Source: Oscillatoriales cyanobacterium
Lineage (GTDB): Bacteria > Cyanobacteriota > Cyanobacteriia > Cyanobacteriales > Microcoleaceae
Direction: 5' to 3'
Length of the DNA stretch: 64,000 nt
NCBI GenBank assembly: GCA_004292955.1
Contig: RDXX01000019.1
Location: 62,001 to 126,000, forward strand
The notes below the pieces were generated by a model. That model worked only from the letters and a program-made list of their open reading frames with translations, was not told where the DNA came from and did no database searches. The translations under genes and the position numbers were made by a program. Positions 1-64,000 of this stretch are shown here, piece by piece. Position 1 is the stretch's first letter. The number at the start of each line of letters is the position of its first letter.

Positions 1-1
1 T

Positions 2-3000
2 CCTTACTCAGCAGTTGTTAGCGCCTTTTCGGAATTGGTGCGACAACTCTTAACTGAAAGCGAAGCTCAATTGGCAGTTTGGCGCGAAAAACTCCGTACT
101 GCTTTCGGGCAAAACGGGCAAATTATTATTGATGTAATTCCCGAAGTAGAACTAATTGTCGGAGCTCAGTCTCCTGTAGCTGAATTGGGGCCGACGGAAT
201 CTCTCAACCGCTTTAATTTAGTCTTTCAAAATTTCATTCGCGTATTTTGCCAGCCCGAACATCCGCTGGTAATTTTTCTCGACGATTTGCAGTGGGCTGA
301 TTCTGCTACACTCAAATTGATCGAATTGATGATGACAGATGAAGCGACACAATATCTGTTTTTAATTGGCGCTTATCGGGATAATGAAGTCAGTCCCACT
401 CATCCTTTAATGATGACTGTGGAGACGCTGCGAAATCAGGAAGCCATCATTAATGAAATTGCTCTGTCGCCGCTGGGGGTGGACAACATCACTCATTTGA
501 TTGCCGAGACTTTGCACAGCGATCGCAAATCGGTCAAACCCTTAGCTGAACTGGTTGTCAGTAAAACAGACGGCAATCCTTTTTTTGTTAATCAATTCCT
601 ACAAACATTGTATCAAGAAAATCTGCTAGTTTTTCATCCGCCACAGTTGGGGAGCAAGGGCGGCTGGCATTGGGATATGACTCAAATTGAGCAGTGCGCT
701 ATCACTGACAATGTAGTAGATTTGATGGTGCAGAAGTTGAGAAAACTGCCAAGTTCAACGCAGCAGGTTTTGCGTTTAGTGGCTTGTTTGGGCAACGAAT
801 TTGACTTAAATACTCTTTCTTTAATTAATGAGAAAGAAGCGTCGGAAACTTTTTCTCACCTGTTGCCGGCGATTAAGTCGGGGCTGATTCTGCCGACTTC
901 GGAATTGGAAAGCAAGTCATTAGATTACGTGCTGTTTCCGCTGTTAATTCTCAATTATAAATTTTTGCACGATCGCGTACAACAAGCAGCTTATGCTTTA
1001 ATTGATGATTCGCAAAAAAAAGACGTTCACCTGAAAATCGGCAGGCAAATCCTCGAAAATACTCCTGCTGAATATCGCGCTGACAGAATCTTTGAGTTAG
1101 TCGATCACTTGAATGTAGCGCGATCGCTAATTCGAGACGAGCGAGAACTAATCGAACTGGCAACCCTGAATTTAGACGCCGCCCGCAGAGCCAAAGATGC
1201 CACTGCTTATGTTGCTGCGTTGCAGTATTTAACCGCAGGTATGGACGGTTTAACCGCCGATATCTGGGATTCCCACTACGATTTAGCCTTTGCTCTGCAC
1301 ATGGAGCGCGCTAACGTTGAGTATCTGAACGGCTATTTCGAGCATTCAGAAGAATTTATCAACATAACTTTGCAAAAAGCGCGATCGCCTTTAGAAAAAG
1401 TAGAAATTTACAACCTCCTGATCGTGCAGTACACCCTGCGAGCCAAATACGAGGAAGCAGTTAAAGCTGGAATCAAAGCCTTGAACTTGCTGGGCATTGA
1501 CTTGCCGCTAGACGGGCTGCAAAAAGTCATAGCCGAAGAATTTGCAGCAGCCACAAACTTTTTAGCAGGTAGAGAAATAGCTTCCCTGATTGACGCTCCC
1601 GAAATGACAGTACCCGACAAAAAAGTCGCAGTCAAATTAATCACCAACTTCTTAACATCAGCTTACCTCAGCAATCCCGACTTGTGGAAAGTCAGCGTTT
1701 TAAAAGGAGTCAATCTTTCTCTCACCTACGGTTTAGTACCCGAAGCATCTCTCTGCTACGCAGGCTACGGTATGTTCTTAAACGCTGTTTCGGGAGATTA
1801 CAAAGCCGCGTATCAATTTGCCATGCTATCGCTGAATTTGAGTGAAAAATCTGGCAATATCGGCTTGAAGTGCAGAGCTTGTTCTTCGCTGGTTAGTATT
1901 TTTCATTACTGGTTCAACCATATTAAAGAGGCACACGCAATCAGTAATGAAGGATATCAAGCAGCTTTAGAATCAGGAGATTTAGAATATGCCGGTTATA
2001 TCCTATCCAACCGCATAGCCAATTACTTTTTTCAAGGCAAAGAAATATCGCAAATTCTGGCAGACACGAGCAGGTATTTGCAGTTCAGCCAAAAAACCAA
2101 AAATCAGCTTGTTACCGATACATTATTAGGAGTGGAGCTGATACTGCGTAACTTGAGCCAACTCACTGTTGACAAGTTTGTCTTTGAAAGCGACGATATG
2201 AGCGAAGCTGAATACGTACAAAACTGTCAAGCTCATCAAAATTTGTACTCGCTTTGCCTTTACCAGATTCGCAAATGCCAGGTAATGTACTGGTATGGCA
2301 ACTTCAATGAAGCACTACAACTAGCATTGGAAGTAGAAAAGCAACTATCTTTTATTACCGGAGCGATACCCGCTACCGAGTGGAATTTTTTCTTTTCTCT
2401 AGTTTTAGCTGCCGTTTTTCCCAATGTTTCAAAAAGCAAGCAAAAACAATATCTGGAAAAGTTAGAAGCCAATCAAAAACAGATGAAAATCTGGGCTGAT
2501 AACTGTCGTGAAAACTTTCTGCACAAGTATCTTTTAGTACAAGCAGAAATAGCCAGAATTACTAAGAAAGATTCAGAAGCTGTAGAGCTTTACGATTTCT
2601 CGATCAATTTAGCTCAAGACAATGAGTTTGTCCAAAATGAAGCCCTCGCTAACGAACTAGCCGCCAAGTTTTGGTTGAGTAAAGGCAAATATCAATATGC
2701 CAAAATCCACTTGCGCGAAGCTCACTCGTGCTACTTGCGCTGGGGTGCAGTCCGCAAAGTTGAAGATTTAGAACAGAAGTATCCCCAGTTGCGGGAAATG
2801 ACGCCGCTCAACGGCAGTTTTCACAACAATCAAACTACCACAACTATTCATACTTCTACTGGAAGCGATGCGAGAGTGCTGGATTTAGCAACTGTAATGA
2901 AAGCATCTCTGGCAATTTCCAGCGAAATTGTCCTAGACAAATTGCTGGCTTCTTTGATGAGGATATCCCTCGAAAACGCAGGCGCACAATCCGGGTTTTT

Positions 3001-4309
3001 AATTTTGGTGAGAGATGAAAAACTGTTGATTTCTGCCAAAGCGTCAGTAATTGCTGAAGATGTAGCAGTGCTGCAATTTACGCCTGTGGAAGAATGTCAG
3101 GATTTGCCTGTTACGGTGATTAATTATGTGGAAAGGACTCGCTCGGACTTGGTGTTGAGCAATGCTGTGGCTGAGGGGCGATTTACTGCCGATCCTTACA
3201 TCGCCAAACACCAGCTCAAATCTCTTTTGTGTACGCCGATTGTCAATCAAGGCAAACTAATTGGGATTCTTTATTTAGAAAACAATTTAACACTCGGGGC
3301 TTTTACGGCGCATAGATTGGAAGTTTTAAGGCTGCTTTCTTCGCAAGTTGCTATTTCTTTGGAAAATGCTCTGCTTTACAATTCTGTGGAGCAGAAAGTG
3401 CAAGAGCGGACGTATGAGTTAAATGACAAGAATGAGCGTTTAGAACAAACTTTGCTGGAGCTGAAACTAACTCAAGCTCAATTAATTCAAACTGAAAAAA
3501 TGTCGAGTTTGGGGCAAATGGTGGCTGGTGTTGCTCACGAAATTAATAACCCTGTAAGTTTTATCTACGGCAATCTCAATCCAGCTAGCGACTACGTGAA
3601 AGACTTGCTGAAGTTGATTGAGCTTTACCAGCAGCACTATCCCGAACCTGCTGATGAAATCATCGAGGAAATAGAAACAATTGAACTGGAATTTTTGAGC
3701 GAAGATTTGCAAAAGCTGCTGGATTCTATGAAAGTCGGAGCGGAAAGAATCCGGGATATTGTGTTGAGTTTGCGGAATTTCTCGCGCCTGGATGAAGCGC
3801 AAATGAAGTCGGTTAATATCGATGAAGGCATAGACAGTACAGTGATGTTGCTGCAACCCCGCCTGAGAAAAGAAGGTGGCCGTTTGGGAATTGAGGTGAT
3901 TAAAAATTACAGCAAGCTACCGTTAATTACTTGTTATGCGTCGCAGTTGAATCAGGTATTTATGAATATTTTGACAAATGCGATCGATGCGCTGCTGTTG
4001 GCAAGAGATTGCCCGGAAAGCTCTCATAAACAGCCTACTATTACAATTTCTACGGAGGTGACCGATCGCAATTCTGCTATTATTAGAATGGCTGATAGTG
4101 GGCCAGGGATGAGCAGTGAGGTGCTGCACAAGATATTCGATCCGTTTTTTACAACTAAGCCGGTGGGTTCGGGAACTGGTTTGGGATTATCGATTTCGCA
4201 CTCGATTGTTGTGAGTTCTCATGGCGGAAAGTTGAGTTGTGTTTCTGCACCTGGAGAGGGGACTGAGTTTATTATTGAAATTCCGATCGCCCCCAAGCAA
4301 GTTTTGTAA
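2..4309 (+). CDS. AAA-ATPase/GAF/histidine kinase (5' partial)
   Basis: The reading frame is open from the left window edge, so the N-terminus (in this family usually a Ser/Thr kinase domain) is missing. The visible part starts inside an AAA_16-type ATPase with a Walker B-like VIFLDDLQWAD. It continues through a long helical, TPR-like middle and a GAF domain at about 2870-3370. A coiled coil leads into the kinase core: H-box GVAHEINNPVSF with the phospho-acceptor His codon at 3536-3538, an N-box around NILTNAIDALL, G1 DSGPGM and G2 GSGTGLGLS. Cyanobacterial proteins of this build are large cytoplasmic multi-sensor kinases. The input signal and cognate regulator cannot be told from the sequence. 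Domain assignment is firm; the full length is unknown because the gene is cut. Confidence 0.9.
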   Translation, partial: PYSAVVSAFSELVRQLLTESEAQLAVWREKLRTAFGQNGQIIIDVIPEVELIVGAQSPVAELGPTESLNRFNLVFQNFIRVFCQPEHPLVIFLDDLQWADSATLKLIELMMTDEATQYLFLIGAYRDNEVSPTHPLMMTVETLRNQEAIINEIALSPLGVDNITHLIAETLHSDRKSVKPLAELVVSKTDGNPFFVNQFLQTLYQENLLVFHPPQLGSKGGWHWDMTQIEQCAITDNVVDLMVQKLRKLPSSTQQVLRLVACLGNEFDLNTLSLINEKEASETFSHLLPAIKSGLILPTSELESKSLDYVLFPLLILNYKFLHDRVQQAAYALIDDSQKKDVHLKIGRQILENTPAEYRADRIFELVDHLNVARSLIRDERELIELATLNLDAARRAKDATAYVAALQYLTAGMDGLTADIWDSHYDLAFALHMERANVEYLNGYFEHSEEFINITLQKARSPLEKVEIYNLLIVQYTLRAKYEEAVKAGIKALNLLGIDLPLDGLQKVIAEEFAAATNFLAGREIASLIDAPEMTVPDKKVAVKLITNFLTSAYLSNPDLWKVSVLKGVNLSLTYGLVPEASLCYAGYGMFLNAVSGDYKAAYQFAMLSLNLSEKSGNIGLKCRACSSLVSIFHYWFNHIKEAHAISNEGYQAALESGDLEYAGYILSNRIANYFFQGKEISQILADTSRYLQFSQKTKNQLVTDTLLGVELILRNLSQLTVDKFVFESDDMSEAEYVQNCQAHQNLYSLCLYQIRKCQVMYWYGNFNEALQLALEVEKQLSFITGAIPATEWNFFFSLVLAAVFPNVSKSKQKQYLEKLEANQKQMKIWADNCRENFLHKYLLVQAEIARITKKDSEAVELYDFSINLAQDNEFVQNEALANELAAKFWLSKGKYQYAKIHLREAHSCYLRWGAVRKVEDLEQKYPQLREMTPLNGSFHNNQTTTTIHTSTGSDARVLDLATVMKASLAISSEIVLDKLLASLMRISLENAGAQSGFLILVRDEKLLISAKASVIAEDVAVLQFTPVEECQDLPVTVINYVERTRSDLVLSNAVAEGRFTADPYIAKHQLKSLLCTPIVNQGKLIGILYLENNLTLGAFTAHRLEVLRLLSSQVAISLENALLYNSVEQKVQERTYELNDKNERLEQTLLELKLTQAQLIQTEKMSSLGQMVAGVAHEINNPVSFIYGNLNPASDYVKDLLKLIELYQQHYPEPADEIIEEIETIELEFLSEDLQKLLDSMKVGAERIRDIVLSLRNFSRLDEAQMKSVNIDEGIDSTVMLLQPRLRKEGGRLGIEVIKNYSKLPLITCYASQLNQVFMNILTNAIDALLLARDCPESSHKQPTITISTEVTDRNSAIIRMADSGPGMSSEVLHKIFDPFFTTKPVGSGTGLGLSISHSIVVSSHGGKLSCVSAPGEGTEFIIEIPIAPKQVL

Positions 4310-4329
4310 GGAAGAAAGGGGGAATATCT

Positions 4330-4500
4330 GGTGAATATTGGGTGAATATTGGGTGAATATTGGGTGAATTTCCGTTGGATACCCGGCGAATGGAATTCGC
4401 GGCTACACAAACAATGTCCGCCTCCGCGGACTAAGAAAGAAAGAAAGAAAGAAAGAGAGAAAGGACGAATGGAATTCGTGGCTACACAAACAATGTCCGC
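4330..4500. repeat. Tandem 11-mer and paired 35-bp direct repeat
   Basis: Several copies of GGGTGAATATT run from about 4330 to 4370. Two 35-bp direct copies follow at 4387-4421 and 4466-4500, with one mismatch, both ending in ACAAACAATGTCCGC. An AAGAAAG microsatellite separates them. A small CCGCCTCCGCGG palindrome follows the first copy. No coding potential is seen. Confidence 0.8.
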
Positions 4501-4511
4501 GCAACGCGAGA

Positions 4512-5075
4512 CTAAGAAAATTGTATTTGGCGGTACAATTGGCCGATCGCAATTTCGACATCCACTGATTCCAGTCGCAAAGTATCGCCCAAACCGTACT
4601 CCGACAGCACCCACAGCCCTTGTTCGTTGCGCCGAAACAGCTCTACTCCGGGCTGTTCGACTTGCACCAAGACGTACTCTTGCAGCGTTGAAAATTGGCG
4701 ATATTTAGCAAATTTTGCGCCACGATCCAAAGCTTCCGTTGAAGGTGACAAAACTTCGACAATCAAGGAAGGAAATTGCACCAATTGCGGATCGTTATCG
4801 CGATCGTCGCAAGTTACCACAACATCAGGATAAAAATACTTTTGTCCTGGTTCCACTTGGACTTTGACATCGGCCATGTACATCTCGCAAGGGCGATCGA
4901 CAAGGGCATCATCTAGAACCTTGGAGAAGTTGAAGGTAATCCGATTGTGATTGCGGGTTCCGCCACTCATAGCGACGACTTCGCCATCCCAATACTCGTA
5001 GCGCTCTTCTTGGGTGGGTTCCCAAGTCAGGTATTCTTCTGCGCTCATCAATAGGCGATCGGGTAAAGCAACCAT
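4512..5075 (-). CDS. Uma2 family (DUF820) endonuclease-like protein
   Basis: A 187-residue protein from the ATG at 5075; the frame extends slightly further to a TTG. It has the Uma2 hallmarks: an N-terminal MSAEEYLTWEP, a PDVVVTCDD strand, SLIVEVLSPST (the E-x-L-S-P-S-T signature) and KFAKYRQFSTLQEYVLV. The fold belongs to the PD-(D/E)XK nuclease group and the family is greatly expanded in cyanobacteria. Most members stand alone with no known substrate, so nuclease activity here is inferred from family only. No partner gene is obvious; the gene lies between repeats and a decayed gene. Confidence 0.88.
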   Translation of the reverse strand: MVALPDRLLMSAEEYLTWEPTQEERYEYWDGEVVAMSGGTRNHNRITFNFSKVLDDALVDRPCEMYMADVKVQVEPGQKYFYPDVVVTCDDRDNDPQLVQFPSLIVEVLSPSTEALDRGAKFAKYRQFSTLQEYVLVQVEQPGVELFRRNEQGLWVLSEYGLGDTLRLESVDVEIAIGQLYRQIQFS

Positions 5076-5126
5076 AATGCGATGCAAACTAGATACCAGT
5101 TTTTTTGCTTATGCCATTTTATCACC

Positions 5127-5424
5127 TCAGCGCACAATTAATTGACCGAATAAACCGCTTTCTCCCGACCCTTCTTTTTCCAGCAGACACGCTTCTAATT
5201 CAAACAAGCGGCGGTAGGTGAGGGAATAATTTGTGACTGGATGCTTCCAGGTTTCTGGTTTGCGGGATTCGTACAAACCGATCAGTTTGCCGTAGCCGGG
5301 GGCGATCGATCAAACTCGATCGCCCCGAATGTCGAAATCTGCTTGCACTTCGCACTGCTTGGGGTTGATGGAGGCGATCGCGCTTATGTCAACGATCGCC
5401 ACTCGGAAGATTTCGATCGAATCT
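5127..5424 (-). pseudogene. Decayed coding remnant, unrecognised
   Basis: The minus strand reads as protein-like sequence in two pieces. The upstream piece (about 5424 to 5302) contains AIASINPKQCEVQADFDIRG and ends in a TGA. The downstream piece (about 5297 to 5127) contains GYGKLIGLYESRKPETW and LTYRRLFELEACLLEKEG and ends in TGA. No plausible start codon with a ribosome site is visible. This looks like the C-terminal end of a lost gene, broken by a stop. I do not recognise the family. Confidence 0.4.
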
Positions 5425-5459
5425 AGGGTTGTCTTTCATTCAAGGTAATCGTGGTAATC

Positions 5460-7088
5460 TCACTCCGCGGTAACGGCCAAACCAGAAACCACAGGCGCGA
5501 TCGCATTTAACCTCAAAACAGGATGCTCACCTTCCACCTGACGGCAATTCCAGTCATTCCTAAATAACAAAACCGGCCTTCCCCAACAATCCTTCACCGT
5601 CACAGTATTAAACAGCCGTCCCACCTTGGCCAGCGCATCCCAACCGCCATCTACCCAACGAGCTACACTGTAAGGCAACATATCGATCGTAGTTTCGACA
5701 TTATATTCCGACTGCATTCGGAACTGCACCACTTCAAATTGCAACTGTCCCACAGCCGCCAAAATTGGTTCGCGTTTCGACTCATCAACCGAATACATAA
5801 TTTGCACAGCGCCCTCTTCCTGCAACTCCGAAACACCTTTGCGGAACTGCTTAAACTTAGAAGGATTCGGATTTCTCAAAAAGGCAAAAAGTTCCGGCGA
5901 AAAACAGGGAATCCCTTCATATTCGACTTTTTGACCGGTGAAAATAGTATCGCCGATCGCAAAAACCCCCGGATTGTTCAAACCGATAACATCGCCCGGA
6001 TACGCAACCTCGATCGACTCCCGATCCTGAGCAAATAACTTTTGAGGTCTTGACAAACGCACCGTTTTACCAGTCCGAGCGTGAGTGACGTTCATGTCCT
6101 TTTCAAACTTGCCGGTACAAACGCGAATAAACGCCACGCGATCGCGATGTCTCGGATCCATATTCGCTTGCAACTTAAACACAAACCCGGTAAAATCTTC
6201 GTAAGTTGGCGGAAGTTCCCCGGCGCTGCTGTTGCGGGCGATCGGCTTCATGGCGTAATCTAAAAACGCATCCAAAAACAGCTCGACCCCAAAATTGCTC
6301 ATCGCACTACCAAAGAAAACGGGAGTCATTTTCCCAGCGCGAACGGAGTCTAAATCGAGTTCAGTTCCCAACTCATCCAACAGTTCCAACTCTTCTTTGA
6401 GCTGATAGTAAAGGTCTTGTTCCAACAAATCCTCAATGCGCGGATCGCCCAATTCGATCACCGTATCAACAGCAGCGCGAGAACCGTGTTTAGTCCGCTC
6501 GAACAAGTGAATTTTGCGCCCTCTGCGATCGAAAACACCTTTAAAGCGATCGCCCGTACCGATCGGCCAATTCACCGGATAAGTCTGCAACCCCAATTCC
6601 TTCTCAATTTCGTCCAACAAATCCAAAGGATCTCTGCTAGGGCGATCGAGCTTATTAAAGAAAGTAAAAATAGGCAAACGTCGCAACTTACAAACTTCAA
6701 ATAACTTGCGAGTTTGCGGTTCCAAACCCTTAGCAGCATCCTCAAGCATCACCGCATTATCAGCAGCCGCCAGAGTACGATAAGTATCTTCACTAAAATC
6801 TTGGTGTCCGGGAGTATCGAGCAGATTAATGTGATAATTTTGATATTCAAACTGCAAAACAGTAGAAGTAATCGAAATTCCCCGCTGCTGTTCCATCGCC
6901 ATCCAGTCAGAAGTAGCGTGTCGCTGAGCCCGCCGTGCTTTCACAGAACCTGCTTCGTGAATTGCACCTCCGTAAAGCAGCAGCTTTTCTGTCAAAGTAG
7001 TTTTCCCCGCGTCAGGGTGCGAGATAATAGCAAAGTTGCGCCGGCGCCGGGCAGCAGTTAGCAGTTCAGTTTCGAGTTCTGTTGTCAT
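5460..7088 (-). CDS. prfC: Peptide chain release factor 3 (RF-3)
   Basis: A 542-residue translational GTPase that recycles RF1/RF2 from the ribosome after termination. The G1 loop is [18 protein letters not shown], followed by switch regions ([13 protein letters not shown]), G3 [16 protein letters not shown] and G4 [11 protein letters not shown]. The C-terminal part has the RF-3-specific [18 protein letters not shown] and [16 protein letters not shown] stretches. The ATG at 7088 is preferred over the GTG just before it. Length is normal for the family. It appears monocistronic, with a divergent DUF4870 gene about 100 bp away. Confidence 0.96.
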
Positions 7089-7190
7089 CACAAAATAGGT
7101 AGGGGAATCATCACCCGATCGCCATTATAGCCTGTGCTAGAGTTGCTATTAAAGGTAAAATTATCACTAAAGTCAAGGAATCAAAGTAAT

Positions 7191-7535
7191 ATGTACGACT
7201 CCGACAAGCGAAAGCTGCTATCACTGGTGTGTCACGGGGCGATTTTTTTCAGCACGTTAGTTTTATCGATCGGAGCGCCGATCGCTGTATTGTTAGTATC
7301 TGATGACCCCGTTGTCAAAGAAAACGCCACCGAAGCCATCAATTTTCACTTGAATGTATGGGTGTACAGCGCTGTGATTGTGGCGTTAACTGTGGTGACT
7401 TTTGGGCTTGCCGGGTTTATCCTAGTGCCGCTAGGTTATCTCCTACATTGGGGACTGACAATCATGGCTATTATCCACGTGTTGCAAACTCCAAACGAAG
7501 CTTACCGCTACCCTTTTATTTTCCGAATAGTTTAG
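7191..7535 (+). CDS. DUF4870 domain membrane protein
   Basis: A 114-residue protein with the DUF4870 pattern: N-terminal DKRKLLSLVCHGAIFFS, then the conserved motif KENATEAINFHLNV between hydrophobic stretches and an IIHVLQTPNEAYRYPF end. Three or four membrane segments are predicted by eye. The start at 7191 is supported by an AAGGAA about 10 nt upstream; an upstream TTG would add an unlikely leader. The function of this family is unknown. The spacer to prfC is divergent and can hold both promoters. Confidence 0.88.
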   Translation: MYDSDKRKLLSLVCHGAIFFSTLVLSIGAPIAVLLVSDDPVVKENATEAINFHLNVWVYSAVIVALTVVTFGLAGFILVPLGYLLHWGLTIMAIIHVLQTPNEAYRYPFIFRIV

Positions 7536-7622
7536 ACAGCAAATCGCGCTTCATTATCGATTTTAAACAACCCGATTTCTTCAATAGACCTCTTGCAAAA
7601 ATCCTTTTAACCAAATTTTGGG

Positions 7623-7682
7623 ACGGGCTAGAAGCCCATCCCACAAGAAAAAAGATTTTTGTGGGATGGGCTTCTAGCCCGT
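7623..7682. repeat. Perfect 24-bp inverted repeat
   Basis: Two perfectly complementary 24-bp arms (7623-7646 and 7659-7682) enclose a 12-nt A/T-rich loop. Each arm contains GGGCTAGAAGCCCATCCC or its complement. It lies about 90 bp after the DUF4870 stop. It may act as a terminator, but such hairpins are also dispersed as small mobile repeats in cyanobacteria. Confidence 0.8.
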
Positions 7683-7684
7683 AG

Positions 7685-7804
7685 CAGAAGGAAGAAGGAA
7701 GAAGGAAGAAGGAAGAAGGAAGAGGAAAGAAGGAAGAAGGAATAAACTATCCGCAATTCCCAATTCCCAATTCCCAATTCCCAATTCCCAATTCCCGATT
7801 CCCA
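7685..7804. repeat. Short tandem repeats (GAAGGAA; AATTCCC)
   Basis: A run of GAAGAAG/GAAGGAA units at about 7685-7745 is followed by heptamer AATTCCC units at about 7755-7803. They fill the space up to the stop codon of the next minus-strand gene. Confidence 0.85.
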
Positions 7805-7808
7805 ATAT

Positions 7809-8285
7809 TCATCGCATTTCAGGAACTCTCACAGGATCTGTCGGTGGCATAACCGCCTCTTTAGCATTCAACTTGATATTCAACTCGCGAATCCGGCGCG
7901 ACAGCAAGCGAATAATATTAACAGCAATTCCCGGCGTTTCATCGATCGCATCATAAAGCTGCATTTGAGTCAGCATCAAACACTCCGATTGTTCCAGAGT
8001 CGAAATAGAAGCCGATCGAGGTTCCGCATCAAATAGCGACATTTCCCCGAAACAAGCCCCCGCCTTCAACTGTGCCAAATCCCGATCGCCTATATGCACC
8101 CGCACCGTACCCGATACCAAGATATAGAGCGATCGACCTTCTTGTCCTTCCGTAAAAATCCTGTGCTTAGAAGGAAACGAAAGTTCGTCCATTACCGATG
8201 CTAGACGGACAAGAAAATCATCCCGCAGTTCCTTAAAAATCGGAACTTCCCTGACAAACAATAGGCGTTCGACGCTAGTTAACAT
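7809..8285 (-). CDS. Cyclic nucleotide-binding domain protein
   Basis: A 158-residue single-domain protein of the Crp/cNMP-binding fold. The beta-roll shows [20 protein letters not shown] and the phosphate-binding cassette [18 protein letters not shown], where the E and R contacts are present. A helical end ([14 protein letters not shown]) follows but there is no helix-turn-helix DNA-binding domain, so it is a sensor or regulatory module rather than a transcription factor. It lies directly downstream of the HEAT-repeat transporter-like gene on the same strand, 192 bp apart. In related proteins such a domain is fused behind the transporter and HEAT parts, so the two products may work together (inference). 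Confidence 0.87.
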
Positions 8286-8323
8286 AATGCGATGCAGTGA
8301 TTAATTTAAACTTTAACAAAGGA

Positions 8324-8476
8324 AGGGGAATTGGGCATTGGGCATTGGGCATTGGGCATTGGGCATTAGGTATTGGGAATTAGGTATTGAAGATAGTTTC
8401 TTTTTGTTCCTTCTTCCTTCTTCCTTCTTCCTTCTTCCTTCTTCCTTCTTCCTTCTTCCTTCTTCCCTCTTCCTTC
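8324..8476. repeat. TTGGGCA and CTTCTTC tandem repeats
   Basis: About eight TTGGGCA-type units (8328-8395) are followed by CTTCTTC/CTTCCTT units (8405-8476). These abut the stop codon of the next gene and fill the whole intergenic space. Confidence 0.85.
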
Positions 8477-8477
8477 T

Positions 8478-11400
8478 TTACCTTTTCCCCCCAGCACCCA
8501 ACTCTGCCATCATCTCTTCAACTTGAGCTGATACCAAATTATCGGGGTCATTTTGCAGCCTCGGCAACAATTCGAGCAAAGCCCGCGGTGAAGCTATTTT
8601 CAAATAGGCTAACACTGCTTCGCGGACAAAACCCGTCGGGTGTTGCAGACAGACAAGAGTTTGTTGGGCGGTAAGGCTCCAACGCGCTTCCCTCGCCAAG
8701 TGAAAACAGCAAGCTAAAGTCCAATCCGAAAGGAAATGGCGCAATTCCAGTAAGCGGCGCAAACGATCGCTCGGGGATAGAGGTTTGTACACCATTAATT
8801 CCGAGAGATTGCTCAATTTCTCTCTTTCCGAGTGCTGATCCAACAAATTGATCAGCGATCGCTTCTTAGCGATATCCACAGTATTGTCGAGAATTTCCAA
8901 TCCCCTAGCCACCAAAGAAGGTTGGCCAGAAGCAATGTTGAAAGCAGCAGCTTGTACGGTGTCCAACGGATAAAGAAACTTCATCAGCAAAAAACATCGT
9001 TCCTTAGCATCAGCTTCCAACCCCGCCAGAGCGCGCTGCAACAATTGAGCCGTATCGTTCTCGGGTGCACCCCTGCTGGCATCTCGATCGGCAAAATTGC
9101 CATAGGTTGTTACACCAGACAAATCCACCATAGCTGCATAAATTTGACCGATAAACATCAACTCCTGTTCGATAAGAGTTTCCAATCCGCTGCGGCCGAT
9201 GCGGTCTAGAATCCCTTCTATACCCGCTTCCGATGGCATTTTCAACAGGATGCGGAGGATGTTGCGCCTGGTAGTTCCCCAAGCCGTCATCAAATTGCTG
9301 ACCAAAATGTCGATCGCCTCCACAGTCCCTATTTGACCGAGAGCCGTCCAAGCTTGCAATCTGACCAAATCTGACTTATGGATATCCTCAGCCAAATAGA
9401 CGAGCAAAGGAATCGCATCATTGTGAAGTTTGACGATCGCCTGCAAAGCCGCTTCCCGAGTCGATTTGTAACCGAGTCCGCGCAGCAGCGAAGGATAATA
9501 TTCTTCCGAATGAGTAGAAGAAATCACGTCTAACAGAGCGCAGCGCACTCGCAGAGATTCATCTTGCAACAGATTGGGAATATACAGCCGCAGTCCTTGC
9601 AAATAATCAGCCTCTCCCAGAGCCCGCGTCCCCATCACCCGTTCTCGTTCCATCTTGTGGGTAAGCATTTGGCGCAGCGTATTAGTAGCCTCTGCCTTTT
9701 GCTGGCGATCGCCCCTTCTCATAATTAAAGCAGCCGCCGTACCCCGTACTACCGGATCGACATTCGGCTGCAAATAAGGCCGCAAGCTGTCGATATTCGG
9801 TTCAGCCTCCGTCAGCCAGATGTAGCGCAAAGCCAAGGCCAGCACCTCCGGCGGCAAGGATTGCTGCGATAGAGCCCGTACAGCTTCTAAATATTCCGGG
9901 TTTGGGTGTTGCAGCATTGTTTCCAAGCTCTGGCGCTGCAAAGCCGAAGGTAACACTTCCAGGATCGGCGCCAAAACTTCTCCGACATTTTTCGGGTCAA
10001 TTTGCGTCAGCAGTTCTATACAAGAGCGCTTTTCATCTTCGCCCCCCGGCTTTTCCAGAGTTTCCACCACTGCGCGTTTGAGAGCTTTCAGGTCAACATC
10101 GGTGACGCCCAAGCGCCCCCGTTCAGCACTTTTGACCAACAAACCCACGTATTGAGAGCGGATCAGCCAGACTACAAACAGCCACACCAGGGCCAAAAGT
10201 ACGATCGCCCCGATGAATACCAAGCTTTGGTTGTCATGAAATAGTGTGTCTTTTTCGTCTTGGTGGGGAAGTACCTTGTCTGTCACCCACAGCATAATCA
10301 GGATGCCAACTCCTGTCACACCGCAGGACAGAGGTTCGCCCACACCGTTGACTAGAGTTTGAATTCCCGATCGAATATTGTCAGGAATCGGTTGGAACAA
10401 AACCGGGCTCACCGTTTCCAACAGCGTGTAGTGCAGCAGTTCGTCCAGAAATCTCAGCAATATCAGTCCGATGAACACAGACACTAGCTGGCCCAGGGAT
10501 GCTCCTATCGTCAGCACGCCCAGAATAGCGATACCCGCCGGCAAAATCATCGCCGTCACAAACACACCAATTCGTTCTACCAAGCGACTGGAAGCGAACC
10601 ACTGAGTCGCCACTTGAAACAAGCCTTGTATACCTTCGTAAATCCCCAAAAAGCTAGCAATCCAGCTAGCCCCACTAGCCCCGTCCGCAGGATTTTGGTA
10701 TTCTAGCTGGCTGTAGAATTGAAAATCTACCAACACATAGAGGACTTCTGCAAGGACGAAAAAACTAACTAGAGGTATGGCGTATTTTTGGAGAGGGCCT
10801 GTTATTTTGCGGGCGGTAAATTCTTGTTGGTCGTCTTCGTCCTCGTCATCTGTCCAGTGAGCCGTTTCCGGGAAAGCTTGACGGTATTTTTCTGTGAGGT
10901 AGTACAGCAACAGCGAGCCTGTCGCCACCATTAACCCCGATACTAGAGTAACGTTTTTGAGTCCGACTACATAGAGCAAAACTGGCAGAGAAAACCCGCT
11001 AACTACCCCAGCCACTAGATAACCACTACTGACTAGCGGATAGGTGCGCTTGATTTCTCTAATATTAAACAGTTGGTTGGAAGTAATGGAAGTATTGAGG
11101 TCGTTGAGGACATAGCAAGCTTCCACCCACAGCCACATCAAAAAAATAGTAATAAAAGCGATGCTGATGCCAGCTATCTTAGTATTTTCGTAGCCGATGC
11201 CGAATCTAAACAAAAATAGCGGTACCGACATCATTCCCAGAACCACTACAACGGTGCGTCTCAGCGGCAGGATTTTTTGCAGCCACGAGTAGACAAATCC
11301 CAAACCAGAACCGATAAAGGCGCTGGCTATATAAATATATGGCATTTTGTCCGCACCGAATTCGTCTAAAAACAGACCTACCGTGCTGAGTTCCAGCCAG

Positions 11401-11534
11401 ATCAGCCCGACGGAGGTTAGAGTGTAGACGAGGAACATCAGTATGGTTCGCTCTACTTCTTCCGATCGCAGGTTGAGCGATCGCAGCACTCCTTTTCCTG
11501 CTCCCGCCCAAGCGCTGATTTGAAAATTTTCCAT
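8478..11534 (-). CDS. Npt1/MFS-like transporter with HEAT-repeat C-terminus
   Basis: A 1018-residue membrane protein. Residues 1 to about 460 hold roughly twelve hydrophobic segments resembling the bacterial/plastid nucleotide transporter (ATP/ADP translocase) group. An acidic loop (HWTDDEDEDDQQEF) lies between the two halves. Residues about 480-1018 are helical and built of HEAT-type repeats, for example KSDLVRLQAWTALGQIGTVE and HPTGFVREAVLAYLKIASP. The likely role is transport of a nucleotide or related anion with a cytoplasmic scaffold or regulatory tail. The substrate is not determinable by eye. The next gene downstream encodes a lone cyclic-nucleotide-binding domain. Confidence 0.75.
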   Translation of the reverse strand: MENFQISAWAGAGKGVLRSLNLRSEEVERTILMFLVYTLTSVGLIWLELSTVGLFLDEFGADKMPYIYIASAFIGSGLGFVYSWLQKILPLRRTVVVVLGMMSVPLFLFRFGIGYENTKIAGISIAFITIFLMWLWVEACYVLNDLNTSITSNQLFNIREIKRTYPLVSSGYLVAGVVSGFSLPVLLYVVGLKNVTLVSGLMVATGSLLLYYLTEKYRQAFPETAHWTDDEDEDDQQEFTARKITGPLQKYAIPLVSFFVLAEVLYVLVDFQFYSQLEYQNPADGASGASWIASFLGIYEGIQGLFQVATQWFASSRLVERIGVFVTAMILPAGIAILGVLTIGASLGQLVSVFIGLILLRFLDELLHYTLLETVSPVLFQPIPDNIRSGIQTLVNGVGEPLSCGVTGVGILIMLWVTDKVLPHQDEKDTLFHDNQSLVFIGAIVLLALVWLFVVWLIRSQYVGLLVKSAERGRLGVTDVDLKALKRAVVETLEKPGGEDEKRSCIELLTQIDPKNVGEVLAPILEVLPSALQRQSLETMLQHPNPEYLEAVRALSQQSLPPEVLALALRYIWLTEAEPNIDSLRPYLQPNVDPVVRGTAAALIMRRGDRQQKAEATNTLRQMLTHKMERERVMGTRALGEADYLQGLRLYIPNLLQDESLRVRCALLDVISSTHSEEYYPSLLRGLGYKSTREAALQAIVKLHNDAIPLLVYLAEDIHKSDLVRLQAWTALGQIGTVEAIDILVSNLMTAWGTTRRNILRILLKMPSEAGIEGILDRIGRSGLETLIEQELMFIGQIYAAMVDLSGVTTYGNFADRDASRGAPENDTAQLLQRALAGLEADAKERCFLLMKFLYPLDTVQAAAFNIASGQPSLVARGLEILDNTVDIAKKRSLINLLDQHSEREKLSNLSELMVYKPLSPSDRLRRLLELRHFLSDWTLACCFHLAREARWSLTAQQTLVCLQHPTGFVREAVLAYLKIASPRALLELLPRLQNDPDNLVSAQVEEMMAELGAGGKR

Positions 11535-11554
11535 GCTTAAGAGTGCGTAGATAT

Positions 11555-11790
11555 CCCGATTTTAGATTTTAGATTTTAGATTTTAGACTTCGGCTAGCGC
11601 GAGCATCGAACGATTTTAGATTTGCTCCACAGATGGAATCTAGGAGCTGGAACTTTGGTCTAAAATTTTTGTTTTGACCCTCGACGACTAGAGTCGGAAA
11701 CCTATATCCTTTTTGGGGCGTGGCAATTAGTCTACCGTCACCAGTCTATTACTATTGACTGATGACTGATGACTGATGACTAATTGCTCA
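11555..11790. repeat. Intergenic tandem repeats (GATTTTA; TGACTGA)
   Basis: A GATTTTA-type heptamer run occurs at about 11559-11620 and a TGACTGA run at about 11755-11785. The rest of this 259-bp spacer between infC and the transporter gene shows no gene. Confidence 0.75.
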
Positions 11791-11793
11791 TAA

Positions 11794-12327
11794 CTATTTT
11801 TTCGGCGACAGCAGCATCATCATACTGCGGCCTTCTTTTTTCGGCGCTTGCTGCACCTCTGCGATTTCCTGCAAATCTGTGGCCATGCGCTTGAGCAAGT
11901 CCTCTGCTAGGTTACTGTGTTGGATTTCCCGACCTCTGAACATGATCGTGGCTTTTACTTTGTCCCCAGATTTGATAAAGCGGTCTGCTAGTTTGAGGCG
12001 CACTTGGTAGTCGTGTTCTTCAATTTTATAGCGCATCTTCACTTCCTTCACGTCAGCAGTGTGTTGCTTCCGTTTAGCTTCTCGCGCTTTCTTTTCCTGC
12101 TCGAATTTGTACTTCCCGTAGTCCATGACGCGACATACAGGCGGGTCAGCTTTGTCGCTGACAAGTACGAGGTCGAGTTCTTTTTCTTCTGCCAGACGCA
12201 GCGCTTCTGCGGGTGTCAATATCCCTAGTTGCGCGCCGTCGGTATCGATCACCCGGATTTTGGGGTATCGAATATTTTCGTTAATCTGGGGTAGGTTGCG
12301 ATTTTGTCTTCTTTCAATCACAGGCAT
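11794..12327 (-). CDS. infC: Translation initiation factor IF-3
   Basis: A 177-residue protein with the full IF-3 build. The N-domain carries [20 protein letters not shown] and [20 protein letters not shown], then [17 protein letters not shown], a basic linker ([10 protein letters not shown]), and the C-domain [18 protein letters not shown] through [14 protein letters not shown]-3 binds the 30S subunit and proofreads start selection. In many bacteria infC heads the rpmI-rplT operon; here those two genes lie at 33.3-33.9 kb, so the operon is split. The long upstream spacer may hold its promoter and leader. Confidence 0.97.
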
Positions 12328-12743
12328 GAATGGTTTTACAATCAGTAGTTTAATATTGAAGCTTCTTGATAATTACAGGTTCGATCGACCAATCTTTCAT
12401 TTTGTCCGATCGAGCTATTTTGTAAGGTGTTACCCTTACCGGACGTACTACCGCGCCCTCTCTCCCCTCAGCTAAAGCCTTAGGGAATATTTGGACTATC
12501 GTAAATGAATTCTTACAATACCTGTTATTCTACTCAGTCTGGCTAAGTTTCTGCTTAGTTTTATTTTAACTTCACACACGATCGCCCGCCCCCGTGCCAG
12601 ATTGATGGTAAAAAGGTCGCAAATTCCCGGTAAATCGTTAAAAATCAGCTAAAACGGCTTTTATTAGCTAATCTAGCCAGTCCGCTCCGTTCCCCAAGTC
12701 CCCTGATTTGCCTTGTAGAATGGGTATAAGCAAATGTAAATTT
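12328..12743. other. Divergent spacer between infC and a hydrolase gene
   Basis: About 415 bp holding the 5' regions of two divergent genes. No clear RNA motif or sigma-70 promoter stands out. An IF-3 leader (minus strand) would lie at about 12328-12500, where I see no autoregulatory structure I can name. Confidence 0.4.
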
Positions 12744-13748
12744 ATGTTGCGAGCTGAGGCAAAATTGACAAATTATCTGCACTGGCACCAACGGGTAGGA
12801 ACTCAACGAGACTGGGTGTGGCGCGGTTGGCAAACTCGCTACAGCTATTTGCGGCCGGCTTTGGGGAACAATCAAGGCGCGATCGATCTTCCAGATGCTG
12901 CTACCAAACCAATAGCCTCCGCCACATCAAGCACCCCAATTATTTTACTGCACGGGTTTGGAGCTTCGATCGGTCATTGGCGTCAAAATCTCGGCCCCCT
13001 CGCCGAAAAACATACAGTTTACGCCTTGGATTTGTTGGGTTTTGGCGCTTCCCAAAAAGCTCCCGTTAACTACTCTGTGTCTTTGTGGGTCGATCAAGTG
13101 TATGATTTTTGGCTGACTTTTATCAGAGAGCCGGTAGTATTGGCAGGAAATTCGATCGGTTCCCTGATTTGTCTGGCCGCCGCCGCCGCTCACCCGGAGA
13201 TGGTGGCCGGCACGGTGATGATTAGCCTCCCAGACCCCTCTGTGCGAGCCGAGGCGGTGCCAGGATGGCTGTTACCCGCGATCGAAGCTGTGGAAAGCTG
13301 GTTTGTTTCTCCGCTCATCCTCAGGCCTCTGTTTGCTTTCGTCCGCAAACCTTCAGTTGTCCGCCGCTGGGTCGGCTTTGCCTACGCCAACCCGGAATCT
13401 GTTACCGACGAATTAGTGGACATTCTATCAGGGCCTGCGGGCGATCGGGGAGCAGCCCGTACCTTCTGCGCTGTATTTAAAGCTGTAGGCAGTTCACAAT
13501 TCAGCCCCGGTGTCAAGACTGTACTGCGAAATTCCACAATCCCGATGCTGTTAATTTGGGGCAAACAAGACCGGATGATTCCCCCTCGGTTCGCCCGGCC
13601 CCACCAATTTGTCGAATGCAATCCCCAGTATGTAGAGCTAGTTGAATTAGACAATGCCGGCCACTGTCCCCAGGATGAATGCCCGGAACAAGTAAATGAA
13701 GCAATTTTGAACTGGATCGATCGAAATTTTGCAGCTAAGGTGAGTTGA
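12744..13748 (+). CDS. Alpha/beta fold hydrolase
   Basis: About 334 residues from the ATG at 12744; another ATG at 12720 in frame is possible. The fold is clear: the oxyanion-loop motif IILLHGFGASIGHWR, the nucleophile elbow LAGNSIGSLIC (G-N-S-I-G), the acid region MLLIWGKQDRMIP and the catalytic His in LDNAGHCPQDECPEQVN. Hydrolases of this type are widespread in cyanobacteria and plastids, and some are named as chlorophyll-related or haloperoxidase-like. The substrate is not evident. It is monocistronic and divergent from infC. Confidence 0.85.
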   Translation: MLRAEAKLTNYLHWHQRVGTQRDWVWRGWQTRYSYLRPALGNNQGAIDLPDAATKPIASATSSTPIILLHGFGASIGHWRQNLGPLAEKHTVYALDLLGFGASQKAPVNYSVSLWVDQVYDFWLTFIREPVVLAGNSIGSLICLAAAAAHPEMVAGTVMISLPDPSVRAEAVPGWLLPAIEAVESWFVSPLILRPLFAFVRKPSVVRRWVGFAYANPESVTDELVDILSGPAGDRGAARTFCAVFKAVGSSQFSPGVKTVLRNSTIPMLLIWGKQDRMIPPRFARPHQFVECNPQYVELVELDNAGHCPQDECPEQVNEAILNWIDRNFAAKVS

Positions 13749-13845
13749 TTTATTTAATTTTATGGTCGCTTTTTTCAGCAATTTAGAGATTGACAGAATC
13801 GCCAAGATACTGTATCTTCTCTAACTGGTAGTATACGTGGGAGTT

Positions 13846-14040
13846 ATGCAGTTAGTCGAAAGGCAGGTCATCAAACCAAATCACAGGTTTTTGCCAGAAG
13901 CCGATCGATTGTTTCTGGTGTCGCAAAAACTTGACAACTGCGATAACAATATCTCCGGTCAAAACTTTTCCCCCGTCAAGCAACCAATCCTTTGGCTGTC
14001 GATCGTATACGCTCAAAGACTGTTGGTGACAAAGCATTAG
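13846..14040 (+). pseudogene. TnpB N-terminal remnant (IS1341/IS605 type)
   Basis: From the ATG at 13846, the frame reads MQLVERQVIKPNHRFLPEAD, then a region where TnpB proteins have LCFxSKNLYN (here LFLVSQKLDN). The similarity fades after about 45 residues and the frame stops at 14040. The RuvC-like core and zinc ribbon are absent. This is a truncated start of a TnpB gene left from an IS200/605-type element. The assignment rests on memory of the family N-terminus. Confidence 0.6.
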
Positions 14041-14469
14041 GCACCAAACAAAGTGAGACAAAATATTCTCCATTTACAGTTAACAGCATTGACTGGCTAT
14101 CATCGTTTAAGATTAGCGATGCCGGAAACCTAACTAACAACTAAGTTTCCATTACTACCCAAAATGTCCGACTGTAACAATGCCATAAAAAAAGACGGAA
14201 GAGGCGCTATGTAGTTGTATGTCAATGTCAAGCTGTGAGAGACAATGATTTTATAAAAGGATATGCCAGTTGGTCTGGAACTAATATTTAGCTGCATTCA
14301 AAAGTCATTTCAATCTGGGAAATCCTGATCATGCTGAAAGTAGGTTGTTAAGTTATCAAGGTAGCCTATGAAAAGTTAGAAGACAATGCAACTGTCAAAC
14401 GGATTATTACCCTTACTGTAACTATCTCTATCCATTAAAGACCCGTCGTACAGATTCCTTGAAGAGCGT
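14041..14469. other. Non-coding stretch after TnpB remnant
   Basis: No supported gene is seen on either strand. The base composition is AT-richer than the neighbouring genes, as expected for decayed mobile-element DNA. I recognise no RNA here. Confidence 0.4.
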
Positions 14470-14633
14470 TCAACAGTTGACAGTTGACAGTTGACAGTTG
14501 ACAGTTGACCGAAGGAGAGCGACCTCTACCTAGAAGGATGAGGATTGGAGTAATGAATAGTCTGATTTTAAATTCTCCCGATCGGGGTTCCGGCTTTCAA
14601 CCAATTCTTTCTGGTAAAATTTCAACTTCTAAC
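14470..14633 (+). repeat. Dispersed repeat family A, copy 1
   Basis: A GTTGACA tandem run (about 14472-14508) is followed by a conserved core. The core runs GCGACCTCTACC, then GGATTGGAGTAATGAATAG, then a GC-rich hairpin beginning TCTCCC, then AACCAATTCTTTCTGGTAAA. The same core occurs at about 26935-27045 and, inverted, at 56563-56675. GGATTGG can pair with CCAATTC to close the hairpin. It lies upstream of amiC. Confidence 0.85.
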
Positions 14634-15074
14634 TTCAAGAAATAAGGGTTAATTGCTCCTATAAATAGTAGCAGCACCAGATCGTCCGGATATTATGAAT
14701 TGCTGAAACCATTGACTTTATTGCTTCTGAGTTCTCTGGCGACGATAGATAATTAAAGTTTTCTAACCGATCGCATTTTAAAAATCCCGATCGCGTGCTC
14801 GTTGCCGAACTTCCTTCTTCCTTTTGCTATAAATACCTTCCCTTGTGCCAACAATTTCTCAGTCAGCTTATAACCGATCGCCCCCAAGTATGCAGGAAAG
14901 TTCCAAAATGTCATAATTGGGGATTTGGCGGCCAGTTAACGCATAAAAAAGTCATTTAGCCAACAACTGACGGCCCCTGGCCCCCGGTCTGCTGGCGGCG
15001 AACTGCTGAAAGCCACTCGGGCAAGCAGCACCCTTCCAGCTTTTAGCAGTAACGCAAACGAGGAAAAAACTGTC
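14634..15074. other. Upstream region of amiC
   Basis: No gene is seen. The stretch contains TGCTCGTTGCCGAACTTCCT, a phrase partly repeated near 24485. The amiC ribosome site (GAGGAA, about 15060) lies at its end. Promoters cannot be assigned confidently. Confidence 0.4.
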
Positions 15075-16865
15075 GTGAAATTCCACTGGCTACTACCAAG
15101 TTTCTTAAGTGTATTTTTGCTCGCCGGAGCCGCCGAAGCAGCTAGACTGCAATCTTGGCGGTTTGATGCTTCAGAGAACCGGCTCTACATTAGAACAGAG
15201 GGGGGAGTCCAACCCAAGGCTCAACTGATTTTCAACCCCACGCGATTGGTAATCGACTTACCGGGGACGAGTCTGGGCAGTCCCTCGGTCAACAAACCGC
15301 TGTCAGGGGCGATCGAATCTGTGCGAGTAGGACAGTTTGACGACGATACCACCAGAATAGTCGTCGAACTCAAAGACGGGTTTACTCTAGACCCCCAGCA
15401 AGTAAAATTTCGGGGCATTTCTGCCAGCGAGTGGACAGTAGATTTGCCCGCACCAGTACGCGGAGGAACTCAAAATTCGATTTCAGAACCAGGGGGAGAA
15501 AGATTATCGGTTGAACCTTCAGCAGCGGAAACCAAATCTGCTGAAGCGACGGTAGTTCAGAACGTTCAGGTGACGGCGGACGGTTTTTTGATCCGTACTG
15601 CCGGTGGCAACCCCCAAATTAATTTTCAACAAAGTCGAGCCGGGGACATCGCCACCCTCGATATTGAAGGAGCTACTTTAGCTGCGGGCGCGGGCGGCCA
15701 ACAGCCTCAAACTAACGGCAAGCACGGAGTTGACAAGATTGAAGTCCGGCAATTGCCAACAGATCCGCCCGTTACCCGCGTAACTTTGCGGATGAAGAGT
15801 TCTAATACTCAGTGGCGCGCTTCTGTCGGCAATTCTGGCTCGGTTGTGCTATCGCCAGGAGGCACGAGTCCGCCAATCCTGACGCGCTCCCAACCCCTAA
15901 CTGTTGGGAGACCAGCTCAAGGAAGTTTAGCGAGAGTTCAGTCCATTGATTTAGCGAGTAACGGCACGCAATTCGTGGTGAGAACTGACCGCCAAGTCTC
16001 CTATACCAGCGGGTGGGATCAATCATCGAAAGCTTACTGGATTCGGCTTGCTTCTAGTTCTCTGGCGGGGCAAATTCCTCAGCTCGATGGCAACAGTCCT
16101 GTATCGTTTACCGCCAGCCAGGAAGACGCGGAGACTGTGGTGATTTGGGTGCAGCCGCGATCGGGGGTACAGGTAGGCAGGGTGACGAGACCTAACCCGC
16201 AGATGCTGTCTTTGCAGTTGCGATCGAGTGCTAGCGCGCAGTCACCTTTGACTCGCGATCCAAATCCGCAGCCGTTGCCGCCGAGAAGCAGTATAGGAGC
16301 GGGTGATTTGCCCCAAGGTTCTAACCGTCGTTTCGTAGTGGCGATCGATCCTGGCCACGGCGGCCGCGATCCGGGTGCCGTCGGGATTGGGGGCATTCAG
16401 GAGAAGGAAATTGTTTTAGATATCTCATATCAGGTGGCAAGGCTGCTAGAACAGCAGGGCGTGCAAGCCGTAATGACTCGGACTGACGACAGCGAAATTG
16501 ACCTAGAACCGAGAGTTTCTTTAGCATCACGGGTGAATGCTACTTTGTTTGTCAGCATTCACGCCAACGCGATTAACATGAGTCGCCCGGATATTAGCGG
16601 GATTGAGACTTATTATTTCGATAGCGGGGAAGATTTAGCCCGGGTGATTCACGCCAGTATTTTGGATGGGACGGGGGCGAAAGACCGTCGGGTGCGGCAG
16701 GCGAGATTTTATGTTTTGAGGAAGAGTGCTATGCCTTCTGTGTTGCTGGAAGTCGGTTTTGTCACAGGTGCTGAGGATGCTGCTAAACTTTCCGATCCAG
16801 CTTACCGGAGTCAAATGGCGGCTTCGATCGCTCGTGGCATTTTATATTATCTTCAACAAAGATAA
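15075..16865 (+). CDS. amiC: N-acetylmuramoyl-L-alanine amidase with AMIN domains
   Basis: A 596-residue exported enzyme that cleaves the amide bond between MurNAc and the stem peptide. In filamentous cyanobacteria AmiC-type amidases act at septa and in cell-cell channels. A signal peptide covers residues 1 to about 23 (LPSFLSVFLLAGAAEAA). One or more AMIN domains follow (RLVIDLPGTSLGSPSV; VKFRGISASEWTVDLPAP). A Pro-rich linker leads to the Amidase_3 domain from about residue 415: VAIDPGHGGRDPGAVG (zinc His), GIQEKEIVLD (zinc Glu), FVSIHANAI (zinc His) and VLLEVGFVTG (catalytic Glu). The start is a GTG with GAGGAA about 9 nt upstream. murI follows about 210 bp downstream, giving a cell-wall pair. 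Confidence 0.93.
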   Translation: MKFHWLLPSFLSVFLLAGAAEAARLQSWRFDASENRLYIRTEGGVQPKAQLIFNPTRLVIDLPGTSLGSPSVNKPLSGAIESVRVGQFDDDTTRIVVELKDGFTLDPQQVKFRGISASEWTVDLPAPVRGGTQNSISEPGGERLSVEPSAAETKSAEATVVQNVQVTADGFLIRTAGGNPQINFQQSRAGDIATLDIEGATLAAGAGGQQPQTNGKHGVDKIEVRQLPTDPPVTRVTLRMKSSNTQWRASVGNSGSVVLSPGGTSPPILTRSQPLTVGRPAQGSLARVQSIDLASNGTQFVVRTDRQVSYTSGWDQSSKAYWIRLASSSLAGQIPQLDGNSPVSFTASQEDAETVVIWVQPRSGVQVGRVTRPNPQMLSLQLRSSASAQSPLTRDPNPQPLPPRSSIGAGDLPQGSNRRFVVAIDPGHGGRDPGAVGIGGIQEKEIVLDISYQVARLLEQQGVQAVMTRTDDSEIDLEPRVSLASRVNATLFVSIHANAINMSRPDISGIETYYFDSGEDLARVIHASILDGTGAKDRRVRQARFYVLRKSAMPSVLLEVGFVTGAEDAAKLSDPAYRSQMAASIARGILYYLQQR

Positions 16866-17062
16866 TGGGCGGTTGACAGTTGACAGTGGACAGTTGACAG
16901 TGGACAGTTGACAGTTGATTAATGTTATTGGTTATTTGTTATTAGCCACAGAAAACGATTAACAAATGACAACAGACAACTGCTTTCCTGTCAACTGCTT
17001 TCCTGCTTTCCTGCCAACAGTTAACAGACAACAGACAACAGACAACAGACAACAGACAACTA
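16866..17062. repeat. TTGACAG and ACAACAG tandem repeats
   Basis: TTGACAGT/TGGACAGT units (16869-16918) and CAACAGA units (17020-17060) fill most of the amiC-murI spacer. The second array runs almost to the murI start. Confidence 0.85.
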
Positions 17063-17073
17063 ACTATTAACAA

Positions 17074-17934
17074 ATGACAACAGACTCCAGACAACAAAGA
17101 ATCGGTATATTTGACAGTGGCGTGGGCGGTTTGACTGTTTTGACGCAGTTATACAAACAATTGCCCAACGAATCAATACTTTATTTTGGAGATACGGCGA
17201 GACTGCCTTACGGCACTCGGGCGGCGTCGGAAATTGTGCATTTTGTCCGCGAAATTATGGCCTGGCTCGTGGAACAAGATGTCAAAATGGTGATTATGGC
17301 CTGCAACACCAGTTCTGCTTTGGCGATGGAGATGGTGCAGGCTGAGTTTGATATTCCGGTGCTGGGAGTAATTCTGCCGGGGGCCCAGGCTGCGGTGCAG
17401 CAAGGCAAGCGGATCGGGGTGATCGCAACTCCTGCTACGGCTGCTAGCAATGCCTATCGAAATGCGATTTTGGAAATGGATGATTCTTGTCGGGTATGGC
17501 AGGTTAGCTGTCCGGCTTTTGTGCCTCTGGTGGAGCAAAACCGGATTCACGATCCTTATACTTCTGAGGTGGCTCGGGAATATTTGGCTCCTTTGATTCA
17601 GCAGCGAATTGATACGCTGATTTACGGTTGCACTCATTATCCCCTGTTGGCTCCCGTGTTGCGATCGCTCTTGCCTGCTGGGGTGAATTTAATCGATCCT
17701 GCGGTGCGCGTGGTGGCTGCTGCTGCCAGAGAATTGGAGGTTTTAGGGCTGCGAAATTCGGGTGCTGCGCTGCCGACTCGTTTTTGCGTGAGTGGCGCCC
17801 CGCAGCAGTTTGCGGACTTGTCGGTGCAGTGGCTGGGCTGTACTCCTGCGGTGGAGAAAATATCTCTGCCGACGGTTGTCCGTAGCGAAGCGGGGCGTAA
17901 GCCATCGCCCGTATCCGTGGAATCTGTCGAGTAA
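17074..17934 (+). CDS. murI: Glutamate racemase
   Basis: A 286-residue enzyme making D-glutamate for peptidoglycan. It shows IGIFDSGVGGLTVL near the N-terminus (catalytic Asp/Ser region), the first catalytic Cys in VIMACNTSSALA, and the second Cys-His in LIYGCTHYPLL. The length matches the family, with a slightly longer Ser/Val-rich tail. The start ATG is preceded directly by tandem repeats with no strong ribosome site, so translation may be weak or initiation A-rich. It lies in the same direction as amiC but the repeat-filled spacer suggests separate promoters. A strong hairpin lies downstream. Confidence 0.96.
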   Translation: MTTDSRQQRIGIFDSGVGGLTVLTQLYKQLPNESILYFGDTARLPYGTRAASEIVHFVREIMAWLVEQDVKMVIMACNTSSALAMEMVQAEFDIPVLGVILPGAQAAVQQGKRIGVIATPATAASNAYRNAILEMDDSCRVWQVSCPAFVPLVEQNRIHDPYTSEVAREYLAPLIQQRIDTLIYGCTHYPLLAPVLRSLLPAGVNLIDPAVRVVAAAARELEVLGLRNSGAALPTRFCVSGAPQQFADLSVQWLGCTPAVEKISLPTVVRSEAGRKPSPVSVESVE

Positions 17935-18010
17935 GCGGAAAAATTTATCGATCGCGCGCTAGCAAAGCTTGCAGAAGACGATCGCACAAATCCCACACCA
18001 ATTTCCCACA

Positions 18011-18060
18011 GGAATGCAACTGCAAGCAAACTCCAAACCCTTATGTGACAAGTCATTCCC
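18011..18060 (+). repeat. Dispersed repeat family B, copy 1
   Basis: A ~50-bp unit starts GGAATGCAACTG and ends AAGTCATTCCC. The ends are complementary (GGAATG with CATTCC, ACT with AGT). Related units lie at 28899-28947 and 56367-56413, all on the plus strand. Confidence 0.7.
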
Positions 18061-18106
18061 GATTCTTTAATCAAAAATCGAAAATCGAAAATCGAAAATC
18101 GTATCA

Positions 18107-18144
18107 CCCCCCACATCCCAAGCTTTTCGGGATTTGGGGGGTTT
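18107..18144. terminator. Strong GC hairpin after murI
   Basis: A CCCCCC/GGGGGG stem extended by CATCCC/GGGAT (with one G-rich bulge) encloses a short loop and is followed by TTT. It sits 170 bp after murI in plus orientation and is consistent with a terminator. Confidence 0.6.
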
Positions 18145-18260
18145 AATTATTGCGATCGGAGGTAGCAATCAATCATCAATCTGTAATAAGATTTAACAAA
18201 AGCTTTGATGAACAATGCAAATAACGTCCTCTATCTGCTGGAGCTCTTCAGCCTTGAACC

Positions 18261-18815
18261 ATGTCACCCTATATATCGCAAGCAGTGTTACTTGTAGACG
18301 GCTATAACATGATTGGACTTTGGCCTCGACTCCGAGAGAAGCGCGATCGCGACGAACTCGAAACAGCCCGCCGCGAGTTGATTGAGGTTTTAGTTAACTA
18401 CAGCGCCGTTCAAGATTTTGAGGCCAGACTGGTGTTTGACGCTCACTATCGAGATACTCCGAGCGTTAAAGAAATTATTACTAAAAATTTATCAGTGCAC
18501 TACACTGACTTCGGTCAGACGGCAGATACTTATATTGAAAAGTCTTGTGCTAGTTTGCGCTACGAGTTGCGATCGGTCAAAGGCAAAGGGCGGATGATTG
18601 TCGCCACCTCAGACCGAGCGCAGCAATTGACCGTAGTCGGCTACGGTGCCGAATGGATGTCCGCCGAACAACTAGCCGCTGACGTAGAATCCACCGCCCG
18701 CCGCAGCGAGCGCCAGCACAAATCCCGCAAACACAACTCCAGTCGCTTTCTGTCGAATTCCCTCGATCCTGAATCGCAGCAGCGCCTCGCCAGAATGAGA
18801 ATGGGGCTGCATTAG
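18261..18815 (+). CDS. NYN domain (YacP/Rae1-like) RNase-type protein
   Basis: A 184-residue protein with the PIN-like NYN fold. VLLVDGYNMIG holds the first acidic residue; ARLVFDAHYRD and MIVATSDRAQQ hold further acidic positions. YacP/Rae1 homologues are ribosome-associated mRNA endonucleases in Bacillus; that role here is inferred from the family. The tail (RSERQHKSRKHNSSRFLSN) is basic and could bind RNA. No clear ribosome site. It lies just upstream of tRNA-Asn. Confidence 0.85.
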   Translation: MSPYISQAVLLVDGYNMIGLWPRLREKRDRDELETARRELIEVLVNYSAVQDFEARLVFDAHYRDTPSVKEIITKNLSVHYTDFGQTADTYIEKSCASLRYELRSVKGKGRMIVATSDRAQQLTVVGYGAEWMSAEQLAADVESTARRSERQHKSRKHNSSRFLSNSLDPESQQRLARMRMGLH

Positions 18816-18923
18816 CTGCTGGAACCCGCTTTCTGTACGATCGAAAAAAAGTTTGTCAAAGGCCTTGCCAAATCCTCTAAGTTCAGCTACTATTAGTAAA
18901 TGTGGGTGACAAAAACCACGCAA

Positions 18924-18995
18924 TCCTCGGTAGCTCAGTGGCAGAGCGATCGGCTGTTAACCGATTGGTCGTAGGTTCAAATCCTACCCGGGGAG
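18924..18995 (+). tRNA. tRNA-Asn (GTT)
   Basis: A 72-nt cloverleaf with acceptor stem TCCTCGG/CCGGGGA, D-arm TAGCTCAGTGGCAGAGC, anticodon stem ATCGG/CCGAT around loop CTGTTAA (anticodon GTT at 18956-18958), and T-arm GTAGGTTCAAATCCTAC. The discriminator is G. CCA is not encoded. Confidence 0.97.
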
Positions 18996-19005
18996 TTAGT
19001 AAAAG

Positions 19006-19041
19006 TCTGAAGTTGGAAGTTTCCAGCTTCAGATTTTTTTG
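19006..19041 (+). terminator. Rho-independent terminator of tRNA-Asn
   Basis: A 13-bp stem (TCTGAAGTTGGAA with TTCCAGCTTCAGA, one G-U pair) is followed by a run of seven T. Confidence 0.9.
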
Positions 19042-19075
19042 TTTTTATTTTCCGATATATTTTTCTATAATGTAG

Positions 19076-19147
19076 ATGCAAACACTTTACCTGTATCGTC
19101 AGGAACCCAACTCTAAAGAGATTGGGCTTGCAAGAGAAATCAAGTAA
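19076..19147 (+). pseudogene. TnpB-type C-terminal fragment
   Basis: The frame from the ATG at 19076 reads MQTLYLY then RQEPNSKEIGLAREIK and stops at 19147. The R/K-Q-E-P phrase resembles the C-terminal tails of cyanobacterial TnpB proteins. A TATAAT-like sequence lies immediately before the ATG. I read this as the last codons of a tnpB gene fused by deletion to upstream sequence; a 23-residue peptide gene is the alternative. Confidence is limited because the fragment is short. Confidence 0.4.
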
Positions 19148-19411
19148 GCCATTCTGACCAGCCTAAGACCTCACGCAGGTCTACGTTATTTGGGTCACGA
19201 CACCCTGTGGATGCGACGCTAGTCCCCTGCCCTGTCGCTAGTAGTTAAACTGTTTCAAGGTCACTGAAACAGTGCTGCTAGCCGGAAAAAGCCCTTATAA
19301 CATTGACCGACAAGCGAACATTACCCGAAAGGGATTCGGAGACAACCATATCTCCACAGAGGGGCAACCATACCCCTCTAACCCCGAAAGGGGATTCAAG
19401 GCGGTTGAAAC
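19148..19411 (+). ncRNA. Possible omegaRNA/right-end region of a deleted TnpB element
   Basis: About 260 nt without coding sense, dense in hairpins: AGACCT/AGGTCT (19165-19181), CTGTTTC/GAAACAG (about 19250-19272), GAGGGG/CCCCTC (about 19359-19380) and CCCC-GAAA-GGGG (about 19382-19393). It ends GGCGGTTGAAACC. In IS200/605 and IS607 elements, the tnpB stop is followed by such a structured RNA whose 3' end is the element's right end. The boundary then lies about 18 bp before the antitoxin start. This is inference from position and structure. Confidence 0.4.
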
Positions 19412-19428
19412 CTTACCAAATATTTTTT

Positions 19429-19659
19429 ATGAGCTATCGCGATATCATCACCATAGAGCCAGATAAGCGTGGTGGCAAGCCCTGCATTCGTCGGATGCGA
19501 ATTACGGTTTACGATGTTCTTGGCTGGCTGGCTTCTGGAATGTCTATTACTGAGATTATTGACGACTTCCCAGAACTGACAGAAACAGATATTAGAGCCT
19601 GTTTAGAGTTTGTCGCCGATCGCGATCGTCGTTTAGTTGCTTCGGTGAGTGTCGCTTGA
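19429..19659 (+). CDS. DUF433 antitoxin-like protein
   Basis: A 76-residue protein that matches DUF433: YRDIITIEPDKRGGKPCIRR, the MRITVYDVLGWLASGMS helix-turn-helix region and TETDIRACLEFVADRDRR. DUF433 proteins are commonly paired with DUF5615 PIN-like partners as toxin-antitoxin modules, and that partner begins here inside its last codons (overlap at 19656-19659). The start at 19429 is chosen from family length; the upstream frame crosses the putative element tail and is not expected to be coding. Confidence 0.85.
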   Translation: MSYRDIITIEPDKRGGKPCIRRMRITVYDVLGWLASGMSITEIIDDFPELTETDIRACLEFVADRDRRLVASVSVA

Positions 19660-19835
19660 AACTACTATTCGATCAAAATCTGAGCCGAAAATTAGTTACT
19701 CGCTTGGCTGATATTTTCCCTAACGCTAGCCATGTTGAATTTCACGGGCTAGCAGAGAAAACAGATACAGAAATCTGGGATTTCGCTAAGTTGAACGATT
19801 TCTGTATTGTGACAAGTATGATTGCAACGAAGTAA
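19656..19835 (+). pseudogene. Truncated DUF5615 PIN-like toxin
   Basis: A TTG start overlaps the DUF433 stop (TTGA). The 59 residues begin MKLLFDQNLSRKLVTRLAD and include ASHVEFHGLAEKTDTEIWDF and NDFCIVTS, all typical of the DUF5615 N-terminal half. After IVTS, where the family normally continues with a D-x-D/F acidic motif and about 50 more residues, the frame reads MIATK and stops. The toxin is probably inactive. Confidence 0.75.
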
Positions 19836-19878
19836 AAAGACTTTGTGCATCCGCTGCAATGATTTTTTACTGTCACCG

Positions 19879-20385
19879 CTACTCCTCAAATGAAATTAAA
19901 AGCTTCCGCAGCAGTTGAGCTAGAACTTTACGTTCGGCTTCGTCTAAAGCGCTAAGGAGTCGATGCTCATTGGCAACATGAGCCTCAACAGCTTTCTCGA
20001 TCGCGTTGAAACCTTTATCGGTTAACTGAATTAGCGTCCCTCGGCGATCGCTCGGATCGTCCATGCGCTTCACAAGATCGGCCCGTTCTAAGCGATCTAT
20101 ACGATGCGTCATCGTACCCGATGAAACCATCAATGTATTGAATAGCTCGGTCGGCGTAAGCTGGTACGGTTGGCCAGAACGGCGCAATGTCGCCAACACA
20201 TCAAATTCTCCAACGTTCAAGCCAAAGTTGGAAAATGTCTGTTGAAGCGATCGTTCTAAGTATTTGGTCAGTCGCCCCATCCTACCAATAATGCCCATTG
20301 GCGACACATCTAAGTCAGGGCGCTCTCTTTGCCATTGAGCCAAAATCGCATCGACTGGATCGGCATTCATTGAAATGCTACTCAC
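19879..20385 (-). CDS. MarR family transcriptional regulator
   Basis: A 168-residue winged-helix regulator. The core shows LNVGEFDVLATLRRSG, the recognition-helix region TPTELFNTLMVSSGTMTHRIDRL, and the wing KRMDDPSDRRGTLIQLTDKG. It is divergent from an EamA-family transporter, and the shared spacer holds three copies of an ATCTT-N6-AAGAT-type palindrome. That suggests autoregulation plus control of the transporter (inference). A GTG at 20385 or an ATG at 20370 can start it. Confidence 0.92.
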   Translation of the reverse strand: MSSISMNADPVDAILAQWQRERPDLDVSPMGIIGRMGRLTKYLERSLQQTFSNFGLNVGEFDVLATLRRSGQPYQLTPTELFNTLMVSSGTMTHRIDRLERADLVKRMDDPSDRRGTLIQLTDKGFNAIEKAVEAHVANEHRLLSALDEAERKVLAQLLRKLLISFEE

Positions 20386-20406
20386 CTAAAAATTTTGATG
20401 CCAACC

Positions 20407-20463
20407 ATCTTAACATCAAGATAAATGCTAGAATCTTGGCATCAAGTATCTTGACGTTAAGAT
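20407..20463. promoter_or_regulatory. Three operator-like palindromes
   Basis: ATCTTAACATCAAGAT (20407-20422), ATCTTGGCATCAAGTA (20433-20448) and ATCTTGACGTTAAGAT (20448-20463) share ATCTT-N6-AAGAT. They lie between the divergent MarR and EamA genes. The last ends 6 bp before the transporter start codon. They are the probable MarR binding sites. Confidence 0.75.
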
Positions 20464-20469
20464 AAAATT

Positions 20470-21372
20470 GTGAAGACAGCTACTGTTCGCCTCTCTGATA
20501 TTCTGCTGACTGCTCTGGCGCCGATGATCTGGGGAACAACTTATGTTGTAGCGACTGAACTCCTGCCCCCTAACCATCCGCTATTAGTGGCTGCTTTGCG
20601 ATCGCTCCCCATCGGTATTCTGCTAGCAGCCTGGTTTAGACAACTGCCCAAAGGTATTTGGTGGTGGCGTATTCTGCTCTTGGGTAGCCTCAATATCGGA
20701 ATTTTTCAAGCACTATTATTTGTCGCTGCTTATCGCCTTCCGGGTGGCGTTGCTGCAACGGCAGGCGCAATCCAACCTTTATTAGTCGTATTATTTTCTT
20801 CGTTAATATTGAATGAAAAACCGTCTAAGCTGTCTATTGTGGTGGCGATCGCAGGCTTTATTGGTGTCGGGTTGCTGGTTCTGGGCCCTAATGCGCGTCT
20901 TGATAGCATTGGCATTGTTGCTGCGATCGCTGGAGCTGCAACAATGGGTCTGGGAACGGTGCTAGTCAAACGTTGGAAACGCCCAGTTTCTCTACTTGTT
21001 TTTACAGCATGGCAGTTAACAGTTGGTGGAATCGTTCTGCTGCCGATCGCCCTAGCGATCGAAGGGCCAATAACTCATATCTCAACAACTAACCTATTGG
21101 GCTTCGTTTACCTGGGCTTAGTCGGCACTGGAGTTGCTTATGCACTTTGGTTTCGGGGGATTGATAAACTCAAAACATCGGCTGTGGCATCGCTAGGGTT
21201 GATGAGTCCTGTAGTAGCAACACTACTGGGATTCGTCTTACTACACCAAACACTTACGCCAATTCAACTGATTGGGATGGGAATTGTTTTGATGAGTGTT
21301 TTGATAGGGCAACAAACGGATCGGCTACGTCAACGCTTATCTAATACTTTCAAATCTCGGATCAAAAAATAA
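20470..21372 (+). CDS. EamA/DMT family transporter
   Basis: A 300-residue inner-membrane protein with two five-helix EamA repeats: LTALAPMIWGTTYVVATELL at the start of the first and GAATMGLGTVLVKRW near the start of the second. The signature glycines and the LGLVGTGVAYALWFRGI segment are present. The family exports metabolites or drugs; the substrate is unknown. The start is a GTG only 6 bp after the last operator-like palindrome, leaving no room for a normal ribosome site, so the mRNA may be leaderless or the start further in. Probably controlled by the divergent MarR gene. Confidence 0.9.
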   Translation: MKTATVRLSDILLTALAPMIWGTTYVVATELLPPNHPLLVAALRSLPIGILLAAWFRQLPKGIWWWRILLLGSLNIGIFQALLFVAAYRLPGGVAATAGAIQPLLVVLFSSLILNEKPSKLSIVVAIAGFIGVGLLVLGPNARLDSIGIVAAIAGAATMGLGTVLVKRWKRPVSLLVFTAWQLTVGGIVLLPIALAIEGPITHISTTNLLGFVYLGLVGTGVAYALWFRGIDKLKTSAVASLGLMSPVVATLLGFVLLHQTLTPIQLIGMGIVLMSVLIGQQTDRLRQRLSNTFKSRIKK

Positions 21373-21391
21373 CTTACAGTCGTCATCCTAA

Positions 21392-21444
21392 GGTGCGTCA
21401 GGAACAAGAGTTTCGAGTTGCATCAACTATTTGGCTGACGCACC
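21392..21444. repeat. Inverted repeat GGTGCGTCAG/CTGACGCACC
   Basis: Ten-bp perfect arms with a 33-nt loop lie between the convergent EamA and glycosyltransferase genes. It may serve as a bidirectional terminator. A related arm pair (GGTGCGTCGCG) lies at 50261-50318, suggesting a dispersed small repeat. Confidence 0.7.
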
Positions 21445-21464
21445 CTACGGAATATTACCGAATA

Positions 21465-22670
21465 CTAAACATCGCGTTCCGTGCGTACCCATTTAGTTTG
21501 CCGTTTCAGGATAAAACCCAGATACAAAGGGATTTTCCACAGGATGTAAAAAGGAACAGATAATAGAGTTGCGCCGGAAATGTCGGCACGCCCAAATTTT
21601 GCCCAAGCGCTGACAATTGAAACTAAAATTAGCAATCCTTGTACTCCTAATAATATGGCGGGAATCGCGGATGCTCCGATAATTGCTGCTAGTATTGAGG
21701 CGGCAAAAGTGGCTAGCCAGATAGCAACTAAAAGGGATAGAGGAGGGACGGCTAAGTCGAGGGCGATCGCCATTAAGTCAAAACGCTGTTGCTCGATCGA
21801 AGCTGTCGCCAGCCTGGGAGTTTGAGTTAGCAAGGTTTGTAAGTGTCCGTGTTCCCATCTGGTTCTTTGAGTTTTAGCTACTTGTTCCTGCTGCGGCAAA
21901 CATCCGGTGACTCGGGCTTCGGGGCAGAATACCGTTGGATGTCCGGCGATCGCCAAATCCAAGCTCATTTGCATATCTTCGACGATATTGCTGCTGGCTA
22001 AGGGAACATCTCGAATGATTAACCACGGAAAAGCCATGCCCGTACCTGTTAGCAATGACGGGAATCCTAACTGTTTTAATCCGCTCGGCCGGACTAGGTT
22101 TTTCACTAGAAATGCTAAGGCAGAAATCGAATCTTTTGGGGTAGGATTGGGCGGCTGTTCCATTAAATATGTTGCTTGGACTGGCCTTTGTTCTGCCATT
22201 GCTACCCGGGCTAATTTATCGATCGCGTCCGGCTGACAAATGCAGTCGGCGTCAACCATGATGATTACTTCTGGGGGGTCTGAGGCGATCGACTGCAAGC
22301 CGAAATCTAGGGCGTATCCCTTCCCCTTGCGTTCTGTGTCGTGGCGCTCGATCGCGCTTGCACCGCTGTTGCGGGCGATTTCTGCTGTGGCGTCGGTGCA
22401 GTTGTCAGCAATCACTAACAGCCGGTCTTGAGGTGTTAGCTGCGGCAATATAGTGGAGATGGTGGCGGCTATTCCTGCTGCTTCGTTGTAGGCGGGAATT
22501 AAAACTGCTACTTTGGGGCGGGCTTCTTGAGTTTCCGCTGTGTCGCCAAAGCTGGACAGGAAAGCTGCACAGCATTCTAGGAATAGAACTGCAACCGGAA
22601 TTAGAACGATCAGGGCGATCGCCAAGAGTACAACATCAACAAATAGGAACCCTAGCTGATTTATTTGCAC
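21465..22670 (-). CDS. Glycosyltransferase family 2, membrane-bound
   Basis: A 401-residue protein. An N-terminal membrane helix (residues about 10-38) precedes a GT-A domain: VAVLIPAYNEAAGIAATIST, the nucleotide-sugar D-region LVIADNCTDATAE, the metal site IIMVDADC and the acceptor motif TQRTRWEHG (Q/R-x-x-R-W-x-x-G). Two or three C-terminal membrane helices follow, ending in IPLYLGFILKRQTKWVRTERD. This layout matches processive or polyisoprenoid-type GT2 enzymes making surface polysaccharide. The sugar cannot be predicted. It is monocistronic. Confidence 0.9.
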   Translation of the reverse strand: MQINQLGFLFVDVVLLAIALIVLIPVAVLFLECCAAFLSSFGDTAETQEARPKVAVLIPAYNEAAGIAATISTILPQLTPQDRLLVIADNCTDATAEIARNSGASAIERHDTERKGKGYALDFGLQSIASDPPEVIIMVDADCICQPDAIDKLARVAMAEQRPVQATYLMEQPPNPTPKDSISALAFLVKNLVRPSGLKQLGFPSLLTGTGMAFPWLIIRDVPLASSNIVEDMQMSLDLAIAGHPTVFCPEARVTGCLPQQEQVAKTQRTRWEHGHLQTLLTQTPRLATASIEQQRFDLMAIALDLAVPPLSLLVAIWLATFAASILAAIIGASAIPAILLGVQGLLILVSIVSAWAKFGRADISGATLLSVPFYILWKIPLYLGFILKRQTKWVRTERDV

Positions 22671-22844
22671 AATTCTAGTACCTTAATTTAATTTAATTTG
22701 CTGCGGTCATTGAGTTGATTTAATCAAATTGCACCCTGGTCTACTCAGCGAGCAAACCTATTATCTAAGCTATCATAATATCATGTCCTGAAAAATCACC
22801 ATTATTAGGTGCGAGCCTTCGAGAAGACGGGATATTATGCAGCG

Positions 22845-22876
22845 ATTCATCTGCGTTCATCTGCGTTCATCTGCGG
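22845..22876. repeat. CTGCGTTCAT tandem repeat
   Basis: Three near copies of a CTGCGTTCAT-type unit end in CTGCGGTTAA just after the cbiET stop. A similar phrase (CCGCGTTTATC) lies at about 48643-48670. Confidence 0.6.
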
Positions 22877-22890
22877 TTAAAATTCTAGAA

Positions 22891-24204
22891 TTAATTCAAA
22901 TGTCGATCGATCGTCACAATCGAAATTGGATTCAACGCATCAAAACGAGTCAAACTGCCCGCAGACACAGAACGCGATAACTGCACCTGCACGATGCGGT
23001 AACTCCAGTGCGGTTCCCGGCGCACCCGATCGCCAATCCAGCTTAAAACAGTAGCAATATCCTCAAAAACATCCAAAGCTAGGACGATCGACCCTCCAGC
23101 GAGCAGCCGCAGAGCGCAAACGCCCAAAATTTTAGTCAACCCTCCACCGCTACCACCGATAAAAATCCGGTGCGGCGGACGCAAGCGGTGCAAGATTTCC
23201 GGGGCGGTTCCGTGAATCGAAAACACATTTTGCAACTCAAAACGGCGACAATTGAGTTCGATCGCAGAAGTGCCAGAAACCGTTTGTTCGATCGCGTATA
23301 CTTCGGACTGCGGGAATAAACGAGCAATCTCGATCGACACAGAACCGTTACCAGCACCCACATCCCAGACAACTTGTTCGGGTTGCAAAGCCAATTGAGC
23401 CAACACCAACACCCGCACTTCCCGTTCAACCGTCAAACCAGGCCTGTCGCCACAACCGATAAAAGCTGCATCGGGAATACCCAACAAAGGCAACTTTCCC
23501 AAATCCAAAGCTTCTATCGGCGGGGAGTGCCGCAGCATCACCACTACGCTCAGCGGGGCAAAATCCTCTCCCAGCAAAGCTTCCAGAGACTTGTAACCCA
23601 CGCGCTCTTCGGCGGAACCCAAATTTTCGCCAACCCAAAACTGGTAGCGTGTGGGCAAATCCAGAGCTTTCACCAAACTTGCGATCGCCGCCGGAGTGCG
23701 AGTTTCGTCTGCGAGTACCGCAATTTTCTCAACACCCAGCTTGAGTTTTGCCGTCAGTTCCTCAAAAAAACGTCCCTGGGAACCCACAAAATGAGCATCC
23801 TGCCAAGGGATGTGCAAGCGGTTAAAGGCCAACTGCACGCAGCTTGCATGGGGGTGAAAAGTCAATTTATCCGGCGGCAGTTGGGAAATGAGCAACTTTC
23901 CCCAGCCGTGGAACAGCGGGTCTCCGGCAACTAAAATTACAATCAGTTGATGCGAGGGGGTGGAGGGGGGCGAAAAAGTCCCTGCATCTGGCTCTAAATT
24001 CGCATCTACGGCCAACCAACGCCGAATTTCCAGAATTGCTTCGGTTAAATCTTCCAACGCCCAGCGCTCGCAGGATTGCTCGGGAAAATAGCTCAAATGC
24101 CGATCGCTCCCGATGAGCAGAGCGGCCATTTCTACAACCTGCCGCGCCGATTCGCTCAGCCCAGCAGCTCCATCTAAACCAATACCAACAACGTGTACAG
24201 TCAC
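22891..24204 (-). CDS. cbiET: Precorrin-6Y methyltransferase/decarboxylase CbiE-CbiT fusion
   Basis: A 437-residue bifunctional enzyme of cobalamin synthesis: C5/C15 methylation and decarboxylation of (cobalt-)precorrin. The N-terminal CbiE half begins MTVHVVGIGLDGAAGLSES and has VILVAGDPLFHGWGK. The C-terminal CbiT half has the SAM-binding VVWDVGAGNGSVSIEIARL and RIFIGGSGGGLTKIL. The fusion matches CobL of other bacteria. The start is GTG. No other cobalamin genes flank it, and no cobalamin riboswitch is seen upstream. Confidence 0.93.
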   Translation of the reverse strand: MTVHVVGIGLDGAAGLSESARQVVEMAALLIGSDRHLSYFPEQSCERWALEDLTEAILEIRRWLAVDANLEPDAGTFSPPSTPSHQLIVILVAGDPLFHGWGKLLISQLPPDKLTFHPHASCVQLAFNRLHIPWQDAHFVGSQGRFFEELTAKLKLGVEKIAVLADETRTPAAIASLVKALDLPTRYQFWVGENLGSAEERVGYKSLEALLGEDFAPLSVVVMLRHSPPIEALDLGKLPLLGIPDAAFIGCGDRPGLTVEREVRVLVLAQLALQPEQVVWDVGAGNGSVSIEIARLFPQSEVYAIEQTVSGTSAIELNCRRFELQNVFSIHGTAPEILHRLRPPHRIFIGGSGGGLTKILGVCALRLLAGGSIVLALDVFEDIATVLSWIGDRVRREPHWSYRIVQVQLSRSVSAGSLTRFDALNPISIVTIDRHLN

Positions 24205-24223
24205 TTTTGCATTAAAAATTAAA

Positions 24224-24597
24224 AAACCAGAATTACTGATTTTTCCTGGTTTCTCATGAATTTTTTGCTTGATTTTGTTGTCAAGTCAGAATAATTAAAG
24301 CATTTTATAAGCAGTATTTTGAAGGTTGGGACAGAGGAGAGGGGGAGAGGGGGAGAGGGGGGAGAGGAGGAGAGGGGGAGAGGGGGAAGAATTGGGAGAG
24401 GGGGAGAGGGAAGAGGGGGAAGAATTGGGAAAATCTTCCTTGATTCCTCATAATTCTGGCTTGTATCGGTTAAATTCCGTACTTTGCTCGTTGCCGAACT
24501 TCGCTCGAACCTCTTTCTTCCTTCTTCCCTCTTCCTTCCTTCTTCCCTCTTCCTTCCTTCTTCCCTCTTCCCTCTTCCTTCTTCCTTCTTCCTTCGT
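24224..24597. repeat. Hairpin and purine/pyrimidine tandem repeats
   Basis: This roughly 395-bp spacer holds an AAACCAG/CTGGTTT hairpin (24224-24254), GGGGGAGA repeats (24335-24430) and CTTCTTCC repeats (24520-24597). The phrase TTGCTCGTTGCCGAACTTCG near 24485 echoes 14798. No gene is seen. Confidence 0.75.
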
Positions 24598-24599
24598 GG

Positions 24600-25418
24600 T
24601 CAAAACTCAAAAACAGGCCAATCCGGTTGCCGCACGTAGCTAGTCATATCGTCAAACTTCCGCAGTTCGGCTTTGTGCACCCACAGATCCTGGGGCGTGT
24701 CGAGCCATTGGTCGTTTAACTCAGCCATCAGGGCAGAAAAATGAGCGCGGTCTAGGTTCGGCCCGGTATCCCCAAAATAAGCCAGAGTAATGTGTGCCGT
24801 AAAATGATATTGCTGTTCAATTCCCAAGGCAATTAAATCGGGATTTTGATAGATCGATCGACGAAACTCCAGAATTTGCTTGTAAGAGTTTTCGTCCGTC
24901 GGTGCCAAACAGACACCTACAGCCCTAGTCATCACCATCAACCCCAGCACCGTCCAGCGTATGGGAGAGCCGCCCGCCAAGGGTTTGCAGGCCGCAAAAC
25001 CATCTTTCATGCGCCCGCGCAGTTGACCCTCAAATTCTGGATTTTTCTCAGAGGCATCTCGAAAAGCGCTGCTCCAAATCAGATCGGCGACGGTTAAATG
25101 GAAGCTATCAGGAGGCAGTGCTACGATCGCACCGTCCGCGATTTCCTGCAATAGCCGTTGTTGGACTGAGTGTAAATTAGTATAAAGTGCAGTATTGTCT
25201 GCATCTTCCCCCGCAGGTGGCGTAATCACCGAATAACCCGGAAAAGGTACAGGAGTTCTGTGACCGGCTTCATCAGGCTTAAATTTTGGAGATTCCTGAA
25301 TGTGTTCCACCTGGGACTTGTAGGAGTCCAGCAGCGTCATTCGCGCCACCCGATTTACGTAAGCTTGATAAGTATCATCCAATCTTGATTTCCTCGCGGT
25401 GAAATACTGCCACACCAA
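24600..25418 (-). CDS. 2H phosphoesterase-like protein (DUF1868)
   Basis: A protein of up to 272 residues with two H-x-T motifs of the 2H phosphoesterase superfamily: DSFHLTVADLIW (about residue 127) and YHFTAHITLAYFG (about residue 208). These two His-x-Thr pairs form the active site in relatives that cleave 2',3'-cyclic or related phosphodiesters. The DUF1868 label rests on the overall build. The substrate is unknown. The start is uncertain: TTG at 25418, GTG at 25415 or an internal ATG at about 25340. It stands alone beside decayed transposon DNA. Confidence 0.75.
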   Translation of the reverse strand: MVWQYFTARKSRLDDTYQAYVNRVARMTLLDSYKSQVEHIQESPKFKPDEAGHRTPVPFPGYSVITPPAGEDADNTALYTNLHSVQQRLLQEIADGAIVALPPDSFHLTVADLIWSSAFRDASEKNPEFEGQLRGRMKDGFAACKPLAGGSPIRWTVLGLMVMTRAVGVCLAPTDENSYKQILEFRRSIYQNPDLIALGIEQQYHFTAHITLAYFGDTGPNLDRAHFSALMAELNDQWLDTPQDLWVHKAELRKFDDMTSYVRQPDWPVFEF

Positions 25419-25494
25419 ATTTTATATTATGGTGCGGGCTTTCAACAGATACATTTAACCCGGCAAATCCAGGACTAAGCCTGATACTACCGTG

Positions 25495-25735
25495 TATGGC
25501 AATACAGAAAAAGCTGCAAGCTCTCCTGTCAAGGAGGTATCTCTCAAAGCTTTCAACAGGATATTGAAAGCGCCATTTGAATTTATGTCCACACTTTGAA
25601 CAGGTTTTTGATGTGTATTCTTCCGTTATGCCTACTACAAAACTGCCATTTAACAGCAGCTTGATGCTTCAACATTTGCTGGAAATGATAATGACTCAAA
25701 GTGACCATGGTCTTAGCTGTTTTAGTCGCTAAAGC
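25495..25735 (-). pseudogene. TnpB C-terminal remnant (zinc-ribbon region)
   Basis: Read on the minus strand, ATKTAKTMVTLSHYHFQQML and KHQAA are followed, after a one-base frameshift near 25641 (an extra A in GTTAAATGG), by VVGITEEYTSKTCSKCGHKF. E-E-Y-T-S-K-T-C-S-x-C-G is the hallmark of the TnpB zinc ribbon before the last RuvC aspartate. The second CxxC and the final catalytic region are gone. This is a dead fragment of an IS200/605-type gene. Confidence 0.8.
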
Positions 25736-25884
25736 ATTTTTTTCTCAATCTACACTACCAGCTTTTACCTAATTATTCAAGAAGTTTCTAGAAAATCATT
25801 TACTTTGTATCAAGAGTCTGATTCAGGATATGTTGGACTTCGGGATCGTGCAAATCTGATTTTTTGGGCTGCTGAACTTGAAAT

Positions 25885-26862
25885 ATGCCAATTTACCTGT
25901 TTTGGGGGGAAGACGACTTTGCGATCGCGCAAGCAGTCACAAGTTTGCGCTCCTCTGTCCTCGATCCCAACTGGGCTAGTTTTAACTATGACAAGATTGT
26001 TGCCGATCGACCCGACGCTGTGGTTGAAGGACTCGATCGAGCTTTAACGCCACCCTTCGGCACCGGCAGCCGTTTTGTCTGGCTGGCAAATACGACTGTA
26101 ACGCAGCAGTGCTCTGCGGAACTTTTAGCCCAATTGGAACGGACGCTGCCAGTAATTTCCCCTAGTACCGTATTGCTGCTGACATCTGTCAAAAAACCCG
26201 ACAGCCGGCTCAAATCTACCAAGTTAATCGCCAAGTCCGCCGAATTCCGAGAATTTTCACCGATTCCGCCTTGGAATGAAAAAGAGTTAGCCCAGCGGGT
26301 GCGCCAAGTCGCCGGCGAAATGAATGTCAAATTGACCGCCACGGCGATCGAACTTTTAGCCGAATCCATCGGTAGCGATACGCGCGGGCTATACAGCGAA
26401 CTCGAAAAATTGCTGCTGTTTGCCGGCAATCGCAGTCAACCTCTCAACCCCGAGGAAGTTGCTGCACTGGTGCACTGTAACGCCCAGAATACCTTCCAGC
26501 TAGCCGATGCGATTCGCGAGGGCAAGACTTCCGCTGCTTTAGAGTTATTGGCGGGCTTAACGGCTCAGAGCGAACCTGGTTTGAGGATTGTGGCGGGCTT
26601 GACTGGTAAGTTTCGGATTTGGCTGTGGGTGAAGGCAATGATCCAAGCGGGCGATCGCGATGATAAAATTGCTCAAGCTCTAGACCTCGGCAATCCGAAA
26701 CGAATATACTATTTTCGCCAAGAAGTCAAGAACGCCAGCTTAGAAAAACTACAAAAAAGTTTGCCTTTGCTGCTAGAGTTAGAAGCTTCTTTAAAGCGGG
26801 GCCGGGAAGAAGTCTCAACCCTGCAAACCAAAGTAATAGAACTTTCTAGCTTGTTTCGGTGA
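25885..26862 (+). CDS. holA: DNA polymerase III subunit delta
   Basis: A 325-residue clamp-loader subunit that opens the beta sliding clamp. It begins MPIYLFWGEDDFAIAQAVTS and has the HolA pattern RALTPPFGTGSRFVWL, LLLTSVKKPDSRLKSTK, LLAESIGSDTRGLYSELEKL and NTFQLADAIREGKTSAALEL. The start ATG at 25885 fits the family; a longer frame upstream crosses transposon debris. It is the only replication gene in the window. A family A repeat follows about 70 bp downstream. Confidence 0.93.
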   Translation: MPIYLFWGEDDFAIAQAVTSLRSSVLDPNWASFNYDKIVADRPDAVVEGLDRALTPPFGTGSRFVWLANTTVTQQCSAELLAQLERTLPVISPSTVLLLTSVKKPDSRLKSTKLIAKSAEFREFSPIPPWNEKELAQRVRQVAGEMNVKLTATAIELLAESIGSDTRGLYSELEKLLLFAGNRSQPLNPEEVAALVHCNAQNTFQLADAIREGKTSAALELLAGLTAQSEPGLRIVAGLTGKFRIWLWVKAMIQAGDRDDKIAQALDLGNPKRIYYFRQEVKNASLEKLQKSLPLLLELEASLKRGREEVSTLQTKVIELSSLFR

Positions 26863-26894
26863 GGAGAGACAGCCCAGCAGGAGCGGGCCGTGAC

Positions 26895-27048
26895 TTTCAG
26901 TCAGTTGACAGTTGACAGTTGACAGTTGACAGTTTGAGGGCGACCTCTACCTGGAAGGAAAAGGATTGGAGTAATGAATAGGCTTCTTTTAATTTCTCCC
27001 GATCGGGCGGGCGGGCTTTAAACCAATTCTTTCTGGTAAATTTTTACA
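26895..27048 (+). repeat. Dispersed repeat family A, copy 2
   Basis: A GTTGACA run (about 26900-26933) is followed by GCGACCTCTACC, GGATTGGAGTAATGAATAG, a CCCGATCGGGCGGGCGGG hairpin region, and AACCAATTCTTTCTGGTAAA. In this copy the closing stem AAAGGATTGG/CCAATTCTTT is 10 bp (one G-U). Confidence 0.85.
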
Positions 27049-27055
27049 ACAAATT

Positions 27056-27090
27056 GCGCGATCGGATATATGCTGGATATCCGATCGCGC
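27056..27090. repeat. Perfect 14-bp inverted repeat with HIP1-like core
   Basis: Arms GCGCGATCGGATAT and ATATCCGATCGCGC flank a 7-nt loop, directly after the family A copy. No T-run follows. It could be a terminator for holA or a small palindromic repeat. Confidence 0.75.
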
Positions 27091-27236
27091 GCAAAAATCT
27101 CAATAGCTACGAGAAATAATCTCAGAATGCCACAGTAGAAGTTAATGTGGTAAATAAATATTGTCCGCCGCCGAACGCCGATCGATTAATATTATTTGCC
27201 GGCTCTCCACCCCCCCCAAAAAAAAGAGCGCTACCC

Positions 27237-28286
27237 ATGACACAACAGAACCTGCGGGAACTTCTGAAGCAGGGCGATCCAAAAGCGATCGCATCTAGCA
27301 TCAACCGTACACTCAAACCCAAAGGCATCAACGCCGATGTGACGCGGGACAACGGCTGCCTCCACATAACTCTGGAGTCAGGCAAAGTACCGAGTCAAAT
27401 GGCATTGGTGGATTTCATCCGCAGCGGGATGACGAATTTGGGAGTCGAATCAATTCACACTGTCAAAGTTTACGGGCGTCGCACAGGTGACGGCTCCCCT
27501 GCGTGGGAAGATGAAATAGATCTGATGCCAGCAGATCCAATGCTTTATGCCTCGGATACTGGAATGCCTGACGACTCTGTAGGTTTAGATGATGTCGAAC
27601 CCGATGGCGAAGACTATTATCAAGAGGGACAATTCGATCCAGATGACGACGAGGAAGACGACGAGGAAGACGAAGACGAAGATGTAGCCCCCCCTCCGAA
27701 AAAACAATTCCCAAAATGGGCAATACCTGTGGGTATCTTAGTGCCTTTGGGGGCGATCGCAGCGCTTTACTTGACTGGAAATTTCCCCTTCGGTGGCGGC
27801 TCGAACCCTGAACCGAGCGCCCCCGAAGCAGCTTCGCCCTCCCCCAAAAAAGCCACATCTCCTGCGTCTAAAGCCACATCTCCATCTCCCAGCGCATCTG
27901 GCGAGGCCCCACAGGCAGCATCTCCTACTGCACCAAAAGCCGCTCCCACTAATGCTGCTACGCCCGCGAGCCCTGTTCCCAAACCTCCTGCGCCCAAGGC
28001 AGCATCTCCTGCGCCAAAAGCAGCATCTCCTGCACCAAAAGCCGCCGCGCCTAAGCCTGACTCTTGGAGGGAAGGCGTTAACAACGCTCAGAAGGCGGCA
28101 GTTTTGGCACAGACGGCTCAATCTCAAGCAGAGTGGATTGCGGTAGCAAGCGAATGGCAGAAAGCGGTTCAGCTTATGAGAGCCGTGCCGTCAACTAGCC
28201 CCAACCATTCAAAGGCTCAGCAAAAAGCGGCAGAGTACCAGGCAAATCTGATTGTTGCCAACCGCAGGGCGGCGGCAGCACCTTAA
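27237..28286 (+). CDS. Hypothetical membrane-anchored Ala/Pro-rich protein
   Basis: A 349-residue protein that I do not recognise. Residues 1 to about 90 form a compact globular region (LRELLKQGDPKAIASSINRT; MALVDFIRSGMTNLGVESIH). A strongly acidic stretch follows (DPDDDEEDDEEDEDEDVA, about 140-157), then a transmembrane helix (WAIPVGILVPLGAIAALYL, about 168-186). The C-terminal half is a low-complexity Ala/Pro/Ser linker with repeated PAPKAASPAPKAA units, ending in a helical tail (QAEWIAVASEWQKAVQLM) that many cyanobacterial surface-linked proteins carry. The start at 27237 is preferred; an earlier in-frame GTG reads a repeat-derived leader. Likely membrane-bound with an exported tail (inference). 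Confidence 0.75.
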   Translation: MTQQNLRELLKQGDPKAIASSINRTLKPKGINADVTRDNGCLHITLESGKVPSQMALVDFIRSGMTNLGVESIHTVKVYGRRTGDGSPAWEDEIDLMPADPMLYASDTGMPDDSVGLDDVEPDGEDYYQEGQFDPDDDEEDDEEDEDEDVAPPPKKQFPKWAIPVGILVPLGAIAALYLTGNFPFGGGSNPEPSAPEAASPSPKKATSPASKATSPSPSASGEAPQAASPTAPKAAPTNAATPASPVPKPPAPKAASPAPKAASPAPKAAAPKPDSWREGVNNAQKAAVLAQTAQSQAEWIAVASEWQKAVQLMRAVPSTSPNHSKAQQKAAEYQANLIVANRRAAAAP

Positions 28287-28474
28287 GAGTTTTGAGTTTT
28301 GAGTTTGATACTCGATGTGCTAAAAAGTCAAAAGTCAAAAGTCAAAAGTAAAAAATCTTGTTTTTACTGAAAGCTTTATTACTTTTGACTTTTTTGAATT
28401 TTACTCATATCAAGTCCGGTCGCACCGTCCTGGCTATAATGGCGGTGTGGTGAAGAGCGTGCGATCGTACAATT
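28287..28474. repeat. AAAAGTC repeats and spacer
   Basis: GTTTTGA and AAAAGTC heptamer-type units (28290-28350) fill the start of a 760-bp non-coding interval. No gene is seen before the IS630 remnant. Confidence 0.6.
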
Positions 28475-28663
28475 ATGGTCAAGCGTCTGGTTGTTGAACC
28501 ACATCTTTCAGTAGAAGAAGTTGAAGGCAACTACGGTTAGGAATCCGACCCGATCGATCTCACTTGGTACCATACTATCTGGCTGGAACGCTATAAGATT
28601 GGTAGCCAAAAAGGTACTATTTCATCGCTGTCAAGACTTAATTCCTGGTTTAACTTTCTTTAA
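28475..28663 (+). pseudogene. IS630-type transposase N-terminal remnant
   Basis: The frame from 28475 reads MVKRLVVEPHLSVEEVEGNYG, then a TAG, then ESDPIDLTWYHTIWLERYKIG. This matches the winged-helix N-terminus of cyanobacterial IS630-family proteins, which continue with R-Y-x-x-(x)-x-D-P-x-x-x-x-x-Y-x-x-I-W-L. An in-frame stop and the loss of everything after about residue 45 show that it is dead. Confidence 0.65.
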
Positions 28664-28898
28664 TTGGTGGCATTGTTCTATTGCTAATTGCGATCGAAGC
28701 CTACCATACAAGTTTGGTGGCAGCGGACTTGATATTAAACTTTAATCTATACTGGGATCATTCTCGGTCAAACAAGTGATAAAGTCAGTAAAATTGTCAG
28801 AAAAAACTGATTGTATTTGAGACTTTTTCTTGCCAAAGCTGGTTCCAAAATGCTAGAATAAAAATGTCTCCGGTGTTGAAGTTATAGCGGTAAAAAAA

Positions 28899-28947
28899 AG
28901 AATGTAACTGTAGGCAAGCTCGAAAGCCTGATAGTGATAAGTCATTC
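28899..28947 (+). repeat. Dispersed repeat family B, copy 2
   Basis: GAATGTAACTG, an inner AGGC/GCCT stem, and AAGTCATTC at the end. GAATG pairs with CATTC and ACT with AGT. An AATATTTAAT repeat follows at 28950-28990. Confidence 0.7.
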
Positions 28948-29046
28948 TAAAATATTTAATTTAAAATATTTAATCTAAAATATTTAATGGTATTAGTGCC
29001 GGATTCGGGTCAGTGTCTATTCCGAATTCACAAATATTGGCAGAAG

Positions 29047-31305
29047 TCAAGCGCTTGTGGGTGAGGGGAAATTAGTATTGGGTAGGGAAAAGTCAACCGG
29101 GCGCACGGGAGGGGCTGTGCCGTTGGTTTTGGCTGTGGGAGGGTCTGGTTGGTAAACTTGGATGCGATCGCGCCCGAGATCTTTGGCTTGGTACAGCGCT
29201 GCGTCGGCTGCGTCAATCAATATCGAGGCTAGGGATTTAGATGCAGGAACCGTACTCGCTGCTGCGTCGGCTGCGTCAATCACCATAGAGGCTTCGGATT
29301 CAGAGATAGGAACCATAGTCGCTATCCCCAGACTGACAGTGACGTAGTTGCTCACCTGAGAACCAGCGTGAGGAATCTGTAAAGCTGCGATTTTGAGCTG
29401 TATGTGTTCGGCTACCAGCTCGGCCCCTTCACTCGCCGTATTCGGCAAAATAACGGCAAATTCTTCGCCTCCGTAGCGAGCTACTAAATCGGCAGGGCGA
29501 TTAATTGCTTTGCCGATCGCCTGGGCGACTTGCCGCAAACACTCGTCTCCCTTTGGATGTCCGTAGGTATCGTTATAAGTTTTAAAAGAATCAATATCGC
29601 ACAAAATTAGGGACAGAGGTGTTTGTTCCCGCGCTTGTCGGCGCCACTCCCTGTCTAAATACTGATCGAACCGACGGCGGTTTGCTAGCTGCGTGAGTTC
29701 GTCTAAAGTTGCTAAACGCTCTAACTTGAGGTTGGCTGCTTGCAACTGCTGGTAGAGTTCTGCTTGTTTGATCGCGATCGCCAACTGAGTGGCCAGAGAA
29801 GACAATAACTCGACTTCCAACTGCATCCACTGTCGGGGACTGCACTGGTGAGCCATCAGCAGTCCCCACAATTCCTCCCCTTGCACTAGCGGTACTACCA
29901 AATAAGCTCTGACTTCAAATTGTGCGAGCAAGTCAATTTGAGCGTGCGGCAAATCGGCGGCGGAGACATCCGCGATCGGTCGGATCGCCCGATGTTGGTA
30001 GGCTTCAAGATAGAACTCGTCAAAACAGAAATTTTCCAGGGTTTCTCCCAGCATCGGCCGACAGTTGAGTGCTACAGATTCCACTGTCACCGCCCCCGTC
30101 GGGGGTGTGGCGCAGTGACTGCCCGTACAGGGGTTAAAGCGGACGATCATCACTCGATCGGCCTGAAGGAACTGGCGCACTTCTGTCACTGTCGTGCTGA
30201 GCACTTCGCCCAAATCTAGAGACTGGCGGATGTGCTGAGTAATCGTCGCCATCAGCAGTTCCCGTTCGTTTTGTTGTCGCAGCGCCTCTTCTGCCTGCTT
30301 GTACTCGGTAATATCTTGAGCAGTGCCGAAAATTTGTTTGGGCTTCCCCTCTGCTGTGCGGGCGAACACTTGATCGCGGCAGCGAAAGTGGCGCCATTCG
30401 CCCGATCGGTGTTGGAGCCGATAGTCCAACTCCAAAATATGCCCGTCTGCGACTGAGGGAAATTTTTGCAGGTGGGCGGATAGCCTCGGCAAATCTTCTG
30501 GGTACACCAAACTGGAATACAAAGCTGTTTGCATCTGTAAAATTTCTTGGGGAGTGTAGCCTAGCAGCTTAGAAGCTTGACCGTTGACATAGACGTTGCG
30601 CTGTTCGGTCAAGTCGTAAATGTAGAGTAAGTAAGGCGCCACATCGGCAATCTGCTGGATGAAATGCTGGCTCTCGCGCAATTCTGCTTCCACCCGCTGG
30701 CGCACTTCCACTTCTTCCAAAGCTTGATCTCGCATCGTGCGGTAAGCTTGGATGCGGTGGGTGAGGTCGGTTACGTCTTGTATTACCAACAGGGCGTAAA
30801 ACGATTGGCAGTTTGGTGGGATAAAGCCGTAAGGCGAAATTGAATCCCGAAAGTTTGACGGCAATGCGACACCAACAGAATCTCCTTGTCGCACCATACT
30901 ATCTGGTTCCAACTCCACAGTCGATCGAATCAAGTTGGGAATATTCAGTTCTGCAACGCCCGGTGAAAGTGCAGGGACAGCCGTCACAGTAGTTTGCTGG
31001 ATGCGCTGCTGGCCCTCTTGCCAAGTTGCCGGAATCAGGTGCTTGTGAATTTGAGAAGAAAAAATTGTTGGCGGGCCTCCTGCAAAGATTTGCTGGAAGC
31101 GATTTGCGTACTTGAGCTGGCTCAGGTGAGGAAAATGAGTTGTGATCTTGGTTCCCAACATTTGCTCGCGCCCAATTTTCGTCCAGTCTTCCAGACAGGC
31201 ATTCCAAAACAGCACCACAAAATCATCTCGCAGCAGGCAGGCGCCGACTGGTACACTGTCGAGAACTCCAAACTTTTCCTCAATAGTTTTGCTCTCCTCG
31301 ATCAT
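29047..31305 (-). CDS. PAS/GAF sensor diguanylate cyclase (GGDEF)
   Basis: A 752-residue c-di-GMP synthase. An N-terminal PAS domain lies at about 15-60 (GACLLRDDFVVLFWNACLED), a second PAS/PAC at about 210-335 (VYVNGQASKLLGYTPQEIL; HRSGEWRHFRCRDQVF), a GAF domain at about 350-500, and a GGDEF domain at about 545-715 with ILCDIDSFKTYNDTYGH and the active-site RYGGEEFAVILP. No I-site RxxD is evident before GGEEF. A 21-codon tandem duplication (IDAADAA repeated, 29198-29323) extends the end of the domain. The ATG overlaps the stop of the CheC-like gene. It is the last gene of a three-gene operon, and the output is probably motility or biofilm control. Confidence 0.92.
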   Translation of the reverse strand: MIEESKTIEEKFGVLDSVPVGACLLRDDFVVLFWNACLEDWTKIGREQMLGTKITTHFPHLSQLKYANRFQQIFAGGPPTIFSSQIHKHLIPATWQEGQQRIQQTTVTAVPALSPGVAELNIPNLIRSTVELEPDSMVRQGDSVGVALPSNFRDSISPYGFIPPNCQSFYALLVIQDVTDLTHRIQAYRTMRDQALEEVEVRQRVEAELRESQHFIQQIADVAPYLLYIYDLTEQRNVYVNGQASKLLGYTPQEILQMQTALYSSLVYPEDLPRLSAHLQKFPSVADGHILELDYRLQHRSGEWRHFRCRDQVFARTAEGKPKQIFGTAQDITEYKQAEEALRQQNERELLMATITQHIRQSLDLGEVLSTTVTEVRQFLQADRVMIVRFNPCTGSHCATPPTGAVTVESVALNCRPMLGETLENFCFDEFYLEAYQHRAIRPIADVSAADLPHAQIDLLAQFEVRAYLVVPLVQGEELWGLLMAHQCSPRQWMQLEVELLSSLATQLAIAIKQAELYQQLQAANLKLERLATLDELTQLANRRRFDQYLDREWRRQAREQTPLSLILCDIDSFKTYNDTYGHPKGDECLRQVAQAIGKAINRPADLVARYGGEEFAVILPNTASEGAELVAEHIQLKIAALQIPHAGSQVSNYVTVSLGIATMVPISESEASMVIDAADAAASTVPASKSLASILIDAADAALYQAKDLGRDRIQVYQPDPPTAKTNGTAPPVRPVDFSLPNTNFPSPTSA

Positions 31306-31910
31306 AGACCCCCGGCAAGTTGATTGATCGCAGCCAACAAGGCGTCAAAGGAACTGACATTGAAAATGAGGATGATATCTCCTTCAATGTGAAGCCTTTC
31401 AATAATGAAACGGGTTTGGGCTAATAAAACCACTGTATCAGCAGCCAAACCGCCAGATGTGAGCAAAGTCGCGATCGTCCCTTCCGTGTAATTGGGAATT
31501 GAGTAGTTCAGGCGCTGCTGAAGTACGTTGCTGATTGCACCCATGACCCCGTTGATTACAATATTTCCTACTTCACTCAGCGTACCAATTTTGACCGAAT
31601 CCAGGTCGTGAGTTCCAGCTTCTTCCCCAGTCAGCATGGTCACGAGCGTGGCCGCACTGTTGGTGGGAAAGACTAGCTGGGCAATGCCTCCAAAGGAACC
31701 AGTAAATTTGAGCTGGACGGCGGAAATTTGTTCGCCGTTGAGGTGCTGCTCTAATTCTGTTTGCACGTCGGCTGGAGACAGGATTTGGAGGTAGGGAATT
31801 TGCAAGCGAATGGGAGATTCGATCATGTCGTTCAAAATCCCTGCTGCTTGACCGATCCCGATGTTGACGAGTTCCTGCAAAGCATCGAGCTGTCGAGCGC
31901 TTAATTTCAT
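31302..31910 (-). CDS. CheC-like chemotaxis/phosphatase protein
   Basis: A 202-residue protein resembling CheC/CheX family phosphatases. It begins MKLSARQLDALQELVNIGIG, where the E-x-x-N-I-G-x-G motif of a CheC active site is visible; a second such motif appears as LSEVGNIVINGVMGAIS. CheC proteins dephosphorylate CheY-type regulators. The immediately upstream gene encodes a CheY-like receiver with a 4-bp ATGA overlap, and the downstream GGDEF gene overlaps as well. A GAGGAGA precedes the ATG at 31910. The longer frame upstream of this ATG overlaps the receiver gene and is rejected. Confidence 0.88.
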   Translation of the reverse strand: MKLSARQLDALQELVNIGIGQAAGILNDMIESPIRLQIPYLQILSPADVQTELEQHLNGEQISAVQLKFTGSFGGIAQLVFPTNSAATLVTMLTGEEAGTHDLDSVKIGTLSEVGNIVINGVMGAISNVLQQRLNYSIPNYTEGTIATLLTSGGLAADTVVLLAQTRFIIERLHIEGDIILIFNVSSFDALLAAINQLAGGL

Positions 31911-32284
31911 GGGGCGCTCTCCTCGCTGGCACTGAGAGCTTTTTTGATCCACCCGATTAGTTCGTCTGAGTTGGGCATTTTGTGAATTACTGCCAGGGCT
32001 CCGAGTTCCATGCATTCGGATTTGGTGGTTGCTTGAATATCTGCGGTAATGACGATGACTGGAATGTTATATCCTCGATCGCGCATGGCTTGCAGGACTT
32101 CGCGACCTTCCATTTCTGGCATCAGCAAATCTAAGAGCATACAGTTTGGGGTCTTAGCGGCCAGAAGTTCCAGAGCTTCCGGGCCGCTCGATGCTTCCCA
32201 AGTCTCGTATCCTTCTGCTCGCAGGATTTTGCAGATCACCCTGCGAGTCAACCACGAATCTTCGACAACGAGAATTGATGTCAC
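31907..32284 (-). CDS. CheY-like response regulator
   Basis: A 125-residue single receiver domain. ILVVEDSWLTRRVICKIL carries the acidic pair, CMLLDLLMPEMEGREVL holds the phospho-acceptor Asp, and VIVITADIQATTKSECMELG and VIHKMPNSDELIGWI hold the Thr and Lys. There is no output domain. The GTG at 32284 is preferred, with GGAGGAGAA upstream; an earlier start would add a non-conserved leader. It is the first gene of an operon with CheC-like and diguanylate cyclase genes, so it may be the regulator that CheC dephosphorylates. Confidence 0.9.
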   Translation of the reverse strand: MTSILVVEDSWLTRRVICKILRAEGYETWEASSGPEALELLAAKTPNCMLLDLLMPEMEGREVLQAMRDRGYNIPVIVITADIQATTKSECMELGALAVIHKMPNSDELIGWIKKALSASEESAP

Positions 32285-32457
32285 TACGTTCTCCTCCTTC
32301 AATTGTTTAGGACTGACCGATGTTGCAGGCACTGCTTCGATCTTGACAGTAGTTTAAACTGTTGGGATCGCCTGCGATCGCTCGCATTAGGTGAATTCCT
32401 GTTCTTAAAAACTAACGCATTAAGGTGTTCGATAGTCTAGTCTCTTTGATTATGGGA

Positions 32458-32493
32458 AGAAAAAACCCGGTTTCTGAATGAAACCAGGTTTGC
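32458..32493 (-). terminator. Rho-independent terminator after TPR gene
   Basis: On the minus strand a stem (AACCTGGTTTC with GAAACCGGGTT, 5-nt loop) is followed by six T. It lies 30 bp after the ycf37-like stop. Confidence 0.85.
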
Positions 32494-32522
32494 GGGATCT
32501 GTATTGCTCGTAACACCGGCCC

Positions 32523-33053
32523 TCAATTATAGATTACCAAACGCTTCCTGAGGGACTCTACTCGCTTTTTAGCAGTGGCATTTTCTGGATCGCAGGTGAG
32601 AGCTTGTTCGTACATTTCCAAGGCTTGAGCTGTTAATTTCTTGCGCTCATAGGCGTGACCGAGATTGTTGAGAGATGTAACGTAGTCGGGCTGCAACTTC
32701 AGGGCTTCTTTGTACTGACGGATCGCGATGTCGTACTGTTCTTGGCCGAAGTGGGCAAAACCTAGGGCGTTGTAAAGAAATGCTAGATCTTCTTCGCCTG
32801 CTAATTCTTGGCTTTTCAGAGCTTTTTGAAATAGTACGATCGCCTGGGAGTAAAGTTTCTTATCTACATAGATACTGCCTAACTCGTAGTATTCCTGTGC
32901 TGTTCCTTTTTCTATGGTCAGCTTATTTTCTAAGCGTTCCAAGGACATTTCCAGCTTCCGAGTTTTGAAAATCTGGCGCACAACAAACCAGGAAGTGCTA
33001 CCGAGTATAGCCAGCAAAACTGACAGGTAAACAATCAGCAAATTACTATCCAT
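32523..33053 (-). CDS. TPR protein, Ycf37-like
   Basis: A 176-residue protein with an N-terminal membrane anchor (LLIVYLSVLLAILGSTSWFV) and three TPR units: TAQEYYELGSIYVDKKLYSQ, LAFLYNALGFAHFGQEQYD and YVTSLNNLGHAYERKKLTAQ. The arrangement and the membrane anchor with KGTAQEYYELGS match Ycf37, a thylakoid protein implicated in photosystem I assembly or stability. The Ycf37 identity is by overall pattern; a generic TPR anchor protein is possible. A strong terminator follows. Confidence 0.75.
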   Translation of the reverse strand: MDSNLLIVYLSVLLAILGSTSWFVVRQIFKTRKLEMSLERLENKLTIEKGTAQEYYELGSIYVDKKLYSQAIVLFQKALKSQELAGEEDLAFLYNALGFAHFGQEQYDIAIRQYKEALKLQPDYVTSLNNLGHAYERKKLTAQALEMYEQALTCDPENATAKKRVESLRKRLVIYN

Positions 33054-33211
33054 GTTTTTTTATGTTAGTTGGTTTGTGGAAGGTTTTATTTATTTTAATC
33101 CGCTAGCAATCTGTGAGATTTGCCTTGGCAACTATATAAAAACACGAAAATGGCGATCGACTAGCCCGATCGCGATTTCTGAAAAATCAAGAATCCAGAA
33201 GTAAGAACAAA

Positions 33212-33259
33212 GAAGGAAAATGAGTCTCAACCTCCTAGATTTATCAGGAGTTTTCCTTC
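33212..33259. terminator. Long hairpin after rplT
   Basis: GAAGGAAAA/TTTTCCTTC outer arms enclose a CTCCT/AGGAG inner stem about 60 bp downstream of rplT. The spacer 33054-33321 contains no gene. The hairpin is a candidate terminator for the rpmI-rplT operon, though the T-run after it is short. Confidence 0.5.
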
Positions 33260-33321
33260 TCTGGCAGATAGCTAAATCTTTCCTACTTCTGCTTTCTTCT
33301 GTCTGAAAACTATTCAAGCTT

Positions 33322-33678
33322 TCACGATCCGGCTCGATTTGCCATTTCCACGACTTTACCGAATGTTGCGGGGTCAATGATTGCCATTTGTGCCAGCATT
33401 TTGCGGTTGATTTCGATATTGGCTTTCTTCATGTTGCCGATCAGTCTGCTGTAGCTCGTGCCGTGTTGGCGCGATGCAGCATTGATCCGAGCAATCCACA
33501 GGCGGCGGAAATCGCGTTTGCGTTTTTTGCGATCGCGATAACCATTTCGCAGGGCTTGCATCACCCGTTGGTTAGCTGTGCGGAACTGTTTGGACTGTGC
33601 CCCGCGGAAACCCTTGGCTAATTTGAGAATTTTTTTGCGGCGCGCTCTGGCGACATTACCGCGTTTTACCCGTGTCAT
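33322..33678 (-). CDS. rplT: 50S ribosomal protein L20
   Basis: A 118-residue 23S rRNA-binding protein with the usual highly basic N-terminus ([20 protein letters not shown]) and [19 protein letters not shown]. Length is normal. It follows rpmI by 20 bp in the same operon. It also serves as an autoregulator in some bacteria; no leader structure is visible upstream of rpmI here. Confidence 0.97.
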
Positions 33679-33698
33679 CTTTGAATTTCCGTTAAACT

Positions 33699-33896
33699 TT
33701 ACAAGTATGGAAGCATTAACCGCACGTTACCATCATTGGTCTCATCGATGACGACCAGCTTAGAGAGACGGCTTTTGCGAGCTGAACTTTTGTGTGAAAG
33801 CAAGTGGCTTTTGTAAGCTTTGCGGCGCACAATTTTTCCGCTGCCGGTCGCTCTAAAGCGCTTTGCGGCTGCTTTGCGAGTTTTGAGTTTTGGCAT
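33699..33896 (-). CDS. rpmI: 50S ribosomal protein L35
   Basis: A 65-residue basic protein, [20 protein letters not shown], with [16 protein letters not shown]; the standard L35 pattern. It leads the rpmI-rplT pair. infC is not adjacent but lies at 11.8-12.3 kb, so the classical infC-rpmI-rplT operon is broken here. Confidence 0.97.
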
Positions 33897-33931
33897 GGAG
33901 TGGTGTTATTTGGACACAAGCTTCAACTGTA

Positions 33932-34762
33932 TCACGTTTCTGCTACTTTCTGCAAGCTGGATTTGCGACGATCGGGATGGGATGACTGAACTCGGCGCTG
34001 ATCGCGATACAAGCGGAGGGCGTAAACTCCGGCGGCAGTTGACTGCAATTCTTTAATTACTGCTGCCATTTCGATCGGCAATTCTTCAATTTTCGCTACC
34101 GAAACCGGATGTTCCGACGGCAGCAAAACCGGAGCCGCCAGCGCTGCAAAAGTTATGTCGGCTGCGGATATTGTATCGCCTACTAAATAGGTTTTGCCAC
34201 CTGCTAATCTTCGATCGACAATCTCAAAAATTTCTTTGATTCCTTGCAGCGAACTGGCGGCGGAATCTGCTGTTATGTTGTAGACTTGCCGCACTTTGGC
34301 GCTAATCAACGGAAAGGCTATTTCAAACCCTATTCGCTCAAGTACGGGGGTACTGTTGCACCAAGCTCTTCGCATTGTTTTGCGATCGCCCGATCGATAA
34401 AAATATCCCCAATTGCGAGTATATTCTCCCAGTCTAGCATCAAATAACTCTTCAAGTGCTTCGACTTCTTGGCGCATTTCTACATTTGTCGGATACAAAT
34501 ACTGACCTGATGAACTGATTGTATCGAGGTAATGCAAAATATCTGTTGAATCTGTAAAATTGCCAGATTTGGTAACTAAAACAGGAACGCTGCTACCTCC
34601 GTTTTTGCTGGTGGCCGATCGGTGAAAAGGTGGTACGTGTCTTTCTTCAATGTAGGGAATTTTTAGCAAGTCAAGGGCCCACCGCACTTTTTCGCAGTAG
34701 TGACTGATGGGGATGGTGATGAGGCGGATAACTTCGGTATTGGCAATTGTTGAATGATTCAT
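33932..34762 (-). CDS. Glutathione S-transferase family protein
   Basis: A 276-residue protein with an N-terminal thioredoxin-like GST domain (IPISHYCEKVRWALDLLKIP; GSSVPVLVTKSGNFTDSTDI, with the cis-Pro) and an all-helical C-terminal domain (KTYLVGDTISAADITFAALA, containing the N-capping box S/T-x-x-D). The Cys in SHYCEKVRW suggests the omega or beta type rather than the Tyr/Ser type. It is the third gene of a TetR-thioesterase-GST string. The tail carries a basic stretch (RDQRRVQSSHPDRRKSSLQK). Role in detoxification is inferred. Confidence 0.88.
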   Translation of the reverse strand: MNHSTIANTEVIRLITIPISHYCEKVRWALDLLKIPYIEERHVPPFHRSATSKNGGSSVPVLVTKSGNFTDSTDILHYLDTISSSGQYLYPTNVEMRQEVEALEELFDARLGEYTRNWGYFYRSGDRKTMRRAWCNSTPVLERIGFEIAFPLISAKVRQVYNITADSAASSLQGIKEIFEIVDRRLAGGKTYLVGDTISAADITFAALAAPVLLPSEHPVSVAKIEELPIEMAAVIKELQSTAAGVYALRLYRDQRRVQSSHPDRRKSSLQKVAET

Positions 34763-34883
34763 AAAGTAATTGAGATTTGTAAATATTTGCAGTTTGGTAT
34801 TGGTATTATTTCGGACGATCGGCGTAAAATTTAAGGACTAAACTCCTGACTACAAAAAGTATTTTGTGTGAAAATTTATCGAT

Positions 34884-35309
34884 TTACTGTTGAGCCAAAT
34901 ATGCTTGAGAAAACTCAGATGGAATCGGCACTGGTTTGCGAGTTGATAGTTCAATAAAACAACCAGATTGTTGGGCGATAGCAGCGACTTTCCCAGCTAC
35001 AATTATTTCAGCATCCATCATCCACTTCAGCGATTTCATTTTACTCATCCAAATTTTCCCAGTTGGTTTATCGAAAATATTAATCGGCTGCTTGTATTCA
35101 ATTGCTGTTTTCACCAGCATTGGAGCCACACCGTTTTCCAGCATTTTCTGTACTGGAAAATAAGCATCAGCAAGTGCGATCCGCAAGTCTTCCAACCAGC
35201 GGATATAAACAATATTGCTAACGATTCCCGCAAAGTCGATATCGTAAGTTTGTACGGGAAAGCTTAATTCTATTTCCAAAGGTCTTTTCTGTTCGCTGGA
35301 TGCTTGCAT
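34884..35309 (-). CDS. Acyl-CoA thioesterase, 4HBT (hotdog) family
   Basis: A 141-residue hotdog-fold protein resembling 4-hydroxybenzoyl-CoA thioesterases: FPVQTYDIDFAGIVSNIVYI holds the catalytic Asp region (Y-x-D-x-D-x-x-G-x-V), then RWLEDLRIALAD. It hydrolyses an acyl- or aroyl-CoA; the substrate is not defined. It sits between a TetR regulator and a GST gene, all on the minus strand with 120-140 bp gaps. Confidence 0.87.
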   Translation of the reverse strand: MQASSEQKRPLEIELSFPVQTYDIDFAGIVSNIVYIRWLEDLRIALADAYFPVQKMLENGVAPMLVKTAIEYKQPINIFDKPTGKIWMSKMKSLKWMMDAEIIVAGKVAAIAQQSGCFIELSTRKPVPIPSEFSQAYLAQQ

Positions 35310-35450
35310 TTTGGGTACTCTCAGTCTATTTTTAATAATTGAAAAACTGCCTCGATTGGGGAGGAAAATTGGAGGCAGAGCCTAGTAACGAGGAGAAATT
35401 GCTCTCTTGAGACCGAAAGGTCTGTTTGATAACAAAAAAATTATTCGGTT

Positions 35451-36038
35451 CTAAAGTTGACTGTCGAGATATCCGTGCAAATGCTCAATTGCTCTTTTGA
35501 CATGAATTGCATCCCCATAAAGTTTACTCATCATCACGGCTCCTTCCAGGGTTGAAATCACAATAGTTGCGACTACATCGGCTTCGACATTTTCTCGAAC
35601 TTCGCCTTTAGCAATTCCTTTGTTAATAATTTTGCAAATCAAAGCGCGCCAACCATCCATTGCTATTTGTACCCGCTGACGCAAAGCTGGATGAGCATCA
35701 TCGCTTTCAACTGCTGTATTTAACAGGGGACAGCCGCCTGGAATTGGAGGATTTTCGGCAAACGTGCTAAATAAAGATATAACAGCTTTTAGCCGATCGA
35801 CCGCATGACGTTTTCCTTTCAAAGCCCCGAGATATTGTCGGCGCATACATTCAGCCGCAAAGTCAAAAGCTTGCAGGGCTAACTCATCTTTGCTCTTGAA
35901 ATGGTTGTAAATTCCTCCTTTTTGCAAGCCTGTAACGCGCATGATGTCAGACATAGAAGAACCTGAGTAGCCGTACTGATTGAACAGTGCTGCGGCTTCC
36001 CTGAGAATTTTTTCTCTGGTTTCTTGAGCTTTTGACAT
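35451..36038 (-). CDS. TetR/AcrR family transcriptional regulator
   Basis: A 195-residue repressor from the ATG at 36038 (a longer frame extends to a distant start). The N-terminal HTH is EKILREAAALFNQYGYSGSS and MSDIMRVTGLQKGGIYNHFK. The C-terminal ligand domain is helical (MRRQYLGALKGKRHAVDRLK; VVATIVISTLEGAVMMSKLY). An ACCGA-N4-TCGGT palindrome lies 14 bp upstream of the start, so autoregulation of this gene and of the thioesterase and GST genes downstream is likely. Confidence 0.9.
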   Translation of the reverse strand: MSKAQETREKILREAAALFNQYGYSGSSMSDIMRVTGLQKGGIYNHFKSKDELALQAFDFAAECMRRQYLGALKGKRHAVDRLKAVISLFSTFAENPPIPGGCPLLNTAVESDDAHPALRQRVQIAMDGWRALICKIINKGIAKGEVRENVEADVVATIVISTLEGAVMMSKLYGDAIHVKRAIEHLHGYLDSQL

Positions 36039-36051
36039 TTTTATGGCGCTA

Positions 36052-36065
36052 ACCGACTTATCGGT
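36052..36065. promoter_or_regulatory. TetR operator-like palindrome
   Basis: ACCGACTTATCGGT is a 5-bp perfect inverted repeat with a 4-bp centre, 14 bp upstream of the TetR start codon. It is the expected place for an autoregulatory site. Confidence 0.6.
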
Positions 36066-36148
36066 CTTTTTTAGAGAATAGCAGAGCGAACTGTGAATGG
36101 CAAGGGGCGATCGCAATTAATTTAAAATTCAACTTAAAGCCGATCGCC

Positions 36149-36751
36149 CTAACCATCGCGAACCATCCAAACCAACATCCCCAGCAAAGGTTCCACAGGC
36201 GGCACAGGATAGTCATTGAGGTCAATTGTCAGAGTTTTTGCCTCCAACTTCAAAAATCTCCAAGCAGTGCCACTACTGACACTTCCGTAGATTGTGCCGA
36301 TCGCAATATTGTTGATTTCATTAAACTTTTGAGCTGCTACCATCTCGGCCGCGCACTGTCCCAATCCCATTTTTAAATCGGCTTTTTTCGCTTCAACAAT
36401 CACAATTGCTGGTGCTTCGATTAATATTTGTTCGGGAGAACGACTAATTAAAAAATCGCAGATACCACTCAATCCCAACTCCGGCTCTACAGTAAAATCT
36501 TCTCCCGAAAATAGACTCACTTGCCGCTGTAAAATCTTGCGGACTTCGACTAAAATAGGACTAATAATCAGTTCTGATCGCGCTTTTTCAGAACCCGTCG
36601 CTGTAGCAAGCGGCAATCCTTCAATGAGGGATTCAGTTAAATATACACTAGGCTCGATGGGTTCGGTTGGTGGCAAAAATCTGCCTGCTTCTACGGTAGT
36701 TAAGCCGAAATCGCGTTTAGCTTTTCTGAGTGTGAATTCACTGTAGGGCAT
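36149..36751 (-). CDS. Conserved protein, PD-(D/E)XK-like, paralogue 1
   Basis: A 200-residue protein closely related to the divergent neighbour at 36811-37413. Both begin MxYSxFTLRK and share GLSGICDFLISRSPEQ, IVIVEAKKADLK, LGQCAAEMVAAQKFNEINN and SSGTAWRFLKLE. The D-x-n-(V)-E-A-K pattern resembles a PD-(D/E)XK nuclease core (Asp in CDF, Glu-x-Lys in VEAKK). I do not know a named family. The ATG at 36751 is chosen by analogy with the paralogue; the frame extends four codons further. The two start codons are 59 bp apart. Confidence 0.8.
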   Translation of the reverse strand: MPYSEFTLRKAKRDFGLTTVEAGRFLPPTEPIEPSVYLTESLIEGLPLATATGSEKARSELIISPILVEVRKILQRQVSLFSGEDFTVEPELGLSGICDFLISRSPEQILIEAPAIVIVEAKKADLKMGLGQCAAEMVAAQKFNEINNIAIGTIYGSVSSGTAWRFLKLEAKTLTIDLNDYPVPPVEPLLGMLVWMVRDG

Positions 36752-36810
36752 TGAAAGCACCATTTTTATTGATGTTAATATAGCATCTGATTAAATTTGA
36801 AATCAAAATC

Positions 36811-37413
36811 ATGGCATACAGCGATTTTACACTGCGAAAGGTTAAGCAAAGCTTCGGATTGACCGCAGTTGAAGGCGGGCGTTTTTTGCCGGAAGTTGAG
36901 CCGATCGCACCCAGTGCTATTTTAGCAGGTTTGTTGGCAGATACAGTGCCTTGGGCGATCGCAGTAGGAACCGAAAAAGCTAAATCAGAACTAATTATCG
37001 CCCCCGCACTTTTGGAAGTCAAACGGTTGCTGAACCGCCAAATCAGCGTATTTTCCGGCACCGATTTCACCGTGGATACCGCAGCGGGATTAAACGGAGT
37101 TTGCGATTTTTTAATCAGTCGCTCTCCTGAGCAATTTGAGATAGAAGCACCTGCTGTTATGCTAGTAGAAGCGAAGCGAGATAACATTAACAGCGGTTTA
37201 GGACAGTGCATTGCTGAAATGGTGGCGGCTCAAAGATTTAATGAAATTAACAATAATTCAATTCCGATTATTTACGGTTCAGTAACTACCGGCACTGCTT
37301 GGAGATTTATGAAGCTCGAAGGGCAAGTTGTGACTATTGATGTCAGTGATTATCCGTTTCCTCCTGTCGAGACAATTTTGTCGATGCTTGTCTGGATGGT
37401 ACGGGAAGGTTGA
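36811..37413 (+). CDS. Conserved protein, PD-(D/E)XK-like, paralogue 2
   Basis: A 200-residue paralogue of the divergent gene at 36149-36751, collinear over its entire length. Shared blocks include GLNGVCDFLISRSPEQ, MLVEAKRDNIN, LGQCIAEMVAAQRFNEINN and TTGTAWRFMKLE, ending VWMVREG against VWMVRDG. The E-A-K motif is kept. The pair probably arose by inverted duplication. No nuclease partner or toxin gene is adjacent; their role, separately or as a complex, is unknown. Confidence 0.82.
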   Translation: MAYSDFTLRKVKQSFGLTAVEGGRFLPEVEPIAPSAILAGLLADTVPWAIAVGTEKAKSELIIAPALLEVKRLLNRQISVFSGTDFTVDTAAGLNGVCDFLISRSPEQFEIEAPAVMLVEAKRDNINSGLGQCIAEMVAAQRFNEINNNSIPIIYGSVTTGTAWRFMKLEGQVVTIDVSDYPFPPVETILSMLVWMVREG

Positions 37414-37415
37414 GA

Positions 37416-37594
37416 AGAAGTCAGTAGTCAGTAGTCAGTAGTCAGTAGTCGGTAGTCAGTATTTATGTGTTATTTGCGATCGAAACTAATAATCATAGGA
37501 CTTATGCAATTCCCAATTCCCAATTCCCAATTCCCAATTCCCAATTCCCAATTCCCAATTCCCAATTCCCAATTCCCAATTCCCAATTCCCAAT
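37416..37594. repeat. AGTAGTC and AATTCCC tandem repeats
   Basis: Six AGTCAGT-type units (37420-37460) and about twelve AATTCCC heptamers (37507-37594) fill the space between paralogue 2 and the 6S RNA terminator. Confidence 0.85.
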
Positions 37595-37626
37595 AAAAAA
37601 AATAGGCCAGCCATATTAGCGCCTAT
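37594..37626 (-). terminator. Terminator of 6S RNA
   Basis: On the minus strand ATAGGC and GCCTAT form a stem followed by eight T. It lies just after the 6S RNA and just before the AATTCCC array. Confidence 0.8.
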
Positions 37627-37642
37627 CTCAATCAATATTTTA

Positions 37643-37836
37643 AGGGTTCACCGCAACGCCGTCTTACCTCAGCTTTTGACCTGGTATTTTACCAGGTGGG
37701 CACCGTTGGCTCGGACTTAAAGTTTCTGGGTACAAGCCCAGTTTACTGCTGTCCAAACATCTTGATTCCCGAGAGTTAAGAGTTATAGATCAAAAAAACA
37801 TTATTGGCAGTCACCAACGTCGCAGTAGAACCTTTA
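37643..37836 (-). ncRNA. ssaA: 6S RNA
   Basis: A 190-nt minus-strand RNA with the 6S shape. The ends pair (GGTTC with GAACC, and CTGCGACG with CGTTGCGG), a large open bubble follows, and an inner arm is formed by CTGGG/CCCAG and ACCTGG/CCAGGT stems. 6S RNA binds RNA polymerase holoenzyme as a promoter mimic. In cyanobacteria the gene is known to be linked to purK, and purK lies 320 bp upstream here on the same strand. Identification rests on structure, length, context and the terminator; ends are approximate. Confidence 0.75.
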
Positions 37837-38158
37837 TGTGAACAAACCTGACTGTCAACTGAGTACAGTTAGACCGCAGGCTTCTTTTTCCTTTTTTTCA
37901 AAGGCTTTTTATAGTGAGGTAGTTCCACCCCCACTTGTTAATATAGTATCAGAGTATTTCCAGATCATCAAGGGGTATAAAAGAATAATTGTCGGTTTCG
38001 GTATCTACACCCGACGAGCCTTTCATCCCAAGGAGTAATTCCCAACGGGGTACTTCGCGCAGCAATTGAGATTAATCCCCTCTAAATATACCCTTAGACT
38101 TCCCGGCTGGTAGTTAACATACAGCAACTAACTCGATTTTGGCAACTCTTCGAGCAAT
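37837..38158. other. Spacer between 6S RNA and purK
   Basis: Contains the presumed 6S promoter region (a TTGACA on the minus strand lies about 20-30 bp before the RNA start) and the purK 3' end. A short plus-strand frame (37838-38038) runs through it but shows no protein family. No other element recognised. Confidence 0.4.
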
Positions 38159-39478
38159 TTAACTTCCATACCAGATAGATTCAATGGTTTGAGCGATCGC
38201 ACTAGCCGACTTTCCTTCATTCTCCCCCAAGTCCCCGTCGAAGAGGACAGTAACGTGACCCAGTTTCCTGCCAGGGCGGGATACTTTCTTACCATACCAA
38301 TGTACAAAAGCGCCGCTAATTTGTGCCAGTTGTTTTCGTTTCTCTAAATAATCTGACTCCGCAGACTCGTAGCCCAGCAAATTTACCATCACAGCACCTG
38401 CACATTTTAGATCGCAATTACCTAAAGGCAGTTGACAAACTGCGCGCAAATGCTGTTCAAATTGTGAAGTTTTGCAAGCATCGATTGTAAAGTGTCCCGA
38501 GTTGTGGGTGCGGGGAGCAATTTCATTGACTAACAGCTTATTGTCGGCGGTTAAAAATAATTCAATGCCGAATACGCCGACGGCTTCTAAGCTGTTGAGG
38601 AGAGTACGGGCGATCGCACAAGCTTCGGTTTGCACCTCTAAACTAATATCGGCGGGGGCAATCACTACACGACAAACCTGATTTTGCTGTTGAGTTTCCA
38701 CGATCGGGTAAATCGCTATTTCACCAGTTACCGATCGAGCTGCGATCGCAGCCAACTCGCGATCGAACGGCACAAACTCTTCTACCAGCAAAGACTGACC
38801 TTTAAGTGTAGCGCTAATTGACTCAAAACTCTCGCGATCCTTAACAATAAAAGTACCTTGGCCGTCGTAACCGTGGCGGCGAACTTTGACGACAAAGGGA
38901 AAATCTCTAGGCCCAGATTCCGAGTTTTGTTCTATCTGTGTGCTGTCGGAAACAGAAATTGCTAAATTGTCGATCGCAACTTCCCCGCACATAGGTTCAT
39001 GCCCCACAGCCCCTGCTCCAATCTGCCTTCCCTGGGGTTCCTGCAACAAATCTAAATCCAAATCCGCCATACTATCTGGCGCCCAAAACCTGGGAGTTGG
39101 CAAACCCAACCTTTGTAAATAACAGCGCTGCACGTACTTATCCAACAAAGGAGAAAGCGACGACAAACTCGGCTGAAATAACACACCTTGCTGTTCTAGC
39201 GTTCGCAAACCATCCAAATCCACAAACTCATTTTCAAAAGTAATAACATCGCAGCCATCCGCCAAATAAGCCGTAGCCAAAACATCATCAACAGCCCCCA
39301 AAACAGCACCCACAGCAGCAGAAACTGCCGGGTCATCACCATTAGGAGTTTGGACTACCAATTCAATACCCAGCGCGCTAGCAGCTTCTCCCATCATCCA
39401 AGCTAGCTGACCGCCGCCGACAACGCCCACCCGCTTCAATTTGGCAGGCGAACTCGCAGCGGTTTGATTAGATTTCAT
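38159..39478 (-). CDS. purK: N5-carboxyaminoimidazole ribonucleotide synthase
   Basis: A 439-residue ATP-grasp enzyme that makes N5-CAIR from AIR, ATP and bicarbonate in purine synthesis. It begins VGVVGGGQLAWMMGEAA, with TFENEFVDLDGL, the ATP-grasp motif FPFVVKVRRHGYDGQGTF, LVEEFVPFDRELAAIAARS and the active-site NEIAPRTHNSGHFTIDA. Between about residues 140 and 200 lies a roughly 55-residue extra segment (DLDLDLLQEPQGRQIGAGAV and following) not usual in PurK. It is divergent from purD, and the 6S RNA gene follows it. Confidence 0.94.
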   Translation of the reverse strand: MKSNQTAASSPAKLKRVGVVGGGQLAWMMGEAASALGIELVVQTPNGDDPAVSAAVGAVLGAVDDVLATAYLADGCDVITFENEFVDLDGLRTLEQQGVLFQPSLSSLSPLLDKYVQRCYLQRLGLPTPRFWAPDSMADLDLDLLQEPQGRQIGAGAVGHEPMCGEVAIDNLAISVSDSTQIEQNSESGPRDFPFVVKVRRHGYDGQGTFIVKDRESFESISATLKGQSLLVEEFVPFDRELAAIAARSVTGEIAIYPIVETQQQNQVCRVVIAPADISLEVQTEACAIARTLLNSLEAVGVFGIELFLTADNKLLVNEIAPRTHNSGHFTIDACKTSQFEQHLRAVCQLPLGNCDLKCAGAVMVNLLGYESAESDYLEKRKQLAQISGAFVHWYGKKVSRPGRKLGHVTVLFDGDLGENEGKSASAIAQTIESIWYGS

Positions 39479-39817
39479 GTGAGTAAAATTCCTGGTATCA
39501 ACTTGTTTATTTTATCGCTATTTGTAGCCGAATGTATGAGAAATATTGAATATTTAAAAGCAATTTTTTTTAGCTAATTGCACGATTTAATCGAGGCAGA
39601 ACCTAGAAAAAATCGACGGCGAAAGTCTTGAATTATTGCACGATCCCAGGATGCCGGCAAATAGCGATCGCTCCCCACTCCTCCAGAAAAGTGCCACATC
39701 TAGCAATTCACGATTCGCCAAGCATGGCATAATTGACAGCACTGCAAAAAGCAGATAGACAGGTGCAAACACTGAAAATGCGACATTCAGGGAACAAAAT
39801 TTATAGGTGAGGATACT
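39479..39817. other. Divergent purK-purD spacer
   Basis: A 339-bp spacer between divergent purine genes. No gene is seen; it presumably holds both promoters. The purD ribosome site GAGGAT lies about 5 bp before its GTG. No PurR-type operator or riboswitch is recognised. Confidence 0.5.
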
Positions 39818-41185
39818 GTGAAAGTTTTGGTTGTGGGGAACGGAGGTCGCGAACACGCGATCGCAAAAAAACTGCTAGAATCTACGCGGATTAAACAAGT
39901 ATTCTGCGTTCCGGGCAACGGCGGCACAGCTACCACAAAAGGCTGTCAAAATCTGTCGCTCAACATCGACGACTTCCAAGGCATAGAACGCTTTGTGATG
40001 GTGAACAACATCGGACTCGTCATCGTCGGCCCGGAATTGCCCCTATCGCTAGGCATCGTTGACTACTTCCAACAGCGAAAACTGATGATTTTCGGCCCCA
40101 ACAAAGCCGGCGCCCAAATTGAATCCAGCAAATCCTGGGCCAAAGAATTGATGCTGGAAGCACAAATCCCAACACCCAAAGCTGCCGTATTTACAGGCGC
40201 AGAAGCAGCCAAAGCATATGTTGTGGAACAAGGAGTACCCATAGTCATCAAAGCAGACGGACTCGCCTCAGGCAAAGGAGTCACCGTTGCTACCACCGTC
40301 AAAATGGCTCACAGCGCCATCAACACCATTTTTAGAGGCGAATTCGGCACCGACAACCTCCGAGTCGTCGTCGAAGAATATGTAACCGGTCAAGAAGTCT
40401 CTATTCTCGCCCTCACCGACGGTATCACAGTAGAACCGCTGCTGGCAGCTCAAGACCACAAAGCCATTGGCGAAGGCGACAAGGGAGCCAATACCGGCGG
40501 TATGGGAGCCTACGCCCCAGCGCCAATTGTCTCGCCCAAACTAATGGACAGGATTCAAGCAGAAATTCTTGAACCTACCCTCGCTGCGCTACAAAAGCGC
40601 AACATCGATTACCGGGGCGTCCTCTACGCAGGTTTAATGATTACACCGAAAAGAGAACTTCAAGTCTTAGAATTCAACTGTCGTTTTGGAGATCCCGAAA
40701 CTCAAGCGGTTTTGTCCCTCTTGGAAACTCCCCTGGAAGATTTGGTGTTTGCTTGTTGTCAGCAGCGTCTGGGTGAATATTCCAACATTCGCTGGAAGTC
40801 TGGGGCTTCTGTTTGCGTGGTTTTAGCTTCTGGGGGCTATCCCGGAAATTATCAAAAAGGCAAAGTTATTACAGGTATCGAGGAAGCTGAAGCCAAAGGT
40901 GCAGAAGTGTTTCACGCCGGCACTCAGTTGAAGCAGCAGCAGTTAGTGACCGAGGGCGGCCGCGTTTTGGGCGTCACGGCGGTTGCAGAAACTTTGGAAC
41001 AAGCTATCTCTAAAGCTTATGCAGCAGTTGATTGCATCCAATTTGAAGGGGTTTACTGCCGCCGGGATATCGGCCTTCGAGCGCTGGCCCCTCAAAATGT
41101 CGAGCCCAGTGTCGAGCCCAGTGTCGAGCCCAGTGTCGAGCCCAGTGTCGAGCCCAGTGTCGAGCCCAGTGTCGATCGAAATTAG
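39818..41185 (+). CDS. purD: Phosphoribosylamine-glycine ligase (GARS)
   Basis: A 455-residue ATP-grasp enzyme of purine synthesis. It begins MKVLVVGNGGREHAIAKKLL, with VIVGPELPLSLGIVDYF, VIKADGLASGKGVTVAT, KGANTGGMGAYAPAPIV and LEFNCRFGDPETQAVL. Length is normal up to about residue 425, then a tail of six in-frame VEPS units (41099-41170) and DRN. The tail is a 12-bp microsatellite read through, not part of the enzyme fold. Start is GTG with GAGGAT upstream. nblS follows about 260 bp downstream on the same strand. Confidence 0.96.
   Translation: MKVLVVGNGGREHAIAKKLLESTRIKQVFCVPGNGGTATTKGCQNLSLNIDDFQGIERFVMVNNIGLVIVGPELPLSLGIVDYFQQRKLMIFGPNKAGAQIESSKSWAKELMLEAQIPTPKAAVFTGAEAAKAYVVEQGVPIVIKADGLASGKGVTVATTVKMAHSAINTIFRGEFGTDNLRVVVEEYVTGQEVSILALTDGITVEPLLAAQDHKAIGEGDKGANTGGMGAYAPAPIVSPKLMDRIQAEILEPTLAALQKRNIDYRGVLYAGLMITPKRELQVLEFNCRFGDPETQAVLSLLETPLEDLVFACCQQRLGEYSNIRWKSGASVCVVLASGGYPGNYQKGKVITGIEEAEAKGAEVFHAGTQLKQQQLVTEGGRVLGVTAVAETLEQAISKAYAAVDCIQFEGVYCRRDIGLRALAPQNVEPSVEPSVEPSVEPSVEPSVEPSVDRN
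41099..41176 (+). repeat. Six-copy 12-bp in-frame repeat
   Basis: GTCGAGCCCAGT is tandemly repeated six times, encoding Val-Glu-Pro-Ser units at the C-terminus of PurD. Confidence 0.95.
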
Positions 41186-41447
41186 GAATTGCGGCCTGCT
41201 GTGGCCGCTGCTATCCGAAAGCTCGACACGCTGGGGATACTAGAACTCCCCCAAGCAGAAGATAGAATTAAAACCCCGGAGGATAGAGGTTTTGGCCGCC
41301 CAAAAGCAGAGCAATTTCAAGGTAGAAGTGCCACAATAAAGTTTGGCACATCTGCGGTGGCAGTAGCGGACAAGTCGCGACAGAAAAATCGATCGACCAC
41401 AAACTCAATTAATCTTCCTTTTAATATTCAACTGGTGAACTGCTCAA

Positions 41448-43619
41448 ATGCTGGCCATACTAAACAAAATCGGAGAAATTATTGCCCGCTGGTGGTCGGA
41501 TTTTACCCTCCAGACTCGCCTGATGGCCGGTGCTACCCTCGTAGTTTCGTTAATTATGAGCGGCCTGACTTTTTGGGCTGTGAATACTATCCAACTAGAC
41601 GCCAGACTTAACGATACTCGCTACGGCCGCGACCTCGGTCTGCTCTTGGCGGCAAATGTGGCGCCGTTGATTGCAAAAAACGATCGCTCCGAAGTAGCCC
41701 GTTTTTCCCGCCAATTTTATAGCAGCACCTCCAGCGTCCGCTATATGCTGTACGGCGACGAAGCAGGAGATATTTTTCTGGGGATACCTTTCTCGGAATC
41801 TGAGGTGCAAACTTCCCTGACACTGCGCCGCCAAATTAAACTCCCGGATAATTTTATCGCCGACATTGAGGCGAGAAATTTAACTTCTTTGCCTTTGGTG
41901 CGGCAGCACTTGACGCCAGACGGAGAAGTTACTGACGTATTTGTGCCGCTAATTCACGAGGACAAGTATTTAGGCGTTTTGGCGATCGGCATTAACCCCA
42001 ATCCCGCAGCAGTTATCTCTTCAAATCTAACCAGGGATGTTACTTTAGCAGTATTTGTCACGATTTGGGTGATGGTGATTTTGGGCGCTGTATTTAATGC
42101 GCTGACAATTACTCACCCGATCAAACAATTAGTATTTGGGGTCAAAAATATCGCGGGCGGGAATTTTAAGCAGCGAGTTGACCTGCCTTTGGGGGGAGAA
42201 TTGGGCGAGTTGATCGGCAGTTTTAACGAGATGGCCGAGAAATTAGAGAGTTATGAAGAACAAAATATTGAAGAGTTGACAGCGGAAAAAGCGAAACTAG
42301 AAACTTTGGTTTCAACTATTGCTGATGGGGCGCTGTTGCTGGATGCAAATTTGCAGGTGATTTTAGTCAACCCGACGGGGAGGCGGATTTTTGGATGGGA
42401 AGGTAAAAATGCGATCGGCATTAACGTCGTCAATATTTTACCTGCGGAAGTGCAGCGCGAGTTAGCAAGACCCCTGCACGAAATCGCTGCGGGCGATCGC
42501 GAAGGCGGCGAATTTCGGATTACTCTGAGCGAACCAGTCAACCGCACAATTCGGATTCTGCTAACCACCGTAATTCTCCACAAAGCCCCGGGCACCGAAC
42601 CGCTGTGCAAAAGCTGCGTGCGCGACGAGGAAAATACCTGTACCGAGTCAAAACGCCCGAACGCGATCGAGTGCACATTCTACGAGCAAACCTCGAAGCA
42701 TCAAGGTTCCGGACAGTACCGAGACAGTCTCAAAGGCATTGCCATGACAGTGCAGGACATCACTCGCGAAGTCGAACTAAATGAGGCTAAAAGCAATTTT
42801 ATCAGCAATGTTTCTCACGAATTGAGAACCCCTTTATTTAATATCAAATCTTTTATCGAAACTCTCCACGAGTACGGAGAAGACCTTCTAGAAAGCGAAC
42901 GCCGGGAATTTCTAGAAATTGCCAATCGAGAAACCGATCGCCTCACTCGTTTAGTCAACGACGTGTTAGACTTATCGCGCCTAGAATCCTGCCGAATTTA
43001 TCAATTGGACGCTGTTGACCTCCCCCAAGCTGTCGAACAAACTCTGCGAACTTATCAGTTAAATGCCAGGGATAAAGGCATCGAATTAGAGCAAGAAGTT
43101 GACCCCTGTTTGCCGCCAGCTTTAGGTCATTACGATTTGCTGCTGCAAGTATTTGCAAATTTAGTAGGAAATGCCTTAAAATTTACCGAGTCCGGTGGTA
43201 AGGTGGCAATTCGAGCCTATTTCCTAGAGTCGGATGCTCATCCACGCGAAGACGGCGCATCCGGAACCCACAAATTTCCACCAAATACCAGCCATTTTCC
43301 GGTGGTGCGGATCGAAATTTCTGATACCGGGATTGGCATAGATCCCGAAGATCAGCAGGCAATTTTCGATCGCTTTTTCCGGGTAGAAAACCGAGTCCAC
43401 ACTCTAGAAGGCACGGGATTAGGTCTTTCGATTGTCAGAAACATTATTGACAAGCACCACACTAAAATTAATTTAGTTAGCGAAGTTAATGTGGGCACGA
43501 CTTTCTGGTTTGACTTACCAGTTTATCAGGCGAAACAAGCGCTAGATATGGAAAATGCTTGGACGGTGCAAGCACAGGCTGAGACTGAAACAAGTTCGAC
43601 TGCGGCTAAAACTGTTTAA
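41448..43619 (+). CDS. nblS: NblS/Hik33-type sensor histidine kinase
   Basis: A 723-residue membrane kinase. TM1 lies at about 25-47, an extracytoplasmic sensor loop at 48-195, TM2 at about 197-218, HAMP at about 220-270 and PAS at about 285-440. The PAS region carries four Cys (387, 390, 398, 409; LCKSCVRDEENTCTE). HisKA has His457 in FISNVSHELRTPLFNIKSFI. The catalytic domain shows NLVGNALKFTES, ISDTGIGIDPEDQ and VENRVHTLEGTGLGLSIVRN. NblS/DspA/Hik33 controls light, cold, osmotic and nutrient stress responses and phycobilisome degradation with RpaB. It lies after purD, a linkage I have seen in other cyanobacteria. Confidence 0.93.
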   Translation: MLAILNKIGEIIARWWSDFTLQTRLMAGATLVVSLIMSGLTFWAVNTIQLDARLNDTRYGRDLGLLLAANVAPLIAKNDRSEVARFSRQFYSSTSSVRYMLYGDEAGDIFLGIPFSESEVQTSLTLRRQIKLPDNFIADIEARNLTSLPLVRQHLTPDGEVTDVFVPLIHEDKYLGVLAIGINPNPAAVISSNLTRDVTLAVFVTIWVMVILGAVFNALTITHPIKQLVFGVKNIAGGNFKQRVDLPLGGELGELIGSFNEMAEKLESYEEQNIEELTAEKAKLETLVSTIADGALLLDANLQVILVNPTGRRIFGWEGKNAIGINVVNILPAEVQRELARPLHEIAAGDREGGEFRITLSEPVNRTIRILLTTVILHKAPGTEPLCKSCVRDEENTCTESKRPNAIECTFYEQTSKHQGSGQYRDSLKGIAMTVQDITREVELNEAKSNFISNVSHELRTPLFNIKSFIETLHEYGEDLLESERREFLEIANRETDRLTRLVNDVLDLSRLESCRIYQLDAVDLPQAVEQTLRTYQLNARDKGIELEQEVDPCLPPALGHYDLLLQVFANLVGNALKFTESGGKVAIRAYFLESDAHPREDGASGTHKFPPNTSHFPVVRIEISDTGIGIDPEDQQAIFDRFFRVENRVHTLEGTGLGLSIVRNIIDKHHTKINLVSEVNVGTTFWFDLPVYQAKQALDMENAWTVQAQAETETSSTAAKTV

Positions 43620-43632
43620 TGGAAGTTGTCGT

Positions 43633-43929
43633 TGAGCACTCTTAATAGGTACGTAGTTGCGCTTGAGCACTCTTAATAGGTACGTAGTTGCGCTTGAGCG
43701 CTCCGAAAGGTACGTAGTTGCGCTTGAGCGCTCCGAAAGGTACGTAGTTGCGCTTGAGCGCTCTTGATTATAATATATAAAGAGCGCTAAAGCGCAACTA
43801 CATACCTTGTCCGATCGCACATTGCTCTTGATAAATATATATAATCAAGAGCGCTGAAGCGCAACTACATACCTTGCTCTCGATCAACATATATATATAT
43901 AAAGAGCGCTGAAGCGCAACTACATACCT
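43633..43929. repeat. Tandem and inverted 30-bp palindromic repeats
   Basis: Four direct 30-31-bp units (GTACGTAGTTGCGCTTGAGC plus CTC) run from 43633 to about 43755. They are followed by inverted copies (GAGCGCTGAAGCGCAACTAC) at about 43782, 43850 and 43905, separated by A/T-rich TATA tracts. Another complete palindromic copy lies at 50128-50196. Confidence 0.85.
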
Positions 43930-43958
43930 TCGCCCAAGTTTTCATAATTTTCGCCTCC

Positions 43959-44003
43959 CTCGTTTACTCGTTTTCAGGGTTAGCGTGAAAACGAGTAAAC
44001 GAG
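43959..44003. terminator. 17-bp perfect hairpin after rps1-like gene
   Basis: CTCGTTTACTCGTTTTC and its perfect complement flank an 11-nt loop, 15 bp beyond the stop of the S1-domain gene. There is no T-run, so factor-dependent termination or a structural role is possible. Confidence 0.6.
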
Positions 44004-44018
44004 TACAATTGTCAAAAC

Positions 44019-44918
44019 CTAAGAAAGAGTTTTTCTAGCACGTTCCGATCGCTCTTCTGCGGTATCCATGACATCCGCCATTTTATCCACCATTTCCCCT
44101 GGATAATTTTCGAGTACCCGAGTAGAAAGCGAAATTCGACCGCGACTTTGATCGAGGTCAACTACCACGGCTTTCAGGGGTTGGCCGGGGGTGAAAACTT
44201 GTCCGAGGTTCTCAATATATTTTTGGCTGACTTGCTTGATGTGCAGCAAACCGCTAACTCCTTCCAAATCCACAAACACGCCAAAAGGCTTGATGCTGCT
44301 GACTGTTCCTTCCACTAATTGACCGATTTGCAACTGATTTAAGGCAGAAGATTGAGTGGCCATCCGCTGGGAAAGTACGAGTTTTTCTCGTTCGCGATCG
44401 ACTTCCAAGAAATTCACGGTCAAAGATTGACCAATTAGCGATTCTATGTTATCGCGTTGGGCTAAGTGCGATCGGGGAATAAAACCGCGCATTCCCTCAA
44501 CATCCACCGTCACGCCGCCCTTATTCGCCCCAGAAACCCGCACCTGAAGCACTTTACCAGTTTCCTGCAAAGCAACTAAATCTTCCCAAGCTTGCTGAAT
44601 TTGTAACTGTTTCAGAGACAGAGTAACTTGGCCGTCTGCATCTTGTTCGCGGATAATTAAAAATTCCCGTTCCTCGTCTAGCGGAACGACTTCCGACAAA
44701 TCCGTTACCGTTCTCAAAGCAGCCTCTTCGATCGGCAAAAAAGCCGAAGACTTGCCGCCGATATCAACATACGCGCCATTTGAGTCATACTCGAACACTT
44801 TGCCGCGCACTACTTGTCCCTTCTGGAACTCATAATTGTGCTGTTCGAGGGCTTTAGCAAAATCATCCATTGAAAAAGATGCTTTTGCGCTTTGAGAACC
44901 TGTAGATTTGGAATTCAT
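44019..44918 (-). CDS. S1-domain RNA-binding protein (30S S1 homologue)
   Basis: A 299-residue protein with three S1 OB-fold repeats: VVRGKVFEYDSNGAYVDIGG (about 40-108), VLQVRVSGANKGGVTVDVEG (about 122-186) and LVEGTVSSIKPFGVFVDLEG (about 203-273). Cyanobacteria have short S1 proteins (Rps1A and Rps1B/Nbp1) instead of the six-repeat E. coli S1. The length here fits the short form, probably the Rps1B type; which one cannot be decided by eye. A TTGACAG array lies upstream and a strong hairpin downstream. Confidence 0.85.
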   Translation of the reverse strand: MNSKSTGSQSAKASFSMDDFAKALEQHNYEFQKGQVVRGKVFEYDSNGAYVDIGGKSSAFLPIEEAALRTVTDLSEVVPLDEEREFLIIREQDADGQVTLSLKQLQIQQAWEDLVALQETGKVLQVRVSGANKGGVTVDVEGMRGFIPRSHLAQRDNIESLIGQSLTVNFLEVDREREKLVLSQRMATQSSALNQLQIGQLVEGTVSSIKPFGVFVDLEGVSGLLHIKQVSQKYIENLGQVFTPGQPLKAVVVDLDQSRGRISLSTRVLENYPGEMVDKMADVMDTAEERSERARKTLS

Positions 44919-44934
44919 GTCAGTTTAGTTGTCA

Positions 44935-45003
44935 GTTATCAGTAAATTAGTTGTCAGTTGACAGTTGTCAGTTGTCAGTTGACAGTTGTCAGTTGTTGAA
45001 GCA
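44935..45003. repeat. TTGACAGTTGTCAG repeats
   Basis: GTTGTCAGTTGACAG-type units (44937-44997) lie directly upstream of the S1-domain gene, followed by CCCACTCTCC tracts up to 45060. Confidence 0.85.
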
Positions 45004-45067
45004 AGAAGCAAGATGTTCCCCCACTCTCCCACTCTCCCCCTCTCCCCTCTCTCTCATCTTCCACTCT

Positions 45068-45814
45068 CTAAGCTGGTTGAAGTTCGTGTTGAAATAGCTG
45101 CTTCACTTGCACCCACGATTCGGCTGCTGCGGTAGCGTTGAAACTGCCGCGATGGTCGCAGAAGAAGCCATGATCGGCATTGTAGCTGAAAATTCGGTAA
45201 GGAATTCTGTGTTTTTGCAATTCTGCGACAATTTGGTCAACTTGTTCTTTGGGAATGCTGGCGTCTTGAGTGCCGTAAAAGGCGTAGAGAGTACCTTTAA
45301 TGTCCGCTGTGCGATCGATCGTGGGAGATCCGCCCCCGGGGGTGAGAGTGGCGATACCAGCGCCGTAGAACGACGCTGTAGCCTTGATTTCGGGCAAAGT
45401 CGCCGCGAGGTAGGCGACGTGTCCGCCAAAGCAGAAACCGATACAGCCAAAACCTTGCTGTTTGACGGATGGTAAGGTTTTGAGGTAATCGATGGCGGCT
45501 TGGATGTCGCTCAGCAGTTGGGATGCGGTAGTTTGTTCTTTGTATTGTCTGCCGATTTTGATATCTTCGGGCGTGTAGCCGGTTTCAAAGCCGGGGGCTT
45601 GGCGCTGGTAGATGGCTGGGGCGATCGCCACATATCCTTCCTTTGCTATTCTTTCTGTAACTTCGCGGATGTGTGCGTTGACGCCAAAGATTTCTTGAAT
45701 CACGATCACAGCGGGAAATTGCCCTGCGGCGGCGGGTTGGGCTAGGTAAGCCGCGATTTGCAAATCTCTATTGGGAATTGTGACGTTAGCTGTGCGAATT
45801 TCTGGGTTAGGCAT
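45068..45814 (-). CDS. Dienelactone hydrolase family protein
   Basis: A 248-residue alpha/beta hydrolase. It shows FPAVIVIQEIFGVNAHIREV (typical of the family), the nucleophile motif GFGCIGFCFGGHVAY (G-x-C-x-G with Cys as nucleophile), and a catalytic Asp/His pair around FYGTQDASIPKEQVDQ and NADHGFFCDHRGSFN. Family members hydrolyse dienelactones or related esters; the natural substrate here is unknown. The ATG at 45814 is chosen because the longer frame upstream reads through a 186-bp duplicated non-coding segment. Confidence 0.9.
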   Translation of the reverse strand: MPNPEIRTANVTIPNRDLQIAAYLAQPAAAGQFPAVIVIQEIFGVNAHIREVTERIAKEGYVAIAPAIYQRQAPGFETGYTPEDIKIGRQYKEQTTASQLLSDIQAAIDYLKTLPSVKQQGFGCIGFCFGGHVAYLAATLPEIKATASFYGAGIATLTPGGGSPTIDRTADIKGTLYAFYGTQDASIPKEQVDQIVAELQKHRIPYRIFSYNADHGFFCDHRGSFNATAAAESWVQVKQLFQHELQPA

Positions 45815-45872
45815 AGGGAGTTTTAGTCCAATTTTATTTGATTTGTGAATGAGATTTTTTTTAACCGCAGAG

Positions 45873-46245
45873 GGCGCAGAGAACGCAGAGGAAGAAAAGA
45901 GAAGTTTTTGAGAGAAATTGTTGGCATTGTACCAAATTCCGGACTCAATAAACTCGACTAAGGATGTTTTTTTGATCGAGCTTTTGTTCTCCAAGTTTGC
46001 GGAGTTCGCGGTTCGTTCCAAAAATCTATTTTACAACATCACATTTCCCGGAAATTGCGGCGCAGAGAACGCAGAGGAAGAAAAGGGAAGTTTTTGAGAG
46101 AAATTGTTGGCATTGTACCAAATTTCGGACTCAATAAACTCGACCAAGGATGTTTTTTTGATCGAGCTTTTGTTCTCCAAGTTTGCGGAGTTCGCGGTTC
46201 GTTCCAAAAATCTATTTTACAACATCACATTTCCCGGAAATTGCG
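45873..46245. repeat. 186-bp tandem duplication
   Basis: Two units, 45873-46058 and 46059-46244, differ at about three positions. The second ends 21 bp inside the UvrD-like gene, so its last codons and stop are also present in the first unit as a non-coding copy. Confidence 0.9.
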
Positions 46246-48633
46246 CAAATTCTCGGGTTTGTTCCAAGTAAAAGGCCCTTTCTTCGCCGCGGCCATCCAC
46301 AGCAAACTTTTGGCCCGCGTCATTGCTACATATAGCAATCGAAACTCTTCTGCTGTTTTCAAATAACCTGCTTGTTCCCACGCTTCGCCCAGATTTGGTA
46401 AAGGATGTTTTTCGTGCAAACTTGCTCGAATTTGAGCTCTCGCTACTTCAGCTAAAGTGAAATCTCCTAAAAATCTAGTTTGTGGCAAAACTCGCAAACT
46501 TCCGGGGATTGTTTGGTCGTGCAAAAATGGTAAAAATACACAATCCCAATCTAATCCTTTAGCTTTGTGCATGGTAATAATTGTTAGTTGACCTTTGCTG
46601 GTGTAGCGTTCTTCTATTTTGTCATCTGCATCTACAGGCTCAAATCTTTCTGAACTAACAATTTCGCCCAGCACTCCCAAAATATTGCTCATTGAATTGT
46701 TACCGGCTGTTTGGATTGCTACCCGTTCTGCTAATTTGTCGGCGGTGGCTAATTCTGTTTGGTCGTATTGCAGGGCTAAGGCTAAGAATGAGATGATTTG
46801 GTAGGGCGGCAGTTCTAAACGTGCTTGCAGCAAACCGCAGCAAAAATAACGGCATTTGCGGACTGGATCTGACTGCTGGGGGTCTAGCGGGCCTGGGTAG
46901 AGGAATTGTTCGGGGCTGGTGGCAAAGGCATTGTAGTCTTGTTTGGGGATGAGTTGTCGATCGCTCAAAATCTTTAAGGCTGCTTTCAGGTAGTCTGGTG
47001 AGTGCGGGCGATCGAGAAATTGCAGCAATGTTAATATTTCCCAAGGTACTTGAGAATGTCTGTCTCGTTCCCCGACATCCTCAATTTTAATCCCGTATTT
47101 GCGTAAATCGCAGCTCAATCCGTGTTTTTCCGGATTTTCTAGGACTTCTTTGATAAACTTGCCTTGTTTGTTTTCCCGCACTAAAACAGCCATTGATTTT
47201 AGATTTTCTACTGGCAATTTAGGGCGATTTTCTTCATCCCTCGATTCACTGCCCGATTGAATATTTTGCTCGTGACTTTCCCAGACAAAATCCGCAGGTA
47301 AAAATTCCTCTACTAACTCAATTACCCGCTTTCCAATTAACTCAACTGTCTGGTAAATATCGCGGGGAGTATGCAATTCTAAGCCTCGACCTATGGGGGC
47401 AGGATTGGCATTTTGCTGCGGGTCATCGCTGGGAACTGGCTTGATAGTTTGGGATCGAAAAGGCTGTTCGGTTCCCGCTAATTCTGAGCGGTTTACCCAT
47501 TGCAACATAAAGTTAGCTGCATCAATAATGATCTGGCTACTGCGGCCTGCACCGTCCATTGTCGCCAACTTGTTTTCAACTTCGCATTCGTCACAGAATT
47601 GGTTAAAATAAATCGGATCGGCGGGAGTAAAGGTAGAATTAATTGCTTGATTTGGGTCGCCAACTCTGATAAAATTAGGAGGTGAATTAGGACGATCGGG
47701 ATCTTGAGCTAATATTTTCAAAAGCTCAGTCTGTAAAGGTGTCGAGTCTTGCGCTTCATCCTCAAACACGGCAAATACTTGCTTTTGTTCCATCGCCCTG
47801 GCGCCCGGATTTTCCAACACCCGCAAAGCTGCTAAAATCATCTCGTCATAATCGATGAATTCCCGGCTTCTCAACAAAGCCTGATATTTTTGATATAAAC
47901 CGTCGGCTACCGCTAAAATTTCATAACCATCGCCAGAATTAATATCGCCCATTTTTAATAACTCTTCGGGAGACAAACCCGAAGATTTCGCCTCGTGAAT
48001 CACAGTTTTAGCTAACTGCGGCAAAATCTCTGTCCGCAAAACCGATTGTCGCCGCAATCTCTCCGTTTCTTCTCCATCAAATTGCTGTCCTTCCAACAAA
48101 ACTTGATATCGGCGCGGATTTTCCGCGATCCAAAGTTCTACACAAGTGCGAATTAAGCGGTGACTTTGAGTTGGAGTGACTAACGTCGAATTTTCGAGAT
48201 TTAAACCCGACAAATCGGGATGGCGCATCGCAATATTTAAAGCTAAACCGTGCAAAGTGTGTACGGCAAAACCGCCTTGGTATAAAGACAATTGTGCCAA
48301 TCTTTCCCGAATTTTAGCTTTAATATTAGCAGCAGCCGATCGCGTAAACGTCACCACAATTAACTGACGGCGGTTGTTAAGTCGGTTGCGGGCGATCGCA
48401 ATTGCCGACGCAGCAGCCATTCCTGTAGACTTCCCGGCCCCTGGAACCGCCGAAACCGCAAGGGGGCCGCCCGCCCAATCCGCCATCTCGTGCTGGCCCG
48501 CACGCAAGCTGTCGCGAATTTTACCGCAAGCGGCAGCCAAAAGCGCGGCGGGATCTAACTCGGAGAAAGTGCTGTTCGGGCGATCGATCTCGACAGTCGA
48601 TCGACTAAAATCAGTATCAAATTCATCAGTCAT
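46225..48633 (-). CDS. UvrD/Rep-family ATP-dependent helicase
   Basis: An 802-residue superfamily 1A helicase. Motif I is VSAVPGAGKSTGMAAASAIA, Ia LIVVTFTRSAAANIKAKI, II AVFEDEAQDSTPLQTELL (D-E-x-Q-D), III FIRVGDPNQAINSTF, V TIITMHKAKGLDWDCVFLPF and VI FRLLYVAMTRAKSLLWMAA. It unwinds DNA 3'-5' in repair or recombination; sequence does not single out UvrD, PcrA or another cyanobacterial paralogue. The final codons are embedded in a recent tandem duplication. No partner nuclease is adjacent. Confidence 0.92.
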   Translation of the reverse strand: MTDEFDTDFSRSTVEIDRPNSTFSELDPAALLAAACGKIRDSLRAGQHEMADWAGGPLAVSAVPGAGKSTGMAAASAIAIARNRLNNRRQLIVVTFTRSAAANIKAKIRERLAQLSLYQGGFAVHTLHGLALNIAMRHPDLSGLNLENSTLVTPTQSHRLIRTCVELWIAENPRRYQVLLEGQQFDGEETERLRRQSVLRTEILPQLAKTVIHEAKSSGLSPEELLKMGDINSGDGYEILAVADGLYQKYQALLRSREFIDYDEMILAALRVLENPGARAMEQKQVFAVFEDEAQDSTPLQTELLKILAQDPDRPNSPPNFIRVGDPNQAINSTFTPADPIYFNQFCDECEVENKLATMDGAGRSSQIIIDAANFMLQWVNRSELAGTEQPFRSQTIKPVPSDDPQQNANPAPIGRGLELHTPRDIYQTVELIGKRVIELVEEFLPADFVWESHEQNIQSGSESRDEENRPKLPVENLKSMAVLVRENKQGKFIKEVLENPEKHGLSCDLRKYGIKIEDVGERDRHSQVPWEILTLLQFLDRPHSPDYLKAALKILSDRQLIPKQDYNAFATSPEQFLYPGPLDPQQSDPVRKCRYFCCGLLQARLELPPYQIISFLALALQYDQTELATADKLAERVAIQTAGNNSMSNILGVLGEIVSSERFEPVDADDKIEERYTSKGQLTIITMHKAKGLDWDCVFLPFLHDQTIPGSLRVLPQTRFLGDFTLAEVARAQIRASLHEKHPLPNLGEAWEQAGYLKTAEEFRLLYVAMTRAKSLLWMAAAKKGPFTWNKPENLRNFREM

Positions 48634-48639
48634 AATTAC

Positions 48640-48810
48640 ATCCGCGTTTATCCGCGTTTATCTGCGGTTAAAAATCCCCAAAAATTCACCGAATAGCAAG
48701 GGTTTGAAGCCCCAGCATGAAGGCAGATTGTGATAAGAACGGAGTTTAAATCTCCGCTCTTATCACTTCGCTGTCAACTGTCAACTGTCAACTGTCAACT
48801 GTTTAACTCT
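48640..48810. repeat. TCCGCGTTTA and CAACTGT repeats
   Basis: CCGCGTTTATC-type units lie just upstream of the helicase start, and CAACTGT heptamers at about 48770-48802. The remaining spacer up to 48915 contains no gene. Confidence 0.65.
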
Positions 48811-48915
48811 ACCGTTTCCATTTTGGTATCGGCTCAACAAACCCTATCTATGCGAGCTTAAATTAAAACCAGCATAAAATTCAATACCCAAGCCTTTTTA
48901 TAGGAAAAATCCCCA

Positions 48916-49932
48916 ATGAAAACTCACCTCAAAACCAATTTTCCACCACACCAGCCAAACCCAGCCAACAACAGCACAACTCGCTTTGCAGTTGTAGCAT
49001 TCTTAACTTTATCCTCAGCCATTGCTTTACCAAGCTGTGCAACTTCCTCCCCCAGCGGCTCCACAAACGGCTTTGCTTCATCCCGCAGCGCCGAAAAGCA
49101 AATTGCCGCATCTGCTCCCCAATCCGAACCCGCACCTGTAAGCACACCCGGAGGCGCAGCGTCAAAAGTTGCTGCTGACACCGCAAAAAAACCAGCCGCA
49201 GAAACTCCAGCAACTGCTCCCCAACTGATTAAAAAAGCCGAACTCAGTGTAGTTGTCAAATCTATTGACAACAGCACTAAATCTGTCACCGAGATTGTGA
49301 AAAAACAGCAAGGCGATATCTTGGCTTTCCAAAACCAAAAGCCGCCGGATTCTAGCGTGCGCCAAACCGCAACTATGCAGATTCGGGTACCTCAAGAAAA
49401 GTTAGAAACTACTTTAAATGCTTTAACAAAACTCGGAAGTGTCGAAAACCGAGGGCTGACGGCTGAGGATGTTAGCGATCAATTAGTTGACAGCGAGGCT
49501 AGGCTCCGCAACCTGCGAAAATCCGAGGAAGTTGTGTTAAAAATTATGGAGCGATCCGGCTCTGTTGGCGACGTACTCAAAGCTTCTCAGCAGTTGAGTA
49601 CGATTCGGGAGTCGATCGAGCGCATCGACGCTCAGTTAAAAAGTTTGCGGAATCAAGTAGCCTATTCGACTATTAGTTTAACTCTAGAAGCAGCAGTCTC
49701 GGCCCAGCAAGAACCGGAACCTTCTCTCGGCTTGCGGGTGCAGGAAACTTGGGGACAAGCGACTCATTCTGTGGGCGAATTAACTTTAGGTTTGTTTGCT
49801 TTGGGCATTTGGCTGTTGGCTTACAGTCCTTATTTCGTAGTAATTGGGGCGGCGACTTATGGTATAATTCGATTTAAGAAACAGCATTCAGTTCCGAAAG
49901 TTCAAGAACCGAAACCGCCTGCTACAAATTAG
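48916..49932 (+). CDS. DUF4349 domain lipoprotein
   Basis: A 338-residue putative lipoprotein: a hydrophobic segment (FAVVAFLTLSSAIALPSC) ends in a lipobox-like L-P-S-C at about residue 36. A low-complexity Ala/Ser/Pro stretch follows. The DUF4349 core at about 100-300 has IKKAELSVVVKSIDNSTKSV, ATMQIRVPQEKLETTLNAL and a coiled coil (LRNLRKSEEVVLKIMERSG; SIERIDAQLKSLRNQVAYST). A C-terminal membrane helix (LGLFALGIWLLAYSPYFVVI) follows. Function is unknown. Divergent from the helicase gene. Confidence 0.9.
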   Translation: MKTHLKTNFPPHQPNPANNSTTRFAVVAFLTLSSAIALPSCATSSPSGSTNGFASSRSAEKQIAASAPQSEPAPVSTPGGAASKVAADTAKKPAAETPATAPQLIKKAELSVVVKSIDNSTKSVTEIVKKQQGDILAFQNQKPPDSSVRQTATMQIRVPQEKLETTLNALTKLGSVENRGLTAEDVSDQLVDSEARLRNLRKSEEVVLKIMERSGSVGDVLKASQQLSTIRESIERIDAQLKSLRNQVAYSTISLTLEAAVSAQQEPEPSLGLRVQETWGQATHSVGELTLGLFALGIWLLAYSPYFVVIGAATYGIIRFKKQHSVPKVQEPKPPATN

Positions 49933-49939
49933 TCATGGG

Positions 49940-50414
49940 GCATCGGGCATCGGGCATTGGGCATTGGGCATTGGGCATTGGTAGGGGCGGTGCCCCCGTG
50001 CCCGCCCTCTTACTCTTACTTGTCATTAGGTAGCGAGGCACCAAACGCCGAAATATTGCGATCGCACTTGATATCATTCCCAGCACTTCTGAACGCAACA
50101 GTTACTTTTATGGGATTTAATCTTTAGGTACGTAGTTGCGCTTCAGCGCTCTTTGCGTATATCTATGAAAGAGCGCTAAAGCGCAACTACGTACCTTTTT
50201 TTTTATTTAATGTAACAGTTGTGCAACTCCTGCCCAAATTCAGAATCGCAGATAATATAAGGTGCGTCGCGGTGAGATTGTCAATCTTTGTTTAGGAATT
50301 TTCGCTCGCGACACACCCTACCAATGACTGTCAACTGTCAACTGTCAACTGTCAACTGTCAACTGTCAACTGTCAACTGCCAACTGTCAACTGCCAACTG
50401 TCAACTGCCAACTG
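49940..50414. repeat. Spacer with heptamers and palindromes
   Basis: The 480-bp spacer holds GGGCATC/GGGCATT units (49938-49980), a long palindrome at 50128-50196 matching the 43.6-kb repeats (GGTACGTAGTTGCGCTTCAG and complement), a GGTGCGTCGCG/CGCGACACACC hairpin (50261-50318), and a CAACTGT/CAACTGC array (50330-50414). No gene is seen. Confidence 0.85.
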
Positions 50415-50415
50415 A

Positions 50416-51510
50416 CTAATCGTCAATTTGCCATCCATCTTTGGTATAATCTTCATCCACAATCTTCTTCGGACGCATCACCAAAACAACTCGCCCCAAA
50501 ATCGACAACTGCGGGGATGTTTCAAACCACTGCAATTCTAGATTCCCCCCGTTATCGGCGAGGAAATAACTCTCAGCATCCCACTGTCTTTGGGCGCGAT
50601 CGGCAATAATCAAAACTTCTTCAACTTTACCTTGCAGCGGCACCGGCAGTCGATCGCTCATTTCCAAAACCGCCACCGGATCTTCCGCGTTCAAAATTAC
50701 CTGCCATCCGGGAATCGCCACCCAAGCTCCAGCTCCGGAAAATTTTACCATGCGAAACGGCTCGATTTCCTCCGGCAAAGGCACTGCCAGCAAATCTGAC
50801 GTAGAAAGCGGCAATTTGCCTACAACCGGGACAATCCGAGGCAGTTGTTCCTCGGTATCGAGCCTGTAAACTGGTAAACGAGGCGCTTCCCGTCTCGGAA
50901 CTACAGTAAAATCCACCAACAATTGCTCGATTTGCGCCCTAGCAGTTTGGCTGCTAGCTAATTTTAAACCGCGAGCAATTAAGCGCGATCGCTCTTGCAA
51001 ATCGCTTTTTTGTCTCGCCAACTGCCAACACTGGTAAGCTACAGCATCCCCAGGAGTGTCTGTGAACCCCTGCGGGAGACTCCCGAAGTGCGAAAACTCC
51101 TTCATCGCCTTAGCAACTTGGCGGGAATCATCAACATCCAAATTGTGGGCCAACATCAAAGCTGCCGCTCCGGCTCGCTCTGCTTGCGAGAGAATCCGAA
51201 ACTCGTATAAAATATCACTACCTTTCCGCAGAAAGTGCGATCGAACTTCATCCGAAGCACCAGCATTGACCATGCTGGTGTAAACTTGTGCTGCAACGCC
51301 GACCTGATTTTGTTGAATAGGCTCAAAACCAGTTTGTTCAAAAATCTGCTGAGAGTTGCAGCCCGCTTGCAACAGTGCCGTGCAGGCTTGTCCCCACTCT
51401 ACCCAGGTGCCTTCCTTGCGGCGGAGCGATCGAATTAACTTTTCCACATCCACAGCATCAGTGGAGGGTGCAGGTTTAGAAGGGGAAGAATCTTGCGGTG
51501 TATCAGTCAT
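50416..51510 (-). CDS. raf1: RuBisCO accumulation factor 1
   Basis: A 364-residue chaperone that stabilises RbcL dimers during RuBisCO assembly. The N-terminal helical domain carries LIRSLRRKEGTWVEWGQACT, LLQAGCNSQQIFEQTGFEPI and FLRKGSDILYEFRILSQAER. The C-terminal beta domain carries PVYRLDTEEQLPRIVPVVGK and WVAIPGWQVILNAEDPVAVL. Length fits Raf1 in cyanobacteria. It is not next to rbc or ccm genes here. Start is an ATG without an obvious strong ribosome site. Confidence 0.93.
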   Translation of the reverse strand: MTDTPQDSSPSKPAPSTDAVDVEKLIRSLRRKEGTWVEWGQACTALLQAGCNSQQIFEQTGFEPIQQNQVGVAAQVYTSMVNAGASDEVRSHFLRKGSDILYEFRILSQAERAGAAALMLAHNLDVDDSRQVAKAMKEFSHFGSLPQGFTDTPGDAVAYQCWQLARQKSDLQERSRLIARGLKLASSQTARAQIEQLLVDFTVVPRREAPRLPVYRLDTEEQLPRIVPVVGKLPLSTSDLLAVPLPEEIEPFRMVKFSGAGAWVAIPGWQVILNAEDPVAVLEMSDRLPVPLQGKVEEVLIIADRAQRQWDAESYFLADNGGNLELQWFETSPQLSILGRVVLVMRPKKIVDEDYTKDGWQIDD

Positions 51511-51666
51511 AATTGAATCAAAAATCAGCGTTGAGTTATGTGTAATTGGATACTAGCAAGGCTCGTGTCGCGGGAGAGCGATAGATTTATGGTAAGGGAG
51601 TTATGAGACTATTGTTACAGAATAGTTGCTCGCCTAAATTTACAAAGGGGAGTTTATCGTATTGTT

Positions 51667-52611
51667 ATGGATAATGCCATTCCAGAGCTCGATCAAATTA
51701 AACGCCAGCTCATGACACTACACCGACCAAAAAAACCCAAAATGCTGGTAGTAGACGATGAACCAGACAATCTGGATTTACTCTACCGCACTTTTCGACG
51801 AGATTTTAACGTGCTCAAAGCTGAGAGCGGGATTCGCGCCTTGGAAGTCCTCGCCATTGAGGGCGAGGTCGCCGTCATCATTTCCGACCAGCGGATGCCA
51901 GAAATGAAGGGAACGGAATTTCTCAGCAAAACCGTGCCGCAGTTTCCGAATACGGTCAGAATTATTTTGACTGGTTTTACGGATATTGAAGACTTGGTGG
52001 ATGCGATTAACTCCGGACAGGTTTACAAGTATATCACCAAGCCTTGGGACCCGAACGAATTGAAAATGGTGGTGCAAAAGGCGGCCGAGACTTATGAAGT
52101 TCTCAAGCAGCGGACTGAGGAATTGCATCGCGCCCAAAATCAAATACAACTGTTAGCAACCATCATGCAAACCGCTGTGGATTATCCGAGTCTGGAAGCA
52201 ACTTTAGACCCAATTGCTATTGCTGTGAGCGATAATTTTTTGGCTGATATTTGCATTTTGCAACTGGTCGAAGGCACTGCTTTAATGCCGGCTCAAGGCA
52301 CTCACACCAGCGGTAAAACTGTGGAAAATTGGCTGGCAGATGACCCTCTGGTTCTAGAAGCGATTTCCTCTCAAGCTATTCAGGGTGCTGTGAATATTGC
52401 CAGCGACGCAGCCCTAGCGAGTCTGCCACACTACCAAAAATCTGGCATTCAAGCTCACTTGGCTGTTCCGGTGATTCACAAAGGTCGATCGATCGCCCTG
52501 ATATCCCTTCAGTGGAAGCAACCTTGTTCCCTGCGCCCCGACGAACTCACAACAGTTCACCTCGCCGCTCAACAAGTTGCTTTGGTATTGACGAGTTTTC
52601 AGGGTGATTAA
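51667..52611 (+). CDS. Response regulator with GAF-type C-terminus
   Basis: A 314-residue regulator. The receiver domain (about 22-145) has MLVVDDEPDNLDLLYRTFRR, phospho-Asp in VAVIISDQRMPEMKGTEFL, and VYKYITKPWDPNELKMVVQK. A helical linker leads to a GAF-like domain (about 165-310: MQTAVDYPSLEATLDPIAIA; HLAVPVIHKGRSIALISLQW). There is no DNA-binding or catalytic output, so it may act by protein contact. Its kinase is not adjacent. The gene is between raf1 (divergent) and menG. Confidence 0.88.
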   Translation: MDNAIPELDQIKRQLMTLHRPKKPKMLVVDDEPDNLDLLYRTFRRDFNVLKAESGIRALEVLAIEGEVAVIISDQRMPEMKGTEFLSKTVPQFPNTVRIILTGFTDIEDLVDAINSGQVYKYITKPWDPNELKMVVQKAAETYEVLKQRTEELHRAQNQIQLLATIMQTAVDYPSLEATLDPIAIAVSDNFLADICILQLVEGTALMPAQGTHTSGKTVENWLADDPLVLEAISSQAIQGAVNIASDAALASLPHYQKSGIQAHLAVPVIHKGRSIALISLQWKQPCSLRPDELTTVHLAAQQVALVLTSFQGD

Positions 52612-52614
52612 TTA

Positions 52615-52762
52615 GTTGACAGTTGACAGTTGACAGTTGACAGTTGTTAGGAAAGCAGTGGTCAGTTGTTAGTAGTCAACAGTCAACAGTCATTCGTAAC
52701 AAACAAATAACTAATAACTAATAACTAATCACAAATAACCAATAACTAATAACTAATCACAA
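52615..52762. repeat. TTGACAG and AATAACT repeats
   Basis: GTTGACA units (52614-52641) and AATAACTA/AATCACAA units (52700-52762) reach the start codon of the next gene. No clear ribosome site is left for it. Confidence 0.85.
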
Positions 52763-53464
52763 ATGACTAATAACGCAGAAGAAATTAAAACTATATTTAA
52801 TCGAATTGCACCAGTTTACAACCAATTGAACGACTGGTTAAGCTTGGGGCAGCACCGGATTTGGAAGCAAATGACGGTGCAATGGAGCTGTGCGGGCCCC
52901 GGAAATACTTGTTTAGACTTGTGCTGCGGCAGCGGCGATATAGCTTTGCTGCTGGCAAAACAAGCAGGGCCTACCGGTTCGGTATTTGGAGTAGATTTTT
53001 CTGCTGAACAATTGGCCGTTGCAGGTAAGCGCGATCGACCTTTTCTCACTCCTGCAAGTCCCATTACCTGGGTAGAAGCTGACGCCCTAGACTTGCCTTT
53101 TGCCGACAATTACTTCGACTGCGCCACCATGGGTTACGGCTTGCGTAACGTGACGGATATCCCCCGCAGTCTTCAGGAATTGCACCGCGTCCTCAAACCG
53201 GGCGCAAAGGCTGCTATTCTCGACCTCCACCGCCCCAGCAATTCCCTGATGCGGAGCTTTCAGCAGTTTTATCTAGATACTCTCGTGGTTCCCATTGCTC
53301 AGCAATTTGGCATGACTCAAGAATATGCCTACATTAATCCTAGTTTAGAAAAATTCCCGATCGGCGAGCAGCAAGTCGCGATCGCCCGCCAAGCCGGATT
53401 TGCCACCGCCACCCACTATCCCATTGCCGGAGCTATGATGGGAGTATTGGTGTTAGTCAGTTGA
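52763..53464 (+). CDS. menG: Demethylphylloquinone/2-phytyl-naphthoquinone methyltransferase
   Basis: A 233-residue SAM-dependent methyltransferase of the UbiE/MenG family, which in cyanobacteria adds the ring methyl of phylloquinone. It has IFNRIAPVYNQLNDWLSLGQ, HRIWKQMTVQW, the SAM motif CLDLCCGSGDIALLLAK, VDFSAEQL, DLPFADNYFDCATMGYGLRN and LHRVLKPGAKAAILDL. Start ATG lies directly after an AATCACAA repeat array. A TTGACAG array follows the stop. Confidence 0.93.
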   Translation: MTNNAEEIKTIFNRIAPVYNQLNDWLSLGQHRIWKQMTVQWSCAGPGNTCLDLCCGSGDIALLLAKQAGPTGSVFGVDFSAEQLAVAGKRDRPFLTPASPITWVEADALDLPFADNYFDCATMGYGLRNVTDIPRSLQELHRVLKPGAKAAILDLHRPSNSLMRSFQQFYLDTLVVPIAQQFGMTQEYAYINPSLEKFPIGEQQVAIARQAGFATATHYPIAGAMMGVLVLVS

Positions 53465-53620
53465 CAGTTGACAGTTGACAGTTGACAGTTGCTATTAGTT
53501 ATTTGTTACTTGTTACTTGTTACTTGTTACTTGTTGTTCCATTTTCCGATAACCAATAACTAATAACTAATAACTAATAACTAATAACCAATGCCCCATG
53601 CCCAATTCCCAATTTCCCAA
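53465..53620. repeat. TTGACAG, TTACTTG, AATAACT and AATTCCC repeats
   Basis: The entire 160-bp menG-DUF445 spacer consists of four short-repeat families in series: GTTGACA, ACTTGTT, AACTAATA and CCCAATTCC. The next start follows within 10 bp. Confidence 0.85.
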
Positions 53621-53626
53621 TAATTG

Positions 53627-54859
53627 ATGAATCCCTCTGAACTTTGGCTGTTGTTAGCCCCGCCTGTAGTGGGAGGAATTATTGGCTATTTCACTAACGA
53701 TATAGCTATCAAAATGCTGTTCCGCCCCTATCGAGCTATTTACATCAAAGGGCGGCAGTTGCCTTTCACTCCCGGCTTGATTCCCCGCAACCAAGAGCGC
53801 TTGGCTAAGCGAATTTCCGACACAATCATGGGTTCGCTGCTGACGCCGCAGGAACTGCAAAACTTGGCGCGCCGCCTCCTTCAAACTGAGCGGATGCAGT
53901 CAGTAATTCTCTGGCTGTTGCAGTTGGCCCTGGATCAAGTAAAGGCAGACACAGAGCAAAAAACTGCTAAAATTCTTGCTAACATTCTGCGAGACTTGCT
54001 CGGGGAATCTGTGCCGCGAATTCTCAAAGTTTTGGCGCGCCGGGAAGATTTTTTAGAAGCTCAGCTAAATCAAATTTTTGACCAAGTTTTGCTGGAAATT
54101 CAGCTAACTGACTCTCAAGCTGGTCAGTTGTCTGATTGGCTGTTGCAGGTAGTAATACCGCCAGAAGTGCTGCGGCAGGCTTTGATTGACTTTTTGACCG
54201 ATCGCAATATTTCGATCATCGACGAAGGATTTCGAGAAAAAACCAGCGGCACTTATTGGGTAGTAGCCAATTTGTTTGGTTTGCGTAACACTTTAACTCG
54301 GCTGCGGACTTTTTGTCTGGATGACAGACAAGTCACAAATCAGCGGTTAGCAGAATTAACTGTTTCTTTGGGAATTCGCGGGCGACTTCAGGAATGGCTG
54401 CAAAATTTGTCGATGCAAAACTTACCGGTTTCGACGGTGAGACAATTGCGAAAAACTATGCGCGACAGTGTTCGCAGCTACGTTCAAGAGCGGGGTACAG
54501 AGGTACTTGACGGGTTGAGCAAATCTATTGACTGGGAAAATATTTCGCGGTTGATTCTCAATCGATTGCAAACTTCAGCGGTGATGAGCGCTTCCCTAGA
54601 AATTGTGAGCAAAGAACTGGCTTTGGTGTTAGATCGCTATCTAGAGCGGGATTTAGAAAATATTGTAGCTCAGGCTATCCCGATTTTGAATATCGACCAG
54701 GTAATTATCGATCGAGTAAAAGGCACTTCTCCCGAAGAGTTGGAGCTAGCAATTCAGGGAATTGTCAAAAGCGAGTTGCAGGGAATTGTCAATTTAGGAG
54801 GGATTTTGGGCGTTTTTGTCGGCTGTTTGCAGACAGTTGTGATGTTGATTCAGCGATGA
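53627..54859 (+). CDS. DUF445 family membrane protein
   Basis: A 410-residue protein with the DUF445 N-terminal signature [40 protein letters not shown] and [16 protein letters not shown]. It is followed by long amphipathic helices ([40 protein letters not shown]) and a C-terminal membrane helix ([19 protein letters not shown]). The family is membrane-linked, related to yheB-type proteins; function is not established. The ATG at 53627 is preferred over the TTG three bases earlier. Confidence 0.87.
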
Positions 54860-55023
54860 TTTATTCCGGAACTTGTGAGATATTTGTTGTACCCTACCTA
54901 ATATTCATTGGACTGACACACCAGTCACAAAAATTTGGTTTTTGGGCAGTATTTTGCAGCATATAATTATACCTGCAACCGAGTTTTTTGTCAAGTATCC
55001 TAATTCACCTATTCTCTAAATTT

Positions 55024-55332
55024 ATGGCAGCCCCAAATTCTGACGATCGCCCTTACATCCCAAAAAACCCGCGCAACCTCAGCCGCCAACAATACGAGCG
55101 TTTAACCGCAGAAATGGCCACTCCCTACCGGCCTCTGCGACAGTTTGTGTACGTAGCTTGTGGCGCTTCGGGCTTTATCGGCGGTGTAGTTTTCCTCGCG
55201 AAAATTGCCTCGGGCCGGGAAATTGGCTCTGCTTTACCCAATTTTGCCCTCCAAGTCGGAGTCGTGGCTCTGATGGTGTTCCTGTTTCGCCTGGAGCAAC
55301 GCGCCGCAGCACGATCGCCCAAGTCGAAGTAA
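55024..55332 (+). CDS. PAM68-like (DUF3464) photosystem II assembly protein
   Basis: A 102-residue protein of the PAM68/DUF3464 group. It has a Pro/Asn-rich start, then YIPKNPRNLSRQQYERLTAE and MATPYRPLRQFVYVACGASG, two membrane helices (FVYVACGASGFIGGVVFLA; LQVGVVALMVFLFRLEQR) and a basic end. PAM68 acts in photosystem II assembly in thylakoids. The start at 55024 avoids a leader from a longer frame. Ribosome site unclear. Confidence 0.85.
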   Translation: MAAPNSDDRPYIPKNPRNLSRQQYERLTAEMATPYRPLRQFVYVACGASGFIGGVVFLAKIASGREIGSALPNFALQVGVVALMVFLFRLEQRAAARSPKSK

Positions 55333-55447
55333 CAAAGGTTTACAAATCTACACAAAAAGATATCTGAGGCAAGGAAAAGTTATAATTATAAAGAAAGTAT
55401 TACGAAACCCTGGTTTGCGATCGATCCCTGTCATTATAGGTAGGTGG

Positions 55448-55600
55448 GTTCAATTGGGGTCAGCAAATTTAAAGATCCTAATCATAAACCGCTTCTAACT
55501 CGTTCAATTGGGGTCAGCTTTCATAAAGACCCTAAATATATTAAATAAATTTAAGCCCAGCGCCAGCCTTCACTGATAGAAGAGTTGGCGTTGGGTATTT
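55448..55600. repeat. 54-bp spaced direct repeat and hairpin
   Basis: GTTCAATTGGGGTCAGC occurs at 55448 and 55502, each followed by a related AAAGA(T/C)CCTAA. A CCCAGCGCCA/TGGCGTTGGG hairpin (55556-55595) follows and may be a terminator. This interval upstream of the DUF1400 gene contains no gene. Confidence 0.75.
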
Positions 55601-55667
55601 TGCTAGGAGCGGGTGATTGCCAAATGTGTCAAAGTCTAATTAGACAAAAAAGTTGGAATATTTTACT

Positions 55668-56243
55668 ATGAGCAAGTCATTTTGCAAAGGGCGGTGGACG
55701 TTATTTTTAGCCGCAGGTGTGGGAATCGTACTTTACAGCAGTGTGGCGGCGGCGGCCGAAAAGGTAGTGCTAAAATACAGTGCGATCCGAATGACTTTAC
55801 CAGTCAGCGAATTAGAAATTTTTGCAGAAACTGGGAAAATGTCACCCGGGTTAGAAATGCTGCTGGGAAAGGCAAAAAAAGACCCGGAAGTGGTTCGCCG
55901 CAGTCTGATGAGACCGGTGAAAGTTAGTCAAAGCTTGTTGGATCGGACGCTCAACAGTAAAGTTGGGGAAATAATTCTCGATGAAGTGGGTCAGGTAATT
56001 CGCACTCCTTCTGGGAAAGCAAATCGAGAAGCTTTGCGCGAGGCCTTGGTGCTGTCGGCAACTAATGATAACGAGATTACGCTGCTGGAAGCGATGAAGA
56101 ATTATCCTGCTCCAGAGGTTAATGTTGAGGGCGATCGCTTAGTTGAAGCTTACGGCAAACTTGTAGCTTTGTCTGAACAATTTGGTGGCGCTTCAGAACG
56201 GCTGCAAGACATTTTAAACAAGATTCGCCTGCCTAGATTGTAG
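55668..56243 (+). CDS. DUF1400 domain protein (exported)
   Basis: A 191-residue protein with a signal-like N-terminus (WTLFLAAGVGIVLYSSVAAA) and the DUF1400 pattern: KVVLKYSAIRMTLPVSELEI, FAETGKMSPGLEMLLGKAKK, DPEVVRRSLMRPVKVSQSLL, NSKVGEIILDEVGQVIRTPS and GKANREALREALVLSATNDN. In longer cyanobacterial proteins this domain precedes an alpha/beta-hydrolase. Here only the DUF1400 part is present and no hydrolase domain follows, so it is a stand-alone form. Start ATG at 55668. Periplasmic location is inferred. Confidence 0.85.
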   Translation: MSKSFCKGRWTLFLAAGVGIVLYSSVAAAAEKVVLKYSAIRMTLPVSELEIFAETGKMSPGLEMLLGKAKKDPEVVRRSLMRPVKVSQSLLDRTLNSKVGEIILDEVGQVIRTPSGKANREALREALVLSATNDNEITLLEAMKNYPAPEVNVEGDRLVEAYGKLVALSEQFGGASERLQDILNKIRLPRL

Positions 56244-56366
56244 GGGATTTTGTGAGCAGCGGTTGATTTGTGCGATCGCACAATTTTTCTAAAGCTACAT
56301 AAATTACAGCGCAGTCACACTAGATTTGTGCAAAACTTGCCTGATTTTTAACCCGACTGTAAAACA

Positions 56367-56413
56367 ATGTAACTGCTGGCAAACTCCCAACATGACGAGA
56401 ATCAGTCATTCCC
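56367..56413 (+). repeat. Dispersed repeat family B, copy 3
   Basis: AATGTAACTGCTGGCAAACT at the start and AATCAGTCATTCCC at the end match the family. ATG and CAT, ACT and AGT can pair. It is in the same orientation as the other copies. Confidence 0.7.
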
Positions 56414-56559
56414 AATTCTCAAATCTCAAATTTAAAACTGTAGAACTTGACTCTCAAAGAAGTCTCGGAATCGATGTTCGATAGTTTACTAAAAAAATGA
56501 ATATACTCTCCGTATAACTGTTTATTCGTTAAGGAATATTTCGCAAAAAAATGCAGGCA

Positions 56560-56706
56560 AGACCTTTTACCAGAAAGAATTGGTTGAAAGCCCCAAGCCG
56601 GAGCGGGGAGAAATGAAAATCAGACTATTCATTACTCCAATCCTCGGACTTAAGGGTAGAGGTCGCTCTCAAACTGTCAACTGTCAACTGTCAACTGTCA
56701 ACTGAT
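56560..56706 (-). repeat. Dispersed repeat family A, copy 3 (inverted)
   Basis: On the minus strand: a GTTGACA run, GAGAGCGACCTCTACC, GAGGATTGGAGTAATGAATA, a CCCCGCTCCGGCTTGGGG hairpin, and AACCAATTCTTTCTGGTAAA. The hairpin differs in sequence from the other copies but keeps paired arms. Confidence 0.85.
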
Positions 56707-56976
56707 GTGGCTTAGGATAGAGCAATCATATCAAAGTTAGGGACTTGCAGAAAAACAGCCTGTCATTTAATCTCGTGCTATGACAGGTGTTATTAGGCAA
56801 CGAATTCCCTAAAATTCTTGACTAAACAAGTTAAAGATACACAGGGTTAAGAAACAGGATTAATTGACAGCATCTCAAATCAAATAAAATCACAATTTTT
56901 AGGGTCATCGAAAATTTCAGGGTAGTAGAGTTTCACTCCATCAGCTCTATTTACTGAATTGAATAAAACTACCAAC
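56707..56976. other. Spacer before aminotransferase pseudogene
   Basis: About 270 bp with no supported gene; AT-rich. No promoter can be named confidently. Confidence 0.3.
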
Positions 56977-57846
56977 ATGAATAACAATCCTATTCGTTCA
57001 AAAGACCGTTTCTTGGTTTTTGGCGCTCCGGCGATCGAAGATGCGGAAATTCAAGAAGTGGTCTCAACCATGAAAACAGGTTGGTTGGGTACAGGCCCGA
57101 AAGTCATGACTTTTCAAAATGGCTTCAAAGCTTACAAGGATTCCGAACACGCGATCGCAGTCAACTCTTGTACGGTGGCACTGCACTTGAGCATCCTCGC
57201 TGCTTCGGTAAAACCCGGGGATTAAGTCATTACTACTCCGATGACTTTTTGCGCTACAGTTAATGCGATCGTCCACCCCGGAGCAACACCGATACTGGCA
57301 GATGTAGATCCGGTGACAATGAATATTAACCCGGCTGAAGTCGAAGCTAAAATAACTTCGAGAATTAAAGCAATTTTACCGGTTCACTTCGCCGGTTGTC
57401 CCTGCGATATGGATGCGCTGTGTGAGATTGCTAGCCGTCACAATTTGAAGTTGATTGAAGACTGCGCTCACGCGATCGAAACAGAGTACAAGGGAAAGAA
57501 AGCAGGCACATTTGGTGACTTTGGATGCTTCAGCTTTTATGTCACCAAAAACATCACCACGGGTGAAGGAGGCATGATTCTCGCCCGCCGTCAAGAAGAC
57601 GCTAACAGGCTGAAAATTTTAGCGCTGCACGGTATGAGCAAAGATGCTTGGAATCGCTTCGGCGACTCGGGTTACAAGCACTATCAAGTGGTGGAAATCG
57701 GTTTTAAATACAATATGATGGATCTGCAAGCTGCGATCGGCATTCATCAACTCAAACAAGTCGCCCCCTAATTGCAGCGCCGGAAGCAAATTTGGCAGCG
57801 TTACAACGAAGCATTTGCCGATTTCCCTTTACTCTGGTTCGCTTGA
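56977..57846 (+). pseudogene. DegT/DnrJ/EryC1 aminotransferase pseudogene
   Basis: A PLP-dependent sugar aminotransferase broken by stops. It reads FLVFGAPAIEDAEIQEVVST, MKTGWLGTGPKVMTFQNGFK, then a TAA at 57223-57225 (replacing the Glu of P-G-D-E-V), VITTPMTFCATVNAIVHPGA, VDPVTMNINPAEVEAKITSR, HFAGCPCDMDALCEIASRHN, DCAHAIETEYKGKKAG, FSFYVTKNITTGEGG (PLP Lys), then a second TAA at 57769-57771, LQRRKQIWQRYNEAFADFP, and a stop at 57846. About 80-100 C-terminal residues are also missing. Such enzymes make aminosugars for surface polysaccharides. The remaining sequence is little changed, so decay seems recent. Confidence 0.9.
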
Positions 57847-57989
57847 GATAAATCTTATGTAGGAGAAATACTCTCCCCTGCAATTTGAACTCCGAAGTTG
57901 AGAGTTAACTCCCATAGCATATTGGAGGGGATAGGGCGGAATTTGACGTTGAATTTCACAAACTATGACAATCTCTGGTTTTGCTACGC

Positions 57990-58214
57990 TCAGTAAGCCA
58001 AAGTTTCTAAAGTTTCCCGCAGATAGGATCGAACCTGCTGATCGATGGTGAAATTTTGCTGTTGACTCTCAAAATTGAGTTCTAGCTGCCAGCGTTGAAA
58101 CCCTGAACTTGCCCCGATCGCGGATTTGAGGCTGCCCCAGATTTCAGAATCTTCGCACAGCTCGATCGGCTCTGCGGCTTGAGGTTCTTGTGCGATCGGT
58201 AGATAATTCGCCAT
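57990..58214 (-). CDS. Small hypothetical protein
   Basis: A 74-residue protein, MANYLPIAQEPQAAEPIELC, with RWQLELNFESQQQNFTIDQQ and LRETLETLAY. I do not recognise a family. An AGAGG lies 9 nt before the ATG and codon use is like the neighbours. It is acidic and soluble. Its reality rests on the ribosome site and the absence of overlap with other genes. Confidence 0.5.
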   Translation of the reverse strand: MANYLPIAQEPQAAEPIELCEDSEIWGSLKSAIGASSGFQRWQLELNFESQQQNFTIDQQVRSYLRETLETLAY

Positions 58215-58455
58215 ATTGTTATACCTCTGTTTGAATTCCCTGTAAGGATTGAAAGCTTACCTTGACTCTCTCTATTATAGATTCTTTTCTCCAAATAGCC
58301 AATATAAAATAGCCACAACCTGCGATTAAATATTAAATATTAAGAGTATTAATAATCTTTATCTGAGCCGGAGCATTACCTATTTTTTTTACTGCATACA
58401 TCTGTCGCAAATAAAGTAGCTTAAACTACAATTATGTCGATATTAATTTTTTATT

Positions 58456-59193
58456 TCACTTTTCGATCGACTGTTGGGTTAGGGATGTAGGGCCGTTGGT
58501 GTCCGCAGGTTCTGAGTTGACTGTACTGCTGGATGACGCATTCTTGATGCCTTCTGCTGGTGGCATTGACTCTGCGGGTGCAGCCGGAGTGACAGTTGTC
58601 TCGCCCGCAAAAGCTGGCAAAAGTCGATCGACTTGCCAAGGTGCGATCGTAAAATCCTGCCTAATGTTTTCTAATACATGAGGCTTTGTCGCTGCAAATT
58701 CTGATTCCGGCGTCAGCAAAACAGCCATCACACTAGCAGACACCTGCAAAAACAAATTGCTAGCTAAAAAAGCAGCAACTGCCAACAACAACCCAGCCCA
58801 CCGCCAGGAAGGAGGAAAGGGAGCCACCCCAGCAGCAAGGGGAGCAAATCGATATAGCTGCCACAAAATTACTGCCAGCAAAACAGCGATAAAAAGAGCA
58901 ATTCCTTGATTTAATTTAGTTTTAAACCGAGTCAGCATCTGCTGCTGCACAGAAGTTAAATTCTGCGGTTTCACGGCCACGACTAAAATACTAAAAATGT
59001 AAAAAGGGCGGAACCATTGCATCCACAGCACAGGAACAATACCTGCTACAGCCACTAAAAACACTTCTAACCAGACAGAGAGCGTGGGAGAACCCACTGC
59101 GAGTCCCAGCAAGCACAGTCCCAGGAAAAGCGGCAATGCAGCCACCCCAGAAAGGTGAATCCACAAGAAAGGATCTGACCAAAAAGAACGCAC
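58456..59193 (-). CDS. Low-complexity tail membrane protein
   Basis: A 245-residue protein with five hydrophobic segments: PFLWIHLSGVAALPLFLGLC, LSVWLEVFLVAVAGIVPVLW, MQWFRPFYIFSILVVAV, NQGIALFIAVLLAVILWQLY and WAGLLLAVAAFLASNLFLQV. A short charged stretch (VLENIRQDFTIAPWQVDRLL) is followed by a low-complexity Pro/Ala/Ser/Thr tail. This matches a conserved cyanobacterial family named for that tail. Function unknown. It lies downstream of infB on the same strand. Confidence 0.85.
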   Translation of the reverse strand: MRSFWSDPFLWIHLSGVAALPLFLGLCLLGLAVGSPTLSVWLEVFLVAVAGIVPVLWMQWFRPFYIFSILVVAVKPQNLTSVQQQMLTRFKTKLNQGIALFIAVLLAVILWQLYRFAPLAAGVAPFPPSWRWAGLLLAVAAFLASNLFLQVSASVMAVLLTPESEFAATKPHVLENIRQDFTIAPWQVDRLLPAFAGETTVTPAAPAESMPPAEGIKNASSSSTVNSEPADTNGPTSLTQQSIEK

Positions 59194-59746
59194 TTTAATT
59201 AATTATTAGTTATGAATGATAGCCTTTCTAAAATAGATGAGGTATGTCTGGTAATTGGTAATTAGTAATTGGTAATTGGTAATTGGCACGGCACCAGCTT
59301 TTGAACCGCAAGCTTTTCGGTGATTACCGATTACTGATTACCGAAAACCCCAAGCGTACCTCATTTTTCGATCGAACTGCTATATGAGTTTTGACTTTTG
59401 AATTTTGAGATTCTTGGACGCACTCTTGACTCTAAAACCCGGTGCGAGGAGTAAATATTTAGCGATCAAACCGAGGACTTACGAGCAGAAATCGGGTTTC
59501 TTTCGGTAATTCTTATTTGAGCGAGCAAATTTTGAATTTTCAGCAAGGGTAAAGACGATTAGGAATTTCATTCTGCCAACTGCCAACGGCCAACTGCCAA
59601 CTGCCAACTGCCAACTGTCAACTGTCAACTGTCAACTGTCCGATGAGTTTGGGAGTATTGAGTGAAGAGAATAGTTGGGAGCGATCGGCAATGCAAGTTG
59701 CCTTCACTCAAAAATTCTCTTCCAACTCAACACTCACAACTCAAAA
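59194..59746. repeat. Spacer with GTAATTG and CAACTGC repeats
   Basis: The 550-bp interval downstream of infB holds GTAATTG units (59238-59285), CAACTGC/CAACTGT heptamers (59577-59640) and an inverted pair TTGAGTGAAG/CTTCACTCAA (59658-59667 and 59702-59711) that may terminate infB. No gene is seen. Confidence 0.7.
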
Positions 59747-62700
59747 CTATTGAGATAGCGTGCGGCGCTTAGTAACCATCCGGTAGGCTTCAATAATATC
59801 GCCTTCCGCCCAGTCGCTAAACCCGCTCAAGGAAATACCGCATTCATAGCCAGTATTGACTTCCTTGGCATCTTCCTTCATCCGTTTGAGGGAGTCAAGG
59901 ACACCTTCGTAAACGACATTGTTGCCCCGGCGCACCCGCACCTTACAGTTGCGGATGACCTTGCCTTCGAGTACGTAGCATCCAGCCACAGCCCCCCGAC
60001 CGATCGCGAAGACAGCGCGCACTTCCACCTTACCCAGAGGTTCTTCCACCAGTTCGGGTTCCAGCAGTCCTTCCATCGCCCCTTGAATATCATCCAAGAG
60101 TTTGTAGATGATGCTGTATTCCCGCACGTCTACGCCCGCTTGGTCGGCTGCTTGGCGAGCGCCGGTGGCGAGAGTAGTATTGAACCCGATAATCACAGCA
60201 TTACTAGCGGAGGCCAGGTCAATATCCGTTTCTGTGATTTCCCCAGGAGCAGATAGCAGCAATCGGAGTTGAACTTCTTTTTGAGGAAGTTGGGTCAGAG
60301 AACCGACAATGGCTTCCAGGGAGCCTTGGACATCTGCCTTCAAGATCAAGTTGAGTTCCTTAAGAACGCCTTCCTTAGCTTGTTGAGAGAAGCCACTGAG
60401 GCTGATCCGACCACCTTGAAGTAGACGCGAATCTCTTTGGGATGTAGCTCTTCCGCTGGCGATCGCCGCTGCTTCTTTTTCGTTAGCGAAGACATCAAAC
60501 TCATCTCCAGCTTGCGGTACTTCCCGCAGCCCCAGCACTTCCACAGCGAAGGATGGACTTGCTTGGTCTACGCGATCGCCGCGATCGTCGATCATCGCCC
60601 GCACCTTGCCCAGAGCAGAGCCTGCGACCACAATATCGCCCACTCGCAGCGTGCCATTTTGCACCAGCAGAGTTGCCACTGGCCCCCTTGCCTTGTCGAG
60701 GTGAGCTTCAATTACAGTACCCTTAGCCGCTCGGTTCGGGTTAGCGTTGAGGTCTTCCATTTCCGCGACTGTCAGAATCATTTCCAACAGCGTATCGAGG
60801 TTTTCCCCTCGGATAGCGCTGACTGGAACCATCGTCACATCGCCGCCCCAGTCATCTGCGACCAAGCCGTACTCAGTAAGCTCTTGCTTCACCCGTTCCG
60901 GCTGAGCGCCCTCCTTGTCAACTTTATTGATAGCCACGACAATTGGCACTTTCGCCGCTTTCGCGTGGCTGATAGCTTCAATTGTCTGGGGTCGCACGCC
61001 GTCGTCCGCCGCCACCACCAAGATGGCAATGTCTGTCACCCGCGTACCGCGAGCCCGCATAGCTGTAAAGGCTTCGTGACCGGGCGTATCCAAAAATACC
61101 ACCTGCTGGCTCTTGCCTTCGTGTACCACATCCACGTGGTAAGCACCGATGTGCTGGGTAATACCCCCAGCTTCTCCCTGAGCGACCTTGGTTTTGCGGA
61201 TCGAGTCTAGCAAAGTAGTTTTGCCGTGATCCACGTGGCCCATAATCGTTACCACTGGCGGACGGCGCTGGAGGTATTCCAAATCTGCCTCATCGATCAT
61301 CTCGATGATTTTGGTAGCTGGCTCTTCTATTTCTGGGGTTTCTACCTCTACGCCCATTTCTTCGGCTACCATTCTCACCGCTGGAATGTCCAGGGTTTCG
61401 GTAATGTTGACCGCAATACCTTTAGAGAACAGCCTCTTAATAATTTCGGTTTCGGGAACAGCCAAGGTAACTGCTAGTTCTTGAACGGTCATCGGTCTGC
61501 TCAGCAGCAGCTTTTCTGGACGTTCTACCTTAGCTTCGGCTGTTTTGCCCCGGTTGCCGCGTCCCCCGGAAGAACCAGAAGAGCTTTTATCGTGAGAAGG
61601 GCCCGGTCTCTTATTTTTGCCGCTGCTACCGGGTGCGCCCGGAGTTGGTGTTGACTTGGGTGCTGCTTGTGTCTTCGCCTTAGCTGGGCGGGCTAGAGAC
61701 AGGCTGACGGTGACTGGTGCTGGCATATCCAAGCCATTTTCTAAGTCATCGTCATCCTCGTCTATGGGTTTGAGGCGACGATTTTTGGCCTTGGCTGCTT
61801 TGGCAGCTTTGGCAGCATCTGAGTTTTCGTCATCATCTTCTTCCCAAATGACCTGTGTCTTTTTGGCTGGCTTTGGCAGAGTCGGCTTGGGAAGGAGAAG
61901 AGTATCCAGCAACAACGACGTATCGTCTCCGTCATCGTCTGCGTCTTCTCCGGTGGCAGAAATGTCACCGCCCCGGCTACGCAACCCAGCGGCTGACGTT
62001 GCGGGGGCAAGGCTCCGGCGCGGGCCGCCCTGCTGCGGTCGATCGGCAAGTGCTGTTTTCACTGGCCCACCAGCACCTGGGCGAGGTCTTTGAGCGTCGC
62101 TACCGGATGGTGCAGGTCTGCTGGGGCGGCTCGGTTTCGCCGGCGCTTCCAGAGTTTCTCCCTGTTCTGATTGGTCTTGATCGGTTCTGGCCAGTTTCAG
62201 TACCGGCTTGTTTCCCAGAGTTTGTGGGTTGCGGCCAGCCTGCTCGGACGCCGCTCTGACTGGTGGCGACGTGAGTTTTGCCCCTGCTGGCGGCGCTGGA
62301 GGGGCGACCGGCGGGCGGGGGGTGCGTTCTGGAGCCTTTTCTGACGGCGGTTGAGGTGTCGCAGGTGCTTGAGCCTGGGAGCTTGTTTCCGGGGCGATCG
62401 CACCTACAGTTTCCGAGCTTGTTTCTGAAGCTGCCGCCGCTCCAGCGACATTTGGCTTCGAGAGTACAGGTCGATTGATATTTGGTTTAGCTGGAGGCTG
62501 GAGTTGTTGAGAGGCTGGCGATTTGGGAGGAGTGGCCACGGTGGCCCCAGGCTGGTTTTTTTGCTCCTCGTTGCCTGCGGGCTGGGACGAAGCACCAGCC
62601 GGCCGTACTTTTGGACTGCGTATTTCTAAAATTTGCTGCTTTTTTTGTTGGTCGTTAGGATGAGGGCCAGATTCTCTAGATGGCGCTGCTGCTCTTTCGG

Positions 62701-62902
62701 GGGGAGCTGGCTTGCCGGGGGTAGAGTGGCTGGCTACGTATTTTTCCGCCGTTTTGCGAATGCGCTCTGCTTCAGATTCTGTAATTGTGCTGCTGTGGCT
62801 CTTTACTGAAATATTGAGCCGCTCGCAAACTGCCAAGATGTCTTTATTATCCAAATTTAGTTCCCGTGATAATTCGTAAATTCTTACTTTGCCGTTGTTC
62901 AT
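59747..62902 (-). CDS. infB: Translation initiation factor IF-2
   Basis: A 1051-residue GTPase that brings fMet-tRNA to the 30S complex. The start [20 protein letters not shown] at 62902 is the family start; the frame runs eight codons further. The N-terminal domain continues to about residue 50, then a 400-residue Pro/Ala/Arg-rich disordered region. The second IF2N domain is at about 445-495 ([19 protein letters not shown]). The G domain starts near 555: [47 protein letters not shown]. Domains 2-4 follow. It is downstream of nusA-ylxR in the classical order. Confidence 0.97.
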
Positions 62903-63285
62903 CCACTCTGCCCTCTTTTGTGCCAACCAGTTTTTACATTTTGATTTTTTGTTCTAATGACGACATCATTCGCTGTGATTGATTCAGTGTCAAGAATCGG
63001 GGTTTTGGTACTCGCTCAGCAATTTTATCTAAAAGATGCAATTCGCTGAAGTCTGCGGTTGGAGAATTCTCAAGTTTTTTTTGGGAAAGCGAGAACTGTC
63101 AAGTCTGAATTTTGGCAACTGCCACAAATCAATCTTTAAAGTTTGTCTTTCCACCTTGAGGATACCTCTGCTAGTACCCTACCCTTATCTAATCTGACAC
63201 AAATCTTTCCAGACTGGTGGGCAGATCGGATCGGGGTTTTAGAGCTGGCGCTACCGGTAATTACTGGTAGGGCTGCCAAGAGGGT
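62903..63285. other. ylxR-infB spacer
   Basis: About 380 bp with no gene in the normally tight nusA-ylxR-infB order. A short CTACCGGT/ACTGGTAG hairpin lies at 63251-63270. It could hold an internal promoter or attenuator for infB. I see no known riboswitch. Confidence 0.4.
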
Positions 63286-63600
63286 TTATACAGTCGAGGC
63301 CGAACTATTGTCGGTTTGGTGCCCGATCGATTCCGAGTCAGATGTACAGTCAGATGTGGCTAAACGCTGCCAAAGTGTTTGGTACAGTTCGTCAGACACA
63401 GGCGCTTTGAGCGATCGCCCAAGTCGATTTTTTTTCTGAGCTGCTTTGAGGCATTGGCTCGCCGGACAAAGGTAAGCGGAACGACCGAGGCCGCGATCTA
63501 ATTGTACCTGATGAGAAGGATAGAGCCTGACTACTCGCCAAAAAGCTTCCTTAGGAGCTATTTTTCGACAACTTGTGCAACACCGGTAGTTCGGTTTCAT
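63286..63600 (-). CDS. YlxR family RNA-binding protein
   Basis: A 104-residue YlxR/RnpM-type protein. The start at 63600 gives MKPNYRCCTSCRKIAPKEAF, with the R-x-C-x-x-C-R zone of the family, then WRVVRLYPSHQVQLDRGLGR and SAYLCPASQCLKAAQKKNRL. The C-terminus adds about 20 Ser/Thr/Asp-rich residues. YlxR lies between nusA and infB in most bacteria and binds RNA; in some Gram-positives it modulates RNase P. The frame can extend upstream to 63750 but would overlap nusA, so the shorter start is used. Confidence 0.9.
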   Translation of the reverse strand: MKPNYRCCTSCRKIAPKEAFWRVVRLYPSHQVQLDRGLGRSAYLCPASQCLKAAQKKNRLGRSLKAPVSDELYQTLWQRLATSDCTSDSESIGHQTDNSSASTV

Positions 63601-63703
63601 TTCTAGTGATTCCGGGAGAGTTGAGAGAGTGGGAGAGGGGGGAATAGGGGAATTGTCCTCCTTGTCTCCCGTGCCAGAAACATAAAAGTGAATGTCACAG
63701 TGT

Positions 63704-64000
63704 TTAGACTGTGGCTGCGGTTTCGTCCGTGGCTGGCTCCTCTTGCTCAAATTCTGCCGTTTCCTCGTCGCCGTCGTAGCCGGATCCTTCCTCTTCGTCG
63801 TAGTCGTCGCCTGCTAGTTCTTCGAGCCTGCTTGCTTCTGCTGCCAGTTTGCTGTCTTCGGCGTCGCGATCGTACTTAGCAATATCTTTGATATCGATTT
63901 TCCAACCGGTCAGGCGGGCTGCGAGGCGGACGTTCTGACCTTCTTTACCAATGGCAAGACTCAGTTGGTCTTCCGCGACCAAAATGTGAGCGCGCCTCCC
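63704..64000 (-). CDS. nusA: Transcription termination/antitermination protein NusA (3' part)
   Basis: The C-terminal 98 codons of nusA run from the right window edge. The KH2 domain end is visible as [19 protein letters not shown] and [18 protein letters not shown]. An acidic tail follows ([20 protein letters not shown]), typical of cyanobacterial NusA, which lack the E. coli-type acidic repeats. NusA binds RNA polymerase and affects pausing. The rest of the gene lies beyond the window. ylxR and infB follow downstream. Confidence 0.95.

Follow-up and report, generated by a model that had tools for sequence, protein, structure and literature searches.

Filamentous cyanobacteria harbor STRR heptanucleotide repeats, which are tandem repeats of seven bases, and small dispersed repeats (SDRs). 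SDRs, the subject of Elhai et al. 2008, are reportedly mobile, structured, 21-27 nt in length and often embedded in tandem heptamers. The miniature elements of thermophilic Synechococcus treated by Nelson et al. 2012 are said to be non-autonomous IS derivatives and largely intergenic. Citing that study, the covered text of another paper presents them as MITEs derived from ISSoc2 (PMC10969869). PATEs, which in the covered parts of their descriptions occur in Haloquadratum (PMC3119063) and Halanaerobium (PMC7290912), are gene-less and have near-terminal palindromes related to IS605-type ends. For IS608, the covered sections of PMC5934647 give the cleavage sites TTAC and TCAA, the guides AAAG and GAAT, pairing of A+16 with T-3 and of A+17 with T-4, and a preference for C after TTAC. 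As read from these letters, the rule is that guide base 1 pairs with cleavage base 2 and guide base 2 with cleavage base 1, which both IS608 pairs fit; judging from the same two pairs, guide base 4 would pair with cleavage base 4.

The repeated element analyzed here, designated family A, is very probably a non-autonomous IS200/IS605-type mobile element (PATE-like MITE) of Microcoleus. The window, a stretch of 64,000 nucleotides, comes from an Oscillatoriales cyanobacterium genome of 7.29 Mb in 163 contigs, and a sequence-only reading had noted in it a structured element in three copies, each with a (TTGACAG)n run directly 5'. These copies are real and lie where that reading placed them, and in an nhmmer search with an own-genome family profile they were the only matches in the window (E 3.4e-32 to 2.4e-28). 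On an 858-kb set, the profile gave 32 matches at E<1e-3 versus 0 in the reversed sequence used as a control, and the 27 copies in 858,347 bases correspond to 31.5 per Mb. Across the whole genome, the core motif GATTGGAGTAATGAATAG with at most two mismatches has 94 forward and 95 reverse matches (189; reversed-pattern control, 0). The supposed three-copy element is therefore represented in the window by 3 of about 190 genome copies, and the absence of further copies, once named as grounds for dismissing it, is contradicted.

Core matches were found in 15 of 59 genomes (own genome included), that is, in 15 of 29 from the same genus and 0 of 30 from outside it. First-look candidates numbered 58 to 237 in ten genomes of the genus, counts that are unconfirmed, with about 14 per genome scored, and genomes without a match still give 4 to 46 such candidates. 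At least 75 stretches came from named genomes, the titles listed being Microcoleus, Lyngbya sp. CCAP 1446/10, Phorm 6, Oscillatoriales and cyanobacterial MAGs; from the titles of matching records we infer Microcoleus as the host genus. One copy (L316) lies at the extreme end of JAJAZF010000092.1, a contig titled Chamaesiphon, where the 15 longest matches to the compared sequence are confined to the element and its edges; contamination, a chimera or transfer could each account for it. At another place (L047/L235; G000:C24, about 34160-34400), two family A copies stand head to tail about 150 bp apart. A sibling subfamily, A2, with the core GAATGAAACAGTGAATAATTTTG, has four copies in the sequence searched (L192, L205, L212 and L214).

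On the transposon strand, which is the minus strand for copies 1 and 2, the left part of the element reads TTAC^CAGAAAGAATTGGTTGAAAG (^ marks a junction), followed by the left hairpin region and, further on, by ATTACTC and CAAT; the right part runs from CAAT through the hairpin CCTCATCCTTCTAGGTAGAGG and a spacer with (TCAACTG)n to TGAA^ (Table 1). CAAT, the right guide, abuts the 5' side of an imperfect 21-nt hairpin and is intact (ATTG on the plus strand) in 82 of the 86 own-genome copies, and the left guide AAAG, at +17 to +20, is intact (CTTT on the plus strand) in 84 of the 86. The spacer from the right hairpin to the right cleavage site measures 50 nt in copy 1 and 44 nt in copy 2, versus 6 nt in local ISs, and the right stem of copy 2 is altered (CCTTT). 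At 135-145 bp in the window, the element is too short for a Y1 HUH TnpA gene.

Table 1. Family A features in the window (numbered from its first letter; ^ marks a junction)
Feature	Position	Strand	Basis and remarks
Copy 1, whole element, 145 bp	14469..14613	-	TTAC^CAGAAAG...TTGAA^ on transposon strand; empty sites in G016 and G001
Copy 1, right cleavage tetranucleotide C_R TGAA (TTCA on +)	14469..14472	-	Missing from empty site
Copy 1, heptamer array (CTGTCAA)n inside right end	14473..14509	-	Tandem Repeats Finder; missing from empty site
Copy 1, right hairpin IP_R	14523..14543	-	Centroid fold
Copy 1, putative right guide G_R CAAT (ATTG on +)	14544..14547	-	Directly 5' of IP_R
Copy 1, left hairpin region IP_L, variable, weakly folding	14577..14593	-	Module variation, energies
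Copy 1, putative left guide G_L AAAG (CTTT on +)	14594..14597	-	Near-invariant across copies
Copy 1, target/left cleavage TTAC (GTAA on +), host sequence	14614..14617	-	Present in empty sites
Copy 2, whole element, 140 bp	26896..27035	-	Array 26902-26934; target GTAA 27036-27039
Copy 3, whole element, eroded at its right tip, about 135 bp	about 56571..56705	+	Minus in the terms of the sequence-only reading; target TTAC 56567-56570

The extent of the mobile unit was established from empty sites. Among 175 copies, the 124 with a recognisable tip and both flanks were searched and 51 were dropped; 22 had some match, and 13 copies, representing 12 distinct sites, were seamless on both sides, the remaining matches being near-seamless, nested or repeat-driven and left out of this count. 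At the 12 seamless sites, the missing block is TTCA...array...core...TTTCTG, no target duplication occurs at any of them, and the flanking GTAA (TTAC on the transposon strand) is already in the empty site at 10 of the 12, with GTTA and GTCA at the other two. In one example, with flanks 99% identical, the empty site reads AAGTCTGA^GTAAGTTT. The (TTGACAG)n array, earlier described as lying next to the element, is therefore part of it, and insertion leaves no duplicated target. Unit, ends and insertion beside a pre-existing TTAC without target duplication are thus established. Copy 1 reads AAGAGCG^TTCAACAG...TTTCTG^GTAAAATT when occupied and AAAAGCG^GTAAAATT in G016, where the empty site is seamless (L090), and the G001 empty site (L116) deviates by one base; MAFFT misplaced the gap here, and the junction was taken from the sequences and the empty-site test. 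Copy 2 reads GTGACT^TTCAGTCAG...TTTCTG^GTAAATTTTTAC versus ...CACT^GTAAATTTTTAC in G013, with seamless empty sites in G013, G020 and G012 and near-seamless ones in G019, G018 and G002. For copy 3, the left junction is clear against G001 (TTTTAC there) and the other is unclean, G001 having about 45 extra bp.

Beyond the empty sites, GTAA stands at the right flank of 61 of 86 own-genome copies and 73 of 89 copies from other genomes, and C directly follows TTAC in 28 of 66 own-genome copies and in 23 of 62 from other genomes, raw counts that may reflect the preference described for IS608. The intergenic location is also established, as 1 of the 27 copies in 858 kb lies inside an ORF of at least 450 nt, such ORFs, called mechanically on both strands, covering 70.5% of that sequence. 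All three window copies are intergenic: copy 1 lies between an alpha/beta hydrolase gene and an AMIN/amidase gene, copy 2 between DNA polymerase III delta and a 379-aa ORF without a Pfam match, and copy 3 between a DUF1400 gene and a DegT/DnrJ aminotransferase gene.

The ends of family A follow the IS608 code. Judged by sequence only, a guide fitting this code stands 5' of each subterminal hairpin: the left pair TTAC/AAAG is that of IS608, one base further from the tip (+17 to +20 versus +16 to +19 in IS608), and on the right the code applied to CAAT predicts TGNA, TGAA being observed. The right hairpin is subterminal, imperfect and 21 nt long, and its dominant form, (((((.(((...))).))))), resembles the IP_R of the full IS L180 in topology. 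In sibling A2, the right guide is CATT in two of the four copies and CAAT in the other two; under the pairing rule as read above, the third guide base is free.

Likely relatives occur in the same genus. The own genome has 13 Y1_Tnp matches, and its IS200-like TnpAs number six (L177-L182). L179 and L180 are IS605-type elements in which tnpA and tnpB are divergent and the right end has the form GAAT-hairpin-AGTATTTCAA. GAAT, a hairpin and a TCAA end were recognised by eye at 25 of 30 tnpB loci, among them L180, with spacer variants at L256, L272 and L277; L263 has CAAT but a TCAA end, against the code unless the element is dead, and L268, L275, L276 and L278 show no GAAT-hairpin-TCAA end. Inspection of the 30 tnpB loci revealed no autonomous element with CAAT/TGAA. 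For 4 of 12 lineage loci (L180; L251; L253; L265 = L358 = L378), lying in G000, G023, G001 and G013, alignment of the left end to the family A left end gives scores of 11-13; one more, in G019, scores 9, and seven (L179 and loci in G005, G008, G010, G011, G017 and G018) score at most 4. In a control run with family A masked, the best of 158 own-genome 4.5-kb stretches scored 9, some high controls resembling IS left ends. Comparison of the sequences thus indicates that one end, the left, is similar to that of a full IS605-type element of the same genus. The lineage loci most like family A are L251 (G023), L253 (G001), L358 (G013), L230 (G000) and L268 (G019). All five genomes with matching left ends are element-rich and six of the other seven are not, a post hoc observation on loci picked as best matches, and we treat the co-occurrence as no more than a lead. 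The matching left ends of G023 and G001 lie about 100 bp before tnpB, without room for an intact tnpA. In A2, AATGGGTTTAAAG from the left end of L180 is present in three of the four copies; the family A array is likewise present in three of the four.

The TnpA of L180 belongs to Y1_Tnp (E 1.2e-36), its best solved relative being ISHp608 TnpA (E 2.1e-19). A search for L180-type TnpA at least 70% identical found it intact in 2 of the 10 most candidate-rich genomes (G000 and G013), intact also in G005, G008, G010, G011, G017 and G018, which have few or no copies, broken in G004, and absent from G001, G009, G016, G019, G023, G024 and G027; Y1_Tnp matches number none in G023, one weak in G009 and two in G027. 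L180-type TnpA was accordingly rejected as a proven driver, as genomes that have it are not those with the most copies. The transposase may have been lost following a burst, or may be missing from the assemblies, or another enzyme may serve. A search for left or right ends lacking a partner, as expected of an autonomous family A element, yielded only decayed copies and sibling A2 in the sequence searched.

Heptamer arrays are present in 81 of the 86 own-genome copies, with 1 to 14 counted units (mode 4), and TTCA lies within 12 nt of the array in 66 of these 81. The TTCA tip occurs at 16 of 21 arrays adjoining an element (A or sibling) versus 5 of 42 stand-alone arrays, which assigns the tip to the element. 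Of 63 perfect arrays of at least three units in the stretches read, 42 stand alone; heptamer arrays also exist independently of the element. Element-free arrays built from the same or a similar unit lie in the window at 48771-48802, 50327-50414, 52614-52646, 53458-53491 and 59573-59638. At L206, a (TTGACAG)5 array at + 18631 (0-based) is directly followed by GTAAAATTT, as if the core between array and target had been deleted. The window further contains another repeat family, GAGCGCT(A/G)AAGCGCAACTAC, at 43.8-43.9 kb (43624-43930) and once at 50.2 kb (50158-50197), with a 30-bp tandem repeat beside it at 43624-43763, and a 186-bp tandem duplication, 98% identical, at 45873-46244.

In the mechanism that we propose, a Y1 HUH transposase acting in trans would bind both subterminal hairpins of a single DNA strand, where the guides AAAG and CAAT would pair with the cleavage sites TTAC and TGAA. 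The single strand would leave as a circle and re-insert 3' of another TTAC, and the variable (TTGACAG)n array between right hairpin and cleavage site would move with the element; the transposase, the circle and any strand preference we infer. In copies such as copy 3, TCGCTCTCAA after the right hairpin places TCAA at the position where the ISs are cut, which may be read as the former cleavage site, beyond which the array was added. As TCAA is part of every heptamer, the old guide GAAT would presumably direct a cut ahead of the array, and a switched guide could let the array travel. A wider reading, which we consider a serious possibility somewhat short of probable, is that an IS608-type element underwent natural re-programming of its right guide, from GAAT/TCAA to CAAT/TGAA, so that it ignores the heptamer TCAA and the array becomes mobile cargo; this transposable tandem repeat would seed a variable-length array at each site, with the hairpin arms rapidly reshuffled.

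That the element is structured and repeated, as the sequence-only reading proposed, is supported. GGATTGG and CCAATTC are complementary, but these bases hardly vary and covariation therefore cannot test their pairing. Covariation elsewhere was tested by swapping arms between copies. For the right hairpin, none of 50 base-shuffled versions was as good, and 178 of 200 swaps of the 5' arm were as good or better; such swaps do not worsen folding, and the appeal to compensatory changes is weak. The left hairpin, evaluated in 159 of the 175 copies (16 outside the pattern), has a mean of -1.67 versus -1.47 kcal/mol when swapped, with 0 of 200 swaps as good; on 102 distinct sequences, 2 of 200 swaps were as good, and base-shuffled modules were worse (0 of 50 as good). 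Against shuffles, the cores of copies 1, 2 and 3 fold with z of +1.0, -0.6 and -2.2, only copy 3 folding better; centroid folds show the right hairpin in copies 1 and 3 and not as a whole in copy 2. The left hairpin is modular, a small set of 5' arms, among them CCGGAA (48), CCTCTC (30), CCCCAA (22) and CCCGCC (21) of the 159, being combined with many 3' ends, including GATCGGG (38), TGTAGGG (26) and TTGAGGG (25).

Fifteen copy pairs (14 G000 loci) occupy the same place in G000 and another genome, and divergence was counted in the five whose flanks are 96% identical or more. The flanks of these pairs show 41 differences in 2,725 positions (1.5%). Within the element, the counts are 2 in 170 (1.2%) for the middle constant segment, 4 in 100 for the end segment, 29 in 333 for the array, 8 in 115 (7%) for the right hairpin and 15 in 86 (17%) for the left hairpin region. 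One pair has no differences, and another varies in the array alone. Hairpin arms thus change faster than flanks at orthologous copies, and no p-value is attached, since differences within a module are not independent events. At the orthologous sites L319/L391 and L281/L387, the left hairpin changed on one side and the other side was kept. L240 and L296 share a private change beside the guide, indicating a single insertion whose hairpins changed on both sides. L006 and L134, considered as a further pair, are neighbours and not orthologues. The faster change probably stems from gene conversion over small tracts, the roughly 190 copies having identical constant segments; alternatively, a targeted process may change the hairpin arms.

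The repeated, intergenic and partly palindromic character of family A would also suit the gene of a structured regulatory RNA or an sRNA, dispersed through the genome by copying and under selection on RNA structure. Agreeing with the earlier reading, no Rfam family matched the element, either at gathering score across the whole window or at E<=10 for the copy 1 stretch (copies 2 and 3 being covered at gathering score). Together with the weak covariation in arm swaps, the precise, scarless presence or absence at a fixed target and the restriction of matches to 15 of 29 genomes within a single genus, this makes the RNA explanation highly unlikely. The structure that matters is most likely that of small hairpins formed by single-stranded DNA rather than by an RNA. 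The window's own RNAs lie elsewhere: a HEARO RNA (RF02033, 135.8 bits) at 19098-19324 (+), shortly after a tRNA (18924-18995), overlaps the mechanical start of a DUF433 ORF (19303-19659) that is not IscB, and a 6S RNA (RF00013, 100.8 bits) lies at 37644-37831 (-). HEARO/IscB was considered as a relative of family A and rejected by inspection, the HEARO RNA being a separate locus. Just as improbable as an RNA gene is a small dispersed repeat of the Nostoc SDR type, spreading via RNA intermediates and embedded in heptamer arrays: such embedding is reported of SDRs, but family A, at 135-145 bp in the window, is longer than the 21-27 nt given for SDRs, and it has a DNA cleavage code with the target TTAC. 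An ordinary MITE of a DDE transposase would be short, non-coding, intergenic and high in copy number, as family A is, and would carry terminal inverted repeats and a target duplication; however, by sequence the tips TTCAACAG and CAGAAAG are not inverted repeats, and the lack of duplication at the 12 seamless sites reduces this explanation to a negligible one.

A REP/REPIN-type element moved by a domesticated RAYT transposase, and not by an IS200/IS605 TnpA, merits more weight, yet is still unlikely. RAYT-like-looking Y1 genes are present in the own genome (L183-L187), the one weak Y1 match of candidate-rich G009 is a 203-aa frame, and REPs, too, have a guide tetranucleotide 5' of a hairpin in the covered text of PMC6006769. 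However, the same text gives REP heads as GT[AG]G, whereas the family A guides are AAAG and CAAT; its left end matches IS605-type left ends; and the 13 Y1 loci, searched up to 1.5 kb on each side, contain no family A motif except heptamer arrays. Neither a GT[AG]G head nor, at the 13 Y1 loci, an association with a flanking RAYT gene was found for family A. Several of the L183-L187 genes have flanking repeats of their own, for instance CACAGGCAAGATGCCTGTGCCACAA at L185. Another Y1 gene, L182 (G000:C17:29615-29959), has the motif YIRNQAVHH and is flanked on both sides by a repeat with GGCGGTTGAAACCGC; its motif resembles that of subclass 1.2, generally without typical terminal IS200 structures according to the covered part of PMC6006769.

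Returning to family A as a non-autonomous IS200/IS605-type element, the view that no named family fits was mistaken at the level of kind, as its ends follow the IS200/IS605 code and gene-less elements with IS605-type ends are already known. Among the titles and abstract openings covered, none describes such an element, the covered text of a Microcoleus genome paper treats transposable elements in general only (PMC8546630), and the covered passages of the literature mention neither a switched right guide nor an embedded heptamer array. The element offers an explanation for one class of heptamer arrays in filamentous cyanobacteria and suggests that some puzzling tandem repeats can spread as transposon cargo; if the re-programming reading is true, a variable-length repeat would be planted at each new site. 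With a changed guide, a matching cleavage site and about 190 copies per genome, it would provide a natural test of the IS608 guide code and a system for asking what spacer length a Y1 transposase tolerates between hairpin and cleavage site, and its insertions could serve as presence/absence markers for Microcoleus genomes.

Compared with IS608 and other IS200/IS605 elements, family A shares the TTAC target, the AAAG left guide, a guide 5' of the right hairpin and the lack of target duplication, whereas it is gene-less, has the right pair CAAT/TGAA in place of GAAT/TCAA and carries an array before the cleavage site. Like PATEs, it has no gene, no inverted terminal repeats and near-terminal palindromes related to IS605-type ends, the left palindrome being weak; unlike family A, PATEs occur in archaea and Halanaerobium, and their covered descriptions include neither tandem-repeat cargo nor a switched guide. 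The miniature elements of thermophilic Synechococcus, compared by description only, resemble it in being cyanobacterial, non-autonomous and largely intergenic. In contrast to STRR repeats and SDRs, the heptamer array of family A is an integral part of a mobile element.
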